Source of the DNA: Cryobacterium roopkundense
Lineage (GTDB): Bacteria > Actinomycetota > Actinomycetes > Actinomycetales > Microbacteriaceae
NCBI RefSeq assembly: GCF_014200405.1
Contig: NZ_JACHBQ010000001.1
Span: 1,736,001-1,800,000, forward strand
Direction of reading: 5' to 3'
DNA length: 64,000 nt
Part shown: piece after piece, positions 1 to 64,000 of the stretch
How the letters are laid out: the number at the start of each line of letters is the position of its first letter
How positions within the stretch are numbered: position 1 is the stretch's first letter
Translations under genes and position numbers: made by a program
The notes under the pieces: generated by a model
The model's input: only the letters and a program-made list of their open reading frames with translations
What the model was told of the DNA's origin: nothing
Databases searched by the model: none

Positions 1-2
1 AA

Positions 3-722
3 GTACCCGCGTTGGTCGACGCCGGACACAGGGTCATCACCTACGACCGTCGGGGGTTTGGCCAGTCATCACAGCCGTGGAACGGGTACAACTACGACAC
101 TTTTGCCGCTGACCTGAAGGCCGTTCTTGACACCCTCGACCTGCAGGAGGTCACCCTCATTGGATTCTCCATGGGCGGCGGTGAGCTGGCCCGATACGTC
201 AGCACATATGGCACCGACCGCATCGCGAAGCTCGTCTTCGCCAGTGCCGTGCCGCCGTACCTGTGGAAATCGGATGACAACCCTGACGGAGGTATCGACG
301 CCGAGCTGGCCCAATGGTTCCACGACGGCCTGACCGGAGACCGGCCCGCGTTCCTGCACGAATTTCTTCAGCTGTTCTTCACCGCCGGCAAGCCCTCACT
401 TCTCAATAAGCCGAAGGTCAGTCCCGAACAGATTGCCTACAACCTCGACATCGCCCAGACGGCGTCGCCGAAGGGCACGCTCGACTGCACAACCGCATTC
501 GCGACGACGGATTTCCGTGACGACTTGGCAAAAATCACCGTTCCGACCCTGGTGATACACGGTGACTCCGACATCATTGTGCCGTTCGAAGTCAGTGGGA
601 AGCGCACTCATGAGGCCATCTCCGGCAGCGAGCTGGTCTTGATCGAAGACGCCCCGCACGGTCTCACGCTTTCACACAAAGACGAATGGAACCAGCACGT
701 CCTCGCATTCCTCGCGAAGTAG
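3..722 (+). CDS. Alpha/beta hydrolase, 5' end cut by window edge
   Basis: The reading frame is open from the first bases of the window, so the N-terminus lies outside; an internal TTG at 12 is not taken as the start. The visible part shows an alpha/beta-hydrolase fold of the non-haem chloroperoxidase/esterase type. The sequence DRRGFGQSSQP is the oxyanion strand, the nucleophile Ser lies in GFSMGGGE, the acid Asp in HGDSDIIVPF and the His in APHGLTLSH. About 240 residues are present; the family usually has 270-280, so roughly 35 are missing. Substrate cannot be inferred. No partner gene is visible downstream. Confidence 0.85.
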   Translation, partial: VPALVDAGHRVITYDRRGFGQSSQPWNGYNYDTFAADLKAVLDTLDLQEVTLIGFSMGGGELARYVSTYGTDRIAKLVFASAVPPYLWKSDDNPDGGIDAELAQWFHDGLTGDRPAFLHEFLQLFFTAGKPSLLNKPKVSPEQIAYNLDIAQTASPKGTLDCTTAFATTDFRDDLAKITVPTLVIHGDSDIIVPFEVSGKRTHEAISGSELVLIEDAPHGLTLSHKDEWNQHVLAFLAK

Positions 723-1799
723 CGATGCTGAGGTCAGCAATTCTCGCCTAGTCCTGCTTGCCGTCTTCAACGGTGACGCCGTTGATGTTGTCGTGGCGTC
801 GGTCGGCGATTCCGTACCCAATTCGGTACCGGAATAGGCGGCGGCTCGACGTCCGCGCCACCGTCTTGGACCTCGCGCTGAACGTTTCTGGTATCCACGG
901 GTTGTCGCATCGGATTCAACGCTCGAAGAGACGGCAGGGCGGCTGGAGTCGCTTGGGATCCGGAGGTGAGGGTGATGCAACAGCGCAGCACTCAGGGAAA
1001 GTGCTCCTGGGATTTTCTCCCCTGGTCGCGGGCTGTCGTTCAAAGCGCAGGACAGCCCAAGAAGGTGGCGGATCGCAACCATGACCCGTGCACAGCAGCA
1101 GACCTCGAATTGTGTCTTCTTTCCGACCGCGAGTGGAGAGTGGGCGACCGACGGCAAGTCGAGCAATCACCCGAGAAGGTCCTCGGGTCCATCAACCACA
1201 GCGGTTCAAGATTTGAAGTCCTCAATATCGACGCCCCACGCCGACACCTCACCTCACCTTTGGACACCTTCACACAGCCGTGGCGTCCTTCGTGGCCGCA
1301 TCAAACCGCTGACGTCCCTACGAACAGGGGTGACGGGAATCCTCTGGCCGACGAACCGTTGGGGGTGGACGTCCAAGGGCGTTGGAGTTGACTCGTGATC
1401 ATTTCTCTCGCCTCGTCTGTCTGGAATTGATCGACGATCCGGATGCCCACGGGGGCACTGCAAAACATGAGAAGTCCTCATCAACTGCTTGATTCTGCCG
1501 TGAGGGCGTCGTATATTCTTCTTGTTCAGATCAGCTTCATCGTCTTACGGATCATGGGCTGAACTGCTTTTGGATCAGTCTGGTCGCCCTGCAGGTCAGG
1601 CTGATCCATCTGTTTAGGGCGTAGAAATTGTCGAGACCGCCGCTTGTGAGTCCCACTGGTCAATGGCCGAGCTCCGGAAGGGATGGTGACCGAACCACCG
1701 TCGTTAATCATCTTGACACGCCTGCGTTGGTGACCTAGATTTTCTTCTGTTCCACCCAGACGCTGTCACTGGATTCAGCCACCACGTTCAGGGAGGCCC
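723..1799. other. About 1.1 kb without a convincing gene
   Basis: Short open frames on both strands show no recognisable protein. The only stretch that reads like coding sequence is on the minus strand ending with a TAG at 748-750; its last residues are NGVTVEDGKQD and it has no start, so it may be the tail of a lost gene. An imperfect inverted repeat (GGATCAGTCTG at about 1572 against CAGGCTGATCC near 1605) could be a terminator relic. The stretch fits the decayed character of the surrounding region. Confidence 0.5.
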
Positions 1800-1837
1800 A
1801 TGACTACACTCAACGTTCGATCATCCGGAACGACCTC

Positions 1838-2214
1838 GTGACCGCCGCAGAGACCGAGCCGCATTCAGCCAAGGGCGGCTCCGGCCAGCACCTCGTCCTC
1901 GAACGCGTGGCGGCCGGTGACAGGGTCGCCTTCGGCAACCTTTATGACGCCTTCGCAACCGAGACATATGCGATCTGCTTATACCACTCGGCGAACCAGA
2001 CGGCAGCCGAGAAGAGCATGACCAAGGCCTGGATCTTCATCTGGAGCCACGCGGCAGCTCTGAACAATCAGTCCGGCTCCACACAATCCATCGTGCTGTC
2101 AACAACGTGGTCTGTCACCTCAAAGCGCAGCCAACAGCCGGCACGGAAAAAGTAGCCGGCAGTGCGTTGAGCTTACGCCGCGCTCCAGACTGCATGTCAG
2201 AATACATCAGTTGA
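1838..2214 (+). pseudogene. Frameshifted ECF sigma factor, region 2 remnant
   Basis: From a GTG at 1838 the frame reads like sigma-70 region 2 of a SigK-type ECF sigma factor (VAAGDRVAFGNLYDAFATETY, then AEKSMTKAWIFIW). Near 2085 the homology passes to the next frame (TIHRAVNNVVCHLKAQPTAGTEK), which runs to a TGA at 2212-2214. No region 4 follows before the insertion sequence at 2296. Without correction the open frame gives only 105 residues. A 13-codon ORF (ATG 1800, preceded by GGGAGG) ends in the start codon of this gene. Frameshift plus missing C-terminal half indicate a dead gene. Confidence 0.55.
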
Positions 2215-2295
2215 CGTGCGAGGCCGTTGAAGAACGAAATGACCCGGGCGAATACAAACTTGATCTGCCCATTTCTAATCACGTTTGTCCTCTAG

Positions 2296-4082
2296 GAGCG
2301 TGGGTCAGTAGTACCAAACTTTAAAACGCCGGTCGATTTCCCGGGCTTGGGGTGGTGGTCTGGGAAAATTGCTTATGAGCGATTCTGATGGCCTGTTCCC
2401 CGCGACGGAACTTGAGCACGTTGACGTGGTCGTGGATGACGGCGTTGAGGCTGGCGGTGGCGTGAACAAGCGGTTTCGGGCTTTCGAGCCGAATGCTGTG
2501 ATGTTGGTGCCGCCGGATTTGGGTGAGTGGTTGCCGCAGAATCACCTTTCCCGTTTCATCGCGGACATCGTCGAAACTCAGCTGGATCTGAAGAAGTTCT
2601 ATGCCTCTTACGCGAAGTCGAAGGGGCAGCCGCCGTATGACCCTCGGTTGATGGTCCGGGTGCTCCTTTACGGGTATTGCGTCGGGGTTCGTTCGTCACG
2701 CGAGTTGGAGCGGGTGTGCGTGGACGTGGTCGCGTTTCGCTGGTTGGCGGCGCAGCAGGCACCTGATTTTCGTTCCATCGCCCGGTTCCGCAAGCGTCAT
2801 CTCTCCAGTCTGGGAAACGTGTTCTTGCAGGCATTGGAACTCTGCCGCGCGGCCGGAATGGTCTCACTCGGGCAGGTCGCGTTGGACGGCACGAAGGTGC
2901 GCGCGAATGCGTCCCGGCGCAAGGCGATGAGTTACGCCCGGTTGACGGAGAAGCAGAAGGTCCTCGCCGACGAGGTGTCTGCACTGCTGGCTGACGCGGA
3001 CGCGATCGATGACGCGGAGGATGCTCGTTTCGGAAAGGACAAACGCGGTGATGAGTTGCCGCCGGAGCTCGCGCGGCGGGAGTCACGCCTGGTGAAACTG
3101 GCCGAAGCGCGCGCGGCCTTGGAGGCCGACGCGGCCGTCCGGGCGCGGAAAGAGGCCGAGAAGAAGGCCCGGGACAAGGGCGACGATGACGACATTGCTG
3201 CGCAGAAGGGTGATGATGCGGCGAAGAACGCGGTCGTGAGGCCGAAGGCTCAACGCAACTTCACCGACCCGGATTCACGGATCATGAAGACCGCCGACGG
3301 GTCGTTCCACTACGCCTACAACGCACAGGCCATCGTTGATGCCGACCATCAGATCATCGTCGCGACGACGCTGACGAATATTGGCGTGGATGTTGAACAG
3401 GTCGTGCCGCTGGTCGAGAAACTCCACGCCACGACCGGCGTCCTGCCCCGGCAGGTCCTGGCGGATGCCGGGTATTGTTCCGCAACAAATCTGGACTACG
3501 CGAAGACTGTTGAAGATGGCAGCGACGGCCGGACCGAGTTTTTCATCGCGACCGGCCGGGTCAAGCACGGCGAGCGTGTTCCTGAAGTTCCTCGGGGCCG
3601 GATCCCGGCCAATGCGACGCTGCGGGAACGCATGGCGCGGAAGCTCAAGACGAAGAAGGGCCGCGCGGTTTATGCGCGGCGCAAAGCGATCGTGGAGCCC
3701 GTGTTCGGTCAGATCCACACTCGGCAGGGCAAGTTTGTGTTGCTGCGCGGGTTGGAGCAAGCAGCGCACGAGTGGTATCTGATCGCGGCCTGCCACAACC
3801 TGATGAAGCTGCACACCATGCAAACCAAGGCGCTTCTGGCCACGCCGGCCGCGCTGATAGCTAGCCCGGCAACCTAAAGAGCAGGGCGGAACCGCCCTGA
3901 CGGGCCGCGGCAACAACCTCGCCTGAACCACCAACGCGACCGTGGCCCTCTTTTCAATCGGCACAACCACAATCCCTGCGCCACAGGCCTTGATTGCCAG
4001 GCCAGCACCGCCCAACCCATCCCGAGGCTTGGACCCGTATTTCGCGGCACCAACCGTAAATAGGCGTTACTGACTCACGCTC
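2296..4082 (+). mobile_element. Complete IS1182-type insertion sequence
   Basis: The element is bounded by inverted repeats GAGCGTGGGTCAGTA (2296-2310) and TACTGACTCACGCTC (4068-4082), identical except for one base. Both ends abut CTAG (2292-2295 and 4083-4086), consistent with a 4-bp target duplication; since CTAG is its own complement it could also be part of the repeat. Length is about 1.79 kb, with one transposase gene filling it. The intact ends and intact gene suggest recent insertion into already decayed DNA beside the broken sigma-factor gene. Confidence 0.85.
2369..3877 (+). CDS. IS1182 family transposase
   Basis: A 502-residue DDE transposase. The N-terminal domain (FEPNAVMLVPPDLGEWLPQ, then YDPRLMVRVLLYGYCVGVRSSRELE) and RSIARFRKRH are typical of IS1182 transposases, as is ALDGTKVRANASRRKAM, which carries a catalytic Asp. 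A charged Ala/Lys/Glu-rich insertion follows at about residues 190-300. The C-terminal half has DPDSRIMKTADGSFHYAYNAQ, VLADAGYCS and the RRKAIVEPVFGQIHTRQG block with the last Glu. The frame is uninterrupted and full length, so the protein is probably active. It is the only gene of the element at 2296-4082. Confidence 0.93.
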   Translation: MLMSDSDGLFPATELEHVDVVVDDGVEAGGGVNKRFRAFEPNAVMLVPPDLGEWLPQNHLSRFIADIVETQLDLKKFYASYAKSKGQPPYDPRLMVRVLLYGYCVGVRSSRELERVCVDVVAFRWLAAQQAPDFRSIARFRKRHLSSLGNVFLQALELCRAAGMVSLGQVALDGTKVRANASRRKAMSYARLTEKQKVLADEVSALLADADAIDDAEDARFGKDKRGDELPPELARRESRLVKLAEARAALEADAAVRARKEAEKKARDKGDDDDIAAQKGDDAAKNAVVRPKAQRNFTDPDSRIMKTADGSFHYAYNAQAIVDADHQIIVATTLTNIGVDVEQVVPLVEKLHATTGVLPRQVLADAGYCSATNLDYAKTVEDGSDGRTEFFIATGRVKHGERVPEVPRGRIPANATLRERMARKLKTKKGRAVYARRKAIVEPVFGQIHTRQGKFVLLRGLEQAAHEWYLIAACHNLMKLHTMQTKALLATPAALIASPAT

Positions 4083-4245
4083 CTAGAGAGCAGCCGAGGC
4101 GGGCGGAGGCTGCCCGAGACTCCGCGACCCGGATCGGACTAGGTCACGAATGCGCCGCGGTGCCGGGGCCCTACGTGTCAGGGTTGGGAGAGGCCAGTGG
4201 CTCAGAGAAAGTCCGCCGTTTGACGTAGAGCGAGAATCACGAATC

Positions 4246-4600
4246 ATGACTATGGCCAGTCCGTACTTGAGCGCAGTGCGCGACGATAGTCATATTAGTA
4301 ATCCCGGAGCCGTCGCTGGTGGCCCGACCTCGAGAAGGTCGTTCAGCCCAGCGCAGAAGCTTGCGTACCTCGCCGCGTACGACACCGCCATCAAGAACAA
4401 CGGGGGCAGTGCGTATCTGCGCACCGAAGGGTTGTACTCCTCGCCGATCACGAAGTGGCAAAACTGCGCGCCGCCGTTGTCGTCACGGGAAAGAGACCCG
4501 GCTAGAGGATTGGCCGTTAACTAAGGAGCAGACTGAAATCGCTCGTCTGCGCCGCCGGCTGAGCAAGATCGAGCAGGACCTAGAAACGATGGGGTGTTGA
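4246..4600 (+). pseudogene. Broken transposase OrfA (IS3-like, HTH protein)
   Basis: From ATG 4246 the frame reads SRRSFSPAQKLAYLAAYD, then GGSAYLRTEGLYSSPITKWQ, the helix-turn-helix N-terminus of an IS3-group OrfA. Around 4465-4500 the homology moves to the next frame (PLTKEQTEIARLRRRLSKIEQDLE), the coiled-coil end of OrfA, closing with a TGA at 4598-4600. No OrfB integrase follows. A frameshift and loss of the partner make it a relic, directly downstream of the intact IS1182 element. Confidence 0.6.
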
Positions 4601-4660
4601 TCAAGCGCCCCGGCCCTGCCGCAGTGCTGTAGAAGCTCGCGCCGCCTAAGTAGAAATCAG

Positions 4661-5014
4661 TCACCGCTTGTCGCCGTAGATGGAACATATCGCGCCTGAA
4701 CCGATGTAGTTGTCGATGGTGTCGTCACCTGCGGCGTTCATCCTGGACCAGTAGCAGCTCTCGCCTCCCTCGGAACGATACTGGCCGGGCTGAACGTCCG
4801 TCCCCACCATGAAGGTGCCGTCGCCGGCGAACGCACTGGCAACGACGACGTCTTCGGCACCCTTGACGGCCGCCTCGCGCTCGTCAAGTCCCCTTGCCCG
4901 CGTGGATTGCGCGGCTTCCGCTCCCGCCAAGTCTGACTCACGCTTTTCGGAGCTCTTCACCGTGGATCGAAGGGTGCTCACTTCGCTCCCGAGTTCCTGC
5001 CATGCGGATCTCAT
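4661..5014 (-). CDS. Hypothetical protein, probably 5'-truncated
   Basis: The 117-residue product has a charged heptad-like N-terminal part (residues 1-55, rich in Glu, Arg, Ala) and a C-terminal module with DGTFMVGTDVQPGQYRSEGG, a Cys in ESCYWSRM, and a closing Gly/Cys segment. Modules of this kind occur at the C-terminus of secreted or membrane-anchored actinobacterial proteins. No signal peptide or membrane segment precedes it, and there is no ribosome binding site before ATG 5014. I infer that the original N-terminus has been lost at the junction with the fragment downstream of about 5000. Function unknown. Confidence 0.45.
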   Translation of the reverse strand: MRSAWQELGSEVSTLRSTVKSSEKRESDLAGAEAAQSTRARGLDEREAAVKGAEDVVVASAFAGDGTFMVGTDVQPGQYRSEGGESCYWSRMNAAGDDTIDNYIGSGAICSIYGDKR

Positions 5015-5583
5015 CGAGTCATAGTTCGTTCACGATCTTCACGGAATCCGTGGCCGAGCACATGCCCAAGCACGGCACTCGCATGCGTGAGTTTGCCGAG
5101 GCCTACGTGGCAACCAGAGCGCGGCTGGGACTCCCGACTGTTCCGGTAGAGGACATCGTCAACGCCCGAGCCGTCAAGATCGTCACTGAGCTGATGCGTC
5201 GCCTAGACCTGCTGACTAGCCGTGACGTCGCGGCGGGCGTCCGGAGCACCAGAGCCATATGCGACGGGACGAGCGACGGCTGCAACTCGAGAACGTTGTC
5301 AACGCAGTCGTGACCAATGCAAACCGCAATGGCAAGCGGTATCACTCTGACTCCGAAGTGGAGAACAGAGCGAGGGCGAATCGGGGAATGCCGCGTGTGT
5401 CCATCAACGTGCTTATCGTGCAGCTCGCGTTCCAGGACGCCACTGAGCGGATGCCCACCAATATGCTCACGGCCGACGACGCTCGGAATGCTGCCCGCGT
5501 CCCGGCGCGGAATATCTCACCCTCTTCGCGTGGACCACAGACAGCGGTCGAAGGTCATAATAACCGACCGCTGTTCAGGTAGT
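5006..5583 (+). pseudogene. Unrecognised gene remnant in two frames
   Basis: One plus frame reads FTIFTESVAEHMPKHGTRMR, then LGLPTVPVEDIVNARAVKIVTEL to about 5255; the adjacent frame continues MRRDERRLQLENVVNAVVTNANRNGK and stops near 5582. The join at 5255-5265 and composition like normal coding sequence suggest one gene with a frameshift and no good start. I do not recognise the family, and the two halves may be unrelated. Confidence 0.25.
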
Positions 5584-5586
5584 TAA

Positions 5587-5950
5587 TCTGGGGAATCGGC
5601 ACGCCCTGTCACCGGAAAGAAAGCGGCAGGGTATCAGGGCCAGTTCATGTGGCGTCGCTTGAGCGGCCGGCGCTGGTCCTCGCCCAACCACAACTCGATG
5701 GTGTCTTTGACAGCCTGTCAACCCCGACCCGGCCTACAAAGTGTTGATCCCACACACCAGTCAGGGCTGACGTGATCTGACCTCCTGCCAGGTCACGTCA
5801 GCCCTGAGAGGCCATCGCCCTTATCTGCACTCCCCTCCGAACGAGCCTGAGAAGGCGGCGAGGGGCTCCCATTCCCACCCCGTGTCCACGCCCGTCTCAT
5901 CCCGATCGGGCAGGGTGAGGTCGACCCGTCTTCACGCGATTCCTGCGAAT
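5587..5950. other. Gap with a perfect 15-bp inverted repeat
   Basis: No gene is seen. The arms TCAGGGCTGACGTGA (5761-5775) and TCACGTCAGCCCTGA (5793-5807) are exact complements around a 17-nt loop. They lie about 145 bp beyond the stop of the minus-strand carboxypeptidase and may act as its terminator, although no T-run follows on either side. Confidence 0.5.
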
Positions 5951-6982
5951 CTAGTCGGGCCGTGCAGTCTGTGTTGCCAGAGTGTCCCAGAAGGAGGTAT
6001 CGGCATCTGCAATGGAGCCGTCCGAGATAGCCGCGACCGTGGCATCCAACGTCGTGATCGTCTGCTTAATCAGGTAGCCGTTACTCTTCTGCCCAAGTAC
6101 CGCTCCTTCGTTGTAGTGGTCTGACATGCCTCGCATCTCAAAGAGCAGTGTTGAGATGCCATACTCGACGGCGATGCCGTTGCGACTGATAGTTTCGGCC
6201 GAGCCGCCGCTGTACTTGCCGAGGTGGCCCCAGCCGGTTGAGTCGACGGCATCAAATACTATTGCGCCGAGCTTTTTGGAGCCTTCCAGCACAGCCGGAT
6301 CCACATTTGGCGTTGTCGGGTACAGGATGGAGCCGGAAACCAACTTCCCATCGCGCTCGCTGTTGGCACCCTGGTGGTGCAGATCGATCATGTAATCGAC
6401 GTTGTACTTGCTCAGGACGTTCTCATGGAGGGCCCTCGTCTCTGGCTCAATTTTGGTCACGTGGTCACGGTTGAGATCGACCCCATTCGCGTTGAATCGG
6501 GTCAGGTGGCGGTCGCCGCTAGCAATATAGTCGTCTAGGGAGAAGTCGACATCACCCATAGCACCGTCCGCATTGAGCATCGGTACTATAAGAACGTTCA
6601 CGCTATCCAGAACATTCTTGGTCTTCCCACTCCCCAAGTGCTTGATGAACTCCAAAGCCCCCTCCGTCGTCAATTGCTCATTGCCGTGCTGCTGAGTCAG
6701 GAACAGGATGGTGGGGTTGTCTTCGTTCTGGACGTACTTCGCAAGAAAAAGGTCACGGCCCTTGACCGACTGGCCAATGACTTCGAGCTCAATTTGGGGT
6801 TGCTTGGCGTCCTGAACCTTTAAGTAGTTCGCCACCTCGTCATATGTGCGCAGGATGGAAGTATTGATGGTCTCATTGCCACCATATCCAGGGCCTTCGC
6901 CCACCGCGTGTGCGGTCGTAGCGGTCAAGGAGACCGAGGCAAGTAGCAAGGCTCCCGTCGCGGCTGCAAATGATTTCTTCAT
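5951..6982 (-). CDS. Secreted M14 family zinc carboxypeptidase (copy 1)
   Basis: A 343-residue protein with a cleavable signal peptide (MKKS start, hydrophobic stretch about 5-24, cleavage near AHA). The catalytic domain carries M14 metal ligands: His99 and Glu102 in QQHGNEQ and the third His in DLHHQG (about 202). DLNRD (about 169-173) is the substrate-carboxylate region and the Glu in LLFEMRG is the candidate general base. It should trim C-terminal residues from peptides or cell-wall peptides outside the cell. It follows a second M14 gene on the same strand, about 170 bp upstream, suggesting duplication or a shared role. Confidence 0.88.
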   Translation of the reverse strand: MKKSFAAATGALLLASVSLTATTAHAVGEGPGYGGNETINTSILRTYDEVANYLKVQDAKQPQIELEVIGQSVKGRDLFLAKYVQNEDNPTILFLTQQHGNEQLTTEGALEFIKHLGSGKTKNVLDSVNVLIVPMLNADGAMGDVDFSLDDYIASGDRHLTRFNANGVDLNRDHVTKIEPETRALHENVLSKYNVDYMIDLHHQGANSERDGKLVSGSILYPTTPNVDPAVLEGSKKLGAIVFDAVDSTGWGHLGKYSGGSAETISRNGIAVEYGISTLLFEMRGMSDHYNEGAVLGQKSNGYLIKQTITTLDATVAAISDGSIADADTSFWDTLATQTARPD

Positions 6983-7154
6983 ATACGCAATTCCTCTCGA
7001 AAATACTTCAATGGATTTTTCTGTGCCTCGGACATCACAGTTTGAGCCGCGGGCAGTCGAGCGCGGAGCCGAGGGGAAGGCGCCCCAGGCACCAGGCGAT
7101 GCAGGTAAATTTGCGCGGCATCGTCTCTTCTGAAACGGTGGTGTGATTCTGAAA

Positions 7155-8321
7155 TTAAGGACCGACTGGGATGGTGCCGGCGTAATCGGTGCTGTAACCA
7201 GTCACAGGCGTGTGAGGAATGTCTTTCCATACGTCTGGATCCACGTCCTGAACCTCTTTTGTTGCTAGACCGAGCAGGAGTGTTTTCATTGCAAGCGAGT
7301 TCTGCTGAATGCTCTTTCCGCGGGCTTTCTGACCCAGTGAGCCGTCGCTGGTGTTTCCGGAGGTCTCGAAGAAGACCACTGGATTGGAGTGTCCGGTTGG
7401 GTTCATATCCTTGTAGTTCAAGCCCAGCATCATTGCGGACACCACGCCGCCCTTAATATCGATTTCCAGTCCGTTGCCAACCTGGTACCGGTCCATATTT
7501 ATGTACCCGTAACCGCTCAGTTTCTCGTACACGTAGCCGTGCATCTGGCGGGTGAGCACATCGTAGGCGCCGTCCTTGATGGATGGCAGGGTTGGGCCGC
7601 CCGGTGCCAGGGAGATGCCCAAGGATAGGGTGACGTCGTCGCCGGTCGCGTATTCCTTTTTCAGGCCTTGATGGTGAATGTCGATGCCGTATGAAGGCTT
7701 TACCGCCGTCCAATATTCGTAGAACGCAAGCGACTCTTGAGCTTGAAACTTATCCGACACCCAGTCGCGGTTCAGGTCTACGCGCTGCTCGGTGCCGTCG
7801 GCAGCGAGCAGCGGCTCGCCGGCGGCTTGGTCCCAGAGGACGGTCTGGCGGATGTTCATCTCACTTCCATCCGGGTTGTACATGGGTATGAAATGGATGG
7901 TGAAAGCATCGCGAATATTTTGATACTCGGCGGAACCATTTGTGCCCAGGTCCTTTATAAGGCTGAGGATGGATTCAGCACCATAGGGCTCGTTTCCGTG
8001 AATGCGGCCCTGAACCCAAACGTCCTCGGCACCTTGCCCCACGGTCGCCACGTAGAGGTCTCGACCCTGCTCGCTCTTATTGACATATATTCCGGCTTCT
8101 TCGAGAGTGAAGACATCTACCTGATGCCGGCTGGTCTTTTCCAGGCTGAGGAGCTTCTTGATCGTGTCCTCGTAGGTGAGGATACTGGCGGTGTTGGTTT
8201 CGCCTTCGGGTGACGGGAAGTTGGCATTCGCGTAGGCGGGTGCCGTTCCCAAGAGAGGCAGCGCAAGAATTGATGCGGCGCCTATTGCCCAAAGTCTGGT
8301 GGATTGAAGATGTTTTCTCAT
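7155..8321 (-). CDS. Secreted M14 family zinc carboxypeptidase (copy 2)
   Basis: The start at 8321 is preferred over 8345 because GGAGGTA lies 7 nt upstream and the signal peptide then begins correctly (MRKHLQSTRLWAIGAA..., cleavage after AYA). The mature domain has RIHGNEPYGAE (zinc His and Glu), RVDLNRDW, DIHHQGLK (third ligand) and VVFFETSGN with the catalytic Glu. About 388 residues. It is related to but clearly diverged from the neighbouring 343-residue M14 protein. Extracellular peptide or peptidoglycan-peptide cleavage is inferred from the family; the substrate is unknown. Confidence 0.88.
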   Translation of the reverse strand: MRKHLQSTRLWAIGAASILALPLLGTAPAYANANFPSPEGETNTASILTYEDTIKKLLSLEKTSRHQVDVFTLEEAGIYVNKSEQGRDLYVATVGQGAEDVWVQGRIHGNEPYGAESILSLIKDLGTNGSAEYQNIRDAFTIHFIPMYNPDGSEMNIRQTVLWDQAAGEPLLAADGTEQRVDLNRDWVSDKFQAQESLAFYEYWTAVKPSYGIDIHHQGLKKEYATGDDVTLSLGISLAPGGPTLPSIKDGAYDVLTRQMHGYVYEKLSGYGYINMDRYQVGNGLEIDIKGGVVSAMMLGLNYKDMNPTGHSNPVVFFETSGNTSDGSLGQKARGKSIQQNSLAMKTLLLGLATKEVQDVDPDVWKDIPHTPVTGYSTDYAGTIPVGP

Positions 8322-8633
8322 ACTAAATACCTCCGTTGACTGCATTGTCTGGTGGGGTGTTGCAAGGGGGTTTCTCTCCGGAAGCCCAGCCCGTCAAGAC
8401 GACGTGGCGAAATCTGGCAGGGGGCCTCTAGACCGCACGGGCACCGACGGCGACGATCCACAAGATCGGCAGGTTGGCGATGGCAAGGACGTCGATTGAG
8501 TCGGGGTCACCGGGCAGGGACGTTATCATAATGCTCCAGTGCTGGAATGCGGGTGGGGCAGTGCGTGATGATAGGTTCGGCGCTAAGGGAATCCTTGTGT
8601 GTTCAAGGAACGGCGTACGGGCAAGGGTGAGTT
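8322..8633. other. Divergent intergenic region
   Basis: About 310 bp separate the start of the M14 carboxypeptidase (minus) from the Lrp-type regulator (plus). Both promoters should lie here. I see the carboxypeptidase ribosome binding site at 8328-8334 but no clear operator repeat or gene. Confidence 0.5.
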
Positions 8634-9593
8634 ATGCGGCTACTGGATCCCCTGGAACGGCGGATCGCGGCCGCGCTGCAGTTCGACGGGCGCAGCTCCT
8701 GGAGCCGGATTTCCGAGGTACTCGGCGAACCGGAACGCACTATCGCGCGTCGGGGCAGCGAACTGCTCGAAGCGCGGCTGGTGCAGGTGGCTGGGCTCCG
8801 ACCACAATCCACTTCGGTTATTATCCGCGTGCAAACCGCACCGGGCACCACCCGCTCGACAGCGAACGCACTGGCACAACGTCGGGATTCGACCTTCTCG
8901 TACACCATGACCGGCGGCGTGGACTGCGTCGTTGAAGTGCTGACCGAGGCCGAGCGGATGTCGACGCTGCTTACGGAGGAGATACCGGGAACTGTCGGCT
9001 TGGTGCGCGCCGTCAGCTACCCCGTGATGCGGTACTTCCGCACCATCCGCGGCTGGCAGCCCGACCTTCTGACAGAGGTCGAAGCGGATGCTCTGCGGGC
9101 CGGTGTGACGACAGACTCCTGGAGTCTGCAGGAGCCACAGCGGCTGAGCAGGGTGGACAACGAGATCGTGGAGGCGCTCTGTCAGGACGGGCGGGTGTCC
9201 TGCGAAAGGCTGGCCCGCCTGACCGGGGTGTCCAACGCTACTGCCCGCCGCCGCGTGGAATGGCTGCTGCAGAACAACCATGTCTATATACGGGCGGTCG
9301 TCGAGCCGGCGAGCGTCGGCCTTCCCGTCGAGGCGTTTCTCTGGATCCGCAGCGATCCGAAGAACGTCGAGGCGGTCGGCCGCGAACTCGCGGCCTCGCC
9401 GCTGGTGAGGTACGCGGCCGCGGTCGCGGGCGATTATCAGATCGTCGCGAATGTTACAGCCAAAGACCAGGCCGCCCTCTACGCTTGCGTGACGTCGGCG
9501 CCCTGGGTCGCCTACGCCAAGTCGATCGATGTCAGTCTGTTGCTCGAGGCATTCAAGCGAGGCGGACGAATGCTGCAGCCCGCCCGGATGTGA
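8634..9593 (+). CDS. Two-module Lrp/AsnC family transcriptional regulator
   Basis: The 319-residue protein repeats the Lrp/AsnC plan twice. A first HTH (residues about 3-50, LDPLERRIAAALQFDGRSSW) is followed by a ligand-sensing RAM-like domain. A second HTH (about 172-222, LSRVDNEIVEALCQDGRVSC, then SNATARRRVEWLL) is followed by a second RAM domain ending near residue 305. Such double proteins are common in actinobacteria and usually sense amino acids. It is divergent from the M14 peptidases and convergent with an amidase, so control of peptide or amide use is a reasonable guess only. Confidence 0.85.
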   Translation: MRLLDPLERRIAAALQFDGRSSWSRISEVLGEPERTIARRGSELLEARLVQVAGLRPQSTSVIIRVQTAPGTTRSTANALAQRRDSTFSYTMTGGVDCVVEVLTEAERMSTLLTEEIPGTVGLVRAVSYPVMRYFRTIRGWQPDLLTEVEADALRAGVTTDSWSLQEPQRLSRVDNEIVEALCQDGRVSCERLARLTGVSNATARRRVEWLLQNNHVYIRAVVEPASVGLPVEAFLWIRSDPKNVEAVGRELAASPLVRYAAAVAGDYQIVANVTAKDQAALYACVTSAPWVAYAKSIDVSLLLEAFKRGGRMLQPARM

Positions 9594-9609
9594 AGGTCGG
9601 CGACGCATT

Positions 9610-11037
9610 TCAGCCCCCCGTGTCGTGCAGCTCGGGTGCCTGCCACGCATACCGGATGGCCTCTTCGAAGCTGTAGCCCACCCGCAGCAGCTCGACATCC
9701 TGCCCGTGGTCCATGACCAGCTGTAGCCCGACCGGCAGACCGGACTCGCTGAAGCCTGCGGGCACGCAGAGGGCGGGGAGCCCAGTCGCGGAAATGACGT
9801 AGGCAGAACACATCCACTCGAGGTACTTGTCGAACTGCACGCCATCGATTTCGGTCGGGGACCGCAGGGTGGCATCGAAGGGAAGTAACTGGGCGGCCGG
9901 ACTCGCGAAGACATCGTATCGGGAGAAGAAGGTGCGGGTCGCCTGAGCTAACCGGGTGCGGGCCAACGACGCTGAAACGACGTCGGCGCCTTTCAGGGTG
10001 AGGCCGCGCTCCACATTCCAGCGCACCTCGGGTTTGATCTTGTCGCCGTGCTGGGCCACGAGATCGCCATAGGCCAAGGCAAAGTCGAACGCGCGCACTG
10101 TGCTGAACACCTCGTCGGCGTCACGCAGGTCGGGGGCCGCCTGTTCCACCGTCGCGCCGAGGTCTTCGAACACCCGCAGCTGCTGCTGCAAGACACGAAG
10201 CACCTCTTTCTGCACCGGCAGACCCAGGCCAAAATCGTCGGACCAGCCGATCACGACTCCAGTGAGGTCGCGCTCCAAGAGTTCAAGAAACCGATGTGCC
10301 GGCACCGGGTTGGAATACGGTGTGGCGGCGGCTGGTCCGGCAAGCACCGACATGACTAGGGCAATATCGGTCACTTCCCGGGCGAGCGGACCGCTGCGGG
10401 CGAGCCAGCTCCAGGCGTTACGGTTCGGCTGCAAGGGGATCACACCAAGCGACGGTCGAAATCCCACCACGTTGCAAAAAGAGGCGGGAATGCGTAGCGA
10501 GCCGCCCATGTCGCTGCCGTCGCTAATGCTCTGGATGCGTGCGGCCAGAGCATTAGCGGCCACTCCGCTGCTGCCGCCCGCGCTACGCGAGGGGTCATAT
10601 GGGTTGGTGGTGGTTCCGAAGACCTCGTTGAAGGTGTGCGACCCGGCGGCGAACTCCGGCACGTTGGATTTACTGGTGGTGACGACGCCGGCGGCCTTGA
10701 ACCGCTCGATGATTAGATCGTCGTGGTCGGGCACGTGGTTCGCGAACACTTGTGACCCGAAGGTCGTGCGCAGGCCGGCGGTGGAATGAGTGTCCTTATG
10801 CGTCATCAGAACGCCGTGCAGTGGAGGCAGATCGTCGCCGCTCAGGGTGCGGGCGTCGGCGGCCACCGCGAGGTGGCGGGCCGTGTCACGGTCCTGGGTG
10901 ACGATAGCGTTGATACGCGGGTTAACCCGATCGACCTGGGCGAGGTGCGCGTCGAGGGTTTCGTTGGCCGAGATATCGCGTCGGCGAAGGGCCAGAGCAA
11001 GAGCGGATGCTGACAGCTCGGTAATCTGCTCGCTCAC
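9610..11037 (-). CDS. Amidase-signature family amidase
   Basis: A 475-residue amidase-signature enzyme hydrolysing a carboxamide. The Ser-cisSer-Lys triad is visible: Lys81 in MTHKDTHSTAG, the cis-Ser156 in RSAGGSSG and the nucleophile Ser180 in GSDMGGSLRIPAS, with the usual 24-residue spacing between the two serines. The glycine-rich signature spans about 150-195. No signal peptide, so cytoplasmic. Substrate is not predictable; annotations in this family range from aryl amides to glutamyl-tRNA. It ends 16 bp from the convergent Lrp-type gene. Confidence 0.9.
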   Translation of the reverse strand: MSEQITELSASALALALRRRDISANETLDAHLAQVDRVNPRINAIVTQDRDTARHLAVAADARTLSGDDLPPLHGVLMTHKDTHSTAGLRTTFGSQVFANHVPDHDDLIIERFKAAGVVTTSKSNVPEFAAGSHTFNEVFGTTTNPYDPSRSAGGSSGVAANALAARIQSISDGSDMGGSLRIPASFCNVVGFRPSLGVIPLQPNRNAWSWLARSGPLAREVTDIALVMSVLAGPAAATPYSNPVPAHRFLELLERDLTGVVIGWSDDFGLGLPVQKEVLRVLQQQLRVFEDLGATVEQAAPDLRDADEVFSTVRAFDFALAYGDLVAQHGDKIKPEVRWNVERGLTLKGADVVSASLARTRLAQATRTFFSRYDVFASPAAQLLPFDATLRSPTEIDGVQFDKYLEWMCSAYVISATGLPALCVPAGFSESGLPVGLQLVMDHGQDVELLRVGYSFEEAIRYAWQAPELHDTGG

Positions 11038-11493
11038 GGCTCATCCCCTCCTTGGGCGGTAGATCGGATATCCCGGGTGGGTAGAAGTCTGGTGGTTGGC
11101 AGGCGTAATAGTGAGCGCAGGTCCTTGAAAACTGCCGATTAGATGTTTATGGCCACGAGTTTGGCCGAATTCGTCATGATGAGGTAGGCCGTGGTCAAAG
11201 TTGAAACCCCCGCCGCTCTATCTAGTCGAGGCCGTGCCCGTCGGCGGGCGCCCTGACATATCGTTCCGCTGGCCTCTTTGAACCCGGCCCATGGAATGCG
11301 TGTGGCTCGCGGCTCTGAAACCACGAGAGCGACGTCGTGGCGGTGCCCTGCAGCCAGCAGACGGACTCGGATCGCGTTTCATGAGTATGTGAAGCTTTGA
11401 GCACCACCCAATCGTGCGGGTAAGAACCACCGATCGTGCGAGAGAGCGACAGCGGTGGTGTGGATGGGCACCGCTGACGCTCTCCGTCATCGA
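11038..11493. other. Gap holding the end of an IS21 relic
   Basis: No intact gene. Two near-identical direct repeats, ACCACCCAATCGTGCG (11403-11418) and ACCACCGATCGTGCG (11426-11440), lie just beyond the stop of the istB fragment. Repeated motifs near the termini are typical of IS21-group elements, so they probably mark its right end. The remainder (11065-11390) shows nothing recognisable. Confidence 0.45.
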
Positions 11494-11800
11494 TTACGCG
11501 GAGGCCAGCGCGGTGTGCTCCCTCATGTTGTATGTGCCAGTCTCGACCCGAACCGTGTTGTAGAGGATCCGGTCCATGATGGCGTCGGCGTGAACTCCGG
11601 AGCCGAGGCGTTGGTGCCAGTCCTTCTGCTGATACTGGGTGCAAAAGACCGTCGAGGTGTCGCCGTAGCGGCGCTCCATCAGTTCCTGCAGCATGCCGCG
11701 CATCGATTCCGTTGGCCGGTCCAGCAGCCACTCGGCAATGACCAGCAGCGTGAAGGCCACATACTTGCGCAGGAACTTCCCGGTTTCACCGGGAGTTTCC
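11494..11800 (-). pseudogene. istB: Truncated IS21 helper ATPase (istB) C-terminus
   Basis: The C-terminal part of an IstB-type AAA+ transposition helper is preserved: LLVIAEWLLDRPTESMRGML, ELMERRYGDTSTVFCTQY, DWHQRLGSGVHADAIMDRI, VETGTYNMREHTA. The usual Walker B Asp is replaced by Ala (VIAEW instead of VIDEW), and the Walker A half and IstA partner are absent. Homology fades near 11800, where another gene's tail begins on the opposite strand. This is a dead fragment. Confidence 0.8.
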
Positions 11801-11816
11801 GCTGTCATTTTGAGGA

Positions 11817-11923
11817 AGGGGTCAGGGCTGATTGTGACGACGCGCAACGAGAAGCAATTCGCCATCAGTCTCGACGATCCGGAAACGCCGGCAGCTCTAC
11901 TGGCAACGCTCCGAGACGACTAG
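11817..11923 (+). pseudogene. C-terminal fragment of a PH-domain-like protein
   Basis: The frame GLIVTTRNEKQFAISLDDPE followed by TPAALLATLRDD and a TAG at 11921-11923 resembles the last strand and helix of small actinobacterial membrane proteins with a bacterial PH domain. Nothing upstream continues it, because it abuts the istB relic, so the gene appears truncated by that insertion. The assignment rests on a short stretch. Confidence 0.35.
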
Positions 11924-12097
11924 GCTGCAACGACAGAGAAGTAGAGGGAAAGCTCGCCATGATGGGAATGCACGGCCACGGGCTTGCTCGGACGACGCCT
12001 GGGAGTGGCTTAGGTCAATGCACGTGGTTAGGGTCGTTCGCATGGCTGGCTGGCTGGCTGGCGCATTGACCCATCCGGCGTCAGTCCGTTCTCCAGG

Positions 12098-12325
12098 GTG
12101 AGCGAACTCGTCAGCGAGGCCATCGACGCACTCGCGCCACTGTCCGCTCGAGATCAAGAACTCGTCACCCGCCTCGCCTGGGAAGGCATCAGCATCGCCG
12201 AAGCCGGATCCGCTCTTGGCATCCGCCCAGACGCAGCACGCGCCCGCTACTCCCGAGCCCGTCGCAACTTCAGAACCCGACTCACGTACGACAGCAATGA
12301 GTGCTGCAGGCTCTCGTTCCCGTAA
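12098..12325 (+). pseudogene. ECF sigma factor region 4 fragment
   Basis: The 75-residue frame EAIDALAPLSARDQELVTRL followed by AWEGISIAEAGSALGIRPDAARARYSRARR is a clear sigma-70 region 4 helix-turn-helix. Region 2 is absent, and the upstream DNA contains a CTGG microrepeat (about 12042-12061) rather than coding sequence. It ends in a non-homologous tail. It is not evidently the missing half of the remnant at 1838, which lies 10 kb away. Confidence 0.55.
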
Positions 12326-12402
12326 CCATGCAACTCAGACGTGCACGCGTCCGGAGCGCGGCGAAATTCAGGCGTGCGGTCTCCAGCTGCGCACGCAAGC
12401 GG

Positions 12403-12798
12403 TCAGCTTGGACGATGTGTTCCGGGCGTGATGCGTGTCGTAGCCGGTACCGCCGCCAGGGCCGCGCGCGACAACGCGAACCCGGCAACAACGACGAGGA
12501 GCAGTCCAAGACCTGCCCCCGTGGTGAGTGGCCAGTTGGTGATTGTCGCCGAGACCGTGCCCCCTTCTGCCGCCGTCCAGGTGCAGCCATATCCGATCGG
12601 AACGGCCGACGCGAATGAATCGACCAAGCTCCCTTCCGCCCGAAGCGCGCCAGACGGCAGCGCGGCGTATGTGCAACGGTCGTACGCGAGGCGAAAGTCA
12701 CCAACCGTCGCTAACCCATAGGACATGACCAGCAAAACGACCCCGAGGACTCCGGCCGGAATCGCGAGACTTCGAACGCGAACTGCTCTCTTCGACAT
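12403..12798 (-). CDS. Small membrane protein, hypothetical
   Basis: A 131-residue protein with two membrane helices: about residues 12-32 (IPAGVLGVVLLVMSYGLA) and about 92-115 (GAGLGLLLVVVAGFAL). Between them is an outside domain of about 55 residues with two Cys (DRCTY and GYGCTW) that may form a disulfide. The start ATG at 12798 fits the basic N-terminus MSKRAVRVR. I do not recognise the family. It lies between a sigma-factor fragment and another orphan frame. Confidence 0.55.
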   Translation of the reverse strand: MSKRAVRVRSLAIPAGVLGVVLLVMSYGLATVGDFRLAYDRCTYAALPSGALRAEGSLVDSFASAVPIGYGCTWTAAEGGTVSATITNWPLTTGAGLGLLLVVVAGFALSRAALAAVPATTRITPGTHRPS

Positions 12799-12879
12799 TT
12801 GTCCCCCTCACGCAGACGTTCAGCATCTCACGTCTGAGCGGGACAAAGCCTCGCCGACCTCGCCGGGAACATCTCCAGC

Positions 12880-13296
12880 GGAGTGGTCTTTCACGGTGAC
12901 ATTCGTGATGCCCTCTCCGGTGTTGTGAACCTTTACTTCATCTCCACCGCGTCCAGCGTTACCGCCCTTATCCCCATCGGCGGCGACATCGCAGCCGGAA
13001 TCAACAAGACCGAGAAATTCATTAGTGCCGCGGACGAGATCTCCTCGGGGGCCTCGCTCCGCTTCACCCTGAAGGACTTCGGCAAGTCGACCTCGGACGA
13101 GAGGGACCTGCTGCGGAAAGTCTTCATGAGCCCCAACAACACACGAGCTTTGCCTCCTGGGTTCAAGCCGGCGCAGGTGCATCTTCGGAGTCGGTTGAAC
13201 GGACCGAGTGATCCGCAACTCGACGGCAGCTTTGAAAGCCTGCACACCATGAATGACCGGGTTCCTCCTGCTGCAACCAAGACCCCTCAACTGTGA
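12880..13296 (+). CDS. Possible gene fragment, unknown
   Basis: The frame is open from just after a TGA at 12835 (AGQSLADLAGNISSGVVFHG) and can start at GTG 12880. The product (about 138 residues) includes NLYFISTASSVTALIPIGGD, then KTEKFISAADEISSGASL. No ribosome binding site is convincing and no family is recognised. It could be the 3' part of a gene that lost its start. A minus-strand frame over the same DNA looks less like protein. Confidence 0.3.
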   Translation, partial: GVVFHGDIRDALSGVVNLYFISTASSVTALIPIGGDIAAGINKTEKFISAADEISSGASLRFTLKDFGKSTSDERDLLRKVFMSPNNTRALPPGFKPAQVHLRSRLNGPSDPQLDGSFESLHTMNDRVPPAATKTPQL

Positions 13297-13429
13297 ACAG
13301 AGTCTCAGGAGTTGCCGCCCGTGGGGGGTCATCGGGACGCTGTGCCAGGATGCTGCGCGGCCGATAGCGTTGTCAGGTTCGGCTGATCGACCGTCCAGCG
13401 ACATAGTTTCTGGTTTCACTCGTGCGCCC

Positions 13430-13473
13430 CCTTGGTTGAGCGTCCGGTCCTAGCCGCAGACGCTCAACCAAGG
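13430..13473 (-). terminator. Hairpin after the VOC gene
   Basis: Exact 15-bp inverted repeat CCTTGGTTGAGCGTC (13430-13444) and GACGCTCAACCAAGG (13459-13473) with a 14-nt loop, 16 bp beyond the stop of the minus-strand VOC gene at 13489. There is no T-run. Confidence 0.55.
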
Positions 13474-13488
13474 CGGTGTCGCTCCTTC

Positions 13489-13881
13489 TCAGGCCGGCGG
13501 AGCGAAGAACTCGAGCGGCAGCCCGTCGGGATCGCGGAAGGACAGGCCTGACCCGTATCCGGCGTCCTTGATGGTGTCGTGGCTGACGCCGAGTTGGTCC
13601 AGGCGCTTCTCCCACAGCTCCAACTCAGACCGGTCCGCGACGCCGAATGCGACGTGATCCAAGCCCGCACGGCGCTCACTGAACGGTGTCGTAACGTCCG
13701 AGTCGGGGAACTGGTGCAGACCGACGAGGGTGCCGCTCACCATCCAGACGACGTGGCGGAAGGGTCCGGTGTCCTCATCGAGCACTGGCTGGTCCTCGAA
13801 CAACTCCGTGTACCACGGGATGCTCACCTCGAGGTCTCGTACCGTGAGCGCCACATGGGCGAGGGGTGGGAAAGTGGCCAT
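13489..13881 (-). CDS. VOC (glyoxalase-like) family protein
   Basis: Start ATG 13881 is chosen because GGAGGAAC precedes it and the protein then begins at the domain edge (MATFPPLAHVALTVRDLEVS). The 130 residues form two beta-alpha-beta-beta-beta modules. Candidate metal ligands are His9 (LAHVAL), His in LVGLHQF, His in LDHVAFGV and Glu in LPLEFF. The closing FRDPDGLPLEFFAPP is typical of glyoxalase/bleomycin-resistance/dioxygenase members. The reaction is unknown. An upstream in-frame extension to 14067 is not supported. Confidence 0.85.
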   Translation of the reverse strand: MATFPPLAHVALTVRDLEVSIPWYTELFEDQPVLDEDTGPFRHVVWMVSGTLVGLHQFPDSDVTTPFSERRAGLDHVAFGVADRSELELWEKRLDQLGVSHDTIKDAGYGSGLSFRDPDGLPLEFFAPPA

Positions 13882-14153
13882 CGATGGTTCCTCCTGGATT
13901 CTCATAAGCACGATCGTTCGTGCGTTCATCAACCCTATGATCGTTTGTCTCGCAGCAGTTGAGGAAATCAGCGGCCATGCCTCAACAAGCATGTGGTGGG
14001 GGTGATCGCCAGAGTCCTGACGCACCCTGCGCATCGGATGCCTGGCGTACTGCCGATCCGGTGTCATCAGCGGTTCGTCACTGCCAAGAGTGCCATCGAC
14101 ACTTTTGGACTGGCCAGCACAATCCTCTCGGAAATCGGCCGAAGTCTGGCCGC

Positions 14154-14342
14154 ATGTCCCTGGCGGGTGTGCAAGACCAGATCGTGCTCGCCGGGAAGGA
14201 CGATCGGTGGTTCCAGGTAGTGGAAGGGAGTCCGTCGACCCACATCGTGAAGCCGCCGTCGGCGCTCTTCCCGACGATCATATTCGACGAGGAGTACGGC
14301 TTTCGTGCGGCCCAAGCTGCCGGATCCCACTCCGGGGTGTGA
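14154..14342 (+). pseudogene. hipA N-terminal fragment
   Basis: The stretch MSLAGVQDQIVLAGKDDRWF, then STHIVKPPSALFPTIIFDEEYG matches the N-terminal part of HipA-type Ser/Thr kinases (toxin of HipBA modules), including the SLAGVQDK-like motif and THIIKP strand. The frame stops at 14340-14342 before any kinase catalytic motifs. Upstream residues in the same frame (HCQECHRHFW) are not HipA-like, and no hipB is seen. It is a relic of a toxin-antitoxin module. Confidence 0.6.
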
Positions 14343-14460
14343 CGGGAATGATCCGGTCATCGCCCGTGTGCTCTGTCGAGGCGATCCACCAGGCCGAGGG
14401 TGTTTTCCAGTCTCCGTATGGCCCTTCCCGCAGCAGGTCCCGCCTGCGGGCGTCGATTGG

Positions 14461-14811
14461 TCAGCTCAGCTCGGTAACGAAACCTATCTTGTTGCCGTCC
14501 CGATCGGTGACCTCGAAGAACTCAACGGCCCCTTCGAAGCGTTGCAGGGCGGTGACTGTCAGGCCACGTTCCGCAAACTTCTGTTGCTCTGCCGAAGCAT
14601 CCTTCACACCGATATTCAGGGAGAGGCCATAACTGCCAGCGAGCTCTGGGGACAACGCCAGCTGCAGCCATAACGCGCCGAGATCAAATTCCGCGAGTCC
14701 GTCCATAGGAATCTGGTCAGGTTCACCCAGCTCAAATGCCGATTGATACCAAGCGATCGCGAGGTCGAGATCACGAACGGGAACGCCGACGGTAACAGCC
14801 TCTGCCTTCAT
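14461..14811 (-). CDS. VOC (glyoxalase-like) family protein
   Basis: A 116-residue single VOC unit: VTVGVPVRDLDLAIAWYQSA at the start, and VEFFEVTDRDGNKIGFVTEL at the end, the classical paired-module signature. Several usual metal-ligand positions are not His/Glu, so a binding rather than metal-dependent role is possible. It is diverged from the VOC protein at 13489 and is separated from it by a hipA fragment. Function unknown beyond the fold. Confidence 0.8.
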   Translation of the reverse strand: MKAEAVTVGVPVRDLDLAIAWYQSAFELGEPDQIPMDGLAEFDLGALWLQLALSPELAGSYGLSLNIGVKDASAEQQKFAERGLTVTALQRFEGAVEFFEVTDRDGNKIGFVTELS

Positions 14812-15053
14812 GAAACTAACCTAGCAATCCGGCCACCTCGCTTTGGCGACACGCTGCCGGCGCAATCCTCACCGAGAAAGTCATGCCAGGCCGAGTGCGG
14901 ATCGATTAGCTTCCTCGTCTGGGTCGCAATCGCGTCCATCGGTGTATTCCCCCCTCGCCGTCGGAAACGCACGCACGAGCTCCGTAGCCACACAACGAGT
15001 CCGATCGATTTCACGCTGCGCGTCCCGCAAGAAGTTCGGCTGCCGGTACCGCC

Positions 15054-15713
15054 CTATTTCTCGGAGATGCTCGTATCTGCGGTCGGCTGTGGACGGTTCC
15101 TGCGGTCAGCAAGAACGATGGCCAGGACTGCTAGCAGCACGGTGCCACCAGCTCGGGTGAGACTCTCCAGGCTCAACAGGGCGTTGCTGAAAACGATCGC
15201 GCCCTGTGTCGTCCCGAGTGCGCCGAGGACCTGTGTCAACAACCAAGAAGCGGATACTGCGGCCAGCGTCCAGGCGGGTACCCAATTCCACGGGGACGGC
15301 ACGACGCCGAGGCGGCCTATTTGCATGACGGCGACGAGTGCCAGCAGGAACTGGACGAACACGTTGGAATAGGCGAATGCCATGACGGCCGCCGGCGCCG
15401 TGTCGAGCGAAATTGACGAGGTCACTACGCCGGCCAGCCCTAGATCCAGCAACAACCACAGGGCCAGCACTGTCAGTGCCGATGTTCCAAGGGGGCGGCG
15501 GGCGGTGATGCTGCCGGCCCCGCGAATGCCGAAGGCGAAGATGAGCAGGGCAGCGGAAAACAGGACTGTGCTGAGGGTGCCTCCGCCAGGGACCACTGCG
15601 ATCGCGGGTTGTGAGACCGCGATCACGATCGATGCAAGGAACAACGTCCCGCCCAGGAACCACGCTCTTGGCGCGTTACTTGTGGTGCGGGCGAAAACTC
15701 CGATGTTAGCCAT
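15054..15713 (-). CDS. Polytopic membrane protein, hypothetical
   Basis: The 219-residue protein shows about six hydrophobic segments, for example FLGGTLFLASIVIAV (18-38), TVLFSAALLIFAFGI (48-63), LTVLALWLLLDLGLAG (80-96), VFVQFLLALVAVMQI (117-132), WVPAWTLAAVSASWLL (143-160) and TVLLAVLAIVLA (188-200). Three short elements (PGGG, the QPAIAV loop, a soluble basic tail) resemble small actinobacterial integral membrane proteins of unknown role. No partner gene is evident. Confidence 0.65.
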   Translation of the reverse strand: MANIGVFARTTSNAPRAWFLGGTLFLASIVIAVSQPAIAVVPGGGTLSTVLFSAALLIFAFGIRGAGSITARRPLGTSALTVLALWLLLDLGLAGVVTSSISLDTAPAAVMAFAYSNVFVQFLLALVAVMQIGRLGVVPSPWNWVPAWTLAAVSASWLLTQVLGALGTTQGAIVFSNALLSLESLTRAGGTVLLAVLAIVLADRRNRPQPTADTSISEK

Positions 15714-15844
15714 ACTCGACTAGTGTACTCAGGGCCTTCACAAGCCCCAGTCAGGGTCGGATAGGGGACAGGTAGGTTAGGAAACCTCACCTGCGGCTAG
15801 GTGTACCCGGCCAGGACGTTGCCGTCGGATGCGGCAACAATTTC

Positions 15845-16495
15845 TCACAGGTTCTCACTCGCGGACGTAATCGTGGGGCGTTCGACCTCGTTTGGCGCCC
15901 GCCGATCCAGAGTCGCTGCTGCTGCCAATGTCCCAAAGGCGACAGCGACGGCCGAGAGGCTACCCGGCTGGATGAGCGCCGCTGCGACTAACAGTGCCAG
16001 TGACACTCGGAATCCGATCCTGCGGAACCGAGGCCGAGACGGAAGCCCTGCTGCCAGGATGACGACCACGGCAGCGGAAAGGACTGCCGTCACGGCGAGA
16101 AGGGGCTGTGCCCAGTAATTGACATCCGGTGCCTGATCAATAGGACGGGCGCTTGTCGCGTACCAGGTGGACCAGCTGAACATGGCAATGGGCAGGATCG
16201 AGATGCCGGCCAGGAGCCGCGATTGCAGTCCCGCGCGTTTCGGGCCGGCGGTGGTGACAGTGAGAGCGATCAGCAGAACCATGCCGTACACACCGTACGT
16301 GGCCACCCCGACGCCGATGTAACTAATACCATCCGCGCAATAGAACGAGCCGGGATCGTCGCTGCCCATCTTGAGGAAACTGCATTGGAAGTGCAGGTCG
16401 TCACGCACTAGGGACAGCAGGAAACCGCTCCCCGGAAGAACGGAAACAACGAAGCCGATACTCAGACTCAGTATCGCGCGACCCCTCCGACTCAA
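15845..16495 (-). CDS. Polytopic membrane protein, hypothetical
   Basis: The 216-residue protein has about five hydrophobic segments: AILSLSIGFVVSVLPGSGFL (7-28), the YIGVGVATYGVYGMVLLIAL region (58-80), LLAGISILPIAMFSW (94-110), LLAVTAVLSAAVVVILAAGL (131-150) and VSLALLVAAALIQPG (163-178). An outside loop after the first helix has two Cys (QCSF and FYCADG). I do not recognise the family. Same strand as the membrane protein at 15054 but 130 bp apart. Confidence 0.6.
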   Translation of the reverse strand: MSRRGRAILSLSIGFVVSVLPGSGFLLSLVRDDLHFQCSFLKMGSDDPGSFYCADGISYIGVGVATYGVYGMVLLIALTVTTAGPKRAGLQSRLLAGISILPIAMFSWSTWYATSARPIDQAPDVNYWAQPLLAVTAVLSAAVVVILAAGLPSRPRFRRIGFRVSLALLVAAALIQPGSLSAVAVAFGTLAAAATLDRRAPNEVERPTITSASENL

Positions 16496-16772
16496 GGCGT
16501 CCTACTCATGAGGCCCTGCCCACTCCACCACGGTTCATCCGCCCACCCTATTGTGCGGTTGGTAGGACCTACAAAAGCAGCGCCAGTGCCCCCTGCTGGG
16601 AATCTGACATTCGGAGGGGGGGTGGGGCTGCCTGGCGACGCCACCCAGATCCAGAAGGTGCGCCTGCGTGAGCGTGAAAGTGCGTGCTCTCAACTCGGCG
16701 GCGTCGATCGAAGAGCCTTGCCTTCCTCGGCGTGCGGCGTATTGTCTAAGGCGTTACGGAGGAGGGTGTCGG

Positions 16773-17336
16773 ATGCGCAAGGTGATCTATTCCATGAGCA
16801 TGTCCCTGGACGGCTACATTGTCGGCCCGGACGGCAGTTTCGACTGGGGTGCGCCCGAGGAGGATGTTTTTCGCTTCTGGATCGACGACATCCGCACTGT
16901 GGGCGTGCATCTGTTGGGACGGCGGCTGTACGAGACGATGCTGTACTGGGAGACCGCCGTGCAGAATCAGTCTCTCGATGATGCAGAGGTCGAGTGGACC
17001 GCCCTCTGGAACCCGCTTCCGAAAGTGGTGTTCTCCACGACCCTGTCTGCGGTGCAGGGCAACGCTCGACTGGCCTCCGGCGGTATTGCGGAGGAGATCG
17101 AGCGGTTGCGAGCCGAGCCTGACGAGGGTGACATCGCGATTGGTGGTGCGACTCTGGCCGCCGAGGCCGCTGCCCTGGGGCTGATCGACGAGTACCAAGT
17201 CATGGTGTACCCGGTGCTGGTCGGCGGCGGCATTCCGTTCCTGCCCCGGGGTGAGCGACGCGTCGTCCTCGAACTCGTCGAAAGTCGCACCTTCACATCA
17301 GGTGTCGTTTACCTGCGGCATCGAGTGGTTCGCTAG
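16773..17336 (+). CDS. RibD C-terminal/dihydrofolate reductase-like protein
   Basis: Start ATG 16773 is chosen for the GGAGGAG 9-12 nt upstream and the standard opening MRKVIYSMSMSLDGYIVGPD. The 187-residue product has the DHFR/RibD C-terminal reductase fold: LLGRRLYETMLYW, KVVFSTTL, DIAIGGATLAAEA (NADPH-binding glycine region) and IDEYQVMVYPVLVGGGIPF. Members are NADPH-dependent reductases of mostly unknown substrate; the gene stands alone, away from any riboflavin operon. An annotation as pyrimidine reductase would be unsafe. Confidence 0.85.
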   Translation: MRKVIYSMSMSLDGYIVGPDGSFDWGAPEEDVFRFWIDDIRTVGVHLLGRRLYETMLYWETAVQNQSLDDAEVEWTALWNPLPKVVFSTTLSAVQGNARLASGGIAEEIERLRAEPDEGDIAIGGATLAAEAAALGLIDEYQVMVYPVLVGGGIPFLPRGERRVVLELVESRTFTSGVVYLRHRVVR

Positions 17337-17665
17337 CTGATTTCCGGCCGTGTCTGCTTCAGGAATCGTGAACTTCTCGGCCTACGAGGTCGTCCGCGCC
17401 GTCGTGTCGAAGGCCGCGAGCTTGCGGCGCTGGGGACCCCGTCGTCGCCAGCGGGACCTTCGGCATCGGGTGTATCTTTCTCGCTGACTGAAACCCGCCG
17501 TGTGATCGACGAACGCAGCTCCGCCTGGGGACCTTTGACCCTCCCGCCGGACGCTCATCTGCTGAAAGACTCAACTGAATCCCCTGGGTGGCGTCGGCCG
17601 CGCGGGTTCTGCCCAACACATCAATCACGAAAGCGTCTGATACGAGGCATGAGAGAGGCATCGAA
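17337..17665. other. Gap without recognised gene
   Basis: About 330 bp between the reductase-like gene and the bactofilin-like gene. Reading frames on both strands are short and not protein-like. The promoter of the downstream gene should lie here but I could not place it. Confidence 0.4.
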
Positions 17666-18841
17666 ATGAGAGTTCTGTCCCACACCTGGCGGTTCGCCGC
17701 CACTGTTCTCGCCGCGGGGCTTCTGATTCTCCCCGCAGGCACGGCCGCAGTCGCCGCATCGGCGACGTCGACCCCGGCTTCCGCGCCAACTGTGCTTTCT
17801 GCGGCGAACGACGGTGAAGGCCCGCAGTTTTACAGTGATCTGGCCGTCGACGTCACGGGTGAGGTTGACGGCGACGTGTATGCCACTGGCCAGAGCGTCA
17901 CCGTCAGCGGCAATGTAACGGGAGACGTGATCGCCGCCGCCCAGACCATCACCATCACCGGGACCATCGACGGCAACGTGCGTCTAGCCGGACAGAGCGT
18001 CACAATCAGCGGCGACGTCGTGCGCAGCGGAACAATCTTCGCCGCCACAGTGGACCTCACCGACACCGGATCGATCGGTAATGACTTGGTGAGTGCCGGG
18101 GGAGACGTCGCGATCGCCGGGGAAGTCGGCCGTGACCTCCAGGCAAGCACTCAACAGCTCAGCATCGACGGAACGGTCGGTGGCAACGTCACCTACGACA
18201 GCACCAGCCCCGCGAACATCGCCGCGGGCGCCGTCAGCGGAACTATCGAGCGCATCGCCCGGCCGGAACCGACCACCGTCGAAGTGTCGCCCTGGGCGGT
18301 GTTCGTCGGATGGCTTCTCGGTTTGCTCTACGCGCTGGTCGCTTTGAGCATCGTCACCATCGCGGCGGTCCTGCTCATTCCGCGCGTGCTGTTGCGGGTG
18401 ACGGACCAGCTCGTCCCGTTCCCCTGGAAGGCGTTGCTCGTGGGGTTCGTGGCGTCCATCGCCGTACCCATTGCGTTGCTGGCCCTCCTGGTGTCGGTGA
18501 TCGGGGCACCCCTCGGGCTGGCCGGCCTCCTGGTGTGGATCGTGCTCACGCTCGCGACGTTCGTGTATGGCGCGTTCTACATCGGGCGGCTCCTGTTCCG
18601 CGGCAACCAACATCCGGTCGTGAAGGTGCTCGTCGGCGGCCTGATCCTGATCGTCGCTCTGCAGATCCCGTGGCTGAATGTCCTTGTCTGGGTCGTCATG
18701 GTGCTCTTCGGTCTCGGCGCGCAGCTCCTGGCACTCCAGAGTCAGCGGCCTTGGCGCACCCAGGCCGAAGCGGATGCCACGCCGCCCACAGCAGCGTCAC
18801 CGGAGAGCGGGGAAACGCCTCCTACGAGTTACTTGTTGTAA
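17666..18841 (+). CDS. Bactofilin-like membrane protein
   Basis: Start ATG 17666 gives a signal-like N-terminus (VLSHTWRFAATVLAAGLLILPAG). Residues about 55-190 are short beta-helix repeats of the polymer-forming bactofilin kind (VTGEVDGDVYATGQSVTVSG, VTGDVIAAAQTITITGTIDG, VRLAGQSVTISG). Residues about 205-360 form four or five membrane helices, followed by an acidic Pro/Thr tail. The beta repeats would lie outside the membrane. The 391-residue layout is common in actinobacteria and archaea as an uncharacterised surface or scaffold protein. No operon partner. Confidence 0.75.
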   Translation: MRVLSHTWRFAATVLAAGLLILPAGTAAVAASATSTPASAPTVLSAANDGEGPQFYSDLAVDVTGEVDGDVYATGQSVTVSGNVTGDVIAAAQTITITGTIDGNVRLAGQSVTISGDVVRSGTIFAATVDLTDTGSIGNDLVSAGGDVAIAGEVGRDLQASTQQLSIDGTVGGNVTYDSTSPANIAAGAVSGTIERIARPEPTTVEVSPWAVFVGWLLGLLYALVALSIVTIAAVLLIPRVLLRVTDQLVPFPWKALLVGFVASIAVPIALLALLVSVIGAPLGLAGLLVWIVLTLATFVYGAFYIGRLLFRGNQHPVVKVLVGGLILIVALQIPWLNVLVWVVMVLFGLGAQLLALQSQRPWRTQAEADATPPTAASPESGETPPTSYLL

Positions 18842-19081
18842 CCAGGCGGGAGTCCAGCGAGCATTCGCTGGGCTCCCTCTTGTTGTTGCGCAGGTCGCGC
18901 GATGCGGCCCGGGGAGCACCCCGCCGCGAGGACCAGCTGGCACGCTCAGTGTCCGCGCACCGCTCTCGCTTGCGCTTGTGATGGCCGTGGTGACGTCAGT
19001 CTCAGTCTCTCATTGTCGGTAGGAGCTACGCAGGAGGAGTGCTCGGGTTGGGCATCCTTGGGTTCGCCTTAGGCTCGAGGC

Positions 19082-19738
19082 ATGACAGAAAAGCGCGCGA
19101 TCGATTTGGACACGTGGCCTCGGCGGGAGCACTTCGAGCATTACCTGACGCGGGTCGAATGCACGTACGCCATGACTGTCGAACTTGACGTCACCGAGAT
19201 GGTGGCGGCACTTCGGGTGGTTCCGTGGAAAAGCTATATCGCGCAGATCTGGGCCATCGCCTCCGTCGTGAATCGTCATGCTGAGTTCCGGATGACTCTC
19301 ACTGCCGACGAGGCCCCCGCGACGTGGGACATCGTGCACCCCGCGTTCACCGTCTTCAACCCCGAGCGAGAGACTTTCGCCAACGTCTGGTCGCCGTTCC
19401 ACAACGACTTCTCGACCTTCCATGAACGCACGGCCGACGTCTTGGCCAGATACCGCACCGCCACCTCCTTTCAACCGCAACCGGACATACCGAGCAATGT
19501 GTTTGATATATCGAGTGTCCCGTGGGCATCGTTCACGGGATTCAGCCTGCAGACACGTGACGGCTGGAAACATCTGTCACCAATATTCACGCTCGGCAGG
19601 TACCGGGAGACCGAGGGGCGAACCGTGATGCCCGTCGCCATTCAGGTTCACCATGCGGCAGCTGACGGTTTCCACACCGCTCGCATTGTTCAGGAACTGC
19701 AGGAACTCTTTTCCGACCCCGGATGGCTCCCTAAATAG
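19082..19738 (+). CDS. catA: Type A chloramphenicol O-acetyltransferase
   Basis: The 218-residue product matches CatA in length and plan: DLDTWPRREHFEHYL near the N-terminus, FTVFNPERETFANVW, and the catalytic block QVHHAAADGFH (190-198), in which His191 is the base and Asp195 the structural partner. The enzyme transfers acetyl from acetyl-CoA to chloramphenicol as a cytoplasmic trimer. A weak ribosome site (CTCGAGG) precedes ATG 19082. The surroundings contain transposon relics, so acquisition is possible, but no mobile element touches the gene and its base composition is like its neighbours. Activity on chloramphenicol is unproven. Confidence 0.88.
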   Translation: MTEKRAIDLDTWPRREHFEHYLTRVECTYAMTVELDVTEMVAALRVVPWKSYIAQIWAIASVVNRHAEFRMTLTADEAPATWDIVHPAFTVFNPERETFANVWSPFHNDFSTFHERTADVLARYRTATSFQPQPDIPSNVFDISSVPWASFTGFSLQTRDGWKHLSPIFTLGRYRETEGRTVMPVAIQVHHAAADGFHTARIVQELQELFSDPGWLPK

Positions 19739-20071
19739 CGAACATCTACCGGACCTCGGCCGGACCAGCGCGTTGTCCTTCACCTGTCGGGGAATCGACT
19801 CGCTGTGACATTGCCAGAACCGCGAATACCAAGCACCCGGCGCGTTACTTTTTTTGCTTCAGCCTTCGACCCACGACTGGAAAGCTCTGTACGCGGATCG
19901 GGATCCCCACGCGCGAAGTCCCGACCACTACCCTCCATATTTCGAAAACGAAGCAGATTCAAGGTCGAAGTCGTCGCCGCAGTGGCCTGACGTCTCGTCT
20001 CGGGCTTCCCAAGCACCGATATTCAGGACTGTGCTGGGGGAGACAGTTCTACTGCCCTGTAGCGTCGAGTC

Positions 20072-20938
20072 ATGCCACGCTATGACAGCTCCGATGGTTC
20101 GGCCCTTTACTATGAAGACATCCCCGGCGTCGGCGGAGGGATTCCGGTCATCGTCCTGGCCGGTGGCGCGGCCCGTCATCCTAGCTACTTGGGCGATTTG
20201 GCGGGGCTGGGTGAGGAGCACCACCTGATCATGCCGCACTTGCGAGGTGTCGGCCTGACCGAAGCACCCAGTGATCCACGACGGGGGTCATGGTGGAGTC
20301 AAGCTCTCGATATGGAACAGCTGCGCATTCATTTGGGCTTCGACCGGGTGGCTTTAGTCGCGCATTCGGCTGGAACGCGCCTGGCTATTGCCTACGCCTC
20401 GCAATTCCCGCGAAACGTTGCGGCCCTGGTACTGATCACCCCGCCCGCAGGGTACCTGGTGGATGAGCCGACGGACACCCCCAATCTCATTGAGCGACGA
20501 AGCGGAGACACAGATTTCGAACGTGCACTACGAGTCCTGAAAGCGGGACCGGCAACATCCACTGACGACGATTTCACCGCCTGGCAGCGTGACTCGGCAG
20601 CCGCGGGTTACGCGACTTGGAATGAGACGGGGCAGGCGCACGCAGACTCCGGGCGCTGGAATCTAACCGCAGCAACGGCATATTTCAGCGTCGACTCACC
20701 ACGCGATCTCGCCTCGCGGCTGAGTGAGATGAGGGCGCCCGTGCTGGTCATTGCAGGGGCGCAAGACTGCCTCGTCGGCGTTGAGCCCGTCAAAATCTTG
20801 GCGGGCTTGTTCCCCGCCGGAGAATTCGTCACGATCGACGCGTGCGGGCACTATCCCTGGGTCGAGCAACCGGCAGCATTTCGACGCGTCATGCAGACGT
20901 TCCTCAGGCGTCTGCAGCAGATCACGTCGGATTCGTAG
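20072..20938 (+). CDS. Alpha/beta hydrolase (proline iminopeptidase-like)
   Basis: A 288-residue alpha/beta hydrolase. Visible are VIVLAGGAARHPSYL (HG-type oxyanion strand replaced by GGAARHP), RGVGLTEAPSD, the nucleophile Ser in VALVAHSAGTRLAIAYA, the acid Asp in LVIAGAQDCLVG and the His in DACGHYPWVEQP. The order and spacing resemble proline iminopeptidases and other small-substrate hydrolases. No signal peptide, so cytoplasmic. Substrate not predictable. Confidence 0.82.
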   Translation: MPRYDSSDGSALYYEDIPGVGGGIPVIVLAGGAARHPSYLGDLAGLGEEHHLIMPHLRGVGLTEAPSDPRRGSWWSQALDMEQLRIHLGFDRVALVAHSAGTRLAIAYASQFPRNVAALVLITPPAGYLVDEPTDTPNLIERRSGDTDFERALRVLKAGPATSTDDDFTAWQRDSAAAGYATWNETGQAHADSGRWNLTAATAYFSVDSPRDLASRLSEMRAPVLVIAGAQDCLVGVEPVKILAGLFPAGEFVTIDACGHYPWVEQPAAFRRVMQTFLRRLQQITSDS

Positions 20939-21153
20939 GGGGTTCCGCAATCAATCGCGCGGTACTTCCGTCTCATACCGATCTTCGAGAACTCGGTTGA
21001 CGAGGGCGCTGAACGTTTCGGATGACCGATTCGGCGTTCCTGACCAAGCGGATGTTGTCTACATTCCATCCGATTGAAGGTTGGTCCTTGAAACAGGCTC
21101 TGGTGACGACTGCGCTCCCTTTGCCGTGGACAAAACAGCCTTGGAGCTTTCCA

Positions 21154-21783
21154 CTAGTCAAGACCTGGTGAGGCGATTGACATGTCGCTCCGGTGGGCGA
21201 TGATCGCGGCGTGGGGTCGCTTGCCCGGATCGGTTCGAGTGTGCACCTCATAAACCACGAATCCGGCGGTCTTGAGCTGAACGCTCATCTCTCCGACGGG
21301 CCAGAAATACGCGGTGGTGACGGCGTGCGAGAACGGCACAACGGAGTCGCCCTCGAAGAAGGCGATGAGGAGACTCCCGCCAGGTGCAATGCATCGAGCG
21401 AACTCACACAAGACAGGCGCCAACTCATCGGGCGCAAGGTGGATGAGGGAGTACCACGCAAGGACTGCAGCTGCGTATCCGTCTGGGACGTCGAGATCGC
21501 CAAGCGACCCTGTTCGGAAAGGGACCGCCGGAAATCGTGCTTTCGCTCGCCCGATAAATTCTTGAACCTGATCGACGCCCTCCGCCTCCACACCGAGTTC
21601 CCTGAGGAATTCCGTCCAATGCCCAGGACCGCATCCCGCATCGATTACCCGCCCCCGTAGGTCGCTCGCCCACTTGGCGACAAGCCGCTGATCCGATTCG
21701 TGCGTATTCGCCATCGACCCGAGTAGTGCCGTGTACTCCTCTGCTCGATCGGCATACGCCTCTCGAACCACATTGCCAGTCAC
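21154..21783 (-). CDS. SAM-dependent methyltransferase
   Basis: A class I methyltransferase. The SAM-binding motif I is GRVIDAGCGPGHWTEFLREL, followed by the acidic VEAEGVDQVQEFI, and FRTGSLGDLDVPDG and AAVLAWYSLIHLAPDELA as later motifs. I place the start at GTG 21783 (VTGNVVREAYADRAEEY), where homologues begin; the longer frame to 21990 runs into an IS481 relic and reads like non-coding sequence. The product is 210 residues. Substrate unknown; it may act on a small molecule. Confidence 0.8.
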   Translation of the reverse strand: MTGNVVREAYADRAEEYTALLGSMANTHESDQRLVAKWASDLRGRVIDAGCGPGHWTEFLRELGVEAEGVDQVQEFIGRAKARFPAVPFRTGSLGDLDVPDGYAAAVLAWYSLIHLAPDELAPVLCEFARCIAPGGSLLIAFFEGDSVVPFSHAVTTAYFWPVGEMSVQLKTAGFVVYEVHTRTDPGKRPHAAIIAHRSDMSIASPGLD

Positions 21784-21974
21784 TGGATCGAGTCTAAGTG
21801 AATCCCCGCTGGGGGCTCCCTCCGTCTGCGGGCATAGAGAACGACCAGGTTCCGGCATCCACCTCGTGTCGTCGGGTTGCCTAATCGGGATGGATGATTC
21901 CGTGTTCTGCGCGCGCCTGTCTGAGCAGTGCGTGGCCACCTTCACAGTTGGGCTCGATGTCTTCGCCGGGTGCG

Positions 21975-22195
21975 ATAGGCATCTCCTCATCAGACCGCAC
22001 TACCCCTGGACCGACGGACAGGCCGAACGCCTCAAGCGCGCCCTGTCCACCGACTGGGCCTACAAACGCAAATACACCAGCAACAGAAGCCGCGCCGACG
22101 CCCGTGCACCGTGGCTGACCCCATCCAACACTGAACGTGTCCACACCGGAATCGGAGTGACACCCATCGGCGGAGTGTCAGCAACCTCATGTCTC
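21975..22195 (+). pseudogene. IS481 family transposase C-terminal fragment
   Basis: The frame LIRPHYPWTDGQAERLKRAL, then STDWAYKRKYTSNRSRADARAPWL and NTERVHTGIGVTPI is the end of an IS481-type DDE transposase (PH-PW-NGK-ER and YN-ERRH blocks, with the catalytic Glu in QAERL). The N-terminal HTH and first two catalytic Asp are absent. The fragment sits between two minus-strand genes and is a relic. Confidence 0.75.
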
Positions 22196-22202
22196 AGTAC
22201 AG

Positions 22203-22976
22203 CTAGTCGACGACGTCCGCGTCGCGAAGGAGGAGCTGCATGTGCGCGTGGGCTTCGGCCATCCCCACATTCCTGCATCGGAGATCGACGGACTCCCCTC
22301 GACTCGTCATCTCCTCGATGTAGCGGCGATCCGCCTCGAGGCGCGCCGCTGGGTCGTGCCCAACCGTTCCGTGACCGGGGATGACGAGTTTGGCCTTGTC
22401 AATGAATGGCGAGAGTTGATCGAGGGCGTCTAGGTATGAAGGGAGATCATCCGGATAGAACGGCAGTGGCAGTTCTACGTCACTGAGGATGTCGCCAGCG
22501 ATGAGCACGCGCTGCCTCGGCAACCACAGCGCTGTGTGACCTGGGGCATGCCCGTTATGGGAGATGAGTTCGACATCGAAGCCATCAGGGATGGAACCGG
22601 CCGGAATGTGGTCCTCAACTGCGCGAACGCGCCCCATCAAGTTGACGAGGTACTCGGGAAATTCGCCGAGTAACTCAACCAAAGCCGACCGCTCGACGTC
22701 GGCGAGTTCTGCAGTCTTGGCGGAAGCCCAACGTGGCGAGTCTCCGAACCCGGGATGCCAGAGGAGATGGTCGTGGTGGGCATGGGTCGCAAAACCACCG
22801 ACGACTGTGAGCCCGCGTTCACGAATGCTCGCTGCAAGCGCGTCAAGTTCGTCGGGCAACCACCCCGGATCGATGAGCAGAGCATCGCCTTGCCCGCTGA
22901 GAATCATCGAATTGGTGGACATTTTTCGGCTGGTTGCTACAAACACACCGTGCGCGACTTCAACGCAACCTCTCAT
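22203..22976 (-). CDS. Metallo-beta-lactamase-fold hydrolase
   Basis: Start ATG 22976 is supported by GGAGG 5 nt upstream; the longer frame to 23132 is not. The 257-residue protein carries the metal motif THAHHDH (64-70), an ALLIDPG strand, a later His in SHNGHAPGHTALWL, an Asp in VLIAGDILSD and a final His in VIPGHGTVGHD. These suit a binuclear zinc hydrolase of the glyoxalase II-like branch. No signal peptide. The substrate is unknown; this is not evidence of beta-lactam resistance. Confidence 0.85.
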   Translation of the reverse strand: MRGCVEVAHGVFVATSRKMSTNSMILSGQGDALLIDPGWLPDELDALAASIRERGLTVVGGFATHAHHDHLLWHPGFGDSPRWASAKTAELADVERSALVELLGEFPEYLVNLMGRVRAVEDHIPAGSIPDGFDVELISHNGHAPGHTALWLPRQRVLIAGDILSDVELPLPFYPDDLPSYLDALDQLSPFIDKAKLVIPGHGTVGHDPAARLEADRRYIEEMTSRGESVDLRCRNVGMAEAHAHMQLLLRDADVVD

Positions 22977-23220
22977 CGAATTCCTCCGCATCGAATGCCT
23001 CAACTCTAGCGAGGGCGTTTCGACTGCGGCTGACGCAGCCTGCCCGATCGGGAATCGGAGTTCTTGGTTCTGAAACTCCCGTCGCACGGTCCGACTCTCG
23101 GGTGGCGAAGCATCGATGCACGAGTCACACACGGTCCTCGCAGATGTTCCCTCTGACGTCCTGCCATAGGTAAACCCAGACTCGGAAAAGTGGCGTCAGC
23201 CTTCTCGCTCAACGGTGGGC

Positions 23221-23763
23221 ATGGCCGATAATGGCGAAGTGGCCCTCACTCTTCGTAAACTGACCCCCTCGGATGCTGACACGCTTGCCGAATGGCAAAC
23301 GGACGCGCTGTTCTGTGCGCACGCGGGCTGGCACGTGAGGGAGTCCCCACACCAGGCGGTCGAATGGTGGCGGGAGCAGGTTTCTCATCCTGACCCGCAC
23401 CTCATCCGCTTGCTCGCGCTCGAGGCCCAGGACCCGGTTGGCTTCATCGACCTGCATGGGAGCGGTCTAGCAGAACGGGAGCTGGGCTACTTGGTAGCCC
23501 CGTCCACATCCTGGGGTCGCGGCCTGGGGACAGCTGCTGCGCGTGCCGGAATCGCATTTGGTTTCGATGGCCTCGGGCTCAGCCGGATCTGGGCCGAGGC
23601 GGTCGAAGCCAACGTCGCGTCAGTCAAAGTGCTTCGCCGTCTCGGTATGCGAGAGACTGGACTCGGAAGCGCAGAAGACTTCTTGGGGCAAGCTTCTCGA
23701 TACGTTCAATTCGAGATTTCAGCCGTGGAGTGGCGGCAGTCCGTCAGTCTCGCCGCCCGCTGA
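23221..23763 (+). CDS. GNAT family N-acetyltransferase (RimJ/RimL-like)
   Basis: About 180 residues with the GNAT fold: LTLRKLTPSDADTLAEWQTD opens the protein, the acetyl-CoA loop follows ELGYLVAPSTSWGRGLGTAA, and SRIWAEAVEANVASVKVLRRLGM is the last helix-strand pair. It is of the branch that acetylates ribosomal protein N-termini or small amines, but the substrate cannot be named. ATG 23221 is used; a GTG 6 bp upstream is also possible. Confidence 0.82.
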   Translation: MADNGEVALTLRKLTPSDADTLAEWQTDALFCAHAGWHVRESPHQAVEWWREQVSHPDPHLIRLLALEAQDPVGFIDLHGSGLAERELGYLVAPSTSWGRGLGTAAARAGIAFGFDGLGLSRIWAEAVEANVASVKVLRRLGMRETGLGSAEDFLGQASRYVQFEISAVEWRQSVSLAAR

Positions 23764-23898
23764 GGGCTCCCCTCGTAGGTGTGGAACTCGACCGGGAGCG
23801 ACGCGAGAGACCCCGTGCGAGGAGGTGAAGTCCGGCGCCGGGCTCTCGAAAACAGGCGAGAAGAGGAATCCCCACGCCGAACTTCCGCTTTGCGACGA

Positions 23899-24420
23899 TC
23901 ACGTTGTGCCTGCGAATCGACTCCGAAATTGGTCCAGAATTTCCCATTCCGGGAGCGGGCGAGAATTATCGATTTGCAGGTCCCAATTGAGATCGACAGT
24001 GGCGGCCTGTTCATTGATCGACCGAAGGAGTTGCTCTGAAACGGGAATATGAGCGGTCTGATCTCGGTCGTGCACCCGCTGATAACACGTCTCGAGAGGA
24101 CTGTAGATGCGCAGCAGCTTCACATCGTATTTCGACCGAAGCCGCTCCAGAACGACGTAAAAGTATTCCGCAGCCCCGGTCGATTCACATGACATCGCAT
24201 CTGTTCCCGCAAGAATCCGGTCAATTTCGACCTCCTCCTGGTGGAAGCCTTCCTGGAGTAACTCACGGCCCGTCAGCGTCGATTGTGGAATGTTCGCGAG
24301 CCCTAGTTTCTCGACGCTCAGGAACGTGATGTCGAAGGCGCGCTCGAGCAGAGTGCCAATATGTGTCTTGCCTGAGCCTTTAGGCCCGATGAGAACGTAG
24401 ACCGTTTTAGTGGGGCTCAT
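23899..24420 (-). CDS. P-loop ATPase/kinase-like protein
   Basis: Start ATG 24420 gives MSPTKTVYVLIGPKGSGKTH, with the Walker A motif GPKGSGKT at residues 12-19; the longer frame to 24549 is not supported. The 173-residue size, the GREL...EVEIDRIL segment and YSPLETCYQRVHDRDQTAHI (lid-like region with Arg) resemble small nucleoside, gluconate or shikimate kinases. No defining substrate motif is seen, so the phosphorylated substrate is unknown. No operon partner. Confidence 0.7.
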   Translation of the reverse strand: MSPTKTVYVLIGPKGSGKTHIGTLLERAFDITFLSVEKLGLANIPQSTLTGRELLQEGFHQEEVEIDRILAGTDAMSCESTGAAEYFYVVLERLRSKYDVKLLRIYSPLETCYQRVHDRDQTAHIPVSEQLLRSINEQAATVDLNWDLQIDNSRPLPEWEILDQFRSRFAGTT

Positions 24421-24661
24421 GCCTTCGAGCCTAGGCGAGCTGGTCACGGGCAGAACCCGAATAGGGAAGGAACACAAAACACGGCGCGGAGCCCGAGCCA
24501 CCGTGTTCTCCGGTCTTCGGCGCAACACCGGGCCGACAGGCGTAGACAATCCGGAACAATCACGGAGACGCTGAGGATCAAAACTCGCTCACCACCGTCC
24601 GCCCGTTCGTTGTGACGAGTCGTCGGCCAGCTTAGATGAGTGGCTGCGTGGCAGGCACGCC

Positions 24662-24838
24662 TCACTTGCTCGAGCGGCCGCGCCCCGGCCGTCGTAAACC
24701 GAGCACAATCAGGATGATGCCTACGATGGTGAGGGTGAACCCGATGGAAAGCCACATCCTGCTACCCGTCATGAAACTTCCCGGGATCAGGTTGATACCC
24801 TGCCCTGCCCAGATTCCACGAAAGACCAGACAGATCAT
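24662..24838 (-). CDS. Small two-helix membrane protein
   Basis: A short gene reading MICLVFRGIWAGQGINLIPG, SFMTGSRMWLSIGFTLTIVG and a basic end RRPGRGRSSK: two membrane helices joined by a loop, as in small proteins common in Microbacteriaceae. From ATG 24838 the product is 58 residues. The frame stays open upstream with matching-looking sequence (DDATRQNRRTPLITVG) but contains no ATG, GTG or TTG before the stop, so either a rare start (CTG) is used or the start has been lost. Function unknown. Confidence 0.5.
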   Translation of the reverse strand: MICLVFRGIWAGQGINLIPGSFMTGSRMWLSIGFTLTIVGIILIVLGLRRPGRGRSSK

Positions 24839-25141
24839 GCCGACGGTGATCAGGGGAGTGCGTCTGTTCTGGCGAGTCGCGTCATCCAGGGTAGCCTGAC
24901 CGTTGCAGTTGTGATCGGTCTGACAGCTCCCGAGCGAGTTTCTGGTCGCTCAGCTCTTGACTAGCGCCCGCACGTGCCCTCCATCAGGTGCCATGAGGAT
25001 CGGTGCTCGTACAGCAGAGGCGACTTTTCGGAAGGACCGCGATCAATCTGAATGGAACTTGATTCGGTCCTGCCGGTAGGCAACCCGCCCTCCAGCGGCT
25101 AGATTGTCAGCGCTCTGCATCAAGGGTTGGAGGCGACGATC

Positions 25142-25789
25142 GTGATTTTCAAGAACCGAAGCGAGGCCGGCAGGTTGCTCGCAGAACGCGTGGCAGAGCT
25201 GGAACTCTTTGAGCCCATCATTTATGCGCTACCTCGCGGCGGCGTTCCCGTAGCGGTGGAGATAGCGCGCACACTCGCGGCGCCTCTGGACCTCCTGATC
25301 GTGCGTAAGATCGGTGCTCCCAGAAACCCGGAGGTCGCCGTAGGCGCCGTCGTGGGTGGCGAGCACCCCCAACTTGTTCTCAACTCAGACGTCTTCGCCA
25401 TCACAGGCAGCGATGAGGTGGCCTTGGATCGAGCACGCCGGCAGGGATTGGCGGAGATTGATCGTCGTCATGAGCGGTACCTCGGTGACCGACCAGCGCT
25501 CGATCCTGCGGGGCGCGTCGCCGTTGTCGTCGACGATGGCGTCGCAACAGGCGCCACGGCACGGGCAGCACTGGCGGCCCTTCGCGCTCAGGGTGCGGTG
25601 GTGACCGTGCTTGCGGTGCCCGTCGCGCCCGCGAGTGCAGTCGAGGATCTCGGGGACGTGGCCGATCTGGTCGTCGTGCTGCACGCGCCCGAAGTATTTT
25701 GGGCCGTCGGCCAGTTCTACTCCGATTTTCACCAGCTCAGCGATGAGGAAACAGCCGATGCCCTTCACGGTGAATGGGACATCACCTGA
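25142..25789 (+). CDS. Phosphoribosyltransferase-family protein
   Basis: A GTG start at 25142 is preferred over TTG 25127 because GGAGG (25129-25133) lies 8 nt before it. The 215-residue protein has a PRPP-binding loop VVVDDGVATGAT, an N-terminal ALPRGGVPVAVEIA and IVRKIGAPRNPEVAVGAV. Such proteins are usually annotated as phosphoribosyltransferase-domain proteins of unknown substrate. It is followed at 36 bp by a family A DNA polymerase gene on the same strand, so the two may be cotranscribed. Confidence 0.85.
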   Translation: MIFKNRSEAGRLLAERVAELELFEPIIYALPRGGVPVAVEIARTLAAPLDLLIVRKIGAPRNPEVAVGAVVGGEHPQLVLNSDVFAITGSDEVALDRARRQGLAEIDRRHERYLGDRPALDPAGRVAVVVDDGVATGATARAALAALRAQGAVVTVLAVPVAPASAVEDLGDVADLVVVLHAPEVFWAVGQFYSDFHQLSDEETADALHGEWDIT

Positions 25790-25824
25790 GAACATCGGCC
25801 CGCAGCGCAGGGCAGAATTGACAG

Positions 25825-27516
25825 GTGTATCAACTTGTTTCTTCCGCAGGTCCTGACGGCGTCATCGTAACGGTCTTGGACCGCTCCGGCACGCCTCGCG
25901 GGCTGCCGCGAACCCTGTCGATGCAGGCCTTTGGACGCTACGTCATCGAGCACGAGCGCGATCGCCCGCGGTGGGTGTGGGAAGACACCGCCCGTTTATA
26001 CCCGAATCTCTTGCGGCACTCGATTCGCGTGCAGAGATGTCATGATCTTCGACTCTGCCATGTCATCCTGCGCAACTCCGCGCTCACGGCGCGAAGCGAG
26101 ATCGGCCGGAGCAAGCCAGGCGCGTGGGACGCCGGCGTGCCCCTCCACCTAGTCGACGCGTCTGGTCCAACACTCTTCGAGCTGATGGACGGCGAATCGC
26201 CTGAGGGAGCTGAGGTGTCGAGTCGCCCGCTCGACGAGTTTCTGCTGCAGTTGCGCGCCGTGTCCGATGCCGACCAGCCTGGACGCATCCGCCTGCTCCT
26301 CGCCGCTGAATCGGCGGGCGCACTGATCGCCGCGGAGATGACCCACGCCGGCCTGCCGTGGCGATCCGACATCCATCACGACCTGCTGACCCGAGAATTG
26401 GGGGACAGGGTTCCACCGGGTGTCCGGCCGGAACGGTTGGAAGCCCTGGCGACAAGAATTCGAGTGGAATTGGGGGACTCCCTCATAAACCCGGACTCAC
26501 CGACCGAGCTGCTCAGGGCGCTCCAGAGGGTGGGCCTGGCCGTGACGTCCACTCGGGCCTGGACGCTCAAGGAAGTGGATCATCCCGTCATCGAGCCGCT
26601 CCTGCTCTACAAGAAGCTGTCCCGGCTGCTCAGCGCCAACGGGTGGGCGTGGATGGAATCATGGATATCGGCGGGCCGGTTTCACCCGGAGTATCTGCCA
26701 GGCGGGGTCGTGACCGGACGATGGGCGGCACGAGGCGGTGGGGCGCTCCAGCTTCCCAAGCAGATCCGTGGGGCCGTTGTCGCCGACCCCGGCTGGAAGC
26801 TCGTCGTGGCCGACGCCGCCCAGCTCGAACCTCGCATCCTGGCCGCGCTGTCCGCGGACCTCAGCATGGCGGCAGCAGGTCGCGGCACGGATCTCTATGC
26901 GGGAATCGTCGCGAGCGGGGTCGTCGAGTCACGGGACCACGCCAAGGTCGCCATGTTGGGAGCCATGTACGGCGCCACGACAGGTGAAAGTGGACGACTC
27001 CTACCACGCCTTGCGAAGGCCTACCCACGCGCGATTGGCCTCACGGAGACAGCCGCACGGGCGGGTGAACGGGGCGATATTGTCACGACGAGGCTGGGCA
27101 GGTCATCCCCGCCGCCCCAGGCGTCCTGGTACGACACGCAGGCGCAGGCCTATGACTCGGCGGCATCGAGTCTCGACGAGAGCCGGGCCCGTGCTCAGGC
27201 CAGGGATTGGGGGCGGTTCACACGCAATTTCGTCGTGCAGGGAACCGCGGCCGAGTGGGCACTCTGCTGGATGGCGGAAATCCGCCGGGAGCTGCAGACC
27301 CTGCACGATGCGGGGGATGGTTTTCGAACCGCACCGCACTTGGTCTTCTTCCTGCACGACGAGGTCATAGTACACACGCCCGAGGGACTCGCCGATCGCG
27401 TTGAATCCATCATCATCGAGGCCGCAGCCACCGCCGGGAGGCTGCTCTTTGGAGATTTCCCCGTGGACTTCATGTTGACCACAGCAACCGTCGACAACTA
27501 TGCGGAGGCAAAATAG
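25825..27516 (+). CDS. Family A DNA polymerase without 5' nuclease
   Basis: A 563-residue polymerase of the second actinobacterial PolA type. Motif A is VVADAAQLEPRILA (Asp330), motif B around HAKVAMLGAMYGAT (Lys374, Tyr382) and motif C FFLHDEVIVHTP (His-Asp-Glu 511-513). The N-terminal 180 residues replace the usual exonucleases. The catalytic acidic residues of a DEDD 3'-5' exonuclease are not apparent (the equivalent strand reads PRWVWEDTARLYP), so proofreading is doubtful although databases often name the family bifunctional. A role in repair synthesis is inferred. GTG start at 25825. Confidence 0.85.
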   Translation: MYQLVSSAGPDGVIVTVLDRSGTPRGLPRTLSMQAFGRYVIEHERDRPRWVWEDTARLYPNLLRHSIRVQRCHDLRLCHVILRNSALTARSEIGRSKPGAWDAGVPLHLVDASGPTLFELMDGESPEGAEVSSRPLDEFLLQLRAVSDADQPGRIRLLLAAESAGALIAAEMTHAGLPWRSDIHHDLLTRELGDRVPPGVRPERLEALATRIRVELGDSLINPDSPTELLRALQRVGLAVTSTRAWTLKEVDHPVIEPLLLYKKLSRLLSANGWAWMESWISAGRFHPEYLPGGVVTGRWAARGGGALQLPKQIRGAVVADPGWKLVVADAAQLEPRILAALSADLSMAAAGRGTDLYAGIVASGVVESRDHAKVAMLGAMYGATTGESGRLLPRLAKAYPRAIGLTETAARAGERGDIVTTRLGRSSPPPQASWYDTQAQAYDSAASSLDESRARAQARDWGRFTRNFVVQGTAAEWALCWMAEIRRELQTLHDAGDGFRTAPHLVFFLHDEVIVHTPEGLADRVESIIIEAAATAGRLLFGDFPVDFMLTTATVDNYAEAK

Positions 27517-27523
27517 CTCGGCG

Positions 27524-27577
27524 TTGTGGATTACCAGTGAGGTGGGGCATAATGCACGTAACGGCAGCACTGCCGTT
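27524..27577 (+). promoter_or_regulatory. Candidate promoter and palindromic operator
   Basis: A TTGTGG (27524-27529) and CATAAT (27548-27553) separated by 18 bp resemble -35 and -10 boxes for the DUF3145 gene. Just downstream, AACGGCAG (27560-27567) and CTGCCGTT (27570-27577) form a perfect 18-bp palindrome about 56 bp before the start codon, where a repressor could bind. Both are pattern-based. Confidence 0.4.
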
Positions 27578-27633
27578 GATTTTCGTTCCGAGGTCGTTGG
27601 GGAAGACGCATCTCACAGGAACGGAGAGAAAAG

Positions 27634-28155
27634 ATGGTTGCAACACAAACCCGTCGGGCACCCACCGCGCGGGGTGTGCTCTACGTGCACTCCTCACCCC
27701 GTGCGCTGTGTCCACACGTTGAATGGGCCGCAGGACGTGCCCTCGGAGAGGCAGTGAACTTTGACTGGGCTGACCAGCCCGTGCTCAAGGGTGCCCTGCG
27801 CGCCGAGTACTACTGGGAAGGCGAGCGCGGAACCGGAGCAGCGCTGGCGTCGGCCCTGCGCGGCTGGGAACATCTGAGGTTCGAGGTGACGGAAGACGCC
27901 GGCCTCGGCACCGACGGTGGTCGCTGGCTGAACACGCCCGATCTGGGCATTTTCTATGCCCAGACTGACACGGCGGGAAACATCGTTATAGCCGAGGATC
28001 GAGTGCGCTACGCCATGGAAGTGGCGGGTGCCAATGCGCTCGATCTGCATCGGGAATTGCGGCTCGCCCTCGGGCAGGCCTGGGACGATGAGCTCGAGCC
28101 CTTCCGACATGCCAGCGATTTCAATTCGGTGGTCTGGCTGCACAAGGTGGGTTGA
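27634..28155 (+). CDS. DUF3145 family protein
   Basis: A 173-residue protein matching DUF3145: GVLYVHSSPRALCPHVEWA at the N-terminus, LKGALRAEYYWEGERGTGAA, LRFEVTEDAGLGTDGGRW, and a WDDELEPFRHASDF segment near the C-terminus. The family is nearly universal in actinobacteria and often lies beside the fab cluster, but no biochemical role is known to me. ATG 27634 follows CGGAGAGAAAAG. Convergent with fabF across a strong shared terminator. Confidence 0.88.
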   Translation: MVATQTRRAPTARGVLYVHSSPRALCPHVEWAAGRALGEAVNFDWADQPVLKGALRAEYYWEGERGTGAALASALRGWEHLRFEVTEDAGLGTDGGRWLNTPDLGIFYAQTDTAGNIVIAEDRVRYAMEVAGANALDLHRELRLALGQAWDDELEPFRHASDFNSVVWLHKVG

Positions 28156-28167
28156 GTGACCGCTGCC

Positions 28168-28215
28168 CACAGACCTCAGGCCCGACCGGAGAATCGGTCG
28201 GGCCTGAGGTCTGTG
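28168..28215. terminator. Bidirectional terminator, DUF3145/fabF
   Basis: Two 21-nt arms (28168-28188 and 28195-28215) are exact complements around a 6-nt loop. The hairpin lies between the convergent stops at 28155 and 28232. It has no T-run but is very stable and can serve both directions. Confidence 0.85.
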
Positions 28216-28231
28216 CCGCGCAGCTGCCGGG

Positions 28232-29467
28232 TTAGACCGAACGAAAGGCGACGACGGCGTTGTGCCCGCCGAAACCGAACGAGTTGCTAATGGCCAGCAG
28301 ATCCCCGGTCGGCAGAGTGCGAGGAGCCGTCACAACGTCCAGGGGGATCGTCGGGTCCTGATCGTTCAGGTTGATCGTCGGCGGCGCCGTACGCTCGGCG
28401 AGTGCCTTCACCGTGAAGAAGGCCTCGAGTGCCCCCGCGCCTCCGAGAAGGTGTCCGGTCGATGCTTTGGTTGCTGAGACGGGGATGCCATCAAGCAGAT
28501 CACCGAAAACGCGGCGCAGCGCGTTGTACTCGGCGATGTCGCCCACCGGGGTGCTGGTGGCGTGCGCGTTGATGTGTGAGACGTCAGACAGGTCGGCGCC
28601 GGCGTTCTGGATGGTGGTGATCATGGCTCGGGCCGCAGCCGACCCCTCTGGGTCTGGAGCGGTGATGTGATAAGCGTCGCTGTTGACCGAACCGCCCACC
28701 AGCTCGGCGTAAATATGCGCTCCACGGGCCTTGGCATGCTCTTCGGTCTCGATCACGAGGGCGGCTGCGCCCTCCCCGAGAACGAAGCCGTCACGGGTGA
28801 GGTCGTAGGGACGGCTCGCCGTGGCCGGGTCGTCGTTGCGTGTCGACAGGGCGTGCATGGCGGCGAATGCCGCGATCGGCAGCGGGTGAATTGCGGCCTC
28901 TGAACCTCCGGCTATCACGACATCAGCGAGCCCCGATTGGAGCCGGTTGTACGCGTTGACGAGGGCCTCGGTGCTCGAAGCGCAGGCCGACACCACTGTC
29001 GTGATTCCCGCTCGGGCGTGCAGATCCATTCCCACCGCCGCTCCAGGTCCGTTGGGCATCAGCATCGGAACTGTCATGGGCAGAACGCGACGCGGTCCGC
29101 GCTCCCGCAGGGTGTCCCAGGCGTCGAGGAGTGTCCACACTCCGCCGATGCCGGTGGCCCAGTCCACGGCGACCCGTTCGGGCTCTGCCTCGGGCGAACC
29201 CGCATCCGACCACGCCTCGCGCCCGGCGATCAGGGCAAACTGGCTGGAGGGGTCGAGGCGCTTCACTTCAAAACGCTCGAGAACTGTGCTCGAATGCACT
29301 CGCGCCTGTGCCGCGAACGTGACGGGGATCTGCGTTTCTGCGACCCACGCCTGTTCGAGCGTGGTCGCGCCGGATTCTCCGGCCAGCAGGGCGGTCCAGG
29401 TGTCGGACGCCGTGCCACCGAGCGGCGTGGTCGCGCCGATGCCGGTGATAACAATTTTCTTGGTCAT
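28232..29467 (-). CDS. fabF: 3-oxoacyl-ACP synthase II
   Basis: A 411-residue KAS II condensing enzyme that extends acyl-ACP with malonyl-ACP. The catalytic Cys is in VVSACASSTEALVNA (about residue 161), with the two His in INAHATSTPVGD and KASTGHLLGGAGALE; SNSFGFGGHNAVVAF closes the fold. It is the last gene of the aceE-fasR-fabD-fabH-acpP-fabF series, 148 bp after acpP. Start ATG 29467. Confidence 0.96.
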   Translation of the reverse strand: MTKKIVITGIGATTPLGGTASDTWTALLAGESGATTLEQAWVAETQIPVTFAAQARVHSSTVLERFEVKRLDPSSQFALIAGREAWSDAGSPEAEPERVAVDWATGIGGVWTLLDAWDTLRERGPRRVLPMTVPMLMPNGPGAAVGMDLHARAGITTVVSACASSTEALVNAYNRLQSGLADVVIAGGSEAAIHPLPIAAFAAMHALSTRNDDPATASRPYDLTRDGFVLGEGAAALVIETEEHAKARGAHIYAELVGGSVNSDAYHITAPDPEGSAAARAMITTIQNAGADLSDVSHINAHATSTPVGDIAEYNALRRVFGDLLDGIPVSATKASTGHLLGGAGALEAFFTVKALAERTAPPTINLNDQDPTIPLDVVTAPRTLPTGDLLAISNSFGFGGHNAVVAFRSV

Positions 29468-29615
29468 AAGTCAACTCTCCATGCAACGACAAACCTGCGG
29501 GTCGCAACGGGCTCGGGTCATAACGACACACGAGAGCGGCGGTGCTGGCCCAATGGCACAACCCCTGAGCAGACCGGTCGACGAGTGTCGGCCGGTCTGA
29601 TCTCAGGCTGGTGTT

Positions 29616-29864
29616 CTAGGCCTGGGCCTTGACGATGAAGTCGACAGCGTCGCCGACGGACTTGAGGTTCTTAACCTCTTCATCGGGGATCTTCACGTCG
29701 AACTTCTCTTCCGCGTTGACGACGATGGTCATCATCGAGATGGAATCGATGTCGAGGTCGTCGGTGAACGACTTGCCGAGTTCAACCGTGTCGGTTGCAA
29801 TTCCGGTCTCATCGTTAATGAGCTCGGCCAGGCCGGCAAGAACTTCTTCGGTAGACAATGCCAT
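29616..29864 (-). CDS. acpP: Acyl carrier protein
   Basis: An 82-residue acidic four-helix carrier. The 4'-phosphopantetheine attachment Ser41 lies in DDLDIDSISMMTIV; Ile replaces the more usual Leu after the Ser. Typical flanks are KSFTDDL and EKFDVKIPDEEVKNLKSVGD. GGAGAAAAC precedes ATG 29864. It carries acyl intermediates between FabD, FabH and FabF, its neighbours. Confidence 0.95.
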   Translation of the reverse strand: MALSTEEVLAGLAELINDETGIATDTVELGKSFTDDLDIDSISMMTIVVNAEEKFDVKIPDEEVKNLKSVGDAVDFIVKAQA

Positions 29865-29963
29865 TTTGTTTTCTCCTTGGGGGGTTGACTCGGTTGACCG
29901 AGACTTAGTTTAGAGGGAACGGGGATGTGAAAAGGACGGCGGATGCCGTGGCACCCGTGCGCT

Positions 29964-30968
29964 TTAGGGCAGCACGACCACCTGGGCGCCGAAGACGAGA
30001 CCGGCTCCGAAGCCGATTTGGAGGGCCAGGCCCCCGCTGAGTTCGGGGTGTTCCTCGAGCAGACGGTGTGTTGCCAGCGGGATGGAAGCTGATGACGTAT
30101 TGCCCGTAGTGGCGACGTCGCGCGCGATGATCACGGACTCCGGCAGCTTGAGCTGCTTGGCGAATTCGTCGATGATGCGCATGTTCGCCTGGTGGGGGAT
30201 GAACGCGTCGAGCTGATCGCTCGTTATCCCAGCTTCCACCAGGGCTTTCTTCGCAACCTTTGCCATGTCCCAGACGGCCCAGCGGAAGACCGCCTGGCCT
30301 TCCTGACGCAATGTGGGCCATTCGGACTCACCGCGACGGTACTCCTGCAGCGTGTGGTTGGTGGAGATGGTGTCGGCCTTCGACCCGTCCGAACCCCACA
30401 CCGTCTTGGAGATGCCGGGGAAATCACTCGGGCCGATGACAACCGCTCCTGCACCGTCGCCGAGCAGGAACGAAATGCTCCGATCGGTGGGATCTACCAG
30501 GTCTGAGAGTTTCTCTGCTCCGATGACCAGCGCGTAGTGCGCGGCGCCGGCCCGGATCAGGGCATCCGCCTGTGCGATGGCATAGGCATAACCGGCGCAG
30601 GCGGCGTTCACGTCATACGCGGCAGCAGGGTTCGCTCCGACGCGGTCGGCGACGACAGCGGAGATGGACGGGGTCTGTCGTCCGTTGCTGATCGTCGCGA
30701 CGATGACGGCATCGATGAGCGCCGCGTCTATTCCGCTTCTCTCGATGGCCTCACGGGCGGCATCCGTTGCCAGGTCAACGGCCTCGATGTCCTGACTGGC
30801 ACGGGTGCGCGTGATGATTCCGGTGCGCTGCTGGATCCACTCGTCGGAAGAGTCGATCGCCGCGACCAGTTCGTCGTTGGCGACCACCCGGTCGCCGCGC
30901 GCGGCACCGACGGAGAGGATACGCGTGTACTGCGATCCCTGGGACTGCTGGAGCGTTGGCTTACTCAT
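29964..30968 (-). CDS. fabH: 3-oxoacyl-ACP synthase III
   Basis: A 334-residue KAS III that starts fatty acid chains by condensing acyl-CoA with malonyl-ACP. The triad is visible: Cys in NAACAGYAYAIAQ (about 123), His in IPHQANMRIIDEF and Asn in TGNTSSASIPLA. In actinobacteria branched primers are usual; the sequence alone does not show primer preference. It lies 37 bp after fabD and 99 bp before acpP. Confidence 0.95.
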   Translation of the reverse strand: MSKPTLQQSQGSQYTRILSVGAARGDRVVANDELVAAIDSSDEWIQQRTGIITRTRASQDIEAVDLATDAAREAIERSGIDAALIDAVIVATISNGRQTPSISAVVADRVGANPAAAYDVNAACAGYAYAIAQADALIRAGAAHYALVIGAEKLSDLVDPTDRSISFLLGDGAGAVVIGPSDFPGISKTVWGSDGSKADTISTNHTLQEYRRGESEWPTLRQEGQAVFRWAVWDMAKVAKKALVEAGITSDQLDAFIPHQANMRIIDEFAKQLKLPESVIIARDVATTGNTSSASIPLATHRLLEEHPELSGGLALQIGFGAGLVFGAQVVVLP

Positions 30969-31005
30969 TCATCTCTCTCTAACTCGCGACTGCGTGCAGT
31001 GCGAT

Positions 31006-31926
31006 TCATGACTGCTGGTCGATCAGGTCGAAGGCGGCGGGCAGATCATCGGGTGTCTTGATGGCAACGCTCGGCACACCCTTGAGCCCGCGTTTGGCGA
31101 GGCCGACGAGTGCACCGGCCGGAGCGACCTCGATGATTCCGGTCACACCTGCTTCGGCGAAAGACTGCATGCACTTGTCCCACCGTACCGGCGAAGAGAC
31201 CTGGCCCACGAGAAGCTCGACGAACCGCGCGCCGTCAGACACGCCGCCGCCCGTGCTGTTCGACCAGATGGGCAGTGTGGGCACGTGCGATTCCAGCGAG
31301 GTGGCGACGGCACTGAGGTGATCGACCGCCGGGCGCATGTAGCGAGTGTGGAAGGCACCCGCGACCTGTAAGGGGATGACCCTGGCGCGGGTCGGGGGGT
31401 TGGCCGCGAGCTGTGCCAAGGCGTCAAGAGCGCCGGCGACGACGATCTGGCCGCCTCCGTTGAAGTTCGCCGGTTCGAGGCCGAGCTGGGCAAGTTGTTT
31501 GAGCAGGGCGGTCTCATCGGCTCCGATGACCGCGCTCATGCCGGTTGCCTCGAGGGCTGCGGCGCTCTGCATGGCCAGGCCTCGTTCGCGGACGAAACGC
31601 AGGGCATCCGTTGCACTGAGAATTCCGGCCCCCGCGGCCGCCGTGATCTCACCGACGGAGTGACCGGCTATCCCGGCCACCCGATCGCGTCGGCCATCGG
31701 CGAGCAGCGCCTTGAGAGTGAGGAGCCCTGCTGCCACGATCAGCGGCTGCGCGATCGCGGTGTCCCTGATCGTGTCGGCGTCGCTCGTGGTTCCGTGGGC
31801 GAGCAGGTCGATGCCGACGGCGGCAGACATTTCGCTGAGATCACTTTCGAAATCGGGAACAGCGAGCCACGGTTCGAGGAACCCGGGGGTTTGGGAGCCC
31901 TGTCCAGGGCAGACGACGACTATCAC
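31006..31926 (-). CDS. fabD: Malonyl-CoA:ACP transacylase
   Basis: A 306-residue acyltransferase loading malonyl onto ACP. The nucleophile Ser90 is in AGHSVGEITAA, the N-terminal motif is CPGQGSQTPGFL and the His lies in GAFHTRYMRPA. The start is a GTG at 31926. The 93-bp gap to fasR contains an inverted repeat at 31981-32008 that may be the control site of the fab genes. Confidence 0.95.
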   Translation of the reverse strand: MIVVVCPGQGSQTPGFLEPWLAVPDFESDLSEMSAAVGIDLLAHGTTSDADTIRDTAIAQPLIVAAGLLTLKALLADGRRDRVAGIAGHSVGEITAAAGAGILSATDALRFVRERGLAMQSAAALEATGMSAVIGADETALLKQLAQLGLEPANFNGGGQIVVAGALDALAQLAANPPTRARVIPLQVAGAFHTRYMRPAVDHLSAVATSLESHVPTLPIWSNSTGGGVSDGARFVELLVGQVSSPVRWDKCMQSFAEAGVTGIIEVAPAGALVGLAKRGLKGVPSVAIKTPDDLPAAFDLIDQQS

Positions 31927-31980
31927 CTAACTAGTCTTCCAATCTGAGTTTCGTGAGGAGCTTTGATAATCCATGAAGTA

Positions 31981-32008
31981 TTGCGGAAAGCTTTGTGCGA
32001 TTCCGCAA
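31981..32008 (-). promoter_or_regulatory. Inverted repeat upstream of fabD, candidate FasR site
   Basis: TTGCGGAA (31981-31988) and TTCCGCAA (32001-32008) form a perfect 8-bp dyad with a 12-bp spacer, 55-82 bp upstream of fabD. In Streptomyces the homologous PucR-type FasR binds the fabD promoter region, so this is the natural candidate operator here. Its sequence was not compared with a known FasR site. Confidence 0.4.
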
Positions 32009-32019
32009 ATGCTGCTGGT

Positions 32020-33225
32020 TCAGCGGCGGCGGGAGGAACCGTCGTGGTCGCTAATGGACCCCAGAATCAGGGCCGACTGCAAAATCAAGGCCTCACGGGC
32101 CCCGGTCGCATCATAACCGATGACCTCCGAGACGCGCTTGAGGCGGTAGCGCACCGTATTGGGGTGCACGAACAGCTCACGAGCCGTCGCCTCGAGGGAT
32201 CGCCCATTGTCGAGGTAGCACCACAGTGTGGTCAGAAGTTCGGTGGAGTGTGCCTGAAGAGGGCGATAAATGCGATGGATGAGTGTGGCTCGAGCAAGCG
32301 GGTCACCCGCGAGTGCACGTTCCGGAAGCAGGTCGTCGGCCTGAACCGGCCGGGGTGCGTTACGCCACGATCGAGCAACAGCGAATCCCGCCAGGGCGGC
32401 CTTTGCGCTCTTGGACGCATCAACGAGGTTCGGAACCTCATGCCCCAGAACGAGATGTCCGGATCCGAAACTCGGTTCGAGCTGGACGGCGATCTCCATG
32501 AACGTCAGGGCCGCTGCGGTGCCAACGGGCTCGTCCACGTCGACCGGCGTGGGACGGGCACGCCCGATCACCAGCACCAGTCGGTTCCCCTGTACGCCGA
32601 TCAGCACATCCGCTGCCATATGGCGGGCGGAACGCCGCAGCTGATCGACGTCGAGCATCTTCGGCGTCGTGCCCACGAGCACGCAGACCTCACCGTGTCC
32701 GTGCCAGCCCAGTGCAGCTATCCGGCTCGGGAGTTCGTCGTCGTATTCGCCGCTCAGAATCGAGTCGACCACCAGAGCTTCCAATCGGGCGTCCCACAAC
32801 CCGCGAGCCTCTGCGGCGCGGGCGTAGACATCCGCTGCACCGAAGGCGATCTCGCGGGAGTACAGCAGGATCGCCTCCCGCAGCAGCTCGCCGCCGTCTT
32901 TCACCCTCTCCTCAACGACTTCGACAGTGACCCTGATGAGCTGGAGGGTCTGCTGCAGGCTGACGGAGCGCAGCAGCTCCCGGGGGGCAGCGCCGAAAAC
33001 ATCGGCCGCGATCCACGGTGTCGACCGCGGATCTTCGAACCAGGAAATGAACGAGGTGATGCCCGCCTGGGCCACGAGCCCCACGGCCGACCGCCGCCCC
33101 GGTGGCATATCGCCATACCAAGGCAGCGTGTCCTCGAGACGCTTCAGCGTCGCGGTGGACAGCTCACCGGAAATCGTTCGCAGCCAGTTAAGCGTCTGTT
33201 CCTTTGTTTTCGGCACCGGTGCCAC
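32020..33225 (-). CDS. fasR: PucR-type regulator of fatty acid synthesis
   Basis: A 401-residue regulator with an N-terminal sensory part, a GGDEF-like middle (about 165-265) and a C-terminal PucR helix-turn-helix: LWCYLDNGRSLEATARELFV, then HPNTVRYRLKRVSEVIGYD. Position directly upstream of fabD and length match Streptomyces FasR, the activator of the fab genes; the name rests on this synteny. The start is a GTG 6 bp after the aceE stop, so it is probably translated from an aceE-containing transcript as well. Confidence 0.85.
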   Translation of the reverse strand: MAPVPKTKEQTLNWLRTISGELSTATLKRLEDTLPWYGDMPPGRRSAVGLVAQAGITSFISWFEDPRSTPWIAADVFGAAPRELLRSVSLQQTLQLIRVTVEVVEERVKDGGELLREAILLYSREIAFGAADVYARAAEARGLWDARLEALVVDSILSGEYDDELPSRIAALGWHGHGEVCVLVGTTPKMLDVDQLRRSARHMAADVLIGVQGNRLVLVIGRARPTPVDVDEPVGTAAALTFMEIAVQLEPSFGSGHLVLGHEVPNLVDASKSAKAALAGFAVARSWRNAPRPVQADDLLPERALAGDPLARATLIHRIYRPLQAHSTELLTTLWCYLDNGRSLEATARELFVHPNTVRYRLKRVSEVIGYDATGAREALILQSALILGSISDHDGSSRRR

Positions 33226-33231
33226 GGTTGT

Positions 33232-35958
33232 CTAGCTCTCGCCCCCGGCGGAGCCGGTGGTGCCTGCCCTGACATCGTGCAGCTGGTACTTCGTGATGGC
33301 CTGACCGACCAGGCTGCGGTCAATCTCTCCGCGACGCGCCAGGAGTTCCAGAGTGCGCACAACCATCGACGGGCTGTCGATCTTGAAGAAGCGTCGTGCC
33401 GCCGGGCGGGTATCCGAGAAGCCGAAGCTGTCGGCACCGAGCGTGGCGAAGTCGCCGGGAACGAACTGGCGAATCTGATCGGGAACGGCGTGCATGAAGT
33501 CGGAGACTGCTACGAAGGGGCCAGCGGCTCCCGCGAGCTTCTCGGTGACATACGCCGTGCGAGGTTCGGCGTCGGGGTTGAGGAAATTGTGCTCGTCGGC
33601 GGCCAGGCCGTCGCGTCGCAGCTCGTTCCACGAGGTGACCGACCACACGTCGGCAGAAACTCCCCAGTCGTCGGCGAGGAGCTGCTGGGCTTCGAGCGCC
33701 CACGGCACCGCGACACCGGAGGCGAGAAGCTGTGCCTTGGGACCGCCGGTAGCTGATTCACTGACACGGTGGATTCCGCGCAGAATACCGTCGACGTCAA
33801 CGTTCTCGGGTTCGACCGGCTGCACGGCAGGCTCGTTGTACACCGTGATGTAGTACATGACGTTCGGATCGGTGTGGGTGCCACCGTACATGCGCTCCAG
33901 CCCGGCGCGCACGATGTGGCCGATTTCGTACCCGTAGGCCGGGTCATAGGTCACGACTGCGGGGTTCGTCGAGGCGAGAAGGGGAGAGTGTCCGTCAGCG
34001 TGCTGCAGGCCCTCTCCGGTCAACGTCGTGCGGCCTGCCGTTGCACCGATGATGAACCCGCGGGTCATCATGTCGCCGGCGGCCCAAAATGCGTCACCGG
34101 TGCGCTGGAATCCGAACATCGAGTAGAACACGTAGACCGGGATGAGCGGTTCACCCTGAGTCGCGTACGACGTTCCCACGTTGGTGAACGCGGCGGCGGC
34201 GCCGGCCTCATTGATGCCCACGTGCAGGATCTGGCCCTGCGGGCTCTCCTTGTAGGAGAGCAACTGGGCGTGGTCCACGGAGGTGTAATGCTGTCCGTTG
34301 GGGTTGTAGATCTTCGCCGTGGGGAAGAACGCGTCGATACCGAACGTACGTGCCTCGTCGGGAATAATCGGAACGATGCGATTGCCGAAGTCCTTGGCAC
34401 GCACGAGTTCCTTGAGAAGTCGCACGAAAGACATCGTTGTGGCGATCTCCTGCGTTCCGGAACCCTTCTTGGCCACGGCATACGTCTTTTCATCGGGCAA
34501 GTTGAGCTTCGTGTGCTTCGTGCGACGCTCCGGCAGATAGCCGCCGAGCGCGCGGCGGCGCTCGTGCATGTACTCGATGGCCTCGTCCTTGTCCCCGGGC
34601 GTGTAGTACGGGGGCAGGTACGGGTTTTCCTCGAGCTGGGCATCCGTGATCGGGACATGCATGCTGTCGCGGAAGGACTTGAGGTTCTCGAGGGTCATCT
34701 TCTTCATCTGGTGGGTCGCGTTGCGTCCCTCGAAGCTCGGGCCGAGGCCATAGCCCTTGATCGTCTTCGCCAGGATGACGGTGGGCTGCCCCTTGTGCTC
34801 TGACGCTGCCTTGAAGGCCGCGTAAACCTTGCGGTAGTCGTGGCCGCCGCGCTTGAGGTTCCAGACCTCGTCGTCGCTAAGGTGTTCGACAAGCTTGAGG
34901 GCACGCGGGTCCCGACCGAAGAAGTTTTCGCGCACGTAGGCGCCGCTTTCGGCCTTGTAGGTCTGGTAGTCGCCGTCGGGTGTGACGTTCATCAGGTTGA
35001 TGAGCGCGCCGTCTACGTCGTTCCTGAGCAGGGCGTCCCACTCGCGACCCCAGACCACCTTGATGACGTTCCAGCCGGCACCGCGGAAGAAGCTCTCAAG
35101 CTCCTGGATGATCTTGCCGTTGCCACGCACCGGGCCGTCGAGGCGCTGGAGGTTGCAGTTGATCACGAAATTGAGGTTGTCGAGGCCTTCGTTGGCGGCC
35201 ACCTGCAGCTGGCCGCGGCTTTCGACCTCGTCCATCTCGCCATCGCCCAGGAATGCCCAGACCTGCTGGTCGCTCGCATCCTTTATGCCGCGGTTGGTGA
35301 GGTAACGGTTCACCTGGGCCTGGTAAATGGCGTTGATCGGGCCGAGTCCCATGGAAACCGTGGGGAACTGCCAGAACTCGGGCATCAAGCGCGGGTGCGG
35401 GTACGACGAGATGCCGTTCGGGCCGTGCGACTTCTCCTGGCGGAATCCGTCGAGCTGATCCGTCGTCAAGCGTCCTTCTAGGAAGGCGCGGGCGTACGTT
35501 CCGGGGGAGGCGTGGCCCTGAATGAAAATCTGGTCTCCGCCGCCGGGGTGATCCTGGCCGCGGAAGAAGTGGTTGAAACCCACCTCGTAGAGCGCTGCGG
35601 ACGACGCGTACGTCGCGATGTGCCCGCCGACTGCGATGCCGGGGCGCTGGGAGCGGTGCACGAGGACCGCGGCGTTCCAGCGGATCCAGGCCCGGTAGCG
35701 GCGCTCGATATCTTCATCGCCCGGAAAGTCGGGCTCGTTCTCGGTGGCGATCGTGTTGATGTAGTCGGTGGTGGGCACCATCGGTACGCCGAGGTGAAGT
35801 TCCTTGGAGCGTTTCAGCAGGCTCAGCATGATCTCGCGGCCGCGCTCGTGGCCGTGTTCGGCGACGAGCGAGTCAAGCGATTCAGACCATTCCGCGGTTT
35901 CATCCGGGTCGGCGTCGGCATTGGTCGTCGAGTACGGGTCCTGGTCGTTGACGGTCAC
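33232..35958 (-). CDS. aceE: Pyruvate dehydrogenase E1, homodimeric
   Basis: The start is a GTG at 35958 ([12 protein letters not shown]) preceded by GAGAGG; the frame runs farther upstream but reads as non-coding. The 908-residue product decarboxylates pyruvate with thiamine diphosphate for the pyruvate dehydrogenase complex. TPP-binding is shown by [12 protein letters not shown] about residue 236, ending in NFVINCNLQ. Other family blocks are [13 protein letters not shown] and [11 protein letters not shown]. It is followed by fasR and the fab genes, linking acetyl-CoA supply to lipid synthesis. No E2/E3 genes are in the window. Confidence 0.95.
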
Positions 35959-36194
35959 AGTCGACCTCTCTCTGTTGTTCGCACAGCACTGTTGGTCACA
36001 GCACAGTTGGTCGAGCCGCGCAGTCGGCAGCTCGCATGTGATTCGGTGTGCCAGCAGAGGACGGGTCGGATTGCGACCATCGGCACCTCGCAAGCCTACA
36101 GATTCTCCGTGCGATATGCGCGCCGGGACACACGCGGGGTTAGGCTGAAGGATTGTTACTCCCGCGAAGATTCGCGGCGGAAGGGAAGCGCACC

Positions 36195-36662
36195 ATGGCT
36201 CTTGAGAATGACACTCAGGCACCTGATTTCGAGCTCGTCAACCAATTCGGTGAGAGTATTCAGCTCAGCCAGTTCCGCGGGACCAAATCCGTTGCTCTGG
36301 TCTTCTTTCCGCTGGCCTTTTCCGGCATCTGCAGTGGCGAGCTGTGCGAACTGCGCGACAATCTCTCCCTCTTCGCGGACAGCGAGGTCGAAGTCATCGG
36401 TGTTTCCGTGGATTCCAAGCACGCCCTGCGCGTGTGGGGGGAGCAGGAGGGATACACATTCAACCTGCTCGCCGACTTCTGGCCGCACGGCGGCGTGGCC
36501 AAGGAATACGGCGTTTTCCTCGAGGAGAAGGGCTTCGCCAATCGGGCGACATTCCTGATCGACCAGCGGGGCATCATTCGTGCGAGTTTCATTACCGCGC
36601 CCGGTGAGGCCCGTTCGCTCGACGCCTACAAGGCGGCGCTCGAAGAACTCCAGCCCGCCTGA
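36195..36662 (+). CDS. Peroxiredoxin (AhpE-like)
   Basis: Start ATG 36195, after GGAAGG. The 155-residue thioredoxin-fold peroxidase has the peroxidatic Cys46 in [14 protein letters not shown] and a second Cys51 in ELCELRDN, an arrangement seen in AhpE and BCP-like enzymes. [21 protein letters not shown] and [15 protein letters not shown] complete the fold. It reduces peroxides in the cytoplasm. Divergent from aceE, with a 236-bp spacer. Confidence 0.9.
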
Positions 36663-36730
36663 CTGCGCGCAGGCGCGTCGAGGAGACTGTAGGCTAAGTA
36701 CGTACCTGCCCGTGAGACCACGTGCTGCAG

Positions 36731-36803
36731 GGGCCTTTAGCTCAGTTGGTAGAGCGCCACGTTTACACCGTGGATGTCATCGGTTCGAGCCCGGTAGGGC
36801 CCA
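36731..36803 (+). tRNA. tRNA-Val (anticodon TAC)
   Basis: The 73-nt cloverleaf has acceptor arms GGGCCTT and AGGGCCC (36796-36802, one G-U pair), D arm GCTCAGTTGGTAGAGC, anticodon stem CCACG/CGTGG with loop TTTACAC (anticodon TAC, reading GUA) and T arm with TTCGAGC. The CCA end is not encoded. Confidence 0.95.
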
Positions 36804-36835
36804 CACTATTACTGCCCAATCAGAGTTTCAAAAAG

Positions 36836-36867
36836 AAGGGAGCCATGCGTTGTCGCGTGACTCCCTT
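36836..36867. terminator. Terminator between tRNA-Val and yidC-like gene
   Basis: AAGGGAG...(36836-36849) pairs with ...CTCCCTT (36854-36867) over 14 positions with one mismatch and one G-U pair. It lies downstream of the tRNA and of the convergent minus-strand gene ending at 36882. Confidence 0.6.
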
Positions 36868-36881
36868 ACTAACTTAGTGAT

Positions 36882-37652
36882 CTAGGTGGCCGCAGGATTC
36901 CCCTTGACGGACGTCGGCCGTGATCCATGCCGGTGCACCCACCGGCGCAGCAGCATCCGTTCAATGAGCGACCAGGTGGCAGAGACACCGAGGTAGAGCG
37001 CGGCGGCGAGGGGAACGATGGCCGCGAACCCGACCGTGATCAGCGGGAGCCAACTCAGCGCGCTCAGGGTCGTTGAGGGCGCGCCGAGCGTGGGCGCCAC
37101 GCGCAGCATCCACCAGCGCGAGAGCAGAACAACGAGGCTGGTTGCGATCAGCAGCAGCGCGGGAACCGCGATGCCGAGCGCCGAGCCGCCCTGCACAATC
37201 AGTGCGGCGGGGCTGATGCCGAGCGCGCTACCGAACAACGTGTGGCCGAGCAACTCATTGGGATGGCCGCTGATCGTCGGCAGCACGAACAACCCGTAGA
37301 CGACAGAGAGCACCGGGGCTTGCAGTAACAGTGGCAGGCAGCCGGCGAGCGGGGAAGCGCCCTCCGTTTCATAGAGCCCCAGGGTTTCGCGTTGCAGGCG
37401 TTCTTTATCAGCGCCGTGGCGCCGGCGCAGCTCAAGCAGGTGCGGAGCGAGGCGTTCTCGGGTGTGTTGCGCCCGAGCCTGCGACAGCCCGACGGGGATC
37501 AGCAGGAGGCGAACCAGAATGGTGAGCGCCACGATGGCCAGAGCCGCCGCGTTCGCTCCGGCAAGCGGAAACAGGGCGACGGCGAGGCCCTGGAGGAATT
37601 GATAAGCGACGTTGAGCGCCGCGGCGATTGGTGCGAAGGCATAGATATTCAT
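36882..37652 (-). CDS. YidC/Oxa1-family membrane protein insertase
   Basis: The start at ATG 37652 (MNIYAFAPIAAALN) is favoured by GGGAGC 10 nt upstream over 37706. About 256 residues with five hydrophobic segments. The family features are LTILVRLLLIPVGLSQARAQ (the conserved Arg in the groove), QRETLGLYETEGASPLAGCLPLLLQAPV and a Trp-rich end. It is a short, divergent member, lying away from the rnpA-yidC-jag cluster, so it is probably a second insertase. The next gene upstream encodes a DUF6412 protein. Confidence 0.82.
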   Translation of the reverse strand: MNIYAFAPIAAALNVAYQFLQGLAVALFPLAGANAAALAIVALTILVRLLLIPVGLSQARAQHTRERLAPHLLELRRRHGADKERLQRETLGLYETEGASPLAGCLPLLLQAPVLSVVYGLFVLPTISGHPNELLGHTLFGSALGISPAALIVQGGSALGIAVPALLLIATSLVVLLSRWWMLRVAPTLGAPSTTLSALSWLPLITVGFAAIVPLAAALYLGVSATWSLIERMLLRRWVHRHGSRPTSVKGNPAAT

Positions 37653-37738
37653 GAAAAGCTCCCATGCGAGATACGGATATGTGGACCGTATGGTCGCGGG
37701 GAGCACACTCGTGCCCCGGTCAGGGGCGAGAAAGGACT

Positions 37739-38050
37739 CTAGGCGACCGCGAGAGCGCGGCCGGGAGCCCGTGCCTGCGGCTTACCGGGGGCATCCGGAA
37801 CGCTTTGGCGAATACTGAGCGCAAGTTCGGGTGCGGCGAGCGGCTGCGGCCGCACGGAGCCCAGCAGCAAGGCAACCAGCGTGCCGAGCACCTCGCGAAC
37901 GGATGCCGCGGCCACCGTCGCGACCGCCAACAGGGCGAACACCGCGAGCAGGGCTCCGTCGCCGCCGCCTGAAGCGGTCTCCAGCGAGGCTGCCCCCAGA
38001 GCGAGGACAACGCTGAGGCATTGCAGCAGCGGTACTCCCAGCCGGCGCAT
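37739..38050 (-). CDS. DUF6412-like small membrane protein
   Basis: A 103-residue protein starting at ATG 38050 behind GAGGAGAG. It has two hydrophobic segments (VPLLQCLSVVLALGAASLE and GALLAVFALLAVATVAAASV) followed by a variable Pro/Ala tail. This layout and its position upstream of a YidC-like gene fit DUF6412 proteins; the function is unknown. A much longer in-frame extension to 39262 lies antisense to a GAF-ANTAR gene and is not coding. Confidence 0.65.
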   Translation of the reverse strand: MRRLGVPLLQCLSVVLALGAASLETASGGGDGALLAVFALLAVATVAAASVREVLGTLVALLLGSVRPQPLAAPELALSIRQSVPDAPGKPQARAPGRALAVA

Positions 38051-38380
38051 GGCGCTCTCCTCGTCTCGTGTTGGCTCGAGACTAGCAAAGCCCAGACTCA
38101 CTTGGTGGTTGTGGGCGAAACGAGCGGGTAGAGCTGGTCTCGCGGGGCACCTGGCACGACTCCTTGCTGGTCTTGACCGCTCAGGACGAGGACGGGGGCT
38201 GACGGCGGGCCGCAATCGACATGTGACGCGCAGCTCGCCATGCTCGGCTAGAGTCGTAAACAGGCAGACCAATCTGGGTGTCTTGAGTAGGTGAGGCGTT
38301 GGTCTTCCAGCGGCAGGATTCGCCACCATCCCGGATTTTCTCGGAAGCCCAGCCCGACGACATGATTGTGGGGGCCATCT

Positions 38381-39082
38381 ATGGCAGGACGCCAGCCATT
38401 CGGTGTTGCCATCGATCAGCTGTCGCGTGCCCACGAACAGAGCAGCAGCCTCTGCGATCCGTTTCTGACCGTGGTGCCGGTAGATGGCGCGGTGGTGTCC
38501 ACCTTCGGTGCGCCCTTTGGCGCTGAAACCGTGTGCGCGAGCGACCAGAAGTCCGCTCGGTTCGACGAACTGCAGTTGGACCTCGGAGAGGGTCCGGGCT
38601 GGGATGCCCTGAGAACTGGGCTCCCCGTTGCCGTGCACGACATTCGTTCGGGTACGGAATCCCTCTGGCCGGCTCTCCTGAGCGCTGTGGGCGGCGTGGG
38701 GATTCGGGGCGTGAGCGCATTTCCTCTCATGATGGGGTCGCTGATGATCGGTGCCGTCGGCCTGTATTCGTGGAATCCCGGCACTCTGACGCCCCCCGAA
38801 CGGCTCGATGCGTCCATGCTCGCCAGCATCGTCGCCAAACAAGTCCTGCGCCGCGCGCTGAACGCACAGACGTTTACGTCCCCCGAAGGGGATAATGAGA
38901 GTTATTCGCGACGTGTCGTGCATCAGGCGACCGGCATGGTTTTGGCTCAGCTCAACCTGTCGGCCGCGGATGCGTTGCTGATTATTCACGGGCATGCTTT
39001 CTCGAATGGTCGCACCGTTCGGGACGTGGCAGCCGATGTAGTGGCACGACGACTGGATCTCTCGTCGCTGCTGGATTCGTAA
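38381..39082 (+). CDS. GAF and ANTAR domain regulator
   Basis: A 234-residue protein with an N-terminal GAF-like sensor (about 10-155, including LDLGEGPGWDALRTGLPVAV) and a C-terminal ANTAR RNA-binding domain (about 170-230, QATGMVLAQLNLSAADALLI and DVAADVVARRLDL). ANTAR proteins bind paired hairpins in nascent RNA and prevent termination. It lies 9 bp before a second GAF-ANTAR gene, so the two are one unit. ATG 38381. Confidence 0.82.
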   Translation: MAGRQPFGVAIDQLSRAHEQSSSLCDPFLTVVPVDGAVVSTFGAPFGAETVCASDQKSARFDELQLDLGEGPGWDALRTGLPVAVHDIRSGTESLWPALLSAVGGVGIRGVSAFPLMMGSLMIGAVGLYSWNPGTLTPPERLDASMLASIVAKQVLRRALNAQTFTSPEGDNESYSRRVVHQATGMVLAQLNLSAADALLIIHGHAFSNGRTVRDVAADVVARRLDLSSLLDS

Positions 39083-39091
39083 GATTGGATT

Positions 39092-39805
39092 ATGGTGCCC
39101 CAGACACGTGAAGGTCAGTTGTTGGAGACCTTTGTTACCCTCGCCGACACACTCGTAGCGGACTACGACGTCGTTGACCTGTTGTGCACACTCGTAGACA
39201 AGTGCGCAGCACTGCTTGAGGCGGCCGCTGCCGGCATTATCCTCTCGGCCGGGGACGGTCAACTCGAGGTGGTGGCGTCGACTAATGAGCGCAGCCGGTT
39301 GGTCGAACTCTTGCAGCTGCGGGCAGGAAGCGGGCCGTGCGTCGAGAGTTTTCTGACGGGTCGGGCCGTTGCCGTTCCCGACATTGACACTGTCGGCGAG
39401 GTGTGGCCCCGATTCCGCGCCGGTGCTCTCGAGCAGGGGTTCGCGTCAATGCATGCCGTGCCGCTGCGCCTGCGGGCAACGACGATCGGGTCTCTCAACC
39501 TGTTCTGGGAACGCACGGGCGGATTGAGCGAAGCCGATATCAATACGGTCCAAGCTCTCGCGGATGTGGCCACCATCGGTATCCTGCAGGAACGCGCTAT
39601 TCGCGAGAGCGACATCGTGCGCCAACAACTGCAGCGGGCCCTGAACAGTCGCGTGCTCATCGAGCAGGCCAAGGGAGTTCTGGCCTACACCCACGACGTT
39701 CACATGGGCGATGCCTTCGACCTGATCAGGGACTACGCGCGCAAGAATGGGATTCCCCTGGCCGATGTCGCCGAGCAGATCGTCAATCGCGCACTGTCCC
39801 TGTAG
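39092..39805 (+). CDS. GAF and ANTAR domain regulator
   Basis: A 237-residue GAF-ANTAR protein. The GAF domain (about 20-165) includes LVDKCAALLEAAAAGIIL, LRAGSGPCVESFLTGRAVAV and PLRLRATTIGSLNLF. The ANTAR domain (about 180-235) reads SRVLIEQAKGVLAYTHDV and ADVAEQIVNRAL. It is probably cotranscribed with the preceding gene. A structured RNA and a small gene follow and are possible targets. Confidence 0.88.
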   Translation: MVPQTREGQLLETFVTLADTLVADYDVVDLLCTLVDKCAALLEAAAAGIILSAGDGQLEVVASTNERSRLVELLQLRAGSGPCVESFLTGRAVAVPDIDTVGEVWPRFRAGALEQGFASMHAVPLRLRATTIGSLNLFWERTGGLSEADINTVQALADVATIGILQERAIRESDIVRQQLQRALNSRVLIEQAKGVLAYTHDVHMGDAFDLIRDYARKNGIPLADVAEQIVNRALSL

Positions 39806-39822
39806 AGCATTCCCGTCACGCA

Positions 39823-39888
39823 CGTTCCGTGCACGGAACGGTGCCCGCACGGAGCGGTACCTGTAGGACCCTCTCCGTACTCACGGGC
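39823..39888 (+). promoter_or_regulatory. Structured RNA region downstream of ANTAR genes
   Basis: CGTTCCGTG/CACGGAACG (39823-39840) is a perfect 18-bp palindrome. It is followed by a second foldable segment in which GCCCG (39843) pairs with CGGGC (39884-39888) and ACGGAG (39849-39854) with CTCCGT (39873-39878). The region could be a terminator, or an ANTAR antitermination target for the gene at 40012. The canonical hexaloop with A1 and G4 is not evident. Confidence 0.35.
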
Positions 39889-40011
39889 AAGTCTCGAAAT
39901 AATCTCAGTTTTCCCGAGAACCCCCAATCGAGGGTGAGTTGCGGCGTACACTGTTGTAAGCCACCCCAGACCCCGGTAGCGCTCAATTTCGTGGGCTTGC
40001 TAGGGGACATA

Positions 40012-40347
40012 ATGAAGAATTTGTACTATCCGGGCGGTTCCGTCGTCACGGGAAGTGCTCTCGCTGACGCCATCATGGTGTACGCCGAAGCGTTGTGTAA
40101 TCGGCGTCAGGTCGACGTTGTCGACATCCCCGTTGTCGGAGCCGACGGCCAATTGCTGAGGGCGCAGTTTCTGATCGGTGCGGCCAGCCAATTGGTCAGC
40201 GTGACGGCGGTGTCACTCCTGCCCGAGCTGGTCGAACCGGAAACACTCGACTTCCTCAATCGGAAGGCTCAGTCCGGAGCTATGATTCCTGCGGCCTGGA
40301 CCCGTGAAGACCCTGCCCCGGCACAGTTCGACGAATTCGATTACTAG
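40012..40347 (+). CDS. Hypothetical protein downstream of GAF-ANTAR pair
   Basis: A 111-residue soluble protein (MKNLYYPGGSVVTGSALADA, then DVVDIPVVGADGQLLRAQFL, with an acidic tail ending FDEFDY). It begins at ATG 40012, after AGGGGACATA. I do not recognise a named family. Position, 207 bp after two GAF-ANTAR genes and behind structured RNA, suggests it is controlled by them. Confidence 0.65.
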   Translation: MKNLYYPGGSVVTGSALADAIMVYAEALCNRRQVDVVDIPVVGADGQLLRAQFLIGAASQLVSVTAVSLLPELVEPETLDFLNRKAQSGAMIPAAWTREDPAPAQFDEFDY

Positions 40348-40406
40348 CTCGCCGGGCGGGCGTGTGTAATCGACGCCCGGCGTAGCGTCACCGGTAGGCT
40401 GAACCC

Positions 40407-41231
40407 GTGCCTTTTTCGCTTGCCGACGTCTCCCGTGTGGCCCATGACCTCTGGCCGCTGTCCGGAGCGGAAGCGTGGGACGCACCCGGGTTGACCTCGG
40501 GCAGTCTCGATCGCCCCGTCGCCTCTATCCACCTCGCCGTCGATGCGGTCGCGGGCACCGTGGATGAGGCCATCGCGGCCGGAACCGACCTTCTTCTTGT
40601 GCACCATCCTCTTCTTCTTCGAGGACTCACCTCGGTGGCGGAAGACCGGTATAAGGGCGCACTCCTGAGCCGACTCATTCGCGCGGATTGCGCCCTGCTG
40701 GCGGTTCACACGAATGCGGATGTCGTGACCGACGGGGTGTCGGACATTCTCGCCTTACTTCTCGGCTTGACCGGCGTGCAGCCGATCGTTCCGGGTGGTA
40801 CTGCCCATATCGGTCTGGGCAGGGTCGGACAGCTCGTTGAGCCGATGACGCTCGGCCACCTCGCGCACGTTCTCGGCCGCCTGCTGCCGGCCACGGCATC
40901 GGGCATTCGAGTGGCGGGCGATTATCAGGCAGTCGTGCGCAGGGTTGCCCTGTGCGGTGGAGCGGGCGACTCCCTTCTGCGCGAGGCACAGGTTCTTGGA
41001 TCCGACGTGTACATCACCTCCGATCTCCGGCACCACCCGGCTTCAGAGGCCCGGGAACAGGCTCGACTCTCCGTCGCGGGCACCCCTGCACTCATCGATG
41101 TCTCGCACTGGGCCAGCGAATGGCTCTGGCTCGATGGCGCTGCGGCCCAGCTCCGGGCGGCGTTGCCCGGGGTCCAGGTGACAGTCAGCGATCTCAACAC
41201 CGATCCCTGGGACTTCGTCGTCATGCCGTGA
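40407..41231 (+). CDS. Nif3-like dinuclear metal-centre protein
   Basis: A 274-residue Nif3/YbgI-type protein, a family that builds hexameric toroids with a two-metal site. The ligand motifs are LLLVHHPLLLRG near the N-terminus, AVHTNADVV, and ISHW-like DVSHWASEWLW with the final His. A PII-like insertion is absent. The family is sometimes named GTP cyclohydrolase 1 type 2, which is not well supported. It precedes the zinc-ribbon gene at 58 bp, a common pairing in actinobacteria. Confidence 0.9.
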   Translation: MPFSLADVSRVAHDLWPLSGAEAWDAPGLTSGSLDRPVASIHLAVDAVAGTVDEAIAAGTDLLLVHHPLLLRGLTSVAEDRYKGALLSRLIRADCALLAVHTNADVVTDGVSDILALLLGLTGVQPIVPGGTAHIGLGRVGQLVEPMTLGHLAHVLGRLLPATASGIRVAGDYQAVVRRVALCGGAGDSLLREAQVLGSDVYITSDLRHHPASEAREQARLSVAGTPALIDVSHWASEWLWLDGAAAQLRAALPGVQVTVSDLNTDPWDFVVMP

Positions 41232-41289
41232 GCGTGCCCCTCATTACTCTTCATCCCATCAATTACACACACGCAAAGGTCAGGACATC

Positions 41290-42027
41290 GTGAAGGCATC
41301 TCCACTCCAGCAGAAGGAGCTCCTGCGGCTCCAGGCCCTCGATATCAAGGTTGTGCAGGTGACGCACCAGACCTCGTCGCTGCCGCAGCTGTCGGAGCTG
41401 ACGCTTCTGCAGCGCGAAGCGGATGCCGTCCGGGCCAAGATGACGAGGGAGGGTGGTGCCCTCGACGACGTGCGCACGGAACTGGGTCGCATCGAATCCG
41501 ATGTTGCCGTCGTCGAAAAGCGCATAGCTCGTGACACAGATCGGGCCCAGCACACGTCTTCGATCAAAGATGTCCAGGCCTTGGAAACCGAGCTCACGGC
41601 GCTCCGCAAGCGTCTTTTCGACCTTGAGGAGATCGAGATTGCCGTAATGGAACGCCTCGAGGAGCACGAAGCGTCCGTTGCGGTCGTCGTTGCGGAGCGC
41701 GAGGCTCTGGCCGCGCGGATTCTCGCCGCCGAAACGGCTCGAGACGAGTCCCTGGAAGACCTCGACCGGCAGCTCGGCGAGCTTCGCCGCGATCGAGTCA
41801 CCGTTGCGGCCACAATCGACGAAGAGTTGGTGGCTCTCTACGAGAAGCGCCGTGTCACCGGCCGCGGAAACGCGGCGGCACTCTTGCGTGCGCGCACCTG
41901 CAACGGGTGCACCATGACACTCACCGGAAACGACCTCGCCGAGGTCCGCCAGGCCGCTGCCGACGAAGTGCTGTTCTGCCCGGACTGCGGCGCCATTCTC
42001 GTTCGCACGGACGAATCCGGCATTTAG
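41290..42027 (+). CDS. Coiled-coil protein with C4 zinc ribbon
   Basis: A 245-residue protein: residues about 1-190 are a long Glu/Arg/Leu-rich coiled coil, and the C-terminus has a zinc ribbon with Cys pairs in RTCNGCTMTL and LFCPDCGAIL. This matches the actinobacterial family often annotated as zinc-ribbon domain protein (CT398-like). Its partner is the Nif3-like gene upstream and rnpB downstream, the usual order. A nucleic acid-related role is inferred only. Confidence 0.88.
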   Translation: MKASPLQQKELLRLQALDIKVVQVTHQTSSLPQLSELTLLQREADAVRAKMTREGGALDDVRTELGRIESDVAVVEKRIARDTDRAQHTSSIKDVQALETELTALRKRLFDLEEIEIAVMERLEEHEASVAVVVAEREALAARILAAETARDESLEDLDRQLGELRRDRVTVAATIDEELVALYEKRRVTGRGNAAALLRARTCNGCTMTLTGNDLAEVRQAAADEVLFCPDCGAILVRTDESGI

Positions 42028-42062
42028 CCCTCGCCGGGAACGGTAAGCTTAGTATCCGGAAT

Positions 42063-42461
42063 GGGTCGGCAAGACGGTCGCGTCATCTGAGTGTTTCCGG
42101 GATTCGTTTCGGGGACAGCGGGTGCCGAGGAACGTCCGGGCTCCACAGAGCAGGATGGTGGGTAACACCCACCCGGGGTAACCCGCGAGACAGTGCCACA
42201 GAAAGTAGACCGCCACCGGGCCGGGCCTTCGGGTTTGGGTTGGAGGTAAGGGTGAAACGGTGGTGTAAGAGACCACCAGAGGCCAGGGTGACCTGGTCGG
42301 CTAGGTAAACCTCGTCCGGAGCAAGGTCAGACAGAAAGCGCCAAGGCTGCTCGCCGAGCTTTCGGGTAGACCGCTAGAGGGCTGCGGCAACGTAGTCCCA
42401 AGATAGATGGCCGTCCACGGCACTTCGGTGCCGAGACAGAACCCGGCGTATCAGCCGGCCC
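42063..42461 (+). ncRNA. rnpB: RNase P RNA (class A)
   Basis: The 399-nt RNA shows conserved blocks in order: GAGGAACGTCCGGGCTCCA, the ACAGTGCCACAGAAA loop, GGTAAGGGTGAAACGGTGG, and AGACAGAACCCGGCGTATC near the 3' end. The ends GGGTCGGC (42063) and GCCGGCCC (42454-42461) pair to form helix P1 with one G-U. With RnpA it processes the 5' ends of tRNAs. Confidence 0.95.
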
Positions 42462-42486
42462 ATTCCACCCCCTGCATCGGCGCCTC

Positions 42487-43197
42487 TCACGGGCAGCTCC
42501 ACTCGTATAATTTCTCCGGGCGCCCGGCCTGGCCGTATTTTTGGGTGATCGTCGCCTGGTCCTGGGTCACGAGAAATTCCAGGTACCGGCGGGCGCTTAC
42601 CCGAGCCAGGCCCAACTCTCCCGCCACCGCGGCAGCAGACGATCCCGACGTGGCCGCGCGAAGCGCCGCCGTTACGGCGTCCAGAGTGGTGGGAGACAGA
42701 CCCTTGGAGAGCTCCGCTGAGCCTCGTGGCACGTCGGGTTTCGGTCGTGGTCGGAGCATCTCATCGATTCCTGCTTGGTCAAGCGGACGTGCATGCCCGT
42801 TGTGACGCTCTCGCAGGGTCAGCCGGTGCTGCACATACTGATCGAGGCGATCCAGCAGCACGGCCGAGGCGAACGGCTTCACGAGATAGTGCATCACCCC
42901 GCCGGCCATCGCAGCCCGAACCGTCTCCAGCTCGCGCGCGGCCGTGATGGCAATGATGTCCACGGGGTCACCGGGGAGGAGGCGGGCAGCCCGCAACACA
43001 TCGATTCCCGAGATATCGGGCAGGTGTATGTCGAGGAGCACTAGGTCCGGGCGCTTCGTCGAGATGAGCTCCAGACCTTCCGTCCCGGTCGTGGCCACCC
43101 CCACGACATCAAAGCCGCCGTGGGCCAGGAGGAAGCCGGTGTGAATACCGGCGATGTGACGGTCATCGTCGATGATGACCGTGCGGAGCAGTTTCAT
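42487..43197 (-). CDS. Response regulator, CitB/DcuR type
   Basis: A 236-residue regulator. The receiver domain (about 4-120) has acidic IDDD, the phosphorylated Asp56 in LVLLDIHLP, Thr in IAITAAR and Lys in YLVKPFA. The C-terminal part (about 165-225, TLDAVTAALRAATSGSSAAA and SARRYLEFL) is the HTH of the DcuR/CitB branch. Its start overlaps the stop of the sensor gene by 4 bp, so they are coexpressed. It probably controls the divergent tctCBA transporter. Confidence 0.9.
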   Translation of the reverse strand: MKLLRTVIIDDDRHIAGIHTGFLLAHGGFDVVGVATTGTEGLELISTKRPDLVLLDIHLPDISGIDVLRAARLLPGDPVDIIAITAARELETVRAAMAGGVMHYLVKPFASAVLLDRLDQYVQHRLTLRERHNGHARPLDQAGIDEMLRPRPKPDVPRGSAELSKGLSPTTLDAVTAALRAATSGSSAAAVAGELGLARVSARRYLEFLVTQDQATITQKYGQAGRPEKLYEWSCP

Positions 43198-44795
43198 CTG
43201 AGAGAGTTCTCCTGGGTTGGTGGACGGACAGGCAAATCCAGCGCGGAGTCGAATCGTACGGTAAATTCTGCGCCGTTATCGGCGGAATCCCCTGCGCAGG
43301 CGAAACCGTGCCGACGGCGGGCAACGCGGCTCACGAGGGCCAGCCCGAACCCCCGCCCTCCTGGGTGCGTGGCATCCTTCGACGACAACCCCGGTTGAAA
43401 GATTCGCAGACGATCGGCCTCAGCCACGCCGGGGCCGTCGTCGCTGACCGTGAAGTCGATCTGCTCCCGCCACGAGCGAATACTCACATGAACGCGACCC
43501 CCTGAACCCACGGCATCGATTGCATTGTCGACGAGGTTTCCGAGCACAGTCACAGAGTCCGTTGTTCCGTCAGGGGCCAGCACGGAATCGGCGTCGACCA
43601 CCAGGGTGATGCCCTTCTCAGCGCTGATCGTGCTCTTGGCCATCAGCAAGCTCGCCACGTCTGGATCGGTGATGCCGGGAGCGAGTCCTCCCGAGATCAC
43701 CGAGCCGCCGTGACCCGATCGAGAGATGAAGTCTACGGCCTGCTCTATTCGACCCAGTTCGACGAGTCCGGAGATGACGTGCATCTTGTTGGAGAACTCG
43801 TGGGCCTGGGCACGCAGGGCGGCTGTCACATCACGTGCGCCGTCCAGATCGCTAAGAAGTTGATGCAGCTCGGTGCGGTCGCGGAGAATGATGACCCGGC
43901 CCACGAGCCGCCCATCCACCACGGCATCGCTCGCCCGGGCCAGTAAGACGCGCTCGCCCACCAGAATCGTCTCGTCGGCGTCGCTACCGCTCTTCAGAAG
44001 CCGCGCAAGATCCACACCGAGCACAGCAGCGGCCGGTCGTCCCACGACATCGCCTGGGGCCGCCAGGAGCCTGCGGGCTTCGTCGTTGAGCAGGGCAATG
44101 TTTGCCGAGGCATCAATGGCGGCCACCCCTTCGCCGATTCCATGGAGCATGGCGTCCCGGGTTTCCAGGAGGGCCGCGATCTGTTCGGGTTCGAGGCGAT
44201 AGATTCGCCGCCAGGCCAGACGCGACACGTAGATGGCCCCCGCTGTTCCCACCAGCGCGGCACCGACGAGCCACAGGAGCAATTCGGGCAGAACTTCGCG
44301 CAGGTCGGTGGTGAGTGTGGCCTCCAGGATGCCCACAGAAGCCATACCGATAATGGTGCCGCCACCGTCGTAGATGGGAAGTTTGACCCGCCAGGATTCT
44401 CCCAGGGTGCCGGTTTGCGTGCCGACGTAGGGACGACCGGAGAGTGCAATGGAGGGATCGGTGGAGGTGGGTTTGCCGATGAGAGCGGGATTGGGATGCG
44501 AATACCGGATGCCGGCATCATCGGTGACGACAACATAGGTCACGTTGGTGGCTTCAGCAATCAACTCGGCGATCGGCTGGATGGTGGCGCTGGGGTCCGG
44601 GTCGTCGAAGGCCTGCACGATCGCCGGCAGCTCGGCAACGGACTGAGCCACAGTGACCATCCGCGCCTCGTACGCGGAACGGATCTGCTTCTCCTGCACG
44701 CGGACGGCCACCGAACCGGCCACCAGGACGACGATCAGCACGATGAGGAGCTGCAGGAAGAACAACTGCGTTCTCAGCGACATCGACTGGATCAT
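43194..44795 (-). CDS. Sensor histidine kinase, CitA/DcuS type
   Basis: A 533-residue kinase. Membrane helices (about 13-33 and 172-192) flank a periplasmic PAS-like sensor domain (about 40-170, with RYSHPNPALIGK and GRPYVGTQTGTLGESWRV). A cytoplasmic PAS follows (about 220-310). The phosphoacceptor His is in RAQAHEFSNKMHVISGL, and the ATPase has NLVDNAIDA, DDGPGV and GRGFGLALV. CitA/DcuS sensors bind citrate or C4-dicarboxylates. It is divergent from tctCBA, so citrate or another tricarboxylate is a likely signal. Confidence 0.92.
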   Translation of the reverse strand: MIQSMSLRTQLFFLQLLIVLIVVLVAGSVAVRVQEKQIRSAYEARMVTVAQSVAELPAIVQAFDDPDPSATIQPIAELIAEATNVTYVVVTDDAGIRYSHPNPALIGKPTSTDPSIALSGRPYVGTQTGTLGESWRVKLPIYDGGGTIIGMASVGILEATLTTDLREVLPELLLWLVGAALVGTAGAIYVSRLAWRRIYRLEPEQIAALLETRDAMLHGIGEGVAAIDASANIALLNDEARRLLAAPGDVVGRPAAAVLGVDLARLLKSGSDADETILVGERVLLARASDAVVDGRLVGRVIILRDRTELHQLLSDLDGARDVTAALRAQAHEFSNKMHVISGLVELGRIEQAVDFISRSGHGGSVISGGLAPGITDPDVASLLMAKSTISAEKGITLVVDADSVLAPDGTTDSVTVLGNLVDNAIDAVGSGGRVHVSIRSWREQIDFTVSDDGPGVAEADRLRIFQPGLSSKDATHPGGRGFGLALVSRVARRRHGFACAGDSADNGAEFTVRFDSALDLPVRPPTQENSLR

Positions 44796-44972
44796 TTCCC
44801 CATTCTCACACGAGACTCCCAGCCGACCTGTTCGGATGGGCCAGGGACCGGAGACTTCCTGACCGAAAAGACCAGAATGTGCACTATGACCGAATTCTTC
44901 CGTCGACCCGCACGCGTCTCTACGCTGGGATCCTGCGCAAGGATGCGCATCACACCGATGTGAGGAAATACC

Positions 44973-45971
44973 ATGAAGCTCGACCCAATGACGCGTCGCT
45001 CGGCCTATGCCGTCGCTGCCGCGGCATCCGTGATTCTGCTGGCTGCCTGCAGCACGACGGCCGCCGACACCTCGTCGTCTACCGGCATCGACACACTCAA
45101 CATCGTCGTTCCGGCCGACCCGGGCGGTGGGTGGGACCAGACCGGCCGCGCCATCGAGAAGGACCTGCAGACCAACAACCTCGTGACGAGCGCCTCGGTC
45201 GTCAATATCGGCGGGGCCGGCGGCACGAACGGCCTGGCATCGTTGAAGACCGAAAAGGACATGAACACTCTCCTGGTTATGGGTTACGTCATGGTCGGTG
45301 CCGTGGAGACCAACAATTCAGCGAATCGCATCGAAGACACCACACCGATCGCGCGGCTCACAGACGAACCGCTCGTCGTGGTCGTTCCCGAGAACTCGCC
45401 ATACGAAACCATTGACGACCTGCTGGCCGACATCAATGCGCAGGGCCAGGGAGTATCGATCACGGGCGGTTCCGCGGGCGGTGCGGACCACATCTTGGGG
45501 GGAATGATGCTCAAGGCCGAGGGAATCAGTGCCGACAAGCTCAACTACATCCCGTATTCCGGCGGCGGCGAGTCGCTCGCAGCACTGTTGGGCAACAAGG
45601 TCAACGCGGGTATCTCCGGAGTCGGGGAATACGCCGAACAGGTCAAGGCGGGCAAGCTGCGAGCCCTGGCCGTTTCGGGCTCTGATGCCGCCCCGCAGCT
45701 CCCCGACGTCGAGACGTTGACCGACCAGGGCATCGACGTGGTGCTGACCAACTGGCGCGGCGTCGTAGCCCCCGGCACGATTGACGCTGCCCAGGCGCAA
45801 AAGCTCACGAAGTTGATGGAAGACCTGCACGCGAGCGACACCTGGAAGAGCACCCTGTCCGACAACAACTGGGCGGACGCCTTCATGATCGGCGACGAGT
45901 TTGCGACCTTCCTGACCGACGACATCGCCACCGTCAAGGTCACCCTGAAAGACATCGGTCTGCTGCAGTAG
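44973..45971 (+). CDS. tctC: Tripartite tricarboxylate transporter substrate-binding lipoprotein
   Basis: A 332-residue solute receptor of the Bug family. It starts with a lipoprotein signal peptide with lipobox ILLAACS (Cys26). Characteristic pieces are IVVPADPGGGWDQTGRAIEK and GGGESLAALLGNKVNAGISG. It captures tri- or dicarboxylates for TctBA. GAGGAAATACC precedes ATG 44973. It is the first gene of tctCBA and divergent from the sensor kinase gene with a 177-bp control region. Confidence 0.92.
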   Translation: MKLDPMTRRSAYAVAAAASVILLAACSTTAADTSSSTGIDTLNIVVPADPGGGWDQTGRAIEKDLQTNNLVTSASVVNIGGAGGTNGLASLKTEKDMNTLLVMGYVMVGAVETNNSANRIEDTTPIARLTDEPLVVVVPENSPYETIDDLLADINAQGQGVSITGGSAGGADHILGGMMLKAEGISADKLNYIPYSGGGESLAALLGNKVNAGISGVGEYAEQVKAGKLRALAVSGSDAAPQLPDVETLTDQGIDVVLTNWRGVVAPGTIDAAQAQKLTKLMEDLHASDTWKSTLSDNNWADAFMIGDEFATFLTDDIATVKVTLKDIGLLQ

Positions 45972-45973
45972 CC

Positions 45974-46525
45974 ATGAGTTCTCAGCTACCTGAGACGGCC
46001 AGCGGGGGCAGCGCACTCGGCGTCACCCCCGTTCGGCCCGTCGGAGAAATAGTTTTCGCCCTGGTGATTCTCAGTCTGGGCATTGTCGGATTTGTTGCCG
46101 GAGCCGGAATCATGACTCCGTCGTCGGCCAGCGACATCGGGCCACGGGCCTTCCCTTTCCTCGTGTCCGGCCTGCTCGTTGTCATCGGAATCGGCTTGAT
46201 CATTCAACTGCTGCGCGGGCATGTCGGCGTGGCTGACGAGGGTGAAGACGTGGACCCCACTGTGAAGACGGATTGGCTCACGGTGGCGAAGCTGGTTGTC
46301 TGCATCGCTGTGCACACGATTCTGATCGTGCCCCTCGGGTGGCCCGTTGCCGCGGCAGTGCTGTTCTTCGGCGCGGGCTGGTCCCTCGGGGCGAAGCCCT
46401 GGTGGCGCAACGCCCTCATCGCCGTCGCCCTCGCCCTCGTCCTGCAGTACGTGTTCGCCGGACTCCTCGGCGTGTCGTTGCCTGCCGGATTCCTCCTCGA
46501 AGGAGTGAGTTTTCTCAATGGATAA
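45974..46525 (+). CDS. tctB: Tripartite tricarboxylate transporter small subunit
   Basis: A 183-residue membrane protein with four hydrophobic segments ([39 protein letters not shown], a pair around 105-140 and [16 protein letters not shown]). Length and topology fit TctB, and it lies between tctC (2 bp gap) and tctA (8-bp overlap). It forms the membrane complex with TctA. Confidence 0.9.
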
Positions 46526-48071
46526 TTTCATGAACCTGATGGATGGGTTCTCGGTTGCCATGCAGCCCATGTACCTGCTCTACGCGCTCGGCGGCGTCTT
46601 CATCGGAACGGCCATCGGCGTGCTTCCAGGGATCGGGCCGGCCATGACTATCGCTCTCCTGATGCCGATCACGTACAGTCTCGAGCCGACGGCAGCCATC
46701 ATTGTTTTCGCCGGGATCTACTACGGCGGCATGTACGGGGGCTCGACAACATCGATCTTGCTCAACACGCCGGGGGAATCGGCGTCCATCGTAACGGCCC
46801 TCGAAGGCAACAAAATGGCGAAAGCCGGGCGCGGGGCTGCCGCGTTGGCGACCGCCGCGATCGGTTCGTTCGTTGCGGGAACTCTTGCGACGGTTCTGCT
46901 GAGCTTTCTCGCCCCCGTCGTGGCGGAATTCGCGGTTCAAATCGGCCCAGTCGAGTACGTCGCCCTGATGCTCGTGGCGTTCCTCACCGTGGGGGCGCTA
47001 CTCGGGGCATCCGTTCTTCGTGGTCTCGCTTCTCTCGCTCTCGGCCTCTTCATCGCCCTCATCGGAGTCGATGCGCTGACAGGTCAGCAGCGCTACACCT
47101 TCGGTAATCCGTTCCTGGCCGACGGCGTTGACGTTGTGCTCGTGGCCGTGGGCCTCTTTGCCGTCGGAGAGGCGCTGTACGTCGCGTCGCGCCTTCGCCA
47201 CGGCCCGGTGAAGGTGATTCCGGTCAGTGGCGGCTGGACGAAATGGATGAAGAAGGACGACTGGAAACGCTCCTGGAAGCCGTGGATCCGGGGCACCTTC
47301 ATCGGCTTTCCCATCGGCACGATTCCGGCAGGGGGAGCGGATGTCGCCACCTTCCTCTCTTACGCCGCCGAGCGCCGGCTGGCCAAGGGCCCGAACAAGC
47401 GCCAGTTCGGAAAGGGGGCCATCGAGGGCGTGGCCGGGCCCGAATCCGCCAACAATGCGGCCGCGGCCGGAGTCCTCGTTCCGTTGCTCACCCTCGGAAT
47501 TCCCACAACCGCCACGGCCGCCATGATGCTCGTGGCCTTCCAGCGATATCAGATCCAACCCGGGCCACTGCTTTTCGAAACCCAGGGTGCCCTCGTGTGG
47601 ACGCTGATCGCGAGCCTGTACGTGGGCAATCTAATGCTGCTGGTGCTGAACCTGCCGCTCGTGGGGATCTGGGTCAAGATTCTGCAGATCCCGCGACCGT
47701 ACCTGTACGCGGGAATTCTGGTGTTCGCCGGACTCGGGGCCTTTTCGCTGAATTTCACCCCGGTGGATGTCGGCATCCTCTTGGTCGTTGGGCTGCTGGG
47801 CTTCTTCATGCGACGCTACGGGTATCCGATCGCGCCGATGGTGGTGGGTTTGATTCTCGGGCCCATTTTCGAGAACCAGCTTCGGCGTTCTCTGGCCATC
47901 TCGCAGGGGGACCCGACAGCACTCGTTGCTTCTCCCATTGCGGCGACGATCTATGCGTCGCTCATTGTGATCTTCGCGCTGTCATATTGGATGAAACGAC
48001 GCCAGCGCTCCATGGAGAGTGAGACCGCGTCGAGCGACTCGCCTTCTGAGAGAAGTGACGTCGCGGCGTAG
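46518..48071 (+). CDS. tctA: Tripartite tricarboxylate transporter large permease
   Basis: A 517-residue permease with about eleven membrane helices. Family signatures are [40 protein letters not shown] and the duplicated [18 protein letters not shown] with [20 protein letters not shown]. It carries tricarboxylates using an ion gradient. Its start overlaps tctB, indicating translational coupling. It ends 6 bp from the convergent reverse transcriptase gene. Confidence 0.95.
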
Positions 48072-48077
48072 GCGGCA

Positions 48078-49463
48078 TCACCAGTGGATTCGACTGAATT
48101 CGGCGCGAAGTTTTCGACCTCGCGCCGGGTTCAGCGTCTCCAGCCAGGACAGGCGTCCCAGCAGGTGGGCGCGAAACTCCGGATGTGCTCCCCGGTTCTG
48201 GGACTCGGGTCCATGACGCGCACAGTTGTGGATGATCGCCTTGAGCCGGTCGCTCTCCTGGCGTGACATGTTAGTCTGCGTGTTCACGACGATGCCGGTT
48301 ACGGTCTGTTTTACGCTTGCCCGCCGCACTCGGGTCTTGTGGGGGTTCACGAGGTGTCCCTCTGCGGCGACGATGCGCTCTACGCCGCGCGCGAAGGCAT
48401 CCGCTCGTCGGGCCAGCGTCAGGTCGCCGCTAAACGCCAGGTCGTCGGCGTATCGCGTGTAAACGCTTGACGCCGCGGCCGCCCACCCCGCCAACCGTGA
48501 ATCCAGCCTGCGAAGCGCGAGATTCGCGAGCATGGGAGATGACGGTGCACCCTGCGGCAGATGTGTGGCGGCGAGGGCCTGTCGGAGCGCGAAGCGCTCT
48601 TCGGGCCGTCCGCCGGCGGGCATGGCTGCAATGACCCGCGGGGGAGCGGCGGTCGTGCACAAGCCCGTGATTGTGTAGGCGACCGCTTCGGGAAGCCCGG
48701 CGCGGCGGAGTGTGCCGTAGATTCGGGCCCCCGTCACGCGGGCGAAGAACGTGGTGAGGTCCAGGGAGATCACCACGTCCGTACCGGTATGCCGTGACGC
48801 TCCCGTCACAGCGCTTCGGCCCGGCACGAACCCGTGCGCGGCATCGTGCGTGGGTACCAGCCCGATGACACCGGTCAGCAGGGTGCGCTGGGCGGATCGG
48901 AGCCGAGCGCCGGGGATTTCCAGCAGCCGCGGCGTGCGTCCTGCACGAGCGCGCCACTCGTAGCGATAGTGCTGGAGGGCCCCGGACGGGGCATGCCGAT
49001 TCCACTGTCTTGTATCGGCAAACCAGTCAAGGTCGCCGATGGGCAGCTCGAGAAAGTCGGCGAGCTCGGCCAGGGTGCCGAGTGGCGGAACGACGCCGGG
49101 CACGGGTCGTGCCCTCGTCAGCGGAATGCGGTGATGCGCGAGGCCGATCGGAACGCCACTGGCATCCGCGTGGGCGACCGCGGCCCGGAAGACGTCGGCC
49201 GCTGCGATGAACGCTGTCAGTGCACGCGGGGCGTCGTGCGGAGCCTCCCGGTAGACCGTCAGGGTCTCGCGCACGAGCGGACCCAGCCACCGGCGTCGAG
49301 CGCCGAGAACCGCGCTGCCGGCTTCCGATAAGGCGGTGGCGTGCCAGAACTTCGACGACAGAAATGCGAGCGCCAGCGTGCTGGCAACCTCAGAAGACGA
49401 CGGATGCGGTCGACGCGCCAGCACCAGGGCCGCCGGGGTGGCACCTCGCAGCTTCGACGTCAT
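48078..49463 (-). CDS. Retron-type reverse transcriptase with N-terminal extension
   Basis: A 461-residue reverse transcriptase. The N-terminal 150 residues are an extension without recognised motifs. The RT core then reads YRYEWRARAGRTPRLLEIPG, LVPTHDAAHGFVPGRSAVTG, the first catalytic Asp235 in VISLDLTTFF, LPQGAPSSPMLANLALRRL (302-320) and the active site YTRYADDLAFSG (YADD 338-341). VTG at 388-390 (KQTVTGIVVN) is the retron thumb hallmark; the NAxxH position reads GASRH. A long complementary-ended RNA lies 27 bp upstream on the same strand. Together these indicate a retron that makes multicopy single-stranded DNA. No group II intron or maturase domain is present. Confidence 0.9.
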   Translation of the reverse strand: MTSKLRGATPAALVLARRPHPSSSEVASTLALAFLSSKFWHATALSEAGSAVLGARRRWLGPLVRETLTVYREAPHDAPRALTAFIAAADVFRAAVAHADASGVPIGLAHHRIPLTRARPVPGVVPPLGTLAELADFLELPIGDLDWFADTRQWNRHAPSGALQHYRYEWRARAGRTPRLLEIPGARLRSAQRTLLTGVIGLVPTHDAAHGFVPGRSAVTGASRHTGTDVVISLDLTTFFARVTGARIYGTLRRAGLPEAVAYTITGLCTTAAPPRVIAAMPAGGRPEERFALRQALAATHLPQGAPSSPMLANLALRRLDSRLAGWAAAASSVYTRYADDLAFSGDLTLARRADAFARGVERIVAAEGHLVNPHKTRVRRASVKQTVTGIVVNTQTNMSRQESDRLKAIIHNCARHGPESQNRGAHPEFRAHLLGRLSWLETLNPARGRKLRAEFSRIHW

Positions 49464-49489
49464 CGGGCGGCTGCAGGATCGGAAGCGAG

Positions 49490-49658
49490 CATGCGATGGT
49501 TTCCGGGCGACTCGTCACTGGGTGCAGGCGCCGAGCTGCGCGGAGCGCAGAGACGCGCCTGCGGCGCTCGTTCCAGGTCGGTCTTCGTGCCCCGGGGTAA
49601 CCCCGGAGAGGGCAGCACATCACGTGCACTACCCGCCTCGCCCGGAAACCACCGCATG
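49490..49658 (-). ncRNA. Predicted retron msr-msd RNA
   Basis: Read on the minus strand, the 169-nt element starts with a1 (49658-49638) and ends with a2 (49510-49490). The two 21-nt ends are complementary throughout with one G-U pair. Inside are three hairpins: a 10-bp stem at 49634-49610, CCGGGG/CCCCGG at 49606-49592, and a long one at 49562-49524 made of GCAGGCGC/GCGCCTGC enclosing CTGCGC/GCGCAG. This is the classical order of msr stem-loops followed by the msd hairpin inside a1/a2. It lies 27 bp upstream of the reverse transcriptase start and 38 bp after the serine hydrolase gene. The branching G cannot be fixed by eye. Confidence 0.78.
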
Positions 49659-49695
49659 TGGGTCACACTAGCAAGCCAACGGTGCCAGGCGCTGG

Positions 49696-51123
49696 CTACC
49701 GGGCCTGTACGAGGTCGGCGGACACCGTGAACGTCTGCACCCGCGGCGGAAATTCGGGCGTGAGCCGCATCTCAACACGCAGGCGGCCAGCGCGGCCTTG
49801 AACGTGCCACACGAGATGCGTGGGGCTGGTCGAGGTTTCATGGGCGCCGATCAGGAGCGCCGCAGCGTCCGGTTGCCTAGACCCGGGTGCCAGACCGCCG
49901 ACAGCCCGGATGGCCTTCGCTATGTCCTCCTTGCGGCGCTCGTAGCTGTCGTCCAGGGAGATGTTGTCGGCGAATACGACCTGGGCCGTCACGTCATCCC
50001 ACTCTCGGATGAGTCCGGTCAGTGATCGTTGCGCTGATCGGGCGGCGGGTAAGACCGTGGACGCAGGGTGATGTGCCGCCGCGTCGAGCACGTCGAAGGC
50101 CTGCGTGGTCGCCAAGGAAAGCCGAGAATGCGTGGCATTGCCGAAAGCGACAATGCCGTGACCTCCGGCGGCTGACCAGCGCATGTGGGCGGAGAAACCC
50201 GGGTAGCCGCCGGAGTGCGACACCACGGCGCCGTGCGGGTACTGCTCGACGAACAGCCCGAAGCCGTAGCCGGTGGGGTGCCGCGGAAGCGTCGGAACAA
50301 AGCGGTGCAGTTGCTGCATCTCGCGCCGGCTGGCGCGAGAGAGCGGCGAAGGCGGTTCCACGGCGGGAGAAACGTCGAAGGCTTCGGCCAACCAGCAGGC
50401 CCAGCGCGTTACATCGGAGACGGTGCTGAAGAGCCCGCCGATGGGCGAGAAGGCGCCGGGCGAGGAGAACGGGAGCGCACGCCATCCGCCATCGAGCCAG
50501 CGGGTCCCCTCGGCGAGGCCGCCGGCGGCGGCAACCGAGGCGTCGAAGCCCGTGCCCGTCAGGCCCAGTGGAGTGAGAAAGCGTTCCGTGATCAGGTCGC
50601 GGTAGCCACGGCCGGCAGCCTTCTCGATGACACGCCCGAGAAGCGCGAAACCCAGGTTCGAATAGGCGAACCGCGTACCGGGCATCGACTCGATTGTGAC
50701 GCCGCGCCGAAGGACATCGTCAAAGTCCGAATCTCCGAGGGCCTCCTGCCGATCTGCCCAGGGATCGTCGGTCGGCAGCCCGGCAGACATCGTCAGGAGC
50801 ATTCGAATTGTCGGCACCGGGGCATCCGCTCCGGGAAGACGGGCCGAATCGAAGGCCGGCACGAAGCGGGTGATGGGGTCGTCGAGGTTCAGGGCGCCGC
50901 TGTCCCGCAGCAGTAGCACCGCGGCCGCGGTGAAACTCTTCGTACACGATGCAATACGGTAGGCGGTGTCGGGCCCAGGCAGAGCGCCGTCTGGCCCTTC
51001 CCCCGCCGCGCCGAACCGCACAAGGCCCACCCGTTCGAACGTGCCCCAGGCCAGGCTCGGTGCGGATCCGCGTGAGTGGTGCTCGGCGAAAACGGCGTCG
51101 ACGGCATCGAGTGCGGCGGTCAC
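49696..51123 (-). CDS. Serine hydrolase, class C beta-lactamase fold
   Basis: A 475-residue penicillin-binding-like hydrolase. The three active-site motifs are SCTK at 59-62 (nucleophile Ser59), YSN in GTRFAYSNLGFALL, and HSG in VVSHSGGYPGF. About 130 residues follow the catalytic domain as a lipocalin-like C-terminal part. No clear signal peptide, unlike secreted beta-lactamases. It is an esterase or peptidase rather than a proven beta-lactamase. It lies 3 bp from ppgK and just upstream of the retron RNA on the same strand. Confidence 0.85.
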   Translation of the reverse strand: MTAALDAVDAVFAEHHSRGSAPSLAWGTFERVGLVRFGAAGEGPDGALPGPDTAYRIASCTKSFTAAAVLLLRDSGALNLDDPITRFVPAFDSARLPGADAPVPTIRMLLTMSAGLPTDDPWADRQEALGDSDFDDVLRRGVTIESMPGTRFAYSNLGFALLGRVIEKAAGRGYRDLITERFLTPLGLTGTGFDASVAAAGGLAEGTRWLDGGWRALPFSSPGAFSPIGGLFSTVSDVTRWACWLAEAFDVSPAVEPPSPLSRASRREMQQLHRFVPTLPRHPTGYGFGLFVEQYPHGAVVSHSGGYPGFSAHMRWSAAGGHGIVAFGNATHSRLSLATTQAFDVLDAAAHHPASTVLPAARSAQRSLTGLIREWDDVTAQVVFADNISLDDSYERRKEDIAKAIRAVGGLAPGSRQPDAAALLIGAHETSTSPTHLVWHVQGRAGRLRVEMRLTPEFPPRVQTFTVSADLVQAR

Positions 51124-51126
51124 CGT

Positions 51127-51885
51127 CTACTCCCGGAATTTGACCGCGAGCGCAGCCGCACCGAGGATTCCGGCGTTGTTGCGGTGCACGGCGGGAATAA
51201 TGCGCGTCTTCAGGCGAAGTAACGGGAGGAAGTCCTCGTGATGCTTGGACACCCCACCGCCTACGATAAAAAGATCGGGGGAGAACAGCTGCTCGAGGGT
51301 CGCGTAGTACTTCTGCAGGCGTGCGGCCCATTTGTCCCAGCTGAGATTCTCCCGCTCCTTGGCGGAGTATGCGGCCCGGGTCTCGTAGTCTTTCCCGTCG
51401 ATCTGGAGATGACCGAGCTCGGTGTTGGGCACGAGCACGCCATCGTTGAGCAGGGCGGTACCTATTCCCGTGCCGAGAGTCGTGAGGATCACGACACCGG
51501 CAACACCTGTGGCCGCGCCGAATTGGGATTCGGCGTAACCGGCGGCATCCGCGTCATTCACGAAGTGAATGGGAACCTTCAGTGCCTTTTCGAAAAGGGC
51601 CTCGGCTCCCAGACCGATCCATCTGTCAGAAACGTTGGCGGCGCTCATCGTGTGACCATGCTTGATGACGGCCGGAAAACACACGCCGACAGGGAGATTC
51701 TCGGTGTCGGAGGCCACCTGGCTAAGGAGCTGCTGCGTGGTCTCGATGATGTCTTGCGGGCGTCCGCCCTTGGGCGTGGGTAACTTGACCCGATCCGAGA
51801 GGAGGGCACCCGTGGAGAGATCGACGATCGCTCCCTTGATTCCCGTTCCGCCGATGTCAATGCCGATGGCCGTCGTTGCGCTCAT
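51127..51885 (-). CDS. ppgK: Polyphosphate glucokinase
   Basis: A 252-residue ROK-family kinase phosphorylating glucose with polyphosphate or ATP. The phosphate loop is AIGIDIGGTGIKGAIVD; the catalytic Asp lies in HFVNDADAAGYAE, and ILTTLGTGIGTALL and LFIVGGGVSKHHEDFLP complete the actin-like fold. SPPK-like KLPTPKGGRP and the ELGHLQ block are typical of PpgK. GTG/ATG start at 51885, 16 bp upstream of map's stop side. Same strand as map and the serine hydrolase. Confidence 0.93.
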   Translation of the reverse strand: MSATTAIGIDIGGTGIKGAIVDLSTGALLSDRVKLPTPKGGRPQDIIETTQQLLSQVASDTENLPVGVCFPAVIKHGHTMSAANVSDRWIGLGAEALFEKALKVPIHFVNDADAAGYAESQFGAATGVAGVVILTTLGTGIGTALLNDGVLVPNTELGHLQIDGKDYETRAAYSAKERENLSWDKWAARLQKYYATLEQLFSPDLFIVGGGVSKHHEDFLPLLRLKTRIIPAVHRNNAGILGAAALAVKFRE

Positions 51886-51901
51886 TGTTAAAACCTACCC
51901 G

Positions 51902-52768
51902 TTACGGGAGAGTCAGAATTTCGGCGCCGCGCTCGGTCACCACGAGCGTGTGCTCGAACTGTGCGGTCACGCTGCGGTCCCTGGTCAACACTGTCCAGTC
52001 GTCGCTCCACATATCCCAGTCGGCCGACCCGCCCAGGGTGAGCATCGGTTCGATCGTGAAGACCATGCCCACCTCCATCACGGTGTCGTAGTGCGGGGCG
52101 TCGTAGTGGGGAATGATGAGGCCCGAATGGAACGCCGCACCCACGCCATGGCCGGTGTAGTCGCGAACGACGCCGTAGTTGAAGCGTTTCGCGTAGGACT
52201 CGATGGCGCGACCGATCACGTTGACCTGTCGTCCGGGAGCCACCGCCTTGATGCCGCGGTTCATCGCTTCCCTGGTACGGTCCACGAGCAGGGTGACCTC
52301 CTCGGTCGCTTCGCCCACGATGAATGTGACGTTGGTATCTCCATGGACTCCGTTCTTGTATGCGGTGATATCGAGGTTGACGATGTCTCCGTTTTCCAAC
52401 ACGGTGTTGTCGGGGATGCCGTGGCAGATGACCTCGTTCACCGAGCTGCACAACGATTTGGGGTACCCGCGATAGCCGAGGGTCGACGGATAGGCATCGT
52501 GGGCGACGATGTAGTCGTGCCCGATGACGTCGAGCTGCTCGGTGGTGACGCCGGGGCGGATGGCACGTCCCACGGCCTCGATTGCACGCGCGGCGATCAA
52601 GCCCGACTCGCGGATGAGCGCAATCTGTTCGGGGGGATACACGTCCGAGCCGGCGAAAGGGCTCGGACCTTTCTTACCGACGTATTCGGGACGCACGATG
52701 TGTGACGGAACGGGGCGCATCGACGACACGCTTCCAGGGATGAGGTGACCAGTTGAATCCTTAGGCAT
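51902..52768 (-). CDS. map: Type I methionine aminopeptidase
   Basis: Start ATG 52768 gives 288 residues ([14 protein letters not shown]...). The metal ligands of the pita-bread fold are seen: Asp in VNLDITAY and GDTNVTF, His in [11 protein letters not shown], and Glu in FTIEPMLTL and FEHTLVV. It removes the initiator Met from nascent proteins. An N-terminal extension of about 40 residues is usual in actinobacterial MapA-like enzymes. The frame beyond 52768 overlaps a divergent gene. Confidence 0.95.
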
Positions 52769-52780
52769 AAGATCAACCCT

Positions 52781-52969
52781 ATGGCCGAGGACAAAGAAAA
52801 CCAGTTCTGGTACAACATGCGCACAGGTGCCGTTGAACGGGGCTTCCAGTCGCCCTCCGTCGATCGGGTGGGCCCGTTTGCCAACCACGACGAGGCGACT
52901 CACGCCCTGGAAAAGCTTCGTGCCAATAGCGCCAAATGGTCTGAAGACGACGCGCGCGACGATCGCTAA
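52781..52969 (+). CDS. Small SPOR-like hypothetical protein
   Basis: A 62-residue protein, [20 protein letters not shown], then [20 protein letters not shown]. It resembles a conserved actinobacterial family whose short fold has an aromatic strand (FWYN), the GPF turn and a helix ending in charged residues. ATG 52781 lies 12 bp from the divergent map start. Function unknown. Confidence 0.75.
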
Positions 52970-53004
52970 ACCGGAAACGTCCGAGAAGCACCGACCGAGG
53001 GACC

Positions 53005-53892
53005 TTACTCGTAGTTGTGCTCTGCAGCCGGGTAGGCGCCGGAGTTGACGTCATCCCGGAAATTGTGTACGGCATCCGTCAGGACCTGCCGCACATTCGC
53101 GTATTGGCGGACAAAACGCGGCACACGCCCGTCCGTCATGCCCGCGAAGTCAGTCCAGACCAGCAACTGACCGTCAACCGAGGGGCCGGCACCGACTCCG
53201 ATCGTGGGAATGTCGAGCGCCGCCGTCACCCGTTTGGCCACCGAACCGGGCACCATCTCGAGCACCACGGCAAAGGCTCCGGCCTCCTGCACCGCCAGGG
53301 CATCGTCGATCAGATTCTGCGCGGCGTCACCTCGTCCCTGGATGATGTGGCCGCCGAGGCCGTGTTCGCTCTGTGGGGTGAAGCCCACGTGGCCCATCAC
53401 CGGGATGCCGGCCGACACAATGCGCTTGATCTGCTTGTGGCTGCGAACGCCGCCCTCAAGTTTCACGGCGTGGGCTTGCGCCTCTTTCATGAAGCGAACC
53501 GCGGTCGCGAGGGCCTGGTCGGCGCCGCTCTCATACGAGCCGAACGGCATATCCGCCACGACGAGGGCACGCGTGACGGCGCGGGCAACCGCGCGCGTCA
53601 GGGGAATTAGCTCATCAATCGTGACCGGCAGGGTCGTTTCATACCCGAAGACGTTGTTCCCAGCCGAGTCGCCCACGAGTAGAAAGTCGATTCCGGCCTG
53701 ATCGAAGATCTGCGCGGTCAGCATGTCGTAGCTGGTCAGGCCCGTGATCGGAATTCCCTGCTTCTTCGCGTTGTGGAAATGCCGGGTTCGAACCCGCTTG
53801 GGCCCGTCCGGGGCATGGCCGTAAGGGTGCTGCTCGGGAGCGGGCTGTGACGAGTCTGGCGTAGCGGGGCCTGGCGCGATCGATTCTGACAT
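53005..53892 (-). CDS. panB: 3-methyl-2-oxobutanoate hydroxymethyltransferase
   Basis: A 295-residue PanB that makes ketopantoate from 2-oxoisovalerate and methylene-tetrahydrofolate, the first step of pantothenate synthesis. Motifs are [56 protein letters not shown] and [16 protein letters not shown], with Mg-binding Asp residues in VGDS and ADMP. panC and panD are not in the window. The N-terminal 28 residues are extra and low-complexity. Confidence 0.95.
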
Positions 53893-53963
53893 GCCACAAG
53901 TGTAGTCAAACCCGCAATACGCACGCCGAGACAGTACCCTAGAGGTGAACCAGAAGGGGCTGA

Positions 53964-55301
53964 ATGGACAAGCAGCGCGATTTCGTTCTTCGTACCATCG
54001 AGGAGCGAGGAATCAAGTTCGTTCGACTGTGGTTCACCGACGTGGTGGGAACTTTGAAATCCGTCGCCATCGCGCCGGCAGAAGTCGAGGGCGCCTTCAA
54101 TGAAGGCCTCGGGTTTGACGGCTCCGCGATCGAAGGCCTGACCCGTTCGTTTGAGGCAGACGTGCTGGCCCACCCGGACCCGACGACGTTTCAGATCCTT
54201 CCGTGGCGCGGCGAAGTCGACCCGACCGCTCGCATGTTTTGCGACATCACCACGCCGGACGGACAGCCTGCCGTCGCCGACCCCCGCAACGTGCTCAAGC
54301 GCACCCTGGCCAAGGCGGCCGAGCGCGGCTTCACCTTCTACACCCACCCCGAGATTGAGTTCTATCTGCTCAAGTCGTCGAAGTTCGGCAAGAACGGGCC
54401 CGTACCGGTTGATTCGGCCGGGTATTTCGACAACGTTCCCGGCGGAACCGCGCACGATTTTCGTCGCCGTTCGGTGCGCATGCTCGAAGACCTCGGTATC
54501 TCCGTGGAGTTCAGTCACCACGAGGCTGGGCCCGGCCAGAACGAGATTGACCTCCGCTACGCGGATGCGCTGACGACGGCAGACAACATCATGACCTTCC
54601 GCACCGTGGTGAAGGAAGTGGCCATCGAGCAGGGCGTCTACGCAACATTCATGCCCAAGCCCATGTCGGAGCATCCCGGATCCGGCATGCACACCCACAT
54701 GTCGCTTTTCGAGGGCGATGTTAATGCGTTCTTCGAGGCGGGCGCACAATACCAGCTGTCTAAAATCGGTCGGCAGTTCATCGCCGGTCTGCTCAAGCAC
54801 GCTCCGGAAATCACCGCCGTCACCAACCAGTTCGTGAACTCCTACAAGCGACTCTGGGGCGGCGACGAAGCCCCGAGCTTTGTCTGCTGGGGACACAACA
54901 ACAGGTCGGCGCTGATCCGCGTGCCGCTCTACAAACCGAACAAGGGACAAAGCGCACGCGTCGAGTATCGCGCCATTGATTCGGCCGCGAACCCATACCT
55001 GGCCTACTCCCTCATGCTTGCTGCCGGCCTGAAGGGTATCGAAGAGGGCTACGAGCTTCCGGCGGAGGCCGAGGACAACGTGTGGAGTCTGAGTGACACC
55101 GAGCGCCGTGCCCTGGGCTACACGCAGTTGCCCGCCAGCCTCGACCACGCCATCCAATACATGGAAGAATCCGAGCTTGTTGCCGAGACCCTCGGGGAGC
55201 AGGTCTTCAACTATGTTCTGCTCAACAAGCGCCAGGAGTGGCGTGACTATCGCTCCCAGGTGACTCCGTTCGAGCTTCGCAAGAACCTCGAGATGTTGTA
55301 G
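53964..55301 (+). CDS. glnA2: Glutamine synthetase, GlnA2-type
   Basis: A 445-residue type I synthetase of the shorter subfamily. Metal and substrate motifs are GFDGSAIEGLTRSFEADV, FYTHPEIEFYLL, HHEAGPGQNEIDLRYADAL, GSGMHTHMSLFEG and NRSALIRVP. The adenylylation motif DLYELPP of GlnA1 is absent (the equivalent part reads AEDNVWSLSDTE), so it should escape GlnE control. AAGGGGC precedes ATG 53964. glnE follows at about 20 bp. Confidence 0.93.
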   Translation: MDKQRDFVLRTIEERGIKFVRLWFTDVVGTLKSVAIAPAEVEGAFNEGLGFDGSAIEGLTRSFEADVLAHPDPTTFQILPWRGEVDPTARMFCDITTPDGQPAVADPRNVLKRTLAKAAERGFTFYTHPEIEFYLLKSSKFGKNGPVPVDSAGYFDNVPGGTAHDFRRRSVRMLEDLGISVEFSHHEAGPGQNEIDLRYADALTTADNIMTFRTVVKEVAIEQGVYATFMPKPMSEHPGSGMHTHMSLFEGDVNAFFEAGAQYQLSKIGRQFIAGLLKHAPEITAVTNQFVNSYKRLWGGDEAPSFVCWGHNNRSALIRVPLYKPNKGQSARVEYRAIDSAANPYLAYSLMLAAGLKGIEEGYELPAEAEDNVWSLSDTERRALGYTQLPASLDHAIQYMEESELVAETLGEQVFNYVLLNKRQEWRDYRSQVTPFELRKNLEML

Positions 55302-55322
55302 GAGCGAACCGGGAGCTTGGCG

Positions 55323-58300
55323 ATGGCGCGGGAAGTGCTCACTCTGACCGAATTGGCCAGGGTTGGTTTCGTCCATCTCAGCGAGGTGCGTGTGCGCCTC
55401 GCCGAGGTGAGTGAGCTGGGTGGGCCGGAGAGCGCGGAACTTCTGCCGCTCTTGGCGCGGGCCGCAAATCCGGATGCGGCACTCGGTGCCCTCGTCGACA
55501 TGCTGCGCCAGGGAACGCCGGAGATCCACCACTTCCTGGCGAGCCCAGATTCCGCGTTACGTCTGGTGCGGGTGCTGGGAGCGTCAAGCGGATTGGCGGG
55601 TTTCTTTCTGCGGCACCCGGAAGAACTTGATGTCCTCGAGCAGCCGATGGGGTCGTTGCCCACCGTAGAGGAGCTGACCGACGACCTCCTCGACTCCGTC
55701 GGCGCTCGGGACGGGTTCTCCACTCTCGTCGATGACGCCGCCTGGGTAGCCCTTCGAGTGCGCTACCGGCGCCGGCTCGCGGCCGTCGCCGCGTTTGACC
55801 TGGAACAGGCCGACCCCCTGGCGGGAGTGGATGGTATCGCCGGCACGTTGGCCGACCTGGCGACGGCGGCACTCGAGGCGGCCCTCGCCGTTGCCCGCAG
55901 CATGACGAGCGGCACAGTAGCCGCACGGGGCGTGTTCCCACGCGAGCAGGTGGGGGCAACCCGGCTGGCCGTCATCGGCATGGGCAAGGCCGGGGCAAGC
56001 GAACTCAACTACGTCAGCGATGTCGACGTCATCTTCGTGGCCGACGGTAACCCGGAGGCCGGCCTGGATACGACCCGCGCCGTGGAAATCGCCATCAGAC
56101 TGGCGATCCTCATGATGCGAGGCATGAATGAGGCATCCGTCGAGCCCGAACTCTGGGAGGTCGACCCGAACCTCCGTCCGGAAGGCAAAAGTGGTGCCCT
56201 GGTGCGTTCCATCGAGTCCCACATCGCCTATTACGATCGCTGGGCAAAGAGCTGGGAGTTCCAGGCCCTCCTGAAGGCGCGCACCCTCGCCGGTGATCGC
56301 GAACTGGGCGCCCGCTACGTGGAGGCCGTTGCCCCCAAGGTGTGGAGCAGCGCCGGCCGCGAGAATTTCGTCGAATCCGTGCAGCGGATGCGCGAGAGGG
56401 TCACTGACAACATCCCGGACGATGAAGTCGACTTCCAGCTCAAGTTGGGTCCAGGCGGACTGCGGGACATCGAATTCACCGTGCAGCTGCTGCAGCTCGT
56501 TCACGGTCAGTCCGACCCCGCTGTGCGGCAGAGGGGCACTCTTCCCGCCCTCACGGCTCTGGCCCAGGCTGGCTACGTCGGTCGAGCAGAGGCCGCCGAA
56601 TTCGCCCAGGACTACCGAATGTTGCGCCTGATGGAACATCGCCTGCAGTTGGAGAAGCTGCGCAGGACGCATCTTGTGCCCCGGGACGAGGCCAACCTGC
56701 GTGTTCTCGCGCGCGCCACCGGGCTCGCAACAAGTGCGAGCGCCCTGTCCTCGCGCTGGGCGGAGACGAAGCAGCGTGTCCGGGGACTGCACGAGCGTCT
56801 CTTTTACCGTCCCCTGCTCAGCGCCGTGGCGGCGCTGCCGGCCGAGGGCCTCAACCTCACGAGCGCGCAGGCGGAGGCACGACTTGCCGCCATTGGCTTT
56901 ATCAATACCCCGGGCGCGCTCGGTCATATCGCGGCGCTCTCCGGTGGGGTGTCCCGTCGGGCCACGATCCAAAGGCATCTCTTACCCGTGATGCTCCAGT
57001 GGTTCTCGCAGGGCGCCGATCCCGATTACGGTCTGTTGGCCTTTCGTCGTCTGAGCGACAATCTCGGCTCGACGTACTGGTTCCTCCGGATGCTGCGGGA
57101 TTCTTCCGGCGCGGCCGAGCGTCTGACTCGAGTTTTGTCCGGGTCGCGCTACGTGGGGGAGCTGCTGGAGAAGATTCCTGAGGCGGTGGCCTGGCTGGAG
57201 AATGAGGAGGACCTGCGCCCCCGGCCACTGTCGGCCCTGCTGGATGAGACACGGGCAGTACTCGCCCGGCACGAGAGTGCGGATGCTGCGGCGTCCATCC
57301 TCCGCACGGCGCGTCGTCGGGAGATGCTGAGGCTCGCCTTCGGGTCGATCCTGGGCAGGATCTCCATTGATGAGTTGGCCGTCGGTCTCACCGATGTCAC
57401 CTCCAACTTCATTCGCGGGGTGATCGCTGCGATACGCGGCCGCGAGCTGAACGAGCCGGGGGTCGCGCGGCCGCTGGCTCCGCAGACTCCCGACGGCATC
57501 GAGTTCGCGGTGATCGCCATGGGCAGGTTCGGAGGATCCGAACTCGGCTTCGGTTCCGATGCCGACGTCATGTACGTCTTCCGCAGCGGACTACTCGAGG
57601 GGGCAGCCGCCCACGAAAGGGCAAGTTTCATCGTTCGAGAGCTCAAGCGTCTGACCGATGACGACCGCCTGCCGCTCGACCTCGACATCGGTCTGCGCCC
57701 GGAGGGGAGCAACGGGGCCATTGTGCGGTCCCTCGACTCCTACGCGGCCTACTATGCACGCTGGTCGCTCACGTGGGAGGCACAGGCCCTGCTGCGCGGG
57801 CGCGGTGTCGCCGGTGACGTCGGCCTGCAGCGGGACTTCGAGCGGCTCGCCGACGAGGTGCGGTACCCGACCGCCATCGCCGACAGCGAAGTACGCGAGG
57901 TGAAACGCATCAAGGCGCGCGTTGAAAAGGAACGGCTGCCACAGGGGGCCGACCCGAACCGGCACCTCAAACTCGGGCGTGGGTCCCTGAGTGATGTCGA
58001 ATGGTTCGTACAGCTCATGCAGCTACAGCACGCCGCGGCAGTACCGGCATTGCGCACGACATCCACGTTGGTGACCCTCTCCGCTGCTACGGATGAGGGG
58101 CTCATCGGCGCCGAGGACGCGGCTACCCTGCGCGCGGCCTGGCTTTTCGCCTCCCGCGCGCGTTCCGCAATCACCCTATGGACAAATAAGACCTCCGACG
58201 TGCTTCCCGGCGACAGGGCTCAGCTCGAGGGAATTGCTCGCGTGCTCGAGTACCCGCCCGGCTCGGCGACGCAACTCGAGGACGACTACCTGTCGGTGAC

Positions 58301-58373
58301 CCGACGTGCCCGTGCCGTGTTCGAGCGTCTCTTCTATGGACCTATCGAGCGCCCAGGGCCCAACGTCGCCTGA
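55323..58373 (+). CDS. glnE: Glutamine synthetase adenylyltransferase
   Basis: ATG 55323 is preferred over TTG 55317 for its spacing from GGAGC. The 1016-residue enzyme has two nucleotidyltransferase halves: VIGMGKAGASELNYVSDVDV (about residue 220) and VIAMGRFGGSELGFGSDADV (about 735), with helical domains after each. It adds and removes AMP on the Tyr of GlnA1 according to nitrogen status. Placement between glnA2 and convergent glnA1 is the common actinobacterial order. Confidence 0.95.
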   Translation: MAREVLTLTELARVGFVHLSEVRVRLAEVSELGGPESAELLPLLARAANPDAALGALVDMLRQGTPEIHHFLASPDSALRLVRVLGASSGLAGFFLRHPEELDVLEQPMGSLPTVEELTDDLLDSVGARDGFSTLVDDAAWVALRVRYRRRLAAVAAFDLEQADPLAGVDGIAGTLADLATAALEAALAVARSMTSGTVAARGVFPREQVGATRLAVIGMGKAGASELNYVSDVDVIFVADGNPEAGLDTTRAVEIAIRLAILMMRGMNEASVEPELWEVDPNLRPEGKSGALVRSIESHIAYYDRWAKSWEFQALLKARTLAGDRELGARYVEAVAPKVWSSAGRENFVESVQRMRERVTDNIPDDEVDFQLKLGPGGLRDIEFTVQLLQLVHGQSDPAVRQRGTLPALTALAQAGYVGRAEAAEFAQDYRMLRLMEHRLQLEKLRRTHLVPRDEANLRVLARATGLATSASALSSRWAETKQRVRGLHERLFYRPLLSAVAALPAEGLNLTSAQAEARLAAIGFINTPGALGHIAALSGGVSRRATIQRHLLPVMLQWFSQGADPDYGLLAFRRLSDNLGSTYWFLRMLRDSSGAAERLTRVLSGSRYVGELLEKIPEAVAWLENEEDLRPRPLSALLDETRAVLARHESADAAASILRTARRREMLRLAFGSILGRISIDELAVGLTDVTSNFIRGVIAAIRGRELNEPGVARPLAPQTPDGIEFAVIAMGRFGGSELGFGSDADVMYVFRSGLLEGAAAHERASFIVRELKRLTDDDRLPLDLDIGLRPEGSNGAIVRSLDSYAAYYARWSLTWEAQALLRGRGVAGDVGLQRDFERLADEVRYPTAIADSEVREVKRIKARVEKERLPQGADPNRHLKLGRGSLSDVEWFVQLMQLQHAAAVPALRTTSTLVTLSAATDEGLIGAEDAATLRAAWLFASRARSAITLWTNKTSDVLPGDRAQLEGIARVLEYPPGSATQLEDDYLSVTRRARAVFERLFYGPIERPGPNVA

Positions 58374-58393
58374 TCGGCTCGCGCACGGACGAG

Positions 58394-58425
58394 AGAAGGA
58401 CCGCGTCCGGGGACGCGGTCCTTCT
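58394..58425. terminator. Bidirectional terminator, glnE/glnA1
   Basis: AGAAGGACCGCGTCC (58394-58408) and GGACGCGGTCCTTCT (58411-58425) are exact complements with a minimal loop, followed by T-rich sequence on the plus side. It lies between the convergent stops at 58373 and 58442. Confidence 0.85.
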
Positions 58426-58441
58426 TGGTTCTCGGAACTAC

Positions 58442-59866
58442 TTACACCCCGTAATAGAGCTCGAACTCGAAGGGGTGGGGACGCTGCGCGAGCGGCTTGA
58501 TCTCGTTCTCGCGCTTGTACTCGATCCAGGTCTCGATGAGCTCCGGGGTGAACACGTTGCCTGCGAGCAGGAAGTCGTGGTCGGCCTCGAGCGCCTGCAA
58601 CGCCTCTTCGAGAGAGGCGGGAACCTGCGGGATGTTCTTGGCTTCCTCGGGCGGCAGCTCATAGAGGTCCTTGTCGACGGGCTCGTGGGGCTCGATCCGG
58701 TTCTTGATGCCGTCGAGGCCGGCCATCAGCTGCGCAGCGAAGGCGAGGTACGGGTTGCCGGATGCGTCGGGCGCGCGGAACTCGAGACGCTTAGCCTTCG
58801 GGTTCGTACCCGTGATCGGGATGCGAATGGACGCGGAACGGTTTCCTGCGGAGTAGACCAAGTTAACCGGTGCCTCGAAGCCCGGAACGAGGCGGTGGTA
58901 GGAGTTCACCGTGGGGTTTGTGAAGGCGAGCACTGCGGGGGCGTGCTTGAGCAGGCCTCCGATGTACCAGCGCGCGACATCCGAAAGCCCGCCGTAGCCG
59001 GCCTCGTCGTAGAACAACGGCTTGCCCTCGGCCCACAGGGACTGGTGGGTGTGCATGCCGGAGCCGTTGTCGCCGAAGAGCGGTTTGGGCATGAAGGTGG
59101 CCGTCTTGCCCCAGTCGTGTGCCGTGTTCTTGACGATGTACTTGAACTTGAGCAGGTCGTCCGCGGCATGGACCATCGTGTCGAACTTGTAGTTGATCTC
59201 GCCCTGTCCTCCGGTACCCACCTCGTGGTGGCTGCGCTCGAGGATGAGGCCGGCGTCGATCAGCTTGAGGCAGATGTCGTCACGCATGTCGACGTGCTGG
59301 TCGACGGGGCTGACCGGGAAGTAGCCGCCCTTGAAGGGCGTCTTGTTGGCAAGGTTTCCCCCTTCTTCCTTCTTGCCGGAATTCCAGGCGCCTTCGCTGG
59401 AGTCAACCGAGTAGAAGCTCGTGTGCTGGTTCACTTCGTAGCGAACGTCGTCGAAGATATAGAACTCCGCTTCGGAGCCGAAGAAGGCGGTGTCTCCGAT
59501 TCCGGTGGAGGCGAGGTACTTCTCGGCCTTCTTTGCTACCTGGCGTGGATCCTTCGAATAGATTTCGCCGTTGCGGGGGTTGTAGATGTCGAACAGCATG
59601 ATGAGGGTGCGCTCGGCGCGGAAGGCGTCGATATAGGCGGTGGACACATCGGGGATGAGCTGCATGTCTGATTCGTGGATCGACGCGAATCCGCGGATCG
59701 ACGAACCATCAAACATCTGGCCGACTGTGAAGAACTCTTCATCAACGGTCGAAGCCGGGATGTTGAAGTGCTGCTGCACACCAGGGAGGTCTGTGAAACG
59801 GATGTCAAGAAACTTGACGTCAGTCTCTTTGATGAACTTGAGCACTTCTGACGAATCGCGGAACAT
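58442..59866 (-). CDS. glnA: Glutamine synthetase, GlnA1-type
   Basis: A 474-residue type I-beta synthetase, the main enzyme joining ammonia to glutamate. Motifs are [64 protein letters not shown] and [10 protein letters not shown]. The adenylylation Tyr lies in [12 protein letters not shown], so GlnE encoded next to it should regulate it. Start ATG 59866; a 144-bp region upstream, shared with the divergent RDD gene, should hold the promoter. Confidence 0.95.
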
Positions 59867-60010
59867 GCGGGTTTACTCCAAACGACGTGGGCGTGGATCT
59901 CGCAGTGTTGCACACTGCGGCTCCCTTGAGATTAGTGTGGCGGCATTACCCGACCGTGACGCTTATGTTTCACACATGTTACAGGCGGGGTCACTCGATA
60001 GACTCATCGA

Positions 60011-60439
60011 GTGCCCGACTCAGCCTCCAGATCCAGCCCCTCCGGACCACCCGCGCCGAGCGAATGGCCCGGTGAGCGCCTGGGTCTGCCGCGTTCGGGA
60101 CCCGGCTCCGTGGCCAGGCCCGGACGAAGAATCGCCGGGGTTGCTATCGACTGGGCTCTCGCCGTCGTGGTCTCCGTCTTTTTCTTTCAGTACAACGCCT
60201 TGGCAACGACGGTGATCTTCGTGGTGCTGCAGCTCGTGTTCATCCCTACCCTGGGCGGGAGCATCGGGCACCGGTTCGTTGGCCTCCGGGTCGTCCCGCT
60301 CTTCGGCGGCTGGATCGGCCCCTGGCGCGGCATCGTACGGTCGGTGTTGTTGGGTGTCGTGCTTCCCGCCCTGGTCTGGGATTCGGACCAGCGCGGCTTC
60401 CACGACAAGTTCGCCGGTACCGTGCTCATCCGATCCTGA
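60011..60439 (+). CDS. RDD family membrane protein
   Basis: A 142-residue protein with a Pro/Ser-rich cytoplasmic start and an RDD domain: RRIAGVAIDWALAVVVSVFF (the R and D of the name), a helix TVIFVVLQLVFIPTLGG, GHRFVGLRVV, and a closing DSDQRGFHDKFAGTVLI. GTG start at 60011. The function of single RDD proteins is mostly unknown. Neighbourhood between glnA and the DUF4191 gene is a conserved actinobacterial order. Confidence 0.85.
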   Translation: MPDSASRSSPSGPPAPSEWPGERLGLPRSGPGSVARPGRRIAGVAIDWALAVVVSVFFFQYNALATTVIFVVLQLVFIPTLGGSIGHRFVGLRVVPLFGGWIGPWRGIVRSVLLGVVLPALVWDSDQRGFHDKFAGTVLIRS

Positions 60440-60460
60440 CCGCTTCACATCATCCGGATA

Positions 60461-60500
60461 CACAAAACGGGCACCCGCTGTGCGGGTGCCCGTTTTTGTG
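60461..60500. terminator. Bidirectional terminator, RDD/DUF4191
   Basis: CACAAAACGGGCACCCGC (60461-60478) and GCGGGTGCCCG followed by TTTTTGTG (60482-60500) form a long hairpin with a 3-nt loop and a T-run. It lies between convergent genes ending at 60439 and 60509. Confidence 0.92.
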
Positions 60501-60508
60501 ATCTGTGC

Positions 60509-61216
60509 TTAGCCGCGCTGCGGCCGAGCCTTCATGGGATCGACGCCTTTGGGGATGGGCAATTTAGTCGTCATGGAGGACAGACGGTTGTTGACGGCCA
60601 AAACCTCGGCCTTGGTGAGAGTGGGCTTGATGCGGGTCAGACGACGCGCCAGCTTGTGCAGGGGCACCGCGTCGGTGTCCGGTCCAACGGAAATGACCGT
60701 GACGGTGACGTTTCCGCCGACCTTCGCGACACGTCGTCGTTCGTCATCGACCATGCGTGCCGTCCGGGTCTTGGGACCCTCGCTGATGAGCACGACGCCG
60801 CCACGCCCCACGGCACGGTACACCGCGTCCTGGGTCTTGCCATTCACGGCCACCGGCATTTCACTCCCTACCCAGCCGCGCTTGAGCGAGCTGCGCAGCA
60901 CGGCCCCGACGGCACCCGGCTGTCCTTCGATCTGGGAATAGGCGGCTTTCTCGGCCCGTCGACCCAGCACGATGAGCATGACGAGGATTCCCGCCAGCAC
61001 CCCGGACACGGCCCACAAGATGATTGTGAGCACACTTCCCGGAGAGAGGAGCAGCCCGAGGGCCACACTGATGAGAACCGGGACCAGAAAACCGAGAATC
61101 AGGATCCAGACGATGTTGGAGTCGTAACGCCTCGTCATCTGGAAGACCTGCCACATTTGCTTCATGCGACCGGGCTTCTTCGGTTTTTTGGGGGACTTGT
61201 CCTTGCTGCGTGCCAT
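60509..61216 (-). CDS. DUF4191 family membrane protein
   Basis: A 235-residue protein: a very basic start (MARSKDKSPKKPKKPGRMKQ), two membrane helices (about 36-58 and 64-85) and a cytoplasmic domain with YSQIEGQPGAVGAVLRSSLK and AVYRAVGRGGVVLISEGP. This is the DUF4191 plan, conserved beside lipA/lipB in actinobacteria. Function unknown. ATG 61216, 47 bp after the lipA stop. Confidence 0.88.
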   Translation of the reverse strand: MARSKDKSPKKPKKPGRMKQMWQVFQMTRRYDSNIVWILILGFLVPVLISVALGLLLSPGSVLTIILWAVSGVLAGILVMLIVLGRRAEKAAYSQIEGQPGAVGAVLRSSLKRGWVGSEMPVAVNGKTQDAVYRAVGRGGVVLISEGPKTRTARMVDDERRRVAKVGGNVTVTVISVGPDTDAVPLHKLARRLTRIKPTLTKAEVLAVNNRLSSMTTKLPIPKGVDPMKARPQRG

Positions 61217-61263
61217 GAACCTAAGACTACCCAGTCGCCTGAATGCTTCGTGACCGAATTTGG

Positions 61264-62253
61264 TTACGAAACCGCCTGCGCGAACCCGAGCGAGGCATCC
61301 GCGAGGCTACGCAATTCTTCGGGCACCTCTCGGCCCGTCGCCTGCATCGATTGAGCCCACAGTCGCCCCGCCCGGTAGGACGAACGCACGAGCGGTCCGG
61401 ACAGCACCCCGATGAAGCCGATGGCCTCTGCCTCTTCCTTGAGTTCGACGAACTCCTCCGGACGAACCCAGCGTGCGACGGGCAGGTGACGTGCGCTCGG
61501 CCGCAGGTACTGCGTGATTGTGATGATGTCGGTTCCGGCGTCGTGGAGATCCTGCAGGGCCTGGCTCACTTCGGCGCGATCCTCGCCCATACCCAGAATC
61601 AGGTTGGACTTCGTGATCATGCCTGCGGTCCGGCCCTGGGTGAGAACGTCAAGGGAACGGTCGTAGCGAAATGCCGGACGAATGCGCTTGAAAATGCGGG
61701 GGACAGTTTCAACGTTGTGCGCGAAGACCTCCGGCTGGGCACCGAATACCTGGGCGAGATGGTCCGGATTTCCCGAGAAGTCGGGAACCAGAATTTCGAC
61801 ACCCGTTCCGGGGCTTTGCTGGTGGATCTGGCGAATGGTCTCTGCGTACAGCCACGCCCCCTCGTCGGGGAGATCATCCCTGGCCACGCCCGTCACCGTG
61901 GCGTAACGGAGGTTCATGGACACGACGGACTCACCGACACGACGCGGCTCGTCGGTGTCGTAGTCCGCGGGCTTACCGGTGTCGATCTGGCAGAAATCAC
62001 AGCGTCGGGTGCACTGCGAGCCTCCGATCAGGAACGTTGCTTCACGGTCCTCCCAGCATTCGAAGATGTTCGGGCAGCCGGCTTCCTGGCAGACCGTGTG
62101 CAGCCCTTCGCTCTTGACGAGGTTCTGGAGTTTTCGGTACTCAGGGCCCATTTTGGCCACTGTCTTGATCCACTCGGGCTTGCGCTCGATGGGGGTTTCG
62201 GCGTTTCGAATCTCGAGCCGCAGGAGCTTGCGGCCTTCGGGGACGGCGCTCAT
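61264..62253 (-). CDS. lipA: Lipoyl synthase
   Basis: Start ATG 62253 gives 329 residues; it overlaps the lipB stop by 4 bp. This radical SAM enzyme inserts two sulfurs into octanoyl chains. The auxiliary cluster Cys are 55, 60 and 66 ([13 protein letters not shown]) and the SAM cluster Cys 81, 85 and 88 ([11 protein letters not shown]). The RSSYRAG near the C-terminus supplies the conserved Ser. It works after LipB on the E2 proteins of pyruvate and 2-oxoglutarate dehydrogenases; aceE is in this window. Confidence 0.96.
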
Positions 62254-62930
62254 GCTGACACCTTCGCTGTTGTGGAGGGAACGGAATTGGGAAGCCCCGA
62301 AAATTGCAGGCCGGATTGGAGGAAGTGTGCGGTCACGGATGCGATGACGTCGATCGGTTCGACGGTTCGCCCGAGCGCCCGCGACATTGTCGTGACCCCG
62401 GCGTCCCTGATGCCGCACGCGATGATGCGTGTGTAGGGTTCCAGGGAATTGCTGCAATTGAGAGCGAACCCATGCATCGTGACACCATTGGCGACACGGA
62501 TGCCGATGGCGGCGATCTTCTCCTCGTTCCCGGCCCGCCCGACCCACACCCCGGAGCGCCCGGGCACGCGCACGCCGGCGATCTCGAAATCAGCCAGAAC
62601 ACCGATCAGGATCTCTTCAAGCTGACGCACATAGCCGACGACGTCGATCGGCTCGGCGAGTCGAAGGATGGGATACCCGACAAGCTGACCGGGACCGTGC
62701 CAGGTGATTTTGCCCCCACGGTCCACGTCAATCACTGGAGTGTCATCCAGCGGACGTTCCTCGGGCAGGGTTCGTTTGCCCGCCGTATACACAGCGGGGT
62801 GCTCGAGGAGCAGAACGGTGTCCGCTTTCTCCCCTAAGACGACGGATTGGTGGACTGCGCGTTGGAGCTCAAGGCCCTCAACATACGGCACGGAGTTGGC
62901 GCTTAGCCCCGCGACGACAAAGTCGAGCAT
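62250..62930 (-). CDS. lipB: Octanoyl-ACP:protein octanoyltransferase
   Basis: A 226-residue enzyme that moves octanoyl from ACP to lipoyl domains. The catalytic Cys172 is in [13 protein letters not shown] and Lys138 in [11 protein letters not shown]; the [10 protein letters not shown] and [13 protein letters not shown] motifs are typical. It overlaps lipA by 4 bp, a translationally coupled pair. Start ATG 62930. Confidence 0.95.
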
Positions 62931-63089
62931 GGGGGAAGTCTACGCCGTGAAGCCCCCGCGTCTCGCGGGGCACACTCCACCACCGGCTGCTTCGGGGTAC
63001 GCAAGTGCACAGACGCACCTCAACACCCAAGCCTGGGCCAGGAATGCGCCACTCTGGTGTCAGTCGCCACCCAGCCCAGGAGGAAGCCC

Positions 63090-64000
63090 ATGAAGCGAGC
63101 GCACGCGCCGGTCGACACATCGGCGCCACAGGAAGAATCCGATCCGGTCTGGGCCACCTTCCCGTCCGGGCAGGGCGATCGAATCGCGGGGGAGACCCTG
63201 CTGGCCGGCTACAGGGTGGTTCGACGCCTCGCCTCCACGTCGCGGGCCGACGTCTATCTGGGGCATTCGTCGCATGCCGGCGACGCCCCCGTGGCGCTCA
63301 AGATCTTCCGGCCCGACGCCGACCCCGAATCGATCGAGCGAGAGGTCAGAACACTGTGCGATTCCCGCCCGGGGCGATTCGTGCACCTGATCGATGTGGC
63401 CACGCTTCCCGATGCCCGAGTGTGTCTCGTGCTGGAGCGTCTAAACCCGCAATCCCTGGGTCGCCTTCTTCAAGATCGAAAGACCCTTGCGCCGGGCGAA
63501 GTTGTCTCGATCCTGGCACCGATCGTGACGACGTTGTCGTATCTGCACGAACACGGCCTGGCGCACGGGGCCCTCGACTCCGGCAATGTTTTGCTGCACC
63601 CGTCAGGGCGTCCAGTTGTGGCGGGCCTCGGGTCCCTGCACGAGCTCCCGGCCTCCCCGTCCGCGAAGATAAGTCTTCTTCGTGAGGACTATGACCGCCT
63701 CGCTGCGCTGCTAGACGACGTGCTGGGCCACCTAGACAGCGCGTGCGACGCGGCCGCCACTCAGGGTGCCACGCGGCTCATGGCTGACTTCAGGTCCGCC
63801 GCCCGGTGCAGCCCGTTCCGCCCAGCCCTGGGCGAACTGGAACGCAGCCTCTTCGAGTGGAACGTCGCCGCGCCACTCAAGATCAACCTCACCGGGCCGG
63901 CTGTGACACACGTGCAGCCAGCCGCCCTTCCCCGTGGTGCAGAGCCCGTTGCGGTCGACCGACGAGGCCGTCACAGCCTGCCCACAGCCCAGGCTATGCG
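63090..64000 (+). CDS. Protein kinase-like protein lacking catalytic motifs, 3' end cut
   Basis: The frame runs from ATG 63090 (AGGAGGAAG upstream) to the window edge, 303 residues so far. It has a Ser/Thr kinase fold: the ATP-binding Lys71 in PVALKIF survives, but the glycine loop is degenerate (RLASTSRADVYLG), HRD reads HGA (HGLAHGALDSGNVLL, 155-169) and DFG reads GLG (AGLGS). It therefore lacks the catalytic Asp and Mg-binding Asp and is probably a pseudokinase. Residues after about 240 look disordered; a membrane helix may follow beyond the edge. It should bind a partner rather than phosphorylate. Confidence 0.75.
   Translation, partial: MKRAHAPVDTSAPQEESDPVWATFPSGQGDRIAGETLLAGYRVVRRLASTSRADVYLGHSSHAGDAPVALKIFRPDADPESIEREVRTLCDSRPGRFVHLIDVATLPDARVCLVLERLNPQSLGRLLQDRKTLAPGEVVSILAPIVTTLSYLHEHGLAHGALDSGNVLLHPSGRPVVAGLGSLHELPASPSAKISLLREDYDRLAALLDDVLGHLDSACDAAATQGATRLMADFRSAARCSPFRPALGELERSLFEWNVAAPLKINLTGPAVTHVQPAALPRGAEPVAVDRRGRHSLPTAQAM

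Follow-up and report, generated by a model that had tools for sequence, protein, structure and literature searches.

Retrons are studied as defences against phages and as makers of single-stranded DNA for genome editing. Those typed I to XIII have, to our knowledge, been described with accessory or fused functions. In the typical arrangement, as presented in PMC12548924, a reverse transcriptase (RT) and a non-coding RNA are combined with a toxic effector. A 2019 review (PMC6868368) also refers to putative retrons of actinobacteria. In this work we are presenting a computational analysis of one such candidate, located in a window of 64,000 nucleotides of Cryobacterium roopkundense DNA, in which an earlier note had recognised the msr-msd layout of a retron. 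With a probability of about 0.87 we consider the locus to be a chromosomal retron, carrying a conserved -10 box, complementary a1 and a2 ends, an invariant guanosine, one almost invariant hairpin, a long 3' hairpin and an RT of a single clade, which presumably produces msDNA and takes part in defence. Support for the earlier reading comes from the co-occurrence of RNA and RT, from covariation of a1 with a2 and from the position of the RT in a retron clade.

Fold, likely promoter and covariation of the RNA

The element is read from the minus strand, from 49658 to 49490, and spans 169 nt from a1 to a2. Its 5' complementary end a1 (49638..49658) and 3' complementary end a2 (49490..49510) are 21 nt each, form 20 Watson-Crick pairs and one G-U pair, and enclose a core of exactly 127 nt. 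Three main hairpins are predicted between them, with a few weak pairs between the second and the third. Hairpin 1 of the msr (49610..49634) varies in sequence with its pairing kept, hairpin 2 of the msr (49590..49608) reads CUCCGGGGNNACCCCGGGG, is almost invariant within our alignment A2 and is conserved across phyla, and hairpin 3 (49524..49562) is compound and forms the predicted core of the reverse-transcribed msd, the boundaries of which are likewise predictions. Pairing and minus-strand folding thus bear out what had been noticed before, namely 21-nt ends with one G-U pair around 127 nt and three hairpins, the last of them compound. The minimum free energy of the RNA is -102.3 kcal/mol, compared with -75.0 ± 4.6 for shuffled sequences (z -5.9; 0 of 200 shuffles as low), and DNA folding of the predicted msd was no better than that of its shuffles (z -0.44).

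As a control for the stem, 30 windows of equal length were generated with a first-order Markov model and one strand of each was scanned, allowing loops of 80-200 nt. The longest stem in these had 14 Watson-Crick pairs, a length reached by five stems in total. In the plus-strand scan of the real window the stem of the RNA appears as an unbroken 14-bp part, because its G-U pair is a C/A mismatch there, and one other stem of 14 Watson-Crick pairs was present (27227-27365); the figure of 20 pairs comes from the minus strand.

A likely promoter -10 box, TAGTGT (TANNNT; 49665..49670, minus strand), lies 6 nt before the RNA. Of 51 distinct upstream sequences, that of the window among them, 50 have a TANNNT motif whose first base lies 4-20 nt ahead of the aligned a1 start, as opposed to 1.25% of 798 stretches taken farther upstream at the same loci; these 50 cases are not 50 independent events, since the sequences are related. 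Judging by its position, the box at 49670-49665 would put the transcript start near 49658.

Alignment A2 comprises 50 distinct sequences including that of the window, anchored on the a1 edge, with a2 sought 115-139 nt from a1. The core is exactly 127 nt in 47 of them, and these 47 are all 171 nt long and align gap-free. Left out of A2 were 11 loci with RT identity of at least 50% that the search pattern did not fit; ten match the RNA covariance model R1, some with other lengths, and the eleventh (L028) lies at a contig edge. Among 28 representatives less than 85% identical, 13 of the 16 a1/a2 pairs have a pair-keeping change on both sides. In the same representatives 95.1% of cells pair, compared with 38-48% when partners are slid by 1-4 bases, a control biased towards the unslid register, since these sequences were also the source of the predicted structure. 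When a2 was exchanged among sequences, a1/a2 pairing fell from 0.969 to 0.745 (best of 500 exchanges 0.8125); exchanging the 3' arms of the inner hairpins took their pairing from 0.941 to 0.797 (best 0.833). RNAalifold applied to A2 found 30 of 45 pairs changed on both sides; hairpin 2 contributes conservation but little covariation, because its sequence hardly varies. In a cross-phylum alignment of 68 sequences, itself fitted to the model, 94.7% of cells were paired (shuffles 69.2%), 43 of 45 pairs had changed on both sides (shuffles 32.2) and the covariation score was 0.613 (shuffles 0.175). The compensatory changes for which the earlier note had proposed a search of relatives are therefore present, with slid and swapped controls lower, and since relatives keep the stem through paired changes, the retron reading does not depend on one sequence.

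The first base 3' of a1 is the predicted branching guanosine (49637, minus strand). It is invariant in the 50 aligned A2 sequences and a G in at least 64 of 67 cross-phylum rows. A guanosine at the a1 edge, whose 2'-OH would act as primer, and a non-coding RNA with complementary ends near an RT are both features of retrons.

A chance palindrome, or an overlap with coding sequence, might be imagined in GC-rich DNA such as this, the more so as long frames cross the RNA region on the other strand. The paired changes, the slid and swapped controls and the presence of the RNA in all 35 genomes with a close RT (see below) rule it out, its residual chance being negligible.

Rfam gave no gathering-level match in the RNA region, two weak matches (E 0.41 and 1.3) falling under the cut-off. 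Description of this RNA family was not found in the literature searched; it could stand in the 2020 retron classification or in the 2024 experimental census.

The reverse transcriptase and its association with the RNA

The retron-type RT (461 aa; 48078..49463, minus strand), recognised by PADLOC models, motifs and structure matches, follows the RNA on the same strand. The RNA had been placed correctly upstream of it; the gap, however, measures 26 bp and not 27 bp as given earlier. Both motifs reported for the enzyme are there, YADD at residues 338-341, invariant in 55 aligned sequences, and VTG at residues 388-390, where region Y starts. Among planctomycete, acidobacterial and verrucomicrobial relatives, several have LAG, IAG or AAG instead of VTG, a motif found in 47% of retron-like RTs (PMC4244168). 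The NAXXH motif of region X reads GASRH in the window RT, its N being replaced by G, with A222 nearly invariant and H225 invariant; this N is substituted in 2 of 16 validated retrons (PMC6868368) and conserved in only 62% of sequences according to PMC4244168. In structure comparison the best-matching solved structures were retron RTs. The core together with the C-terminal region Y takes up residues 131-461 (48081..49073, minus strand). The N-terminal helical domain (residues 1-105; 49149..49463, minus strand) can be aligned across phyla and does not clearly match a known fold.

At least 289 nt separate the RNA from the RT core in 64 of the 67 relatives that have both on one strand, which leaves room for this domain. 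The other three, closely related Amycolatopsis loci (L085, L092 and L101), have only 43-46 nt, which cannot accommodate it, so their RTs lack the domain and it is not essential to every member; being 90-94% identical over nearly all their length, the three count as one observation. The N-terminal domain may accordingly be a common, not universal, part of the enzyme. Directly downstream of the RT in L085 lies a frame that, judged by eye, resembles a pentapeptide repeat (about 7000-7576); in L092 there is a frame of 195 aa at 7013-7600. In one genome (G098, C1:167969-169287) the RT is split into two overlapping pieces that differ in frame, and the RNA is retained upstream; this represents either a decaying copy or a sequencing error.

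Linkage of the two components was assessed in 299 genomes of the host family with cut-offs of E 1e-20 for the RT and E 0.001 for R1. The RT was found in 37 of the 299 and the RNA in 35, one copy each; all 35 carry the RT, and RNA without RT was found in none of the 299. These finds are not independent of R1, because the model was built from relatives including loci of these genomes, whereas its silence in the other 264 genomes is independent. RT homologues deprived of complementary ends, named in the earlier note as evidence that would speak against a retron, were sought here: all 35 genomes with an RT aligning at 51% identity or more also carry the RNA, and in the two RT-bearing genomes without it (G074 and G175) the RT is a distant one, 29 and 30% identical. 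G153, which belongs to the 35, has RNA and RT on separate contigs, so that their nearness cannot be judged. In three genomes of one genus (G045, G116 and G171) the RNA lies beside the RT on the opposite strand, and at the G171 locus (L029, RNA 2849-3016) a -10-like box, TAGGCT, stands ahead of it in the orientation of the RNA. A common transcript for RNA and RT is therefore not a requirement. As expected for a near-palindrome, the window RNA is also matched by R1 in antisense, at 27 bits (E 0.018).

Of 79 named genome loci, two (L032 and L040) begin at the RT with no upstream DNA, leaving 77 usable. The RNA is upstream of the RT in 72 of these, 35 closer (L031-L067) and 37 distant (L068-L104). 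None of the distant loci was used for building R1, and 35 of the 37 match it at E ≤0.0011; for the remaining two, L080 and L098, the R1 match is poor (E 0.023 and 0.091), and the wider model R2, built without them, detects both (E 2.4e-5 and 1.8e-4). Neither R1 nor R2 matched at five of the 77 loci, four cyanobacterial ones and one from Methylopila (L105-L109). Overall, the occurrence of the RNA next to RTs, as traced by covariance model, extends to five further phyla. The branch is large: searches started from two members reached 5016 and 7841 homologous proteins, among which there will be other retron RTs. RT relatives of 38-45% identity were also seen on six plasmids (among them NZ_LR134447.1 and NZ_CP046569.1), all called non-mobilizable.

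The RNA might serve the RT in another way, as a repeat template in the manner of DRT2 or as a regulator of RT translation, with no 2'-5' linked msDNA being made. DRT2 RTs also use a neighbouring RNA, the DNA product at our locus is deduced, and the inverted arrangement in one genus means that the RNA can be a separate transcript. That same inversion is not expected of a translation-regulating leader, and complementary ends, a conserved guanosine at the a1 edge and an RT of the retron clade together make the msr-msd layout, so we regard such a role as very improbable.

In a retron operating like those already studied, the RT would bind the RNA, with hairpin 2 and the a1/a2 stem as likely landmarks, and G 49637 would prime through its 2'-OH, as described for known retrons (PMC6868368). 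Copying would start just 5' of a2, at 49511, run through hairpin 3 and stop in the linker before hairpin 2, giving an RNA-linked single-stranded DNA of roughly 50-80 nt. This end point is a guess; in studied retrons RNase H1 sets where copying ends (PMC8989520).

Genome setting and the effector question

In the window rnpB is followed by tct-like transporter genes, the retron, a serine hydrolase and polyphosphate glucokinase. The stretch downstream of rnpB (42062-51885) is variable, its breakpoints lying where rnpB ends (42466) and near 51135. In two relatives (G319 and G334) the kinase comes after the transporter genes, and the space between them could hold neither retron nor hydrolase; in two others (G330 and G332) the retron adjoins rnpB with no transporter genes there, G332 also being without the hydrolase at that place. 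Transporter genes, retron and hydrolase are thus each present or absent in close relatives, which indicates that the stretch gains and loses genes, and the retron behaves as a unit of RT and RNA in these gains and losses. The hydrolase, a beta-lactamase-fold protein encoded upstream of the RNA (49696-51123) and scoring far below named beta-lactamase cut-offs, is not part of this unit, because it is absent beside the retron in G332. Across the clade no neighbouring gene family recurs: the clusters listed either stay within related genera or vary in position and strand, and for this reason as well the unit is RT plus RNA. A defence island is not evident among the neighbours looked at, which are transporter, sensor kinase, sugar kinase and serine hydrolase genes, and the two neighbours submitted to PADLOC matched nothing.

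Since no partner gene keeps company with the RT, a split system could be considered, in which the effector partner of the RT is encoded at a distant site of the genome. The three-part composition typical of retrons speaks for it; the unit, however, is gained or lost without any shared neighbour, and we think the arrangement unlikely.

A retron that makes msDNA and has no part in defence, being a housekeeping element or one retained vertically, without an effector, as proposed for myxobacteria, is somewhat more credible, and still rather doubtful. It would agree with the missing neighbour, with a near-fixed core length and a near-invariant hairpin 2, as for a structural RNA under steady constraint, and with the likely vertical inheritance of myxobacterial retrons, which have an extended RT N-terminus (PMC6868368). 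The distribution, on the other hand, is patchy. In Cryobacterium the RT search (E 1e-20) gave a match in 7 of 57 genomes; two of these RTs are distant and five, counting the genome under study, belong to the clade at 66-100% identity. In the family 35 of 299 genomes have the element. It also sits in the variable stretch downstream of rnpB, and on the RT tree Micrococcaceae sequences branch inside those of Microbacteriaceae, as after transfer between families. Two loci of the same genus, L143 and L144, have a distant retron-type RT instead, that of L143 scoring best with PADLOC RT_III-A.

Action of the retron in anti-phage defence is, in our opinion, most likely, and in such a case the N-terminal helical domain, or a partner encoded elsewhere, would replace the effector; our case for either substitute is weak. 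Within the locus the N-terminal domain is the best candidate for the missing effector, any toxic or sensing activity of it being hypothetical. More generally, and at clearly less than even odds, we propose tentatively that these are single-gene retrons with no separate effector, spread across phyla, in which the N-terminal domain or the RT-DNA complex does the effector's work on a rigid RNA of scarcely varying core length and central hairpin. Several observations stand against our preferred explanation of the locus as a defensive retron: GASRH in place of NAXXH, no effector gene, an N-terminal domain that has no clear fold match and is missing from the three Amycolatopsis loci, the inverted RNA of one genus, the unremarkable folding of the msd (z -0.44) and surroundings that are not evidently a defence island.

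How a retron persists without a partner gene is a question raised by this locus. The mapped ends of the RNA, a predicted priming base and a likely promoter make msDNA production testable in both Actinomycetota and Planctomycetota, and the compact RT-RNA pair, if active, might serve editing in GC-rich bacteria.

Comparison with named retrons and retron types

In a phylogeny built from 93 RT cores, one branch (support 99/89; 100% of 200 bootstrap trees, the bootstrap being not fully settled) sets apart the 62 RNA-bearing rows, among them L163, whose RNA scores 49.2 bits (E 4e-7). The 31 rows on the other side include RTs from a Myxococcota search and cyanobacterial RTs. The window RT scores best with the PADLOC models RT_other (PDLC02949; 574.6 bits) and RT_outgroup (PDLC03740; 538.6 bits), aligning nearly end to end. 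Neither of these RT models has an accessory type in its name, and the four RNA-bearing relatives tested (Bythopirellula L074, Amycolatopsis L085, Marimonas L102 and Subtercola L041) score best there too. Six rows of the other side were scanned, five of which (L168, L179, L105, L164 and L185) are best with RT_XIII and one, L143, with RT_III-A. Type XIII is the sister group on the tree; its model reaches the window RT at 277.5 bits, as against 574.6 for RT_other, so the window RT is not assigned to it. Beside 28 sister-group loci R2 gave no match better than E 3.9, and some of them show other, candidate stems with a span of about 225-250 nt. An uncharacterised actinobacterial branch, as suggested earlier, is a fair description in part; the clade is already covered, as RT sequence, by RT_other and RT_outgroup, and it is not actinobacterial alone. 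The branch is widespread and untyped.

Eco1 (Ec86) shares 25% identity with the window RT over the aligned part, and its aligned chain has no counterpart of residues 1-112. Eco1 has a partner effector, as the title of entry 7v9x states, whereas none is visible beside the window RT. Closer in this respect, by its published description, is Retron-Bth1, which is likewise reported to have no obvious effector and an RT unclassified among retron RTs (PMC12548924); unlike our locus, it belongs to a mobile element, and a group II intron interrupts it (PMC12548924).

No named Myxococcus was present among the 120 matches listed for one RT protein search. The myxobacterial retrons Mxa1 (Mx162), Mxa2 (Mx65), Sau1 and Nex2 have an extended RT N-terminus, like the window RT, and their guanosine stands in GAGC or CAGC at the a1 edge, as here, the comparison being one of motif and length (PMC6868368). 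In length alone, the Mx162 transcript of 241 nt and its DNA of 162 nt may be set beside the 169 nt from a1 to a2 in our RNA, and the candidate sister-group stems of about 225-250 nt would fit that 241-nt transcript (PMC6868368).
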